Of a DNA stretch of 35,557 bases, positions 1 through 35,557 are shown in pieces. The DNA is taken from NCBI GenBank assembly GCA_026706345.1, contig JAPOYX010000147.1:1-35557 (forward strand), in the 5' to 3' direction. The notes under the pieces were generated by a model. The model ran no database searches, had not been told where the DNA came from, and was given only the letters and a program-made list of their open reading frames with translations. This DNA is from Gemmatimonadota bacterium. Its GTDB lineage: Bacteria > JAAXHH01. The translations under genes were made by a program, and so were the position numbers. How positions within the stretch are numbered: position 1 is the stretch's first letter; every line of letters begins with the position of its first letter.

Positions 1-87
1 CTCCCGTTTATGGAAACACTACTAAAAGGAATGACGAAATCCCAAACGGACCTATATCGCCTCCTTTCCCGCGAATGGATCGGTTGA
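1..87 (+). CDS. Possible 3' end of a truncated reading frame
   Basis: A reading frame is open from the left edge and ends at TGA 85-87, giving 28 residues that finish RLLSREWIG. An internal ATG lies at 10-12. I do not recognise it. It may be the tail of a gene that starts outside the window or a chance frame. No ribosome binding site or downstream gene supports it. Confidence 0.2.
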   Translation, partial: LPFMETLLKGMTKSQTDLYRLLSREWIG

Positions 88-179
88 CTAACTTGCCAGA
101 CTCAAGACGGCTCGGATTACAGACTTCAAGACCGCAGCATGCAGGCCGCATTCAGGGACTTTCCCGTTAAATATGAGTA

Positions 180-231
180 GATTGAACATCGGGAAGCGGC
201 CGGTCCGACTCGTCCGGTTCCCGATACAATC
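180..231. repeat. Long bulged inverted repeat (stem-loop)
   Basis: Three nested perfect arms are visible: GATTG (180-184) with CAATC (227-231), ATCGGGAA (188-195) with TTCCCGAT (218-225), and CCGG (200-203) with CCGG (214-217). Unpaired bases sit between them (185-187 against 226, and 196-199 on one side only), and the loop is 10 nt. This gives 17 base pairs with asymmetric bulges. Neither side has a T-run, so an ordinary intrinsic terminator is not supported. It lies just before the tandem repeats and about 700 bp upstream of a tyrosine recombinase. Confidence 0.6.
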
Positions 232-261
232 GGGCCCCACGCACGGTTTCGCGATGGCGTT

Positions 262-406
262 TGATCGGGTTTGTCGGGTATGATCAGATACGTCAGGTAG
301 GGATTGGGTACGTCGGGTATAATAGGCTACGTTAGGTAGGAATCGGGTATCGGGTACGTCAGGCAGGACCAGGGGTACGTCAGGTAGGATTGGATACGCC
401 AGGTAT
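262..406. repeat. Degenerate ~20-bp tandem repeats (about seven units)
   Basis: Units run head to tail with the approximate core GG-TACGTCAGGTAGGAT. Examples begin near 263, 281, 301, 321, 340, 366 and 387. Most are 19-21 bp and one (340-365) is longer. No gene overlaps the tract. Positions 348-367 match 5218-5237 at 17 of 20 bases, so the core may belong to a dispersed intergenic repeat family. Confidence 0.65.
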
Positions 407-938
407 GGGAAAAACGGGGGTGTTGGCCCATCAAATCGGCTACCTGTTGCCAGGTGTTTCCAGCGTTCAAAACAGGCAGGGAACGTGCATCAAATAAAAA
501 AAATGAAGTTTTTTCTTGACTTATTACTCCATCTAATCATATATATATGGAATAAAATCACACACAAAATCATTAAGATATTTAATAATTATAAACTGGT
601 TGACCTTTCTCTGCAACCATGCGTACCTTACCATATAGAGAGAAAACGGAAAGACAGATAGGAGACTGTCGTAACTGGTTAACACACCCAGTCATCAACC
701 GCCAGTGCCACCTCGATTCCGTTCTTGGGGACACCGCCCCGACCCAATCGCAACGGGTTCGATCCTACAGAATCAGCCGTCCGAAACACGTTAACCACCC
801 CGTTCACATCGCAAGAAAATGTCGTGCAGGTCGAGACAGGAGTTAGTGGCCTGAGCTTCTGCTTGCCTTGCCTCGGAGAATGAGATAACCGATCTCGCCC
901 ATGAGAGCGTGCCGGACCTCTTGTGCGGAGAAAGTACC
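407..938. other. Intergenic stretch with AT-rich tract, no convincing gene
   Basis: No reading frame here looks like a protein. A 75-residue frame at 619-846 has no recognisable motif. The notable feature is an AT-rich tract at about 485-600 (roughly four-fifths A/T by eye), with A-runs, T-runs and an alternating TA stretch, in otherwise GC-rich DNA. It could be a promoter region, a bent-DNA or host-factor site, or a scar of integration. The recombinase Shine-Dalgarno is at its right end (927-931). Confidence 0.4.
516..545 (+). promoter_or_regulatory. Candidate sigma70-type promoter in AT-rich tract
   Basis: TTGACT (516-521) is followed after 18 bp by TATATA (540-545). It points towards the recombinase, but the implied leader would be nearly 400 nt. 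The AT-rich context makes chance matches likely. Confidence 0.3.
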
Positions 939-1877
939 ATGCGGCGAAACATCTCCTTACAGCCTACCTTAGACAACAAGGCGGATCCATTGTCCATTGA
1001 CGTCGCGCGACTGCTGCAGGCCAGCATCGCGCCGAACACGGCCAAGGCGTACGGCGATGCATTGCGCAAGTTGTTCGAGTACCTGGATGGGCAGCCGTTG
1101 ACCGACGATATGCTGGCCGGCTACCTGGCGCACTTGTATACCAGGGGACTTGCGCCGGCTTCGGTCACGGTAGTGGTACAGGCCGTCCGTTTCTGGGAAA
1201 AACTGGAACACCGTCCGTCAAGTGTGGGGCCGTTGACGAGCCGAACGCTGGCCGGGATCCGTCGCGAGGGTCGAAACCGGGGCCGCGGCCAGGTAACGGG
1301 CTTGACCCGCGAGGCGGTCAATCTCATGGTAGACAACGCCGTCGGTACCAACACGCTGGCCGGGTTGAGAGACGCCGCGCTGTTTCGTGTAATGAGCGAT
1401 GCGCTTTTGCGGATCGGAGAAGCCGTCGCCATCGACTGCGAGCACGTCACCACCGAATTCGACGGGAGTGGGCGATTGTTGCTGCATCGAAGCAAGACCG
1501 ACCAGGAGGGGAAGGGTGCCAGCCTCTTTCTGACCGCCCGGACCGTCGACGCGATCCAGCAGTTGCAGCAGCGAACGGGCTACACGGAGGGTCCCCTGTT
1601 CCGCCGGATGGTGAAGGGCGACCGGATGAGCGATGACCGGCTGACGGTGGACGGCGCCCGCCTGGCCATCAAAGCGTCTGCGGAGCAGGTCGGGATCAAG
1701 GGCGTGAGCGGCCACAGCCTGCGCATCGGAACCGCCCAGGAACTCGCGCAGCGCGGCGCTACCCTGGTCGAATTGCAGAACGCCGGCCGTTGGACCGACA
1801 GCCAGATGCCCGCGCACTACACCCGCGAGCAGGCCGCGAGCAAGGGCGCCGTAGCCCGCTTGCTGGGGGTTGACTGA
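939..1877 (+). CDS. Tyrosine recombinase / phage-type integrase
   Basis: A predicted site-specific DNA recombinase of 312 residues. The N-terminal part (about 20-110) fits a SAM-like core-binding domain. The catalytic domain carries the expected residues: Arg158 (LLRIGEA), Lys186 (HRSKTD), His259 and Arg262 (GHSLRIG), Trp285 in the second-His position (AGRWTD), and the nucleophile Tyr294 (AHYTR). All are intact, so it is probably active. ATG 939 is preferred over GTG 909 because GGAG sits 7-8 nt before it. No excisionase, transposition partner or cargo gene is visible. It converges with the YyaL-like gene downstream. Its target site cannot be told from sequence alone, but the stem-loop and tandem repeats upstream are candidates. 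XerC/D or a gene-cassette integrase are less likely: nothing suggests an IntI-type extra domain. Confidence 0.9.
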   Translation: MRRNISLQPTLDNKADPLSIDVARLLQASIAPNTAKAYGDALRKLFEYLDGQPLTDDMLAGYLAHLYTRGLAPASVTVVVQAVRFWEKLEHRPSSVGPLTSRTLAGIRREGRNRGRGQVTGLTREAVNLMVDNAVGTNTLAGLRDAALFRVMSDALLRIGEAVAIDCEHVTTEFDGSGRLLLHRSKTDQEGKGASLFLTARTVDAIQQLQQRTGYTEGPLFRRMVKGDRMSDDRLTVDGARLAIKASAEQVGIKGVSGHSLRIGTAQELAQRGATLVELQNAGRWTDSQMPAHYTREQAASKGAVARLLGVD

Positions 1878-1995
1878 GAGCGGCCGAGTCGTGAATTTCT
1901 ATGGAGGGGATTCAGATTTCACGCACCGAGAGGAGCGTTCTAACCGCCGCTGCTATTGAAGTCTCGCGCCCGCCACGCGGATCATGGGGGATAGC

Positions 1996-4083
<2,088 letters not shown>

Positions 4084-4084
4084 C

Positions 4085-5110
4085 TCACACCATCCTTTCC
4101 CTGACCATGCGTTCCAGGACAAAATCGCCGACTTCGATGGGGAATTCCAGGGCGCACCGCCGGGCGGAGGATTCGAAGATGCCCATGATCGTTTCCAGGG
4201 CCACGCGGGCGGTCTTCGCCTCGGAACGGTGGGCGGCGCGGCCTTCCACGGCGGAGACCAGTTCCTCCAGTTCGCCGCAGACATTCGAATAAGTCTCGTC
4301 CAGTTGCAGCGCGTGCCAGCCGTCCGAGCGGTAACTGGACAGGATCTTCAACGGAGGCCCCGCGGGACTGTTCACTTCGATGACCCCGTCGGAACCGATG
4401 ACCCGGAAGGAGAAGGACTGGCTCGCCCGTTCGCCCAGCTCGATGAATCCCACGACGCCGTTTTCGTATCCCACCCGTCCGATCGCCATGTCCTCGACCG
4501 GCATGTCCGGATGGTTGCGCCGGCCTTCGATCCCGCGGTGGCGGTCGATCTGGCCCATGACCCAACGGGGCGGGCTGTCGCCGTTCAGGTAGCTGATCAG
4601 GTCGATGACGTGGGTACCGTTGTTCATCAGGTCGAGGGTGCAGTGCCCCCAGATCATGGCGATCTCCCCGATCTCCCCCGCCTGGATCAACGCCCTCGCC
4701 CGAACGGCCTGGGGAGAAAACCGGTGCGCGTGGCCGATGGCGAGGACTGCGCCGGCTTTTTCGCACGCTTCGATCATCCGGTCGGCTTCGTCCAGGGAGA
4801 CGGCCATGGGCTTCTCGCACAGGATGCCCTTCGCGCCGCTTTCCGCCGCTGCGATCGTCGCGTCGCAGTGTCCGCGGGGCCAGGTGCAGACGCTCACGAA
4901 ATCGAGCCCTTCACGGTCCAGCATTTCACGATGGTCCTTGTATATCCGGAGACCGTGTTCCCGGGCAAGATGCTGTGCCTTCTCCCCATCCGGATGGATG
5001 TCCGATCCGGCGGCCAATTCGATTTCGGCGTTACCGATGTGTCGGTATCCGTCCGCGTGGGCGGTGGCGATGCCGCCGCAACCGATGAAGCCCGCCCGGT
5101 ACTTGCTCAT
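4085..5110 (-). CDS. Gfo/Idh/MocA family NAD(P)-dependent oxidoreductase
   Basis: A 341-residue dehydrogenase of the Gfo/Idh/MocA superfamily, whose members oxidise or reduce sugars, inositols and related polyols in the cytoplasm. The Rossmann signature GFIGCGGIA is at residues 7-15, the CEKP motif that holds the catalytic Lys100 is at 98-101, and GTHVID (165-170) supplies the likely catalytic His167. The C-terminal half has the expected beta-sheet dimerisation region. The substrate cannot be assigned. Only a weak GGAA precedes ATG 5110. It lies between the DDAH-like gene (95-bp gap holding repeats) and the YyaL-like gene (one-base gap), so it is probably co-transcribed with the latter. Confidence 0.9.
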
Positions 5111-5205
5111 GCGTGGAGTTCCAGTGTGGGGCGTGCGGTCGGGACCGGTATCACGCCCGGTTAACGGATCGGGCGCGTGCGGTCACGCCCGGTGTATCGG
5201 ACGCG

Positions 5206-8141
<2,936 letters not shown>

Positions 8142-8235
8142 TTACGCTAACCGGCGCTGGCGACTTTCGATTTGTCAAGGGACGCGCCCGGCGCCGGCGT
8201 CCCGGCGTCAGTTTACGCTAACCGGTGCGGGCGAC
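8142..8235. repeat. Direct repeat of the secDF 3' end (23 bp, twice)
   Basis: 8142-8164 and 8213-8235 match at 21 of 23 bases (core TTACGCTAACCGG). The right copy contains the last codons and TAG stop of secDF (S-V-A-R-T-G-stop). The left copy, 71 bp away, would read K-V-A-S-A-G-stop. The left copy sits just before the ligA start. Confidence 0.7.
8179..8203 (-). terminator. GC-rich hairpin between secDF and ligA
   Basis: GGGACGC (8179-8185) pairs with GCGTCCC (8197-8203) around an 11-nt loop that is itself partly self-complementary. In the minus-strand transcript it is followed by TTGACAAATC rather than a U-run, so it may be a weak terminator, a processing site or an RNA stabiliser instead of a strong intrinsic terminator. 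Confidence 0.35.
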
Positions 8236-10908
8236 GCTTGACCGCGATGACTTTCTGGCGCGTCGGATTTCCTCGCGCTTCTTCGCTATCCAGTTCTGCC
8301 ACCAGACCACGATGGGGCTGGCGATGAAGATCGAAGAATAGGTACCGGTGATGACGCCGAAGGTCAGCGCCAGGGCGAAGCCCCAGTTGGTCGACGCGCT
8401 GCCGGCCAGCAGGAAGACCAGGACCAGGAGGACGGTGAGCGAAGTCATCATGGTCCGGTTCAGGCATTCGTTGATACTCCGGTCCACCACGCCGGAAAAC
8501 CCTTCCGTCCGGGTTCGTCCCAGGCTCTCCCTGATGCGGTCGTAGACCACGATAGTGTCGTTCGTCGAATACCCCACCACGGTCAGCAGGGCCGCCACGA
8601 CCGCCATGGTCAGCTCCTCGCCCACGAGGGTGAGCATGGCCAGTACGATGAGCACGTCGTGGATCAGCGCAACGATCGTCCCGATGCCGAACCGGAAGCC
8701 GTTGACCTGCCGGAACCGTATGGTGATGTAGAGGACGATGCCGATGATGGAAGCCCCCACGGCCCCCATGGCGTCTACCGTGAGTTCCTTGCCGATCTTG
8801 GGACTGACGTTGTATTCCTGCCGCAGCCAGTCCTCCTCCTCGCCCTTGAGGTTTTCGGGGAACTGTTCCCGGAGCGTCGTTTTCACGGCCGATGCGATCT
8901 GCTGCTCGTTCCAGTCGCTGGCGGCCGCCCGGATCAGGATGTTGTCCTCCTCGCCGATCACCTTGATCTCGCTCTGGCTCAGGTCGACGGCCTGGTTCTC
9001 GATGCTGACGTTACCCAGTGCGCCGCGTATATCCTGCACCTGCACCGGCGGATCGAACCGCATCTCGATCAGCGAACCGCTTTGAAAGTCCACGCCCCAG
9101 TTCACCCCGCCGCGCACGACGATGGTCCCCAGGCCGATGGCGATCACGCACCAGGTGATCAGAAACGCCAGCTTGCCGAACCGCATGAACCCGAAGAACA
9201 GGCGGCCGAAGGGATCGGTCCGGCCGATGCTGACCTGCGCGAGTTGCCACCGGTCGATGAGCGCGTCGAAGAGGGACCGCGTGATGAAGATGGCCGTGAA
9301 CATGCTGATCAGGATGCCGAATCCCAGCGTCACGGCGAATCCCTTGATGGGACCGGTGCCGAACTCGTACAGGGCGAAGGCGGTGATCAGGGTGGTGATG
9401 TTGGCGTCCACGATGGTGCGGAGCGCGTTCCCGTAACCGCTGTCCACGGCCTGCCGGATCGTTTTCTGTCCCGCTTTGATCTCTTCCTTGATCCGCTCGA
9501 AAATGAGGATGTTGGCGTCCACCGACATGCCCATGGTCAGGATGATTCCCGCGATGCCGGGCAGCGTCAGCGTCGCCTGAAAGGCGCCGAGGACGGCCAG
9601 GAGAAAGAGGAGGTTCAGGATCAGGGCGAAATTGGCGATGAAGCCGGCCGTCCTGTAATACACGGCCATGAAGATCATGACGGCGATGAGGCCCAGGATC
9701 GAGGCCCACTTGCCGGAGTTGATGGCGTCCTCGCCCAGGGACGGTCCCACGACGTACTTGCTGATGATCTCCATGGGAGCGGGCAGGGCGCCGGCGCGCA
9801 GGACGATGGCGAGGTCCCTGGCGTCCTCCAGCGAGTTGATGCCGGTGATCTCGCCCCTGCCGTTGGGTATGCGCCCCTGGATGACCGGCGCGGAGAACAC
9901 CCGGCCGTCCAGCACGATGGCCAGGCGCCGGCCGATGTTGTTCCCCGTAACGCGGGAGAAGGTCCTGGCGCCGTCGTCCGTGGTCGTGAAACCGACCGAC
10001 GCCACGCCCATGCTGCCGATATCGCTGCCTGAGCCGGTCTGAGGATAGGCGTCCGCCAGTACCGCTCCGGTCAGTTCCGGCTGGGCGTTCATGTAGTAAT
10101 AGGACCTGACGCGCTGTCCGCTGGCCGTCGTCCGCATCACCCCGCCGCGGATCTCCGCGCCTTCCGGAATGAAGCTCTGCACCTGGGGCTGGGCCAGGAT
10201 CTCGTCTACCCGGGCGATGTTGCTCGCCGGTACGATGATTTCGTTGTCGGAGAGATCGATGAGGGTCAGAAAGGGATTGCGTTCCGCCGAAGCGTCCACT
10301 TCGGGTATCAGGGCGTTCGTATCCGCCGGGGCGCCCGCGGGATCCCGGGCCGCCAGCAGGGCGTCTATGCGCTCGACGACCGACCGAAGTTCGCCGCCGT
10401 CGCGCAGCAGCTTGAACTCCAGCTGGGCGGTCTGGTTGATCAGCGTCATGGCCCGGTCGATATCCTTCAGTCCCGGCAGCTCGACGATGATGCGGTCTTC
10501 GCCTTCCTGCTGGATGATCGGTTCGGTGACGCCGAATTCGTTGACGCGGTTCGAGATGACCTGCATGGCCCGTTCCACCACGTCAACGGCTTCTTCCTCC
10601 GGCAGGTTGGATTTGTCCACTTCAAGTTTGATATGCACCCCGCCCTGGAGGTCCAGGCCCAGACGGATGGACTGGTCCTGCAGCCGGTCGCGGTCGGCCT
10701 TGGTCAGATTCAGTTCCTTGAGCATCGCCTTGTCTTCCCCGACCAGCAGGGGATCCGAGTCGATCGCTTCGATCTGTTCCGGGGTAAGGGCGGTCTGGAC
10801 GGGGGCGTATTGCCAGTAGTCAGATGTTCTGACGGAAGGGAAGACGTACCACAGCGCGGTGAAGATTACAACGACAATAAGGACGATGCGTACTTGTTTC
10901 CACTGCAT
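8218..10908 (-). CDS. secDF: Fused protein translocase subunit SecDF
   Basis: An inner-membrane accessory of the SecYEG channel that uses the proton gradient to help pull proteins across. At 896 residues it joins SecD and SecF in one chain. The SecD half has an N-terminal membrane segment (VRIVLIVVVIFTALWYV), the GLDLQGGVHIKLEV motif, a large periplasmic region and five membrane helices. The SecF half begins near residue 570 with GVDFQSGSLIEMRF and ends in its own helix bundle and a basic tail. SD GGAG lies about 9 nt before ATG 10908. yajC is not adjacent. Separate secD and secF are commoner; the fused form occurs in Bacteroidota and some other phyla. SecY is encoded at 24768-26093. Confidence 0.95.
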   Translation of the reverse strand: MQWKQVRIVLIVVVIFTALWYVFPSVRTSDYWQYAPVQTALTPEQIEAIDSDPLLVGEDKAMLKELNLTKADRDRLQDQSIRLGLDLQGGVHIKLEVDKSNLPEEEAVDVVERAMQVISNRVNEFGVTEPIIQQEGEDRIIVELPGLKDIDRAMTLINQTAQLEFKLLRDGGELRSVVERIDALLAARDPAGAPADTNALIPEVDASAERNPFLTLIDLSDNEIIVPASNIARVDEILAQPQVQSFIPEGAEIRGGVMRTTASGQRVRSYYYMNAQPELTGAVLADAYPQTGSGSDIGSMGVASVGFTTTDDGARTFSRVTGNNIGRRLAIVLDGRVFSAPVIQGRIPNGRGEITGINSLEDARDLAIVLRAGALPAPMEIISKYVVGPSLGEDAINSGKWASILGLIAVMIFMAVYYRTAGFIANFALILNLLFLLAVLGAFQATLTLPGIAGIILTMGMSVDANILIFERIKEEIKAGQKTIRQAVDSGYGNALRTIVDANITTLITAFALYEFGTGPIKGFAVTLGFGILISMFTAIFITRSLFDALIDRWQLAQVSIGRTDPFGRLFFGFMRFGKLAFLITWCVIAIGLGTIVVRGGVNWGVDFQSGSLIEMRFDPPVQVQDIRGALGNVSIENQAVDLSQSEIKVIGEEDNILIRAAASDWNEQQIASAVKTTLREQFPENLKGEEEDWLRQEYNVSPKIGKELTVDAMGAVGASIIGIVLYITIRFRQVNGFRFGIGTIVALIHDVLIVLAMLTLVGEELTMAVVAALLTVVGYSTNDTIVVYDRIRESLGRTRTEGFSGVVDRSINECLNRTMMTSLTVLLVLVFLLAGSASTNWGFALALTFGVITGTYSSIFIASPIVVWWQNWIAKKREEIRRARKSSRSSVARTG

Positions 10909-10928
10909 GCAACCCGGCTCCTAAGCAG

Positions 10929-10967
10929 ACAAAGGCGGGTTGCCTGACTGCCTGCCCCCGCCTTTGT
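10929..10967 (-). terminator. Strong hairpin between lipoprotein gene and secDF
   Basis: ACAAAGGCGGG (10929-10939) and CCCGCCTTTGT (10957-10967) form a perfect 11-bp stem with a 17-nt loop. No U-run follows on either strand. It sits between the lipoprotein stop (11017) and the secDF Shine-Dalgarno, so it may end or attenuate transcription, or protect mRNA. Confidence 0.5.
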
Positions 10968-11016
10968 ATCTGCGTTGCGTATAGGTAAATCAATTTGTTC
11001 GATGGGAATCTGATCG

Positions 11017-12186
11017 TTAGTCTCTCAGGGCGAAAAGCACGTTCTGTCCGGCGAAGTTATCCGGTACGAGCAATTCGATGGATACCCGGTCGCCCGAGGG
11101 ATGGAATGCGACGACGTAGTCCTGGCCGTCCCTGAAGGTGCGCGGGAACACGTCCACCTTCTTGATACGATCCAATGACGGGAAGGCCGAGCGTTCGATC
11201 GTGAGTACCGTGCCTTCGCGCAGGTCCTGGGACTGGGAAAAATCCACGCCGGAGAGTGATTCTACGCGGGGGCCGCCGAAGAACGGATCCTTGATGACCA
11301 TCGAGTCTTTCCAGTGATCCATGGTGTTCACCGCGAAGAAAATGGAGTTCAGCTTCATCTCGGCCGCGAGCTTGGCCTGTTCTTCCATGTCCCGCTGTGC
11401 CAGCGCTTCGTTGCGGGCGTCGGTCAACATCGCGATCTGTCCATTGAGGCGCTCTTCTTCGCTGCGCAGGAACACGATCCGCTCTTCGAGCATGTCCTTG
11501 ACCTGACCCAGCGAATCGGCGATGAAAGCCGCCCGGGCCTGGGCCGCGTCGCGCTCGTCGGTGAGCGTCGCGATGGTGCGGTTGATGCGCGCCCTGGCGA
11601 TGCGCTGCGCGCGTCCGGGCGATGTGTCCGACGTGCCCTGTGTCACGTATGTGCCGAGGATGCCGTCCTTGTAAAGCAGCCAGATCTGGTTGCCGACGTT
11701 CAGATTTTCCACCAGCGCGGTCTGCTCAACCACGTCGCGGGCTTCGGCAGTCGAAAGGCCGTGATTCTCCATGAGGTACTGCAGGGCGACCTGGATGTGG
11801 GAGTCGCCGCGCTGAACCGTGTAAGGCGCGGGCAAATCGTCTCGAAGATCCTGCATCTGCTGCTGCAGTTCCGCGACCTCGCCCCGGGTATCGATGATCT
11901 CCTGCACGAGACCGCGGTACGAAACGTCCGCCTCGCTGGCCAGCATTTCGTTTAAAACGGCTTCGTGATCCGGATTCAGCGCCATGTTGGTCAACGATTC
12001 CGCATCGACCTGCCTCTCGGGATTTGATTCGATGAACGTCGATATCGTCGTCTGGAGCTCGTCCTGTTTGGCGCGGATTTCCTGCTCTGTCTCGTTCAAC
12101 CGCTCCACGAGTTCCTCGAAGTTCGCAGGTTCGGTTGCGCATCCCATGAACAGTGCCATGGATAGCAGTACGAAGATGCTTCGCAT
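11017..12186 (-). CDS. Predicted lipoprotein with LysM-like domain and coiled coils
   Basis: A 389-residue protein of no named family that I recognise. A signal peptide ends in the lipobox LFMGC, so Cys16 should be lipidated. Residues 20-118 are acidic and helical with Q/E-rich coiled-coil character. Residues about 122-172 look like a LysM domain (YTVQRGDSH ... NLNVGNQIWLLY), a fold that binds peptidoglycan or related glycans. Residues about 190-285 form a second long coiled coil. The rest (about 286-389) is beta-rich with no clear match. ATG 12186 is chosen over a longer frame because GGAGG lies 7 nt upstream and the signal peptide starts there. A cell-envelope structural or anchoring role is inferred. 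It has its own promoter and precedes secDF. Confidence 0.8.
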   Translation of the reverse strand: MRSIFVLLSMALFMGCATEPANFEELVERLNETEQEIRAKQDELQTTISTFIESNPERQVDAESLTNMALNPDHEAVLNEMLASEADVSYRGLVQEIIDTRGEVAELQQQMQDLRDDLPAPYTVQRGDSHIQVALQYLMENHGLSTAEARDVVEQTALVENLNVGNQIWLLYKDGILGTYVTQGTSDTSPGRAQRIARARINRTIATLTDERDAAQARAAFIADSLGQVKDMLEERIVFLRSEEERLNGQIAMLTDARNEALAQRDMEEQAKLAAEMKLNSIFFAVNTMDHWKDSMVIKDPFFGGPRVESLSGVDFSQSQDLREGTVLTIERSAFPSLDRIKKVDVFPRTFRDGQDYVVAFHPSGDRVSIELLVPDNFAGQNVLFALRD

Positions 12187-12210
12187 TTGGATTCCTCCGT
12201 GAGAATGATT

Positions 12211-12238
12211 TACCGTCGAATCACGCTGATTCGCGGTA
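12211..12238 (-). promoter_or_regulatory. 5'UTR stem-loop of the lipoprotein gene
   Basis: CGAATCA (12217-12223) and TGATTCG (12227-12233) form a perfect 7-bp stem with a CGC loop. It is extended by TACCG (12211-12215) pairing with CGGTA (12234-12238) around one bulged base, 12 bp in all. It lies between the predicted transcription start and the Shine-Dalgarno. An operator dyad is an alternative reading. Confidence 0.55.
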
Positions 12239-12262
12239 GATATAGTTTTCGAGCAATACTCA

Positions 12263-12291
12263 ATTATATGCTTAAAGTCGAGATTTGTCAA
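12263..12291 (-). promoter_or_regulatory. Perfect-consensus sigma70 promoter
   Basis: On the minus strand TTGACA (12286-12291), a 17-bp spacer and TATAAT (12263-12268) match the housekeeping consensus at 12 of 12 bases. Transcription should start near 12256, giving a leader of about 70 nt for the lipoprotein gene, probably strong and constitutive. Confidence 0.85.
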
Positions 12292-12360
12292 GAATACTTG
12301 CGCGTATGCCGCAAACCATAGTCGGGCCGTCATTCCGTTTCACGTTTCACGATGCAGGCC

Positions 12361-12388
12361 AATCCGGGTTGGTGTCACCCGAAGGATT
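12361..12388 (-). terminator. Weak hairpin after the DUF1801 gene
   Basis: AATCC (12361-12365) pairs with GGATT (12384-12388), and GGGT (12366-12369) pairs with ACCC (12377-12380) with a 3-nt bulge. It follows the DUF1801 stop on the minus strand. There is no U-run, so termination is only a possibility. Confidence 0.3.
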
Positions 12389-12404
12389 CCAGATCGACCG
12401 CCGT

Positions 12405-12824
12405 TCAGCCCGGATACCTTCGTTTCATCTCCGCAACCGCAGCCCGCACCAGGGCCTCCAGCACGTCCATGTCCACGTCGGCCAGTTTGTTGACGTACAG
12501 GCAGGACTTGCCGGTTTTGTGCTTGCCCAGGCGGGAGAGCAACGCGCCGTATTCCTCGAAACCGGGCATGATGTAAATCGACAGGTTCTGCCTGCGCGGC
12601 GAAAACCCCGCGATGGGCCAGTCGCCTTCCTGTCCGCTCGCGTACCGGTAGTGATAACTTCCGAATCCCACGATGCTCGGTCCCCACATCACAGGGTCTT
12701 CGCCCGTCACCCGTCGCATTAGATCCAGCAGGACACGGGCGTCTTCCCGTCTGCGCGGATGGTCCACCGCGTCAATGAACACTTCCACGCTGGCGTCGTT
12801 GGGCCGGGTCTTGAGATCGGACAT
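12405..12824 (-). CDS. DUF1801 domain protein
   Basis: A 139-residue cytoplasmic protein of the DUF1801 (YdhG-like) family. Landmarks are VEVFIDAVDHPRRREDARVL near the N terminus, then GPSIVGFGSYHYRY, and the hydrophobic LSIYIMPGF strand, in the order seen in the family. Its biochemical function is unknown; family folds resemble frataxin-like or iron-handling proteins, which is only suggestive. Start: ATG 12824 with GGAGG about 8 nt upstream. The apparent longer start at 12839 is the Shine-Dalgarno region itself. It stands alone, between an AT-rich promoter region and the lipoprotein gene promoter. Confidence 0.85.
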   Translation of the reverse strand: MSDLKTRPNDASVEVFIDAVDHPRRREDARVLLDLMRRVTGEDPVMWGPSIVGFGSYHYRYASGQEGDWPIAGFSPRRQNLSIYIMPGFEEYGALLSRLGKHKTGKSCLYVNKLADVDMDVLEALVRAAVAEMKRRYPG

Positions 12825-12880
12825 GGTATCTGCCTCCACGTTTTAAACGGCCGGTGGTGCGCATACATAAAAACATATCT

Positions 12881-12909
12881 ATTATACATATCCATGTCAT
12901 ATGGAAATC
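12881..12909 (-). promoter_or_regulatory. Candidate promoter for the DUF1801 gene
   Basis: A perfect TATAAT is on the minus strand (12881-12886) in a very AT-rich stretch, but no good -35 box is found at 16-18 bp. The region also carries repeated GATATGT motifs. Possibly activator-dependent, or a chance match. Confidence 0.35.
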
Positions 12910-13140
12910 TACGATCCACTGGATGCTGATGCCGAATTCTCCGTGGAGAAATCAGGACCGCGCAGATGTTCTTCTATGGATAACAGCCGGTCCTTAATTG
13001 CGTCAAAACGACTATTCATGGCATCAAAACGACTATTCATTCGTTTGTAATCCCGCAAAGAAAACCCGTAATCCGGCAAAGAAAACGACCAGTATCGTAC
13101 CCATAAAACCCATGATCGTCACCCGGTCTTTACGTTCCAA
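12909..13140 (-). pseudogene. Small membrane/coiled-coil protein split by a frameshift
   Basis: Two adjoining minus-strand frames make sense as one small protein. The first runs from TTG 13140 (or ATG 13113, with GGTGA 5 nt upstream) to TAG 13033. It has a charged start (ERKDRVTIMGF) and a hydrophobic helix with a repeated VFFAGL. The second runs from about 13060, or ATG 13040, to TAG 12909. It carries two copies of MNSRFDA, then IKDRLLSIEEHLRG, a heptad-type coiled coil. A one-base shift near 13051-13055 would join AGL to RDYKR. The overlap ATGAATAG could instead allow two coupled microproteins of 26 and 43 residues. Short anchored coiled-coil proteins of this design are common in environmental genomes and have no known function. 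Confidence 0.45.
13003..13086. repeat. Two adjacent pairs of 21-bp-period direct repeats
   Basis: TCAAAACGACTATTCAT is repeated (13003-13019 and 13024-13040). A second unit with core GCAAAGAAAAC is repeated at 13047-13065 and 13068-13086, with one mismatch. Both periods are 21 bp, equal to one heptad of codons, which matches repeated MNSRFDA and VFFAGL units on the minus strand. Confidence 0.75.
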
Positions 13141-13289
13141 ATCCTTTCTTCTCTGGTTGTCTGTGGCCGTTCTTTCGCGACTACCTTTTTCAGCGCGGCC
13201 GGCTGTGAATCGTTGTGCGGCCCAGAAGCGTTAAGTTTCAAGTATCCCCGGCCCTCGTCTACCTTCAAGATTCCGGTTGGCCGGATCAT
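13119..13289 (-). CDS. Possible 56-residue small protein
   Basis: The minus-strand frame from ATG 13289 to TGA 13119 begins MIRPTGILKV and ends REERIWNVKTG, with GTGAGAT just upstream. It is basic, with no signal peptide or membrane segment. Its stop lies within the Shine-Dalgarno-like GGTGA of the next small frame, so a tiny operon is conceivable. I do not recognise it, and the next gene's upstream frame overlaps it, so it may be chance. Confidence 0.3.
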   Translation of the reverse strand: MIRPTGILKVDEGRGYLKLNASGPHNDSQPAALKKVVAKERPQTTREERIWNVKTG

Positions 13290-13452
13290 ATCTCACACAT
13301 GATTAGTCAAAACGCAGCCCAGAACCTCGTAAGATAAATCCATTCTGTCAAAACCTGTTCCGCGCCACCGGTCGATTCTTCGTAGTTGCGACGTATCGCT
13401 ACAACAGGAAAGACACCTCCGTCCAGGGGTTCTGACGCAGTCACAATACGGC

Positions 13453-13480
13453 TTGACAGACTTGCGGTTACGTCTACATT
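13453..13480 (+). promoter_or_regulatory. Candidate promoter upstream of murG
   Basis: TTGACA (13453-13458), a 16-bp spacer and TACATT (13475-13480) lie on the plus strand, about 165 bp before the MurG start. The -10 box is a 4 of 6 match. It would have to read through the inverted repeat at 13492-13519. Confidence 0.25.
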
Positions 13481-13491
13481 CCCATGTACCC

Positions 13492-13519
13492 CCATAAAGC
13501 GGATCTTGACGCTTTATGG
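13492..13519. repeat. Perfect 9-bp inverted repeat
   Basis: CCATAAAGC (13492-13500) and GCTTTATGG (13511-13519) flank 10 bp. It spans the in-frame TAA of the decayed frame and lies just downstream of a candidate plus-strand promoter. It could be an operator or a hairpin. There is no T-run for a terminator. Confidence 0.5.
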
Positions 13520-13644
13520 CGTGGCGGTGACCTCGATTCTAATCGTACGCATTCCGGAACCGAAGTGGCGAACCGACGTCCATTGGTACAGGTCGTAGCC
13601 TTTCTCCCGAGTGCCAGCGTTGCCGTGACCGGATATCCCGCACA

Positions 13645-15765
13645 ATGTCTCAGACAACCCTGCAACAGGATGCAGAGCGACAACCGGACGAAGCGGCGTC
13701 GGAAGTTCCGGCAACGACGTCGCCTGTCCGAAAGCGTCCGTTGACCTACGTATTTACCGGAGGCGGAACGGCGGGGCACGTCTATCCCGGGCTGGCTATC
13801 GCCGACGAGGTGCGGGCCCGGAACCCCGATGTCCGCATCGTTTACATCGGCGCCCGGGGCAGAATGGAAGCCTCCCTCGTGCCGAAGCGGGGCTATCCGA
13901 TCCACCTGGTCTACGCCCGGGGGCTGCCGTCGGCGAGGCAGCCTCTTGCGTTTCTGCGCTTCGCCCTCTGCACCGGCTTCGGCGTCCTCCAGAGCCTGTT
14001 CCACCTGTCGAGACACCGGCCCCGCATGATCGTGGCCACGGGCGGATACGCCAGCAGTCCCGTCCTCCTGGCCCACTGGATCCTCAAATCGCTCCGGCTG
14101 TCGGGCGCCAGTCGATGTTTCGTCCACGAACAGAACGTCGTGCCCGGGAAGGTGAACCGGCTTGCCGGCCGGATCGCGGACCGCATCGGGGTTTCCTTTG
14201 AAGCGTCGCTGCCGTATTTCCCTCCGGAGAAGGCGACGTGGGCGGGCTACCCGGTGCGGCGGGAGATCGGCGCCGTGTCCAGGGACGGCGCGCGGATTTC
14301 GCGGGGTCTGCCGTCCGCCGCCAAGGTCGTATTCGCCTTCGGCGCATCCTCGGGCGCCCGGTCCATAAACCGGGCCGTGGTCGCCGCGCTGCCCCGTTTG
14401 CTGTCCAGGCCGGATATCCACGTCATCCACGTCACCGGACAGACTAGAAGTTCGGATTACGACGCTGAACGAGACACCCGGGACCGCCTGGAGAGAGTCG
14501 ACCTCACCGATGAGCAGCGGTCGAGATACCACCAGTCGGACTATTCCCACGAAATCGAAACGCTCTACGCCGCCAGCGACCTAGTCATCGGCAGATCCAG
14601 CGCCGGCGTCGTCACCGAGATCGGTATCTGCGGGATCCCCTCCATACTCGTACCGCTGCCCTACGCGCCCGGCGACCACCAGGCCGTGAACGCCAGGACG
14701 CTCGAATCGCGCGGCGCGGCCCGCGTCGTGTACGAGTCGCTTTCGGTGGAGAACGGCCAGACCATTGGCGCGGTCGACGGGGAGCGCCTAGCCCGCCTGG
14801 CCTTCGAGATCCTGGACGACCCGGACCGCTGCGACGCCATGCGCCGGCGAGCGCGGGAGACCTTCGACCGCGGAGGGCTGGACCGGATCGTCGACCTGTT
14901 GGATCACATGCTGGCGGACCGCCTGGACCTGCCGGCAGACCGTGTCCTTTCCAACGGTAAACCCGGCGAACCCGACATTGCCGGGCGTGCCGTTCCTTCC
15001 GATAACGCGCTTTCCGCGTTTTCCCTGGTCCGCCGGTTCGCGCAAGGCCGCGATCAGGCCTTCATCGAATCCGTGGGGGAAGACTACCTGAAGTACCGCG
15101 TCGACGGATACCTGAAGGCCACGCGCTGGCAGATCCGGAACGAGGGCGTCAAACTCGTCGGACTGCTCGGTTACCGGGACCGCCTGCCCTTCGTCCTGGC
15201 GCTGCTCCGCGACAAGACGCCGGCGCCCCTGCTCCAGCGGATGTTTGGCGGCGACTACCGCCAGGTCGGCTTCATCCGCCGAAACGCCGTGACGACGATC
15301 GGCCAGCTCGGCGTGTACGATGCAGCGGTGCGCGCCACGCTGCTGGACCTGTTGGCGGATCCGTACTACGAGGTGCGTTCCGCGGCCGCGCGGGCCTTTG
15401 CCGCCCTCGACCCGGAAACGGGGGACGCCGACGAGGAGGCCCTGGACGGCCTGCGCCGGCTGTTGCGGGAATCCTCCTTCGAAATCAGGTCGGCCGCCAT
15501 CCTCGCCCTGGGCAGACTGGGCGACGGCGCCGTCACGGAATGGCTCAGGCCCTTTTACCAGGATCCGAACGGGAAGGTGCGCCAGGCCGTCATCGACGCC
15601 CTGACCGACCTGGTCAGACGGAAGTCGATCATCGATCTGGACGGACTGCACGAAGAGCTCGACGGCATCCTGGTCACGTCTAACCACTTCGACCCGGACT
15701 TTCCGATCAGGCGGACGCTGAACCGGTTGATCGGCATGATACGCCACCAGCAGGAAACCCCGTGA
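13645..15765 (+). CDS. murG: MurG-like glycosyltransferase with C-terminal HEAT repeats
   Basis: Residues about 32-430 form a two-domain GT-B transferase of the MurG family, which adds GlcNAc to lipid I on the cytoplasmic side of the membrane. The glycine loop GGGTAGHVYPGLAIA (39-53) is clear, as is the donor-site region with PSILVPLPYAPGDHQAVNAR. Some signature positions differ from common MurG: GASSGARSIN for GGSQGA, and GRSSAGVVTE where SRAGA-type sequence is usual. After a short linker, residues about 450-690 are HEAT-like helical repeats (EVRSAAARAFAALD, EIRSAAILALGRLG, KVRQAVIDAL). Standard MurG is about 360 residues, so this is a fusion; at 706 residues it is nearly double. No Shine-Dalgarno precedes ATG 13645, and the first 30 residues look non-conserved. 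A TTG at 13741 is an alternative start. Seven bases separate it from mraY. Confidence 0.85.
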   Translation: MSQTTLQQDAERQPDEAASEVPATTSPVRKRPLTYVFTGGGTAGHVYPGLAIADEVRARNPDVRIVYIGARGRMEASLVPKRGYPIHLVYARGLPSARQPLAFLRFALCTGFGVLQSLFHLSRHRPRMIVATGGYASSPVLLAHWILKSLRLSGASRCFVHEQNVVPGKVNRLAGRIADRIGVSFEASLPYFPPEKATWAGYPVRREIGAVSRDGARISRGLPSAAKVVFAFGASSGARSINRAVVAALPRLLSRPDIHVIHVTGQTRSSDYDAERDTRDRLERVDLTDEQRSRYHQSDYSHEIETLYAASDLVIGRSSAGVVTEIGICGIPSILVPLPYAPGDHQAVNARTLESRGAARVVYESLSVENGQTIGAVDGERLARLAFEILDDPDRCDAMRRRARETFDRGGLDRIVDLLDHMLADRLDLPADRVLSNGKPGEPDIAGRAVPSDNALSAFSLVRRFAQGRDQAFIESVGEDYLKYRVDGYLKATRWQIRNEGVKLVGLLGYRDRLPFVLALLRDKTPAPLLQRMFGGDYRQVGFIRRNAVTTIGQLGVYDAAVRATLLDLLADPYYEVRSAAARAFAALDPETGDADEEALDGLRRLLRESSFEIRSAAILALGRLGDGAVTEWLRPFYQDPNGKVRQAVIDALTDLVRRKSIIDLDGLHEELDGILVTSNHFDPDFPIRRTLNRLIGMIRHQQETP

Positions 15766-15772
15766 GCGCCCT

Positions 15773-16882
15773 ATGATCTATCATCTCGTCACACATCTTT
15801 TCGATACCGTCGATTCGCTCTCGTTTCTGCGTCTTTTCCAATACCTGAGCTTCCGCGCGATCTGCGCGGCGCTGACGGGTTTCGGCGTCGCGCTGCTTTT
15901 CGGCCAGCGCATCATCCGCCTGCTGTACGTGAACCACGTGCGGGACAATCCCCGGACGCACGGCGCGTTGTCCTCCGCCTCGAAGGCCGGCACGCCGCTC
16001 ATGGGCGGCCTGCTGATCATCGTGTCCATCTTCGCCAGCGTGCTGCTGTGGAGCGACCTTTTCAACCGCTTCACCCTGATCTTCCTGTGCGCCTTGATCT
16101 GGTTTTCCCTGTTCGGGTTCATCGACGACTACCGGAAAATCAGGCACCGGGACAGCGACCGCGGCCTGTCCCAGGCCACCAAGTTGTTCTTCCAGGCGGT
16201 TTTCGGCCTCGGCTTCGGCCTGGTCTTCCTGGTGCCCGGCCTGTCTCCGGTGTCGGCGGAAATCGCCTCGGAACTCTATCTTCCCTTCGTCAAGGACCCC
16301 GTCCTCGACCTGGGCTGGTGGTATCTGCCCTTCATCGCCTTCGTCGTCGTGGCCATCGCCAACGCGGTCAATTTCGCCGACGGACTGGACGGACTGTCCA
16401 TCGTCCCGGTTTCGTTTACGGTGGTCGTGTACGGGGTGTTCGCCTACGTCATCGGCAACGCCATCTACTCGGGATACCTGCAGTTTACCTTTCTTCCGGG
16501 CAGCGGTGAACTGACGGTGATCTGCGCGGGGGTCTTCGGCGCCTGCATGGGATTCCTCTGGTACAACGCCTATCCCGCCCAGGTCTTCATGGGCGACGTG
16601 GGCGCCCTGCCGCTGGGAGGCATCGTCGGCACCCTCGCCGTACTGCTCAAGCAGGAATTCCTCTTCGTCATCACCGGCGGGATCTTCGTGGCCATGGCCT
16701 TCTCGGTCCTGGTGCAGGAGAAGATCGGGATCAAGTGGCTCGGCCGGCGCATCTTCTACATGGCGCCGCTCCATCACGCCTTCCAGTACCGGGGCCTGGC
16801 CGAGACCAAGGTCGTGATCCGGTTCTGGATCATCGCGGGCATCCTGGCGATCATCGGCCTGTCGACCCTCAAGATCAGGTAA
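15773..16882 (+). CDS. mraY: MraY-type phospho-MurNAc-pentapeptide transferase
   Basis: A 369-residue polytopic membrane enzyme that transfers phospho-MurNAc-pentapeptide to undecaprenyl phosphate, giving lipid I, the substrate of MurG. Family landmarks: KAGTPLMGG (71-79), the Asp pair DDYRK (118-122), NAVNFADGLDGL (197-208), FMGDVGALPLGG (272-283) and HHAFQYRGLAE (334-344). Ten or so hydrophobic helices are apparent. Differences from common MraY include YNAYPAQ for YNAPPAK and HHA for the His triplet, while the Asp residues remain. It is coupled to the MurG-HEAT gene. No other dcw genes (mur ligases, fts genes) are present, so this is a separated lipid I/lipid II pair or a second copy. Confidence 0.88.
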   Translation: MIYHLVTHLFDTVDSLSFLRLFQYLSFRAICAALTGFGVALLFGQRIIRLLYVNHVRDNPRTHGALSSASKAGTPLMGGLLIIVSIFASVLLWSDLFNRFTLIFLCALIWFSLFGFIDDYRKIRHRDSDRGLSQATKLFFQAVFGLGFGLVFLVPGLSPVSAEIASELYLPFVKDPVLDLGWWYLPFIAFVVVAIANAVNFADGLDGLSIVPVSFTVVVYGVFAYVIGNAIYSGYLQFTFLPGSGELTVICAGVFGACMGFLWYNAYPAQVFMGDVGALPLGGIVGTLAVLLKQEFLFVITGGIFVAMAFSVLVQEKIGIKWLGRRIFYMAPLHHAFQYRGLAETKVVIRFWIIAGILAIIGLSTLKIR

Positions 16883-16895
16883 TCGCGGCGAGAGG

Positions 16896-16933
16896 GCGCG
16901 ATAGAAAACGCCAAGTTGGCGCAATGATCGCGC
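16896..16933 (+). terminator. Inverted repeat after mraY
   Basis: GCGCGAT (16896-16902) pairs with ATCGCGC (16927-16933), and an inner palindrome CGCC/GGCG (16909-16921) adds a second stem. There is no U-run, and the downstream VWA gene starts 86 bp later, so read-through is possible. The remaining gap contains near-repeats of GGAAGGGC. Confidence 0.35.
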
Positions 16934-17018
16934 GCGACGGAAGGGCGGCGGCCGGGGCGAAATAGAAAGCGCCATGGAAGGGCGATGGAAGGGCTCGGCG
17001 GAAGGGCGGTGACCTCAA

Positions 17019-18113
17019 ATGATCGAAATACAGTATACCAGGTGGATACCCCGCGTCGATGATGCCGAAGACCGCCTCGAACAGCTGTTCGGCCTGCTGA
17101 GCCAGATCCTCATTCACACCAGCGGCGACGTGGAGGAAGCCCTGAAGTGGATGCGCTATATCGACCAGCGGCAGGGTATCTTCGACGACACGATCAGTTA
17201 CGAATCCTTCGTCAAGGAGCTCGAGAAACGGGGTTACGTGAAGCGGGACGACAACGCGTTCTCCCTCACCGAAAAGGGCGGCCGGCGCATCCGCGAGGAC
17301 TCGCTCCGGTTCGTCTACAGCAGCCTGAAGAAGGGCCTGGGCGGGGGGCACGAGACGCCCTTTGAGGGCGAAGGCGTCGAAAGGCTCAGCGAAACCCGGC
17401 CCTACCGGTACGGCGACCAGGCGTCCAACGTCGATTTCACGTCCACCATCGGCAACGCGATCCGCCGGTCCGGATTCGACCTCGACCTGCACGAGGACGA
17501 CTTCGAAGTGTACGAGGTCGAACACACCACGTCCTGCGCAACGGTCATGCTCCTGGACATCAGCCACAGCATGATCCTGTACGGCGAAGACCGGATTTCC
17601 CCGGCCAAGCGCGTGGCCATGGCCCTGGCGGAACTCATCATCCGCAAGTATCCCAGGGACGAGCTGCACCTCGTCCTCTTCGGCGACGACGCGACGCAGG
17701 TGAAGATCGAGGACCTGCCCTACGTTTCCGTCGGCCCCTACCACACGAATACCAAGGCCGGACTCCTCATGGCCCGGAACATCCTCCGCCGGACCCGGAA
17801 CGTCAACAAGCAGATCTTCATGATCACCGACGGCAAGCCCTCGGCCATCTACGACCGGAACGGCCGCCTGTACCTGAATTCCTTCGGCCTCGATCCCCGG
17901 ATCGTGAACCGGACCCTCGACGAGGCCATGACCTGCCGCCGGGAGAAGATCACCATCAGCACCTTCATGGTCACCCGGGATCCCTACCTGGTCGGCTTCG
18001 TGGAGAAGCTCACGGAGATGAACCACGGCCGCGCCTATTACTCCTCCCTCGACAGCCTGGGCGAGTACATTCTCGTGGACTATGTCAAGAACCGCCGCCG
18101 CCGGGTGAACTGA
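17019..18113 (+). CDS. VWA (von Willebrand factor A) domain protein
   Basis: A 364-residue, apparently cytoplasmic protein. Residues about 1-110 are helical with a winged-helix look (ELEKRGYVKRDDNAFSLTEKG). A conserved central part includes RPYRYGDQ. The VWA domain starts near 172 with the metal-ion-dependent adhesion motif DISHS (180-184, MLLDISHSM), followed by a Thr in HTNTKAG and the Asp of ITDGKPSA. This pattern of VWA proteins usually works with a MoxR-type AAA+ ATPase to remodel a target complex, but no ATPase gene is in the window. GGTGA lies 6-7 nt before ATG 17019. The next gene follows after 27 bp. Confidence 0.85.
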   Translation: MIEIQYTRWIPRVDDAEDRLEQLFGLLSQILIHTSGDVEEALKWMRYIDQRQGIFDDTISYESFVKELEKRGYVKRDDNAFSLTEKGGRRIREDSLRFVYSSLKKGLGGGHETPFEGEGVERLSETRPYRYGDQASNVDFTSTIGNAIRRSGFDLDLHEDDFEVYEVEHTTSCATVMLLDISHSMILYGEDRISPAKRVAMALAELIIRKYPRDELHLVLFGDDATQVKIEDLPYVSVGPYHTNTKAGLLMARNILRRTRNVNKQIFMITDGKPSAIYDRNGRLYLNSFGLDPRIVNRTLDEAMTCRREKITISTFMVTRDPYLVGFVEKLTEMNHGRAYYSSLDSLGEYILVDYVKNRRRRVN

Positions 18114-18140
18114 GGCGAGGTCCTTTCGCGATTTGTCGCC

Positions 18141-18776
18141 ATGACCCCCTCCTTGTTTGTCAAAGCGCTTCAGGACCTCGAATCCGATCACGCGTTCAAC
18201 CCCTATGCGGACCGCTGTCCTGTCTACGACCTTGAGGCCGCGCCGGAACGGCGATCGAATATCCTGCTATCCGTGCTCGAGGCCGCGCTTAAAAGTCCTG
18301 TGGATTCGCTTTGGATAGGCCGCGATTTCGGCTATCGGGGCGGCCGGCGCACGGGCCTGGCATTCACCGACGACGATCATCTCCCCGAGCACGCCGGGAG
18401 ATGGGGGCTGACCCTTCAATGCGCGACCCGGGAAGGCATGGCCGGCGAGCGATCGGCCCGCGCGGTCTGGAACGTGTTGTCACGGGTGGACGCCCCCGTG
18501 TTTCTCTGGAACGTATTCCCCCTGCACCCCCACGATCCGGGCAATCCTTTCAGCAATAGAAAGCACAACGCACGGGAGCGTGCGTCGGGAGAAGGGATCC
18601 TTGCCCAGCTCGTCCACATGCTGGAACCGTCCAGGATCGTGGCCGTGGGAAGGGACGCGGCCTGGACGGCGAGCCGGCTGTTCGGTAGATACGAGACCCT
18701 TGCCGTACGTCACCCGAGCCACGGGGGGCAGAAGATATTCACGAACCGGATGTCGGAATGGTACGGTTTGGCATAA
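18141..18776 (+). CDS. Uracil-DNA glycosylase superfamily protein
   Basis: A 211-residue protein that looks like a uracil-DNA glycosylase-fold enzyme, which would excise uracil or related lesions. The first loop reads WIGRDFGYRGGRRTGLAFTDD (58-78, split here by a Gly-rich turn), the middle strand VFLWNVFPLHPH (about 119-130), and the C-terminal loop RHPSHGG (about 192-198), the expected three active-site loops. There are no iron-sulfur cysteines of the family 4 type. The exact subfamily and base specificity are not established. No good Shine-Dalgarno is seen; the gene is probably co-transcribed with the VWA gene. Confidence 0.7.
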   Translation: MTPSLFVKALQDLESDHAFNPYADRCPVYDLEAAPERRSNILLSVLEAALKSPVDSLWIGRDFGYRGGRRTGLAFTDDDHLPEHAGRWGLTLQCATREGMAGERSARAVWNVLSRVDAPVFLWNVFPLHPHDPGNPFSNRKHNARERASGEGILAQLVHMLEPSRIVAVGRDAAWTASRLFGRYETLAVRHPSHGGQKIFTNRMSEWYGLA

Positions 18777-18814
18777 CGCATTCAGAGGCCACCGGCCAAG
18801 GTCTTGATTCACTC

Positions 18815-18843
18815 TTGACGCAGTATTTTACCATCTGTAGTAT
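18815..18843 (+). promoter_or_regulatory. Candidate sigma70 promoter for amt
   Basis: TTGACG (18815-18820), a 17-bp spacer and TAGTAT (18838-18843) precede the amt start by about 80 bp in an AT-richer intergenic stretch. Five of six -35 bases and four of six -10 bases match. Confidence 0.4.
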
Positions 18844-18924
18844 TAGTCTGGCTTTGACTATTCCTTGTCCTGAATACATCACCATCTCACCCGCCATCAT
18901 CGGTGTCAGCCGGGAGATCACACC

Positions 18925-20331
18925 ATGCGTGCATGCTTCAGTCGCGTCTTGTCACACGGGCCCCGCGGACTTTCGGCCGTGAAACTGCTGGCCGTGCTGG
19001 CCGCGGTGGTCTGCGGCGCCGGAACCGCCTTCGCTCTGGCGGAGCACGAAAGCGTCACGGTCGAATCGCCGGACCAGTTCGTGTTCAACACCATTTCGTT
19101 CATGCTCTGGGGCGCATTGGTGATGTGGATGTGCGCGGGTTTCACCATGCTGGAATCCGGATCGGTGCGGACCAAGAACGCCTCCATGATCTGCCTGAAG
19201 AACATCGGCCTTTATTCCATTGCCGGGATCGCCTACTATTTCATCGGCTACAATCTCATGTACGTCGACGTGGGGAGCTTCATCGGATCCATCTCGCTCA
19301 TGTATGGACCGACGGCCGATGAGATCGCGCTGGTCAACGGGACCGAAGGCGCCGCCTCCGAGGTGATCGCCCTGGGATATTCCACCATGTCGGACTGGTT
19401 CTTCCAGATGGTCTTTGTGGCCACGGCCGCGTCCATCGTCTCGGGCGCGCTGGCGGAAAGAGTCAAGCTCTGGTCTTTCTTTCTATTCGTCCTGATCCTC
19501 ACCGGCATCATCTATCCTATCGTCGGCGCGTGGACCTGGGGAGAGGGATGGCTCAGCCAGTTGGGATTCAAGGACTTCGCTGGTTCCACCATCGTGCACA
19601 GCACGGGCGGATGGGCAGCCCTGGCGGGTCTGCTGGCCCTGGGCCCCAGGCTCGGGAAGTTCCGTAAGGACGGATCGGTCAAGCCCACGCCGCCGTCCAA
19701 CGTGCTCATTGTGACGCTGGGTGTGTTCATCCTCTGGCTCGGGTGGTTCGGGTTCAACGGCGGTTCGCAACTGGCCCTGGGCAGCCCGCTTGACGCGGTG
19801 GCCATGAGCCACGTGCTCGTCAATACCAACCTGGCGGCCGCGGCCGGCGCGATCACCGCGCTGATATGCGCGAGGCCGGTGTTCGGGCGCATCGATCTGT
19901 TCGCCTGCCTGAACGGCGCCATCGCGGGCCTGGTCTCGATCACCGCGGGTCCGGACATGGTCCAGCACTACTGGGCCGTCATCATCGGGGCCGTCGGCGG
20001 CGTCGTCTGCACGGTCGGAATGAAAATGCTGGAATCGGTGCGGATCGACGACGTGGTCGGCGCCGTACCCGCCCACCTCTTCGCGGGGATCTGGGGCACG
20101 CTGGCGGTGTGCATTGTGAGCGGAGGCAACGTGGGCGTTCAGCTGATCGGCATCCTGGCCATCGGAGCCTTCGTGTTCGTCGTATCCTATGCCGTCTGGC
20201 GTCTGATCGACCTGGTCATGGCCGTGCGGGTAACGGCGCAGGTCGAACGACTGGGCCAGGACGTCGCCGAGCTCGGCATCGAGGCTTATCCCGAATTCGT
20301 GCTTACGCCCGAAGAACTGGACGAAGACTGA
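18925..20331 (+). CDS. amt: Ammonium transporter Amt
   Basis: An inner-membrane channel of the Amt/Mep/Rh family that takes up ammonium. 468 residues: a cleavable signal-type N terminus ending near AFALA (35-39), then about 11 membrane helices. The pore twin histidines are His225 (VHSTGGWAAL) and His384 (PAHLFAGIWG). GFTMLESGSVRTKNAS (72-87) and the signature-like IVSGALAERVK (171-181) are present. The C-terminal tail (about 420-468) is longer than a minimal Amt and ends EELDED. GGGAGA lies 7 nt before ATG 18925. No PII (glnK) gene is adjacent, which is the more usual arrangement, so regulation through PII would have to come from elsewhere. Confidence 0.95.
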   Translation: MRACFSRVLSHGPRGLSAVKLLAVLAAVVCGAGTAFALAEHESVTVESPDQFVFNTISFMLWGALVMWMCAGFTMLESGSVRTKNASMICLKNIGLYSIAGIAYYFIGYNLMYVDVGSFIGSISLMYGPTADEIALVNGTEGAASEVIALGYSTMSDWFFQMVFVATAASIVSGALAERVKLWSFFLFVLILTGIIYPIVGAWTWGEGWLSQLGFKDFAGSTIVHSTGGWAALAGLLALGPRLGKFRKDGSVKPTPPSNVLIVTLGVFILWLGWFGFNGGSQLALGSPLDAVAMSHVLVNTNLAAAAGAITALICARPVFGRIDLFACLNGAIAGLVSITAGPDMVQHYWAVIIGAVGGVVCTVGMKMLESVRIDDVVGAVPAHLFAGIWGTLAVCIVSGGNVGVQLIGILAIGAFVFVVSYAVWRLIDLVMAVRVTAQVERLGQDVAELGIEAYPEFVLTPEELDED

Positions 20332-20435
20332 GCAAGCCGGCATAACGGGGGCCGGAAGGCCGTCCGCAGCGGCAGTACTGCTGTCAAGCCTGAGCGTGGT
20401 TGGATGGTCCCGGCGGTTCTGCTTTCACCAAATGA

Positions 20436-20468
20436 AAACGGCGGCACCTGTATCGGTTGCCGCCGTTT
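20436..20468. terminator. Bidirectional terminator between amt and rplQ
   Basis: AAACGGCGGCA (20436-20446) and TGCCGCCGTTT (20458-20468) form a perfect 11-bp stem with an 11-nt loop. On the minus strand the stem runs into TTTTCATTTGG, and on the plus strand into TTTCGTATTCC. It lies between two convergent operons and can end both. Confidence 0.8.
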
Positions 20469-20542
20469 CGTATTCCTTCCATTTTAAACCACGGGACTGC
20501 GCGCCGGCCGTTTCCCGCCGCCGCGTCTTACCGCCGTCCCGC

Positions 20543-20998
20543 TCAGCCGGTCTTATCGTCCTCCGCCTGGTCTTCTTTCTGCTCCGCCGTGTCTTCCTGC
20601 TTTTCCTCCACCGTCTCGACGGCCTGTTCCTCCGCCGCGCCGTCCCGGTCGATCAACTCGAGTATCGCCATGTCCGCGGCGTCGCCCTGCCGGTGTCCGA
20701 CACGGACGATGCGGGTGTATCCCCCGGGCCGGTCGGCGTACCGTTCGGCCAGCGGACCGAACAGCTTTGCGACCACGGATTCGTTGCGGATGACCCGGAG
20801 TACCTGCCGCCGGGCGTGCAGATCCCTGCGCTTGCCGAAGGTGATGAGCCGCTCCACGAGGCGCCGTACTTCCTTGGCCTTCGCCGTGGTGGTCCGAACG
20901 CGTTCCGCGTCCAGCACCGAAGTGGCCAGGTTGCTCAGCATCGCCTTGCGGTGACTGGGCGATCGGCTGAGACCGCGCCCCTGCTTTCGATGTCGCAT
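20543..20998 (-). CDS. rplQ: Large-subunit ribosomal protein L17 (bL17)
   Basis: Lies near the peptide exit tunnel of the 50S subunit. It starts MRHRKQGRGLSRSPSHRKAM, the conserved L17 beginning, at ATG 20998 with GGAG 7 nt upstream; a longer frame adds six unlikely residues. It is 151 residues long, against about 120-130 typical. The excess is a strongly acidic, Glu/Gln-rich tail from about residue 115. Last gene of the ribosomal cluster, followed by the terminator at 20436-20468. Its distance from rpoA is 50 bp. Confidence 0.97.
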   Translation of the reverse strand: MRHRKQGRGLSRSPSHRKAMLSNLATSVLDAERVRTTTAKAKEVRRLVERLITFGKRRDLHARRQVLRVIRNESVVAKLFGPLAERYADRPGGYTRIVRVGHRQGDAADMAILELIDRDGAAEEQAVETVEEKQEDTAEQKEDQAEDDKTG

Positions 20999-21048
20999 TC
21001 CCGTACTCCTGTCCAAACTATGGTATGACCGACGATCCGGTCAAACGG

Positions 21049-22032
21049 CTACGCCTCCTCGACTTCTACGTACTCCCCGATGTCCATGCCGAAGGCAAGT
21101 TCCATCTCCTGGAGGATCTGACTCAGCTCGGTCAGCGACTTGCGGCCGAAGTTCCGGTATTTCAGCATCTCGGTCTCGCTCTTCTGCACCAGGTCCGCCA
21201 GGGTCTTGATGTCCGCCGCCCTCAGGCAATTGCTGGAGCGAACCGACAGCTCCAGTTCCTCCACGTTCATCTGCAGCAGCTTCTTGATCTCTTCGGCTTT
21301 CTCGTCCACCTCTTCTTCCGGCTCGGAGAGGAACTGGTCGTCGATCGAGATAAACAACTGGAGGTGGTTGCGCAGGACCTGGGACGCAGTGGACAGGGCG
21401 TCCTGCGGGCCGACGCTGGCATCGGTCCAGATTTCCAGCACGAGCCGGTCGTAGTCGGTGCGCTGGCCGATACGCGTGTTCTCCACCTGGAAATTCACCC
21501 GCGTTACCGGGGAGAACATGGCGTCCATGGGAATGACGCCGATGGGCTGGTCCGGCATCTTGTTCTGTTCGGCGATCACGTATCCCCGGCCGCTGTCGAC
21601 GTGGATCTCCATTCTCAACTGTCCGCCCTCGTCCAGGGAGGCGATATGAAGATCCGGATTGAGAATCTCCACGTCGACGTCGGTCTGTATGTCTTCGGCC
21701 GTGACGTCGCCCTTGCCTTCCGCTTCGAGCATCAGCGTCTTGGGCTCGTCGCTGTGCAGGATGAGCCGCAGTCCCTTGAGGTTCAGGATGACCTCGGCCA
21801 CGTCTTCCACCACGTTCGGCATGGTGGAGAATTCGTGGGCGACGCCGTCGATGCGGATGCCGACTACGGCCGCTCCGGGCAGGGAAGAGAGCAGGACCCT
21901 GCGTATGGAATTGCCGATGGTCGTCCCGAATCCCCGCTCTAGCGGTTCGATCACGAACTTGCTGTAGCCATCCGTTACGGTATCGTCTTCAATCAGCACG
22001 CCTCTCGGCATTTGGAAGTTCTTTAATTTCAT
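21049..22032 (-). CDS. rpoA: DNA-directed RNA polymerase subunit alpha
   Basis: The alpha subunit starts assembly of RNA polymerase and binds UP elements and activators. 327 residues: N-terminal dimerisation domain (about 1-230) with [16 protein letters not shown], an acidic linker ([12 protein letters not shown]), and a C-terminal domain (about 250-325) with [16 protein letters not shown] and [11 protein letters not shown] for DNA contact. Start ATG 22032 gives MKLKNFQMP. It lies in the alpha-operon position after rpsD. Confidence 0.99.
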
Positions 22033-22096
22033 ATCGTTCGTCGCCCCTCATCGCGCTCTTCGAGTGAACACAGGCATCTCAGTGGCAGTATGCGGC

Positions 22097-22726
22097 CTAT
22101 TTCGAATACAACTCGATGATTAACTGTTCCTGTACAGGTGTCGGTATGTTTTCTCGAATGGGTGCTTCCAGCAACCGCCCGGCAAGGGTGGTCTTGTCCA
22201 GATCCAGCCAGTTTACCGCCGGTCGCTGGTTCGCGGCGCTCAGGGAGGCATGAATGCAGTCGAGCTGGCGGCTCTTCTCCCTGACCTGAATGACTTCACC
22301 CGTACGGACGATGTACGAGGGGATATTGACGATGCGGTCGTTGACCAGGATATGGCGGTGACGAACCAGTTGACGGGCCGCCTTGCGCGACGGCGCGAAG
22401 CCGAGGCGGTAGACGATGTTGTCCAGCCGGGTTTCGAGAAGCTGCAGGAGGCGCTCGCCCGTGTTGCCCTTGGTCCGTGCCGCCTTCACGAAGTACGACC
22501 GGAACTGGCCTTCGCCGATACCGTACGTCTTTCGCGTCTTTTGCTTTTCACGAAGCCGGAGCCCGTATTCCGTAGGCTTCCTCCGTCCGACCGACCCGTG
22601 CTGGCCCGGCGGGAACGCGCGGCGGTCCACCGCGCACTTCTCTGAAAAGCACCGATCGCCCTTCAGAAACAATTTAACGCCTTCCCGTCGACAGATTCGA
22701 CAGTTGGCATCAGTGTATCGAGACAT
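22097..22726 (-). CDS. rpsD: Small-subunit ribosomal protein S4 (uS4)
   Basis: A primary 16S rRNA binder that starts 30S assembly, and in many bacteria a translational regulator of its own operon. 209 residues. The N-terminal zinc ribbon has Cys9, Cys12, Cys26 and Cys31 (the zinc-binding form). The S4 RNA-binding domain includes [23 protein letters not shown] lies 6-7 nt before ATG 22726. A stem-loop precedes it (22759-22790). Confidence 0.99.
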
Positions 22727-22758
22727 ATTTGCTCCTTACACGCACGACCCGGGCTGAC

Positions 22759-22790
22759 GTACGCCGGCGGGTCTGAACGCCCCGGCGTAC
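22759..22790 (-). promoter_or_regulatory. Stem-loop in the rpsD leader
   Basis: GTACGCCGG (22759-22767) pairs perfectly with CCGGCGTAC (22782-22790) around a 14-nt loop, in the 80-bp gap between rpsK and rpsD. It lies about 30 nt upstream of the rpsD start codon. S4 autoregulates in other bacteria through leader structures, so this is a candidate S4 site, or simply a mRNA-stabilising hairpin. Confidence 0.45.
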
Positions 22791-22806
22791 ACCCGGTGTT
22801 TCACGA

Positions 22807-23202
22807 TCAGACGCGACGTCTTTTCGGAGGCCGGCATCCGTTGTGGGGAATAGGGGTTACGTCCTTGATGGCGGAAATCTCGAGGCCCGCGGCCTGTAAT
22901 GCCCGAATGGCCGATTCACGGCCGGCGCCGGGTCCCTTCACCCAGACCTCGACGCGTTTCAAACCCAGTTCGATGGCTTCCTTTGCGGCGGCCTCCGCCG
23001 CGATCTGCGCGGCAAAAGGCGTACTCTTCCGGGAGTTGCGGAACGTGCCGCCCTTGCCGCCGCTCGCCCAACTGATCGTGTGTCCCTGCAGATCGGCGAG
23101 GGTAACGATCGTATTGTTGAACGTCGCCTTGATATGGGCCACGCCTATGGAGTCCACGTGCCGGTCGCGCCTTCGGGCGCGGCTTCGCCTAGCATTAGCC
23201 AA
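22807..23202 (-). CDS. rpsK: Small-subunit ribosomal protein S11 (uS11)
   Basis: Part of the 30S platform that contacts mRNA near the E site. 131 residues, with [18 protein letters not shown] and the [13 protein letters not shown] motif. The start appears to be TTG 23202, with GGAGGT about 7 nt upstream; the nearby ATG is out of frame. A TTG start on a highly expressed ribosomal gene is uncommon and worth confirming. 30 bp separate it from rpsM. Confidence 0.97.
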
Positions 23203-23232
23203 CCTTCTACCTCCACGGATTAAAGTGAGTTC

Positions 23233-23607
23233 CTAGGTCTTCTTACGCCTTGCGCCGATGGTGCGCCGGGGTCCCTTTCGTATGCGGGAATTGGTACGGG
23301 TCCGCTGACCCCGCACCGGCAGCCCGCGGCGGTGACGCAGGCCCCGGTAGCATCCGATATCCATCAATCGGCGGATATTGAACGTGATGTCGCCGCGCAA
23401 CGCGCCCTCGACCTGGTAATCGTTCTCGATGCTCTGGCGAAGCTTCGTGATCTCCCGGTCGGTCAGATCCCTTACGCGGGTCTCCGGGTCGATGCCGGTC
23501 GCCTCGAGCACCTTGCGGGCGGTTGTCTGTCCTATTCCGAAAATGTAGGTGATGCCGATCTCCACGCGTTTGTCGCGGGGCAGATCGATTCCGGCAATAC
23601 GTGCCAC
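23233..23607 (-). CDS. rpsM: Small-subunit ribosomal protein S13 (uS13)
   Basis: Head protein of the 30S subunit that bridges to the 50S and contacts tRNA. 124 residues, starting (M)[13 protein letters not shown] and ending in the basic tail [11 protein letters not shown], with [14 protein letters not shown] before it. The start codon is GTG 23607 preceded by AAGGAGG. 27 bp separate it from rpmJ upstream. Confidence 0.98.
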
Positions 23608-23634
23608 TATGCCCTCCTTGGCAACGGGTCGCTG

Positions 23635-23748
23635 CTATCCCTGCCGCTGCTTGTGGCGCGGGTTGCGACAGAGCACACGCACGACGCCCCTGCGGCGGAT
23701 GACCTTGCAGTGTTCACAGATTTTCTTTACCGAAGCGCGTACTTTCAT
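23635..23748 (-). CDS. rpmJ: Large-subunit ribosomal protein L36 (bL36), zinc form
   Basis: The smallest 50S protein, at exactly the usual 37 residues. It reads [17 protein letters not shown] and ends NPRHKQRQG. Zinc ligands Cys11, Cys14, Cys27 and His32 are all present, so this is the zinc-binding (C+) form. It occupies the classical place between infA and rpsM. Confidence 0.97.
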
Positions 23749-23833
23749 CTTCCTGTCCTTGCGTTGCGGTTTGTTTCCGGCTGCGCCTGGTTCTCCTCTA
23801 CAACCGGACCCCGGATGCAGTCCCGCCCGGGGC

Positions 23834-24052
23834 TTACTTGTAACGATACGTAATCCGGCCGCGCGTCAGATCGTAGGGCGACAACTCGACCATGACCTTG
23901 TCGCCGGGCAGGATCTTTATGAAGTTCATTCGAACCTTGCCGGATATATGCGCCAGGACCCTGTGCCCGTTTTCCAGTTCAACGCGAAACGACGCATTGG
24001 GCAAGGGCTCCACCACCGTACCTTCCACCTGTACCGGGGGCTCTTTCGGCAT
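23834..24052 (-). CDS. infA: Translation initiation factor IF-1
   Basis: Binds the 30S A site during initiation together with IF-2 and IF-3. 72 residues, the normal length, a single OB fold with [20 protein letters not shown] and the C-terminal [16 protein letters not shown] 24052 is preferred over an in-frame TTG three codons earlier, with GGTGAAAGG upstream. It lies 79 bp after adk; the map gene that often sits between them is missing. Confidence 0.98.
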
Positions 24053-24131
24053 GCGAATCAACCTTTCACCAATCAGCCGCCTCAGTACAAGACGACGACC
24101 GTGGTCGGTTTTGCGGTCCGCCTGGCCCTGT

Positions 24132-24689
24132 TCACGTCGTCCGGACCAGACACTTCAGAATGCGCTGCGTCACTTCCTCCAGCGAACCATCGCCATCGAT
24201 CCGCCTTAAAATGCCCGCCCTGTCGTAATAGTCGACGAGCGGGGCCGTCACCTTCCTGTAGATCTTCAACCGGTGCCGGATCGTCTCCGGCGTGTCGTCC
24301 GTCCGATGCCTGTTGGTCAGGCGGTCGATCACCGTACTGTCGGGCACCTCGATGTTCAGCACCGCGTCCACGGGCACGTTCATGCGCTCCAGCGCCTGGT
24401 TCAGGAAATCGGCCTGGTTCTGGTTCCGGGGAAAGCCGTCCAGTATGAAGCCCGACTCGCAGTCGGCTTCCCGCACCCGGTCTTCCAGTATGGCCTGCGT
24501 GATTTCATCCGATACCAGTTCACCCCTGTTTACGAATTCCGCGATCCTTCGCCCTACAGGGGTCTTTTCCTCCATCTCCCGCCGCAACAGTTCGCCCGTT
24601 GAGATATGCGGGATGTGAAATCTCTCCGACAGCCTGGTTGCCTGTTCGCCTTTTCCCGCCCCCGGCGTTCCAAGTAGAATAAGTCGCAT
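24132..24689 (-). CDS. adk: Adenylate kinase, short form
   Basis: Converts AMP and ATP to two ADP, balancing adenine nucleotides. 185 residues. P-loop [11 protein letters not shown] (7-17), AMP-site [24 protein letters not shown], and lid [15 protein letters not shown]. The LID is short, with no zinc ribbon. Unusually, Glu15 stands where nearly all adenylate kinases have Thr in GKGTQ, a residue next to the phosphate-binding loop. Start ATG 24689 (GGTGA 7 nt before) is chosen over a frame six codons longer. It follows secY by 78 bp, in a gap that holds a short ACCTGG/CCAGGT hairpin. Confidence 0.95.
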
Positions 24690-24767
24690 AACCTGCTCAC
24701 CTGGCACCAGGTCGCCGGGCCAACCAGGCGGCCCGCCAGAAGACGCCTGGGACGGACGCTCCGAAGC

Positions 24768-26093
24768 CTAACCCGCCCGCCCGCGTACACGCCCGCGTTT
24801 CATGAATCCCTCGTAGTGGCGGGACACGAGATGCGACTCGATTTGCTGGAGCGTATCCAGGGCGACGCCTACCACGATCAGCAGGGCGGTGCCGCCGAAG
24901 AACGAGGACGCGCTCAGAGAGACGTTCATGCTTCGGATGATGAGAAACGGCACGATGGCGATAATCGCCAGAAAGACCGAGCCGGGCAACGTAATGCGTG
25001 TCAGAATGTGATCGAGATAGTCCGCCGTTCTTCTGCCGGGCCGAATCCCCGGGATGAATCCGCCGACGCGCTTCATGTTGTCCGCCACGTCCACGGGATT
25101 GAATATGATGGATGTATAGAAATACGTGAAAAATACGATCAACAGGCCGTACATCGCGTTGTAGATGAAGGCGCCTGGCTGAAACCACTCGACCATGGTC
25201 TGGAACACGGCCATGTTCGGGAAGAAACTCGAAAACGTCCCCGGAACGAACATGATCGACTGGGCGAAAATGATGGGCATCACGCCGGCGGCGTTCACGC
25301 GCAGCGGCAGATGCGTGCTCTGCCCGCCGTACACCTTGCGTCCGACCACGCGCCGCGGGTACTGCACCGTGATTCTCCGCTGCCCCTGGGTGATCAGCAC
25401 CACCGAAGCGATGATCAGGATCCACACGGCTACGATGAAGATCTCGACGAGACCACTGCGCAGCCCGTTCATCACCGCGTCGATTTCGCTCTTCGCCGCG
25501 ATGGGGAACTGGGCGATAATCCCGACGAAGATAATCAGCGAGATGCCGTTTCCGATGCCCCGCTCCTGGATCTGCTCCCCCAGCCACATCAGGAATATGG
25601 TGCCAGTGGTCATCGTCACGACCGTGACGAAGATGAACCCCGCCCCGGGATCGATGACGGCGGACCGGCCCACCTCGTCCCGGATGTCCTGGAGCCAGTA
25701 GCTGATGCCCAGGGCCTGGACCATCGACAGCAACACCGTGCCGTAGCGCGTGTACTGATTGATCTTCTTCTGACCTTCCTGGCCCTCCTTCTGGAGTTTC
25801 TGCAGGTACGGCCACATGGAACCCAGCAGTTGCAGGATAATGGACGCGCTGATATAGGGCATCACGCCGAGGGCGAAAATGGTCGCGCGCTCGAAGGCGC
25901 CGCCCACGAACATGTTGTACAGCCCGAAGATGGTCCCGCCCATCTGGCTGAAGAAGGCGCTCAGTACTTCGTGGTCTATGCCCGGCGTGGGTATCTGGCC
26001 GCCGATCCGGTAGACCGCGAGCAGACTGAGGGTGAAGATGATCCGCCGGCGAAGCTCCGGTATCCGGAATACGTTCTGAAAACTCTCGATCAT
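24768..26093 (-). CDS. secY: Preprotein translocase subunit SecY
   Basis: The protein-conducting channel of the inner membrane. 441 residues with ten expected membrane helices. Landmarks are IPTPGIDHEVL near the start, LGVMPYISASIILQLL, and QKEGQEGQKKINQYTRYGT in the first cytosolic loops, with a basic C-terminal tail (MKRGRVRGRAG). Its ATG (26091-26093) overlaps the rplO stop as ATGA, which indicates translational coupling. SecDF, its partner, is encoded at 8218-10908. Confidence 0.99.
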   Translation of the reverse strand: MIESFQNVFRIPELRRRIIFTLSLLAVYRIGGQIPTPGIDHEVLSAFFSQMGGTIFGLYNMFVGGAFERATIFALGVMPYISASIILQLLGSMWPYLQKLQKEGQEGQKKINQYTRYGTVLLSMVQALGISYWLQDIRDEVGRSAVIDPGAGFIFVTVVTMTTGTIFLMWLGEQIQERGIGNGISLIIFVGIIAQFPIAAKSEIDAVMNGLRSGLVEIFIVAVWILIIASVVLITQGQRRITVQYPRRVVGRKVYGGQSTHLPLRVNAAGVMPIIFAQSIMFVPGTFSSFFPNMAVFQTMVEWFQPGAFIYNAMYGLLIVFFTYFYTSIIFNPVDVADNMKRVGGFIPGIRPGRRTADYLDHILTRITLPGSVFLAIIAIVPFLIIRSMNVSLSASSFFGGTALLIVVGVALDTLQQIESHLVSRHYEGFMKRGRVRGRAG

Positions 26094-26536
26094 CCGGAGA
26101 TCACCTCGACCGAACCGCCTGCCGCCTCGATTTTACGCCGCGCCGTTTCACTCACCTTGTGCACGCTTACCTTCACGGGCCGGTCGACCTCGCCTTCACC
26201 AAGTATCTTTACCGGATCCGTCGATTTCCGGATCAGGTGCCTTTCCGCCAGCGAACCGGCGTCCACGACGGTCTCTTCGTCCCATCCTTCAAGATCGCGC
26301 AGGTTGACGATCTGGTAAGTCTTGCGGAAGATATTGGTGAATCCCCGCTTGGGCAGCCGGCGCACGAGGCGCATCTGCCCGCCTTCGAAGGAAGGATGGA
26401 TCTTCTTGCCCGACCGGGAACGCTGGCCCTTGTGCCCCCTGCCGGCCGTCTTGCCCGTGCCGGAACCGGGGCCTCTTCCCAGGCGCTTGACCTTGCGTAC
26501 CGCGCCGGACGCGTGTTTCAAACTGCCGCCATTCAT
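26090..26536 (-). CDS. rplO: Large-subunit ribosomal protein L15 (uL15)
   Basis: A late-assembly 50S protein. 148 residues, with the glycine/arginine-rich N-terminal extension (RLGRGPGSGTGKTAGRGHKG) that threads into 23S rRNA, followed by EGGQMRLVRRLPKRGF. GGAAGA precedes ATG 26536. Its stop overlaps the secY start by four bases (ATGA). Confidence 0.98.
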   Translation of the reverse strand: MNGGSLKHASGAVRKVKRLGRGPGSGTGKTAGRGHKGQRSRSGKKIHPSFEGGQMRLVRRLPKRGFTNIFRKTYQIVNLRDLEGWDEETVVDAGSLAERHLIRKSTDPVKILGEGEVDRPVKVSVHKVSETARRKIEAAGGSVEVISG

Positions 26537-26571
26537 AACAGCCGTCTTCCTTTCTTCATGAAACCCGCCGG

Positions 26572-26769
26572 TTATTCGTCATCCGTCGTGACGGTTTCCA
26601 CTTCCACCAGGTGGCCGACGCGTGCGATCATACCCTGTATCTGCGGCGTATCGCCATGGACGGCGCTGTGATGCAACCGCCGTATTCCCAGCGCTTCCAG
26701 GGTCCGTTTCTGCCGCCGGTGTCTGCCGATGGCGCTTCTTCTCTGCGTAATGCGCAGCCGCGTCGCCAT
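26572..26769 (-). CDS. rpmD: Large-subunit ribosomal protein L30 (uL30)
   Basis: A small 50S protein of 65 residues, slightly longer than the usual 58-60. It starts MATRLRITQRRSAIGRHRRQ and has LGIRRLHHSAVHGDTPQIQGMI, the typical L30 middle, with an acidic end (VTTDDE). It lies between rpsE and rplO with short gaps of 5 and 35 bp. AGGG precedes the ATG. Confidence 0.96.
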   Translation of the reverse strand: MATRLRITQRRSAIGRHRRQKRTLEALGIRRLHHSAVHGDTPQIQGMIARVGHLVEVETVTTDDE

Positions 26770-26774
26770 AAAAA

Positions 26775-27278
26775 CTACCCTTTCAGTTCCTCTATATCCA
26801 CGTTGCGCACGTCGGCGATCTCGGAGGCCACCTTCAGGTCGAGCAGGCCCTGCAGGGTCGCCTTGGCCACGTTGTAGGGATTCGACGAACCGATCGACTT
26901 CGTGAGGATATTGTGAATGCCCGCCGATTCCAGTACCGCCCGGGCCGCATCGCCGGCGATCACACCCGTACCGGGCGACGCCGGTTTCAGAATCACCTCC
27001 GCCGCGCTGAACCTCCCGATGACGTCGTGGGGGATCGTGCCGTTGACCACCGGTACCCTGTGCAGGTGCTTGCGGGCCGTTTCCGTCGCCTTGCGGATCG
27101 CTTCGGACAGCTCCAGGGCCTTGCCCATGCCCAGGCCCACGTGGCCGTTTCCGTCGCCCACCGCGATCAACGCGTTGAAGCTGAACGTGCGGCCGCCCTT
27201 GACGACCTTGGCAACCCGGTTGATATCGACCAGACGTTCCGACGACAGATCGAATTCATCGGGATTGATTCTCGGCAA
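26775..27278 (-). CDS. rpsE: Small-subunit ribosomal protein S5 (uS5)
   Basis: Acts in 30S decoding accuracy and mRNA unwinding. 167 residues, with [20 protein letters not shown] and the C-terminal [14 protein letters not shown] / [14 protein letters not shown]. The start is TTG 27278 with GGGAG 6 nt upstream; no in-frame ATG is nearby. The rplR gap (27279-27334) contains a small CGCCGG/CCGGCG hairpin at 27306-27322. Confidence 0.98.
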
Positions 27279-27334
27279 TTTCTGCTCCCTTCGTCAGAAA
27301 TGAAACGCCGGACGCACCGGCGCGCAGCGCGGTT

Positions 27335-27709
27335 TCAGAATTCCAGTCCGCTTTCGCGCACGCCGTCCGCCAGGGCCTTCACCCGGCCGTGATAGAGGTA
27401 TCCGCCGCGGTCGAAGGTCACGCTGGACACGCCCTGCGCCTTCATCTTTTCTCCCAGCACCTGCCCCACGACCCTGCTCTGCGCCTTCCGGTCCATGCCC
27501 GACTCCAGTTTCGACCTGATCTCGGGCGTATTGGTGGAGAGGGAAAGCAACGTGGCGCCCGCTGCATCGTCGATGACCTGGGCGTAGATGTGCTTGAGAC
27601 TCCTGAAAACGTTCAAGCGCGGCCGGGCCGCGTCGCCCCGGATGGACTTCCTTACGCGGCGATGGCGGACCTTCCGCATTCTGGCTCTCTGCAGCGTTTT
27701 TCTGGACAT
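27335..27709 (-). CDS. rplR: Large-subunit ribosomal protein L18 (uL18)
   Basis: Binds 5S rRNA together with L5 and L25. 124 residues from ATG 27709, with RVRKSIRGDAARPRLNVFRS and the C-terminal FDRGGYLYHGRVKALADGVRE. The AGGA before the ATG is close, so the in-frame TTG at 27721 remains possible; family N termini favour ATG. It lies 19 bp after rplF. Confidence 0.96.
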   Translation of the reverse strand: MSRKTLQRARMRKVRHRRVRKSIRGDAARPRLNVFRSLKHIYAQVIDDAAGATLLSLSTNTPEIRSKLESGMDRKAQSRVVGQVLGEKMKAQGVSSVTFDRGGYLYHGRVKALADGVRESGLEF

Positions 27710-27728
27710 GATTCCTGCCAATCTCCCA

Positions 27729-28268
27729 TCAGGCCGCCCCGGTCTTGCCGGCCTTCCTGCGTACCTGTTCGTTTTCGTACCGTATGCCCTTGCCCTTGTA
27801 GGGTTCCGGTTTCTTGAACGACCGGATCACCGCGGCCACCTGGCCTACGAGCTGTTTGTCGATACCCCGGACCGTAATCCGGTTGCCATCGGTTACCTCG
27901 AGGTCCACGTCCGGCGGCGCCTGGAAGATCACGGGATGGGAATAGCCCAGGCTGAGGGTCAGGTTCCTGCCCTTCAGCTCCGCCCGGTAACCCACGCCGA
28001 TGATTTCAAGCGTCCGGTCGAACCCGTTGACGACGCCTTCCACCATGTTGGCGATCAGGGAACGGTTCAGGCCGTGCAGGGCGCGCGACTGCCTGGATTC
28101 GTTCTGGCGTCCCACCACCAGGTGGCCGTCTTCCAGAACGGCGCTGATCTGGGTGGGGATCCGGTGGGAAAGCTCGCCCTTCGGACCCTTCACCTTGACG
28201 GACCGGTCGTCTATGGAAACCTGGACCCCGTCCAGGATCGCAATCGGTAGTTTACCTATTCGTGACAT
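27729..28268 (-). CDS. rplF: Large-subunit ribosomal protein L6 (uL6)
   Basis: Lies near the GTPase centre of the 50S subunit. 179 residues, two duplicated alpha/beta domains. It starts MSRIGKLPIAI and has VKGPKGELSHRIP and the second-domain YRAELKGRNLTLSLGYSHPV and KPEPYKGKGIRYENE. AAGGAG lies 6-7 nt before ATG 28268. 24 bp separate it from rpsH. Confidence 0.98.
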   Translation of the reverse strand: MSRIGKLPIAILDGVQVSIDDRSVKVKGPKGELSHRIPTQISAVLEDGHLVVGRQNESRQSRALHGLNRSLIANMVEGVVNGFDRTLEIIGVGYRAELKGRNLTLSLGYSHPVIFQAPPDVDLEVTDGNRITVRGIDKQLVGQVAAVIRSFKKPEPYKGKGIRYENEQVRRKAGKTGAA

Positions 28269-28292
28269 CCCGACTCCTTCCGATATTCCGGA

Positions 28293-28691
28293 CTACCAGA
28301 CGTAGCACAACACTTCGCCGCCCGTGTTCAACTGACGCGCTTCGCGGTCCGTGACGATACCCCTGGGTGTGCTCAATATGGCCACGCCGAGTCCGTTCAG
28401 CACCCGGGGCAGGCGATCGGCCTTGACGTATACGCGCCGGCCCGGCTTGCTGATGCGCTTGAGCGTGGAAATGATCGATTCTCCCACCGGTCCGTACTTG
28501 AGGTATATCCGGATGATCCCCTGTTTCCCGTCCTCGACCTCGGTATAGTGGCTGATGAACTTGTGGTCCAGCAGGATACGGGCGATCTCCGTCTTTACCT
28601 TCGAAGCCGGCACTTCGACCCTCGGATGCTTCGCCTGGCACGCATTACGTAGCCGGGTCAGCATGTCCGCGATCGGATCGGTCATTGACAT
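28293..28691 (-). CDS. rpsH: Small-subunit ribosomal protein S8 (uS8)
   Basis: Binds the central domain of 16S rRNA and represses the spc operon in E. coli. 132 residues, from [17 protein letters not shown] to the typical C-terminal [16 protein letters not shown] and LCYVW. GGGAGA lies about 8 nt before ATG 28691. It follows rpsN by 34 bp. Confidence 0.98.
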
Positions 28692-28725
28692 CTTGCTATT
28701 CTCCCTGAGAAACAGCCCCGTGTTC

Positions 28726-28911
28726 CTACCAACTGGCCTTTGTCACGCCCGGAATCTCGCCCTGCAGGGCCAGCGTCCGGAAACAGATGCGGCAGATCCC
28801 GAAACGGCGCATATAGGCGCGGGGGCGTCCGCACTGCCTGCAACGGCTGTACGCGCGCACCTTGTATTTCGGTTTTCTTTTTGCCTTTGCGATTAACGAC
28901 TTCTTGGCCAC
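28726..28911 (-). CDS. rpsN: Small-subunit ribosomal protein S14, zinc form (uS14)
   Basis: A 30S head protein. 61 residues, the short type Z form, with zinc ligands Cys24, Cys27, Cys40 and Cys43 (SRCRQCGRP and FGICRICFR). The start codon is GTG 28911 with GAGGGGG just upstream. The gap to rplE holds a 9-bp minisatellite and hairpin (28951-28995). Confidence 0.98.
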
Positions 28912-28950
28912 TGGTCCCCCTCTCGATGATTCCGTTGCCCGGCTCGAAAC

Positions 28951-28995
28951 GTGCGGACCGCCTGGACCGCCCGGTCCGCACGGTCCGCCCGGACC
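28951..28995. repeat. 9-bp tandem repeat forming a 10-bp hairpin after rplE
   Basis: About 4.5 units with the pattern GG(A/T)CCGC(C/A)(C/T) run from 28955 to 28995, ending at the rplE stop codon. The outer part also makes a perfect stem, GTGCGGACCG (28951-28960) with CGGTCCGCAC (28972-28981). It is non-coding on the minus strand. On the plus strand it would encode Gly-Pro-Pro triplets, which I take as a by-product of the repeat. Confidence 0.75.
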
Positions 28996-29544
28996 CTACA
29001 CCGGCTGGTCCCTGAAGGGCATGCCGAGGTGCCTGAGCAGCTCCGCACTCTCTTCGTCGGTGCCCGCCGAGGTTACGATCGTGATGTCCATGCCCCGGAA
29101 CAGATCGACCCCGTCGTAGTCGATCTCCGGAAAGATCGTCTGTTGGGTCAATACCAGGGTGTAGTTGACCCGGCCGTCGAAGGACCGCGTCGACACGCCC
29201 CGGAAGTCGCGGATACGGGGTATCGCCACGTTGATCAGGCGATCCAGAAACTCGTACATGCGGGCGCCTCTGAGCGTCACCCGGCAACCGACGGGCATGC
29301 CTTCCCGGATCTTGAAATTCGAGATGGACTTCTTGGCCCGGGTCACCACGGCCTTCTGGCCGGTGATCGCCGTCAGTTCCGACACCGCGCTGTCCAGCAG
29401 GCCGGCATTCTGCGAACCCTCGCCCACGCCCATGTTCAGGACCACTTTCTCGATACGCGGAACCTGCATGACGTTGCCGTATCCGAAATGCTGCAGGAGC
29501 GCGGGTCTGATCTCGCTGTTGTACTGGTCTTTCAATCGTGCCAT
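28996..29544 (-). CDS. rplE: Large-subunit ribosomal protein L5 (uL5)
   Basis: Binds 5S rRNA in the central protuberance. 182 residues, with [41 protein letters not shown] and RDFRGV, as in the family. It starts at ATG 29544 with GGGAA upstream and lies 13 bp after rplX. Confidence 0.98.
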
Positions 29545-29557
29545 GCTCGTATTCCCG

Positions 29558-29782
29558 TTATCCTTCGGCGATCACCTTCACGTTGGATGCGTGCATGGGG
29601 GCCTCTTTCTCGAGCCGGCCGCCCTGCGGATTGGTCTGGGTGGGTCGTGTATGGCGCGTAACGAAATTGAGGCCTTCCACGATTACCTTGTTCTTCTCCG
29701 GCAACACCTTCAACACTCTTCCGGTCTTGCCCCGGGTGGCGCCGGTGAGCACTACCACCGTATCGCCCTTCTTGACGTGCAT
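29558..29782 (-). CDS. rplX: Large-subunit ribosomal protein L24 (uL24)
   Basis: An early-assembly 50S protein with a KOW RNA-binding motif. 74 residues, somewhat short for the family (about 100). [21 protein letters not shown] is the KOW region and ends in KVLPEKN. ATG 29782 is chosen because GGAAGGAG lies 8 nt upstream. The C-terminal half is brief, ending NVKVIAEG. Confidence 0.95.
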
Positions 29783-29817
29783 CCGACAAGCTCCTTCCAT
29801 CCGGCGGGTCCGGTATA

Positions 29818-30186
29818 CTACAGGACCTCCGGGGCGAGTGAAACGATGCGGGTGTATTCCCGCTCGCGCAGTTCCCGGGCGACGGGGCCGAAAATGCGCG
29901 TGCCCCTCGGCTCGCCCTGGTCATCGATCAGCACGGCCGCGTTCTCGTCGAACCGGATGTAGGACCCGTCGCGTCGCCGCACCTCCTTGCGGACCCGCAC
30001 GACCACGGCCTTCACCACCTCGCCCTTCTTCACCGAACCGCCGGGAGCGGCTTCCTTCACCGATCCCACGAACCGGTCTCCCACGCTGGCGTACCGCCTG
30101 CCGGTCCCGCCCAGGACCTTGATGCAGCGGACCTGCCGGGCGCCCGTGTTGTCGGCGACATTCAGCCAGGTATACTCTTGAATCAT
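29818..30186 (-). CDS. rplN: Large-subunit ribosomal protein L14 (uL14)
   Basis: Forms an intersubunit bridge with 16S rRNA. 122 residues, the usual length. It starts [19 protein letters not shown], and has [31 protein letters not shown], and the C-terminal [10 protein letters not shown]. The gap to rpsQ (30187-30232) holds a TTTCCGG/CCGGAAA hairpin at 30210-30231. Confidence 0.98.
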
Positions 30187-30232
30187 CTTTGATCCGTCCT
30201 GTTCACCATTTTCCGGAACCGGCGCCGGAAAT

Positions 30233-30496
30233 CTAGACCTGTACCGCGCGCTGGATGACTTCCGTCAGCCGCCAGCGCTTGTTCTTGCTCAGCGGACGCG
30301 TCTCCGTCACCCGGACGATGTCGCCGATCCGGCACGTCTGCTCTTCGTCGTGGGCCGTCAGCTTGGTCGTGCGCCGCACGTACCTCCCGTAGAAGGGATG
30401 CTTTACTGTCCGTTCCACGGCGATGGTAATGGTCTTTTCCATCTTGTTGCTGAGCACGCGTCCCACGCGGTTCTTCCTGTGTCCCCGCTCCTTCAT
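30233..30496 (-). CDS. rpsQ: Small-subunit ribosomal protein S17 (uS17)
   Basis: An OB-fold 16S rRNA binder. 87 residues, with [39 protein letters not shown] and the motif [19 protein letters not shown]. The ATG (30494-30496) overlaps the rpmC stop as ATGA, so the two are translationally coupled. Confidence 0.98.
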
Positions 30497-30753
30497 GCGT
30501 CGTCTCCCGGATCACCCTGTCCGTCTTCCCGGTTCTGCTCGTTCCCTTCGCGGATGGAACGGATATTCAGTTCATCCTCGTGCAGGAGCGTGAGAATCCG
30601 GGCGATTTCCCGGCGGGATGCCGAAATACGCTTCGCATCCGCCATCTGCCTCGTCGCCTTCTGAAAGTTCAGATTGAAGATCTCTTCCCGTAATTCGGCC
30701 ACCCGGTCGTGCAGTTCCGTCTCGGACAGCTGCCGAAGTTCGTATAGTTTCAT
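30493..30753 (-). CDS. rpmC: Large-subunit ribosomal protein L29 (uL29)
   Basis: Lies at the exit tunnel, where it docks SRP and trigger factor. 86 residues; the core ([14 protein letters not shown] ... [17 protein letters not shown]) is normal and ends near residue 65, and about 20 extra, mostly acidic residues follow ([15 protein letters not shown]). GAAGGGA lies just before ATG 30753. Its stop overlaps rpsQ. Confidence 0.97.
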
Positions 30754-30780
30754 TGCTTCCCTTCCTCGAGAACGGCCCTG

Positions 30781-31194
30781 CTACAAGTCTTCGCGGACCA
30801 CCAGGCGGGTCTTGACCGACAGCTTCTGCTGAGCCAGCGCGATGGACTCCCTGGCCATTTCGGAGGCCACGCCCCGCAATTCGAAGAGGATGCGTCCCGG
30901 CTTGACCACGGCCACCCAGTGCTCGGGATTACCCTTTCCCTTGCCCATGCGCGTTTCGGCGGGCTTTTCCGTAAGCACCTTGTCCGGGAAGACGCGGATC
31001 CACACCTTGCCGCCCCGCCGCATGTGATGGACCATGGCGATCCGGGCCGCTTCGATCTGCCGGTTGGTGATCCAGCCCGGTTCGAGCGCCTGAATACCGT
31101 AATCGCCGAATTCCAGCGTGGCGCCGCGCGTCGCGGTGCCCGTCATGCGGCCGCGCTGTTTCTTCCGGTACTTCAGTCGCTTGGGCATTAACAT
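30781..31194 (-). CDS. rplP: Large-subunit ribosomal protein L16 (uL16)
   Basis: Helps organise the A-site finger of the 50S. 137 residues. The start [19 protein letters not shown] and [27 protein letters not shown] (the L16 signature, shown here in two overlapping parts) are clear. GAGGAGA lies 7 nt before ATG 31194, which is preferred to a frame 17 codons longer. The gap to rpsC is 57 bp. Confidence 0.98.
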
Positions 31195-31251
31195 TTCGAT
31201 GTCTCCTCGAATGGTCCCGTGCCCGCTTTCGGACACGCCTGACAACCCGTC

Positions 31252-31920
31252 TTAAACCGTCGCTTCCCGTCCGGCCCCGGCTTCCCCTTCTTCGCCCTTG
31301 ATGATCTCGCCCTTGCAGATCCACACCTTGATGCCGATGCACCCGTAGGTGGTATGGGCGGTGGACCGGGCGTAGTCTATGTCCGCCCGGAGCGTGTGCA
31401 GCGGTACGCGTCCGTCGTTAAAGGATTCCACCCGGGCCATTTCCGCGCCGCCGAGCCGGCCGCCGCAGGTTATCTTGATGCCCTCCGCGCCCATGCGCAT
31501 GGCCGCGGTGATGGATTTCTTCATGGCCCTTCTGAAACTGATCCGCTGTTCGATCTGCCGCGCTATGCTGTCGCCGATAAGCTGGGCATCGAGCTCAGGA
31601 CGGCGGATTTCCTGTATGTTGATGTATATTTCTTTTTTTGTCAGATGCTGGAGTTCATCCCTCAGCTTATCCACTTCGGCGCCCTTGCGTCCGATCACGA
31701 TGCCGGGACGGGCGGTGTGAATGGCTATGGTGGCCTTCTGCGGCGCCCGCTCGATTTCGACCTTGGAGATGCCGGCCCGCGAGAGGCGGCTCTTGATGTA
31801 CCGACGGATCATGAGGTCTTCCTGGAGCAGTTCCGCCATGTTCTTGTCGGAATACCAGTTGGACTGCCACGTCTTGATCACGCCAAGACGGAAACCGATC
31901 GGATGTGTTTTCTGACCCAC
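31252..31920 (-). CDS. rpsC: Small-subunit ribosomal protein S3 (uS3)
   Basis: Guards mRNA entry and has helicase activity with S4 and S5. 222 residues. It starts [14 protein letters not shown], contains the KH domain ([18 protein letters not shown]) and the [20 protein letters not shown] region. The start codon is GTG 31920, with GGAG about 8 nt upstream. The gap to rplV contains the 12-bp repeats at 31959-32000. Confidence 0.98.
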
Positions 31921-31958
31921 GTCGTCAACTCCTGTTGTCAGGACTCCAGGGTGAATGG

Positions 31959-32000
31959 CCAGGCCGAGCTGATCCGGTCCAGGCCGAGCTAGGCCGAGAC
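31959..32000. repeat. 12-bp repeats at the rplV 3' end
   Basis: CCAGGCCGAGCT occurs at 31959-31970 and 31979-31990, and AGGCCGAG follows directly (31991-31998). The last copies overlap the rplV stop codon (31989-31991) and the final Ser-Ala codons. Confidence 0.65.
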
Positions 32001-32327
32001 CACCACGGTAATGTGGCTGGTGCGCTTCCGGATCGTGGAGGCGCTGCCCCGGGGTCCGTAATGAATGCGTTTCATTACCGGCCCGCCGTCGACATAAACG
32101 GTCTTGATTTTCAGGTCTTCGATATCCAGCGTGTGTTCGTCATCCACGTTCATCGCGTTCGCCGTCGCGGAGCGCACGGTCTTTTCGATCGGCCTTGCGC
32201 ACGCCTTGGGCACGAATTGCAGTATGTTCAGGGCTTCCTGCACGGACCGGCCGCGGATCATGTCCGCCACCTGGCGTATCTTGCGTGCGGAACCGCGTAC
32301 CTGCCGCGCCGTTGCACGGGCTTCCAT
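31989..32327 (-). CDS. rplV: Large-subunit ribosomal protein L22 (uL22)
   Basis: Lines the peptide exit tunnel. 112 residues from ATG 32327, with [19 protein letters not shown], the central [18 protein letters not shown], and GRGSAS-like [21 protein letters not shown] lies about 8 nt upstream; the longer frame's GTG start is less likely. The C terminus is followed by short repeats at 31959-32000. Confidence 0.97.
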
Positions 32328-32366
32328 CGCTATACTCTCCCCTGTTCCGAATTCCGGCTGCTTCAC

Positions 32367-32654
32367 CTACTTCAGCTGAGTGGACCGTTCCGTGACCCGG
32401 CCGCTGTGCCCCCGGTACGTGCGCGTCGGCGCGAATTCACCCAGCTTGTGGCCCACCATGTTCTCCGAAATGTAGACCGGAATGAACTTGTTGCCGTTGT
32501 GGATCGCCAGGGTATGGCCGACGAAATCCGGCGTGATCGTGCATGCTCGGGCCCAGGTGCGGACTACCCGCTTCTCGCCAGTTCGATTCAGTTCGTCGAT
32601 CTTCTTCTTGACGCTGCTGTCAATGTACGGCCCTTTTTTTACCGACCGAGCCAT
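32367..32654 (-). CDS. rpsS: Small-subunit ribosomal protein S19 (uS19)
   Basis: A 30S head protein that contacts the A-site tRNA region. 95 residues, with [38 protein letters not shown] and [18 protein letters not shown]. Two ATG codons are adjacent; the second (32654) has better spacing from GGAGG. It lies 26 bp after rplB. Confidence 0.98.
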
Positions 32655-32680
32655 CATCGCCTCCCGCTATCTGCCTTCGC

Positions 32681-33511
32681 CTATTTACGCCGTTTGACGA
32701 TCAGCGTATCCGACTTCTTGTTCTTCTTTCGCGTCCGCAGGCCCTTGGTCTTCTTTCCCCAGGGGGACACGGGGTGCCGTCCACCCGAACTCTTGCCTTC
32801 CCCTCCGCCCATGGGGTGGTCCACGGGGTTCTTCGCCACGCCGCGGGAATAACCGCGGCGTCCCAGCCAGCGGGCGCGCCCGGCCTTGCCGAGCGATATG
32901 TTCTCATGATCCGTGTTGCCCACCTGGCCGATCGTGGCGGAACACGCGCTGGGCACCCGCCTGATCTCGCCGGATGGCAGACGCAACTGGGCAAAGCCTC
33001 CGTCCCGCGACATCAACTGGGCCGCTCCCCCGGCGGAACGCACGAGCTGGCCGCCGCGGCCGGGCGAAAGCTCGATGTTGTGGATCATGGTTCCCAGGGG
33101 AATGTTCTCCAGCGGCATATGGTTGCCGCCCCGGATCTCCGACTGGCTGCCGGCCATCACGGTATGTCCCACCGACAGGCCGAGCGGCGCGAGAATATAG
33201 CGTTTCTCGCCGTCCGCATAATGCAGCAGCGCGATGCGCGCCGAACGGTTCGGGTCGTATTCGATGGCATGTACCCTGGCCGGGATTCCGATCTTGTCGC
33301 GCCGGAAGTCGATCACCCGGTAGCGACGCTTGTGGCCGCCTCCTCGGTGCCGGGCGGTCATTCGTCCCAGGTTGTTCCGGCCGCCCGACTTCTTCAGGGG
33401 GCGGATCAGGGAGGACTCCGGCGCCTCCTTCGTGATTTCCTTGAAGGAGGACACGGTCTTGAACCGCTGACCGGGGGTCTTGGGCCTGAATGTGCGTACT
33501 GCCATAATCAT
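32681..33511 (-). CDS. rplB: Large-subunit ribosomal protein L2 (uL2)
   Basis: Required for subunit joining and peptidyl transfer. 276 residues, the normal length, from ATG 33511 (GAGG 7 nt before). It has [18 protein letters not shown], the second-domain [18 protein letters not shown], and [13 protein letters not shown] with the conserved His. HPMGGG rather than HPHGGG is seen in Bacteroidota and some others. A TTG/ATG frame 17 codons longer exists but lacks family support. Confidence 0.98.
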
Positions 33512-33571
33512 GACTCTTCCTCTTTCTGACGCGCCTGGGCACGACCGGGCGCGGCCAATCACGGCCGGTGA

Positions 33572-33865
33572 TCAGGCTCCCGTGTACAGGTCGATGATAT
33601 CGCCATCGGCGAGTTTCACGATAGCCTTCTTCCAGTCGGGCCGCCGGCCCTCGAATCGGCCGAGGCGCTTCACCTTGCCCTTCATTCGAAGTGTGCGCAC
33701 GGACTCGACCCGCACGTCGAAAATCTCCTCGATGGCCCGCTTGATTTCCAGTTTGTTCACGTCCCTGGCCACTTCGAATACGTACTTGTTCTCGTCTTCC
33801 TGGAGCACGTGGTTCTTTTCCGTCACCAGGGGCCGCGCCACGATGGCGCGCGGATCTTTCGTCAT
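33572..33865 (-). CDS. rplW: Large-subunit ribosomal protein L23 (uL23)
   Basis: Forms the chaperone-docking site at the exit tunnel. 97 residues, with [39 protein letters not shown] and [20 protein letters not shown]. Its ATG overlaps the rplD stop as ATGA. GGAGG lies about 10 nt upstream, within rplD. Confidence 0.98.
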
Positions 33866-34491
33866 GATTTCAACGCCTCCTCGACCTGTTTCAGTCCCTC
33901 GCGGGTGAAGATGAGGCAGTCGCTGCGCAGAATCTCATGCACGTGGGTGTCCGTGGCCACGTTGATGTTCACGTCGGGTATGTTTCGACAGGATTTGTAC
34001 ACGGCATCGTCGCTTCGGTCCATAAGCACCAGGCACTTCCTGTCGTTCACCTGCATCTTCGAAAGCACGGAGACCATCTGCCGGGTCCTGGGCGCGTCGA
34101 ACTCCAGTGCGTCTATCACCAGTACCGAGCCGCTCTGCGCACGCGTCGACAGCACGGACTTCAGCGCGAGGCGGCGCACTTTTTTCGGAATCTTGTAAAC
34201 GTAGCTTCGGGGTTTCGGCCCGTGGGCCCTTCCACCCCCGATGCGGACCGGAGACCGGCGTGAGCCCATGCGGGCCCGTCCCAGGCCCTTCTGCCGGTAG
34301 ATCTTCCTCCCGGCGTAGGACACCTCCGAACGGGTCTGCGCGCTGGCTGTTCCCTGCCGCTGGCCGGCCTGGTACATTTTCTCCGCTTCATACATGGCAT
34401 GCGCGTTCGCGGATATGCCGAAGACCGACTCTTCCAGGTCGATCTGGCCCTGTTCCGTCCCGTCGCTGCTGAACAATCTTGCTACCGGCAT
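33862..34491 (-). CDS. rplD: Large-subunit ribosomal protein L4 (uL4)
   Basis: Reaches into the exit tunnel, and in E. coli represses the S10 operon. 209 residues. It has the loop [31 protein letters not shown] (conserved; given here only as the start [12 protein letters not shown] and end KGLGRARMG in practice) and [14 protein letters not shown]. Start ATG 34491 with GGGAG 5 nt upstream; the frame's earlier start lacks a site. Overlaps rplW. Confidence 0.97.
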
Positions 34492-34529
34492 GACTACTCC
34501 CATCCTGCCATCCAGATCCGCGCCGGCGG

Positions 34530-35153
34530 TTACCCGGCCCGGTTGATCAGTACGTATGCGTTCCTGTGGCCCGGAATCGCACCCTTCACCAGGAGGATGT
34601 TATTCTCGGCGTCCACCCCGACCACCTGCAGATTTCTGACCGTCACACGCTTGTTGCCCATCCGCCCGCCCATGCGGGTTCCCTTGAAAACCTTGGACGG
34701 CGTCGCGCTCTGTCCGATCGATCCCGGATGACGCCAGCGGTCGCTTTGTCCCCGGGTCTTGTCGCCGCCCCGGAAACCGTGCCGCTTCACGACACCCTGA
34801 AAACCTCTTCCCTTGAAATACCCCGTCACGTCGACCAGTTCGCCGGTCTCGAATATGTCGGCGCCGTATACTTGGCCGGGTTCGCAGGCCTCGATATCTT
34901 CCACCGCGACCTCGCGGAGCACCCGCTGCGGATCGACCTCCGCCTTCTTGAAGTGGCCCTGCAGCGGCCGGGTGGTCTGCTTTTCTTTCTTCGTTTCGAA
35001 ACCGATCTGAGCCGCCTCGTAGCCGTCGCGGTCCAGCGTCTTCACCTGGGTGACGTAGCACGGTCCCGCTTCGATCACCGTGACCGGCACCGCGTCGCCG
35101 TTCTCGGCAAAGACCTGGCTCATCCCGATTTTCCTGCCGATCAGTCCGTGCAT
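34530..35153 (-). CDS. rplC: Large-subunit ribosomal protein L3 (uL3)
   Basis: An early 23S rRNA binder near the peptidyl transferase centre. 207 residues. It starts MHGLIGRKIGMSQVFAENG and has KGRGFQGVVKRHGFRGG with the Gln and nearby residues that methylation targets in other bacteria, and GTRMGGRMGNKRVT. A GGAG (35163-35166 region) overlaps the rpsJ stop; a second AGGAG touches the ATG. Confidence 0.98.
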   Translation of the reverse strand: MHGLIGRKIGMSQVFAENGDAVPVTVIEAGPCYVTQVKTLDRDGYEAAQIGFETKKEKQTTRPLQGHFKKAEVDPQRVLREVAVEDIEACEPGQVYGADIFETGELVDVTGYFKGRGFQGVVKRHGFRGGDKTRGQSDRWRHPGSIGQSATPSKVFKGTRMGGRMGNKRVTVRNLQVVGVDAENNILLVKGAIPGHRNAYVLINRAG

Positions 35154-35165
35154 CTCCTTAGACTC

Positions 35166-35483
35166 CTACACCCTGATTTCCACGTCTACGCCGGCGGGCA
35201 GATCCAGCTTGAGGAGCGCGTCCACCGTCTGCTGCGACGTGTCATAGATATCGATAAGCCGTTTGTGCACACGCGTTTCAAACTGTTCCCGCGATTTCTT
35301 GTCGATAAAAGGAGAGCGCAGGACGGTATAGACGGTTCGTTTCGTCGGCAGCGGTATGGGCCCCATGACCCGGGCGCCGGCCCGCTGCGCCGCCTGAGTG
35401 ATTTCCCTGGCCGACTTGTCCAGCATGGCGTGGTCGCAGGCCTTCAACCTGATCCTGATTTTCTGGTCCGCTTGATTGGCCAT
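35166..35483 (-). CDS. rpsJ: Small-subunit ribosomal protein S10 (uS10)
   Basis: A 30S head protein, also the NusE factor in antitermination. 105 residues, with [39 protein letters not shown] and the [11 protein letters not shown] motif. GAAGGAGG lies 5-6 nt before ATG 35483. It opens the S10 part of the cluster, 20 bp after tuf. Confidence 0.98.
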
Positions 35484-35503
35484 GGCGGCCTCCTTCTCCC
35501 CTG

Positions 35504-35557
35504 TTACTCGATGACTTCTGTGACGACGCCCGCGCCGACGGTTCTTCCGCCCTCCCG
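35504..35557 (-). CDS. tuf: Elongation factor Tu, 3' end only
   Basis: The last 17 residues ([17 protein letters not shown]) and TAA stop of EF-Tu, which delivers aminoacyl-tRNA to the ribosome. The sequence matches the universal C terminus of bacterial EF-Tu. The rest lies beyond the right edge. Its position directly before rpsJ is the classical str-S10 arrangement. Confidence 0.95.

Follow-up and report, generated by a model that had tools for sequence, protein, structure and literature searches.

A MurG-HEAT fusion directly upstream of mraY and an apparently undescribed HEAT subfamily linked to MraY

Organization of the MurG-HEAT locus

The stretch of DNA analysed here, referred to as the window (35,557 nucleotides, from a bacterium assigned to Gemmatimonadota), carries at 13645-15765 of its forward strand a single open reading frame of 706 amino acids with no internal stops. 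As the preliminary description had proposed from the sequence, this frame runs uninterrupted from a MurG-type glycosyltransferase into HEAT repeats, and Pfam recognizes GT28 N, GT28 C and HEAT_2 along the same chain. The limits given there (residues 32-430 for the GT-B fold, followed by about 240 residues of repeats) agree well with the family alignment, which places the GT-B domain at residues 34-425, a linker at 426-455 and the HEAT domain at 456-706. Four segments can be distinguished, all on the forward strand. Residues 1-33 (13645-13743) form a weakly conserved N-terminal extension that is probably disordered, with identities of 0-75% within the family and pLDDT values below 50. The GT-B domain (13744-14919) is delimited by PF03033/PF04101, by the match to TIGR01133, by alignment with the MurG structures 3S2U and 1F0K, and by invariant columns; the linker (14920-15009) is recognized in the family alignment by its variable length, its 22-70% identity between relatives and its low pLDDT; and the HEAT-repeat domain (15010-15762) is defined by Pfam HEAT_2/HEAT, by alignment and conservation within the family, and by an AlphaFold2 model. 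Only 7 bp separate the stop codon from the start of mraY (15773-16882, forward strand, 369 amino acids), which scores 302 bits against TIGR00445 (cut-off 192) and is the single match in the genome. The AlphaFold2 model of the whole chain, made with 10 close relatives in the alignment, has a mean pLDDT of 67.5 and a pTM of 0.39, so that the placing of the domains relative to each other is unusable; a fold search with this model returns nearly all GT-B proteins.

The MurG part has the features expected of the enzyme. GT28 N (PF03033) covers residues 36-182 (E 1.2e-26) and GT28 C (PF04101) residues 228-364 (E 1.3e-21), and the best PDB matches to the GT-B fold are MurG proteins, both by sequence and by fold. 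The best stretch for TIGR01133 comprises residues 36-365 and reaches 207 bits, below the NCBIfam equivalog cut-off of 250.25 bits, which is an annotation threshold and not a defining feature, being passed by 230 of 367 genomes with a MurG match and by nine of ten bacterial controls. H45, HEQN 161-164, S235, E325, Q346 and N349 are invariant in 11 relatives, and the catalytic and substrate motifs (GGxGGH, HEQN, a GGSxGA-like motif, SE, and the Q and N near residues 346-349) align with those of Escherichia coli and Pseudomonas aeruginosa MurG. A second, ordinary MurG was considered and rejected, as neither a second MurG nor a second MraY was found elsewhere in the genome; the sole MurG co-occurs with MraY, Mur ligases, FtsW and a PBP. 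Judged by these residues and this gene complement, the window protein would be catalytically active in the transfer of GlcNAc to lipid I. The glycine loop (13759-13779) reads GGTAGH in the window only, and GGTGGH in the relatives.

In the genome of the window the dcw cluster is nearly complete (mraW, ftsI, murE, murF, ftsW, murC, murB, ftsQ, ftsA and ftsZ; locus L103, G000:C81:1-17000), but mraY, murD and murG are missing from their normal positions in it, and both mraY and murG are found outside the cluster, at the MurG-HEAT locus.

A HEAT subfamily found beside mraY

The domain search of the C-terminal part bears out its assignment to HEAT repeats, with 103.5 bits for HEAT_2 (PF13646, E 7.6e-30, gathering cut-off 27.7) and 45.9 bits for HEAT (PF02985, cut-off 23.5). 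Modelled alone by AlphaFold2, the domain is predicted to be an all-alpha solenoid of 16 helices (pLDDT 84.8, pTM 0.81), whose closest PDB folds are alphaRep/HEAT structures. Members of the subfamily share the signatures WxxRNxGVKL, GFIRRN, DPYYEVR (also DPYWEVR), FE(V/I) and a C-terminal LxTSxxFxPxFx(I/L)(K/R) (also LTSxxFxPxFxLK); conserved positions in the window protein are W495, R498, N499, K503, R545-N547, Y574-R578, E613, R646 and F682-R689. The HEAT domain of the window is a full-length match to the subfamily profiles A3 and A5 described below. It apparently represents a distinct, MraY-linked subfamily that is undescribed.

Related genomes belong to one phylum, whose named MAGs bear the labels Latescibacterota, Gemmatimonadetes or Zixiibacteriota. 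All 16 genomes of this phylum (G000-G015) contain the gene or fragments of it. A single continuous MurG-HEAT frame is seen in 14, i.e. in every genome that has the junction on one contig, and in the remaining two (G007 and G014) the gene is interrupted by contig ends. In all of them mraY lies directly downstream, G012 retaining only its start at a contig end. Within the family the HEAT domain (50-91% identity) is about as conserved as the GT-B domain (56-89%), and the linker and the N-terminus vary in length and sequence; conserved HEAT and GT-B domains with a variable linker are as expected for two folded domains on a tether. The possibility that a frameshift or a missed stop near residue 435 conceals two separate genes, raised in the preliminary description, was rejected: there is no internal stop, and the same single frame in all 14 uncut genomes of the phylum, and in unrelated lineages, excludes a frameshift or assembly artefact. 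It had also been asked there if the extension could be standard in the phylum and already described. The former is the case; as for the latter, no description was found, and a search of open-access papers for MurG-HEAT, mraY-HEAT or MurG-MurJ fusions gave nothing relevant.

The suggested taxonomic survey was extended to 384 genomes with a HEAT-only profile (A3) built from the HEAT domain of this phylum alone. Full-length relatives were detected in 24 genomes outside the phylum, and in 22 of these HEAT lies directly 5' of mraY, in the same orientation; since all 24 genomes have one mraY each, the linked MraY is the sole MraY in all 22. The HEAT domain takes several forms. It is in one open reading frame with MurG in 17 of the 24 genomes, it is encoded separately, with murG on one side and mraY on the other, in two (loci L074, L076 and L099 show this arrangement), and in five, referred to as class C, it is a free gene directly before mraY with murG not nearby (loci L086, L087, L091, L092 and L093). 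In two class C genomes, G234 and G092, a gene of the PF07555 type (beta-N-acetylglucosaminidase-like) is located at the HEAT-mraY pair or close to it (L086:1991-3619 and L093:6553-7797). The two exceptions to the mraY linkage, G096 and G366, both of family f84, keep MurG-HEAT and have mraY elsewhere. With a wider profile (A5), full-length members score at least 199 bits, one divergent member 60 and generic HEAT proteins at most 54, a gap that is inflated because A5 was built from the members themselves; the finding of members rests on the phylum-only A3. The next weaker match of the wider profile, in G119, is again a HEAT gene flanked by murG and mraY. A chance neighbourhood of a generic HEAT gene was rejected, as none of 12 generic HEAT matches used as controls had mraY, murG or murJ within about 4 kb, as against mraY beside 25 of 27 members (Fisher p 2e-8, kinship among members ignored). 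In family f96, three genomes (G108, G246 and G375) have two MurG matches each, and in each case one of the two is joined to a divergent HEAT domain. The MurG-HEAT proteins of family f54 (L081, L082 and L083) carry N-terminal extensions of about 130-370 amino acids, and Pfam recognizes nothing in the extensions of L082 and L083.

Judging by the order of the family labels, about one genome per phylum seems to have been sampled first, and then a second and a third, with which two phylum searches agree; read from this sampling order, the module would occur in about 14 phylum-level groups. On the MraY and HEAT trees the arrangements change five and four times, respectively, against 10.5 changes expected with shuffled labels, which fits a mostly vertical inheritance of each arrangement, near-copies adding to the tree signal. 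In most lineages, but not all, gene context ties HEAT to MurG. In G057, a genome with a free HEAT gene, the dcw cluster holds murE, murF, murD, ftsW, murG, murC, murB and ddl, and mraY alone is missing from it and is placed with the HEAT gene. As HEAT adjoins mraY even where murG is elsewhere, the context ties it to MraY first.

The lipid II flippase MurJ is at times part of the same arrangement. A frame of 1316 amino acids in G329 comprises MurG, MurJ (PF03023, E 1e-89) and HEAT and is followed by mraY. Polypeptides of this kind are also present in two further genera of the same family (G386 and G387), and the module is absent from the other families of that phylum. The three loci, L079:6034-9981 (reverse strand), L097:4427-8395 (reverse strand) and L098:2314-6300 (forward strand), encode proteins of about 1316-1329 amino acids, each with mraY next. 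The interval of about 150 amino acids between MurG and MurJ has no Pfam match; its FHA-like look in G329 and G386, noticed by eye, was dropped for this reason. MurJ has 14 transmembrane helices and both ends in the cytoplasm, so that MurG and HEAT of the fused chain would face the cytoplasm. The fused polypeptides make MurJ a possible second partner of HEAT. In G296 and G163 a separate murJ is found directly upstream of murG-HEAT. No convincing MurJ was found in G000-G015, where the best PF03023 match is a 475-residue frame that scores 49 bits over part of the model; another flippase of the MOP superfamily may serve in this phylum.

Proposed role of the HEAT domain and rival explanations

The reading that we consider on balance probable is that the HEAT domain attaches to MraY and retains MurG, and sometimes MurJ, there for a local hand-over of lipid I and lipid II. 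The solenoid would bind the cytoplasmic face of MraY and keep MurG beside it, lipid I released by MraY would pass directly to MurG and be converted to lipid II, and in the one family with MurJ in the same chain the hand-over would be extended to export. Gene neighbourhood and fusion denote functional linkage, not contact, and it is from this linkage that we infer MraY binding and channelling. An interaction between MurG and MraY of E. coli, reported as cited in PMC6420597, counts in favour of docking, and native mass spectrometry data in which affinity gradients alone account for lipid passage (PMC9046198) count against it, as do the two genomes of family f84 that keep MurG-HEAT away from mraY. 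The preliminary description had proposed a tether to MraY, a cytoskeletal protein or a Mur ligase. The first partner gains support from the place of HEAT, free or fused, 5' of the sole mraY in 22 of 24 genomes; for the other two the gene context offers nothing, neither for MreB nor for a Mur ligase, and MraY is therefore the favoured partner. Since MurG is not joined to HEAT in class C, tethering of MurG cannot be the only role of the domain.

This last point makes the main rival a regulatory one, because where HEAT is free beside mraY and MurG is not part of the arrangement, the domain must have a function on MraY alone. The domain would then regulate the activity of MraY as a sensor of lipid II, of the carrier lipid or of some other signal, and its fusion to MurG would couple supply to demand. 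In P. aeruginosa, MraY is reported to be under feedback control (PMC10914600). However, a positional role better explains the fusions to MurG (17 of 24) and to MurG-MurJ, and Pfam and fold searches of the domain found neither a ligand pocket nor an enzyme signature, but HEAT repeats only; we regard regulation as unlikely. Somewhat less probable again is a localisation tag that recruits the lipid II enzymes to the divisome or elongasome through FtsZ, MreB or a relative. HEAT solenoids do bind proteins, E. coli MurG has been reported to contact MreB (PMC6420597), the genome of the window encodes FtsZ and FtsA, and the best PDB folds belong to protein-binding alphaRep proteins, of which several were solved with tubulin. 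Those complexes, though, contain artificial binders obtained by selection and are uninformative, and the domain adjoins mraY rather than ftsZ or mreB in 22 of 24 genomes, with no cytoskeletal gene seen among its annotated neighbours.

A module for membrane binding or stability, which would keep a peripheral enzyme at the membrane or aid the insertion or assembly of MraY, would suit the peripheral nature of MurG and the recurrence of conserved Arg, Lys and Trp residues (W495, R498, K503, R545, R546 and R646). Yet the charges of the domain cancel out (35 K+R versus 35 D+E), its closest folds are soluble protein-binding solenoids, and the neighbouring MraY is an integral protein that makes an anchor unnecessary, all of which renders this explanation improbable. 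Most members come from draft genomes, often split into numerous contigs, as would suit an artefact of fusion or assembly, or an operon neighbourhood that arose by chance and has no functional meaning. Such an origin is scarcely credible given that independent assemblies of the phylum and of outside lineages agree, that the generic HEAT controls lie away from mraY and murG, and that HEAT is as conserved as MurG. To return to docking on MraY, a broader version of it, in which a HEAT scaffold in more than a dozen phyla nucleates a MraY-MurG-MurJ assembly line that passes on the undecaprenyl-linked precursor, is possible but should be taken as tentative. If true, the scaffold would have been overlooked as a small separate gene, or as an extension of MurG or MurG-MurJ, mostly in uncultured bacteria.

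Relation to known peptidoglycan enzymes and scaffolds

It is debated in peptidoglycan synthesis whether MraY, MurG and MurJ form a physical complex or are linked by affinity gradients only. Natural MurG-HEAT and MurG-MurJ-HEAT proteins beside mraY offer single-chain material for structural and kinetic work on this question. These steps are essential and are targets of antibiotics, to which an interface between HEAT and MraY, should it be real, would add a new one.

Fusions and scaffolds of peptidoglycan enzymes are of a known kind, and it is the MraY-linked HEAT subfamily that appears to be undescribed. Compared with MurG (undecaprenyldiphospho-muramoylpentapeptide beta-N-acetylglucosaminyltransferase; GT28, TIGR01133), the window protein keeps the GT-B fold and the catalytic motifs and is the only MurG of its genome, but it scores below the equivalog cut-off, carries a linker and a C-terminal HEAT domain of 250 residues, and is encoded outside the dcw cluster, directly before mraY. 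Proteins with HEAT_2 or HEAT repeats (PF13646, PF02985), of the CpcE/NblB type, and alphaRep proteins share the repeat sequence and the solenoid fold, whereas the present domains stand apart as a discrete subfamily, marked by signatures of their own and by an almost constant link to mraY. MurG and MreB have themselves been proposed as scaffolds for Mur enzymes (PMC6420597). Both cases envisage a cytoplasmic precursor complex at the membrane; there, MurG or MreB is the scaffold, and here it would be a dedicated solenoid whose gene tracks mraY. Known Mur fusions include MurE-MurF of Bordetella pertussis and MurC-MurG (PMC6420597). They also join peptidoglycan enzymes in one chain, as a proposed aid to precursor hand-over (PMC6420597), but they consist of two enzymes, unlike the non-catalytic HEAT scaffold, which can also be encoded by a gene of its own that is linked to mraY. 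MurG frames of 770-890 amino acids without the MraY-linked HEAT domain, possibly MurG-MurC fusions, occur in G038, G063, G078, G084, G187, G209, G380 and other genomes.
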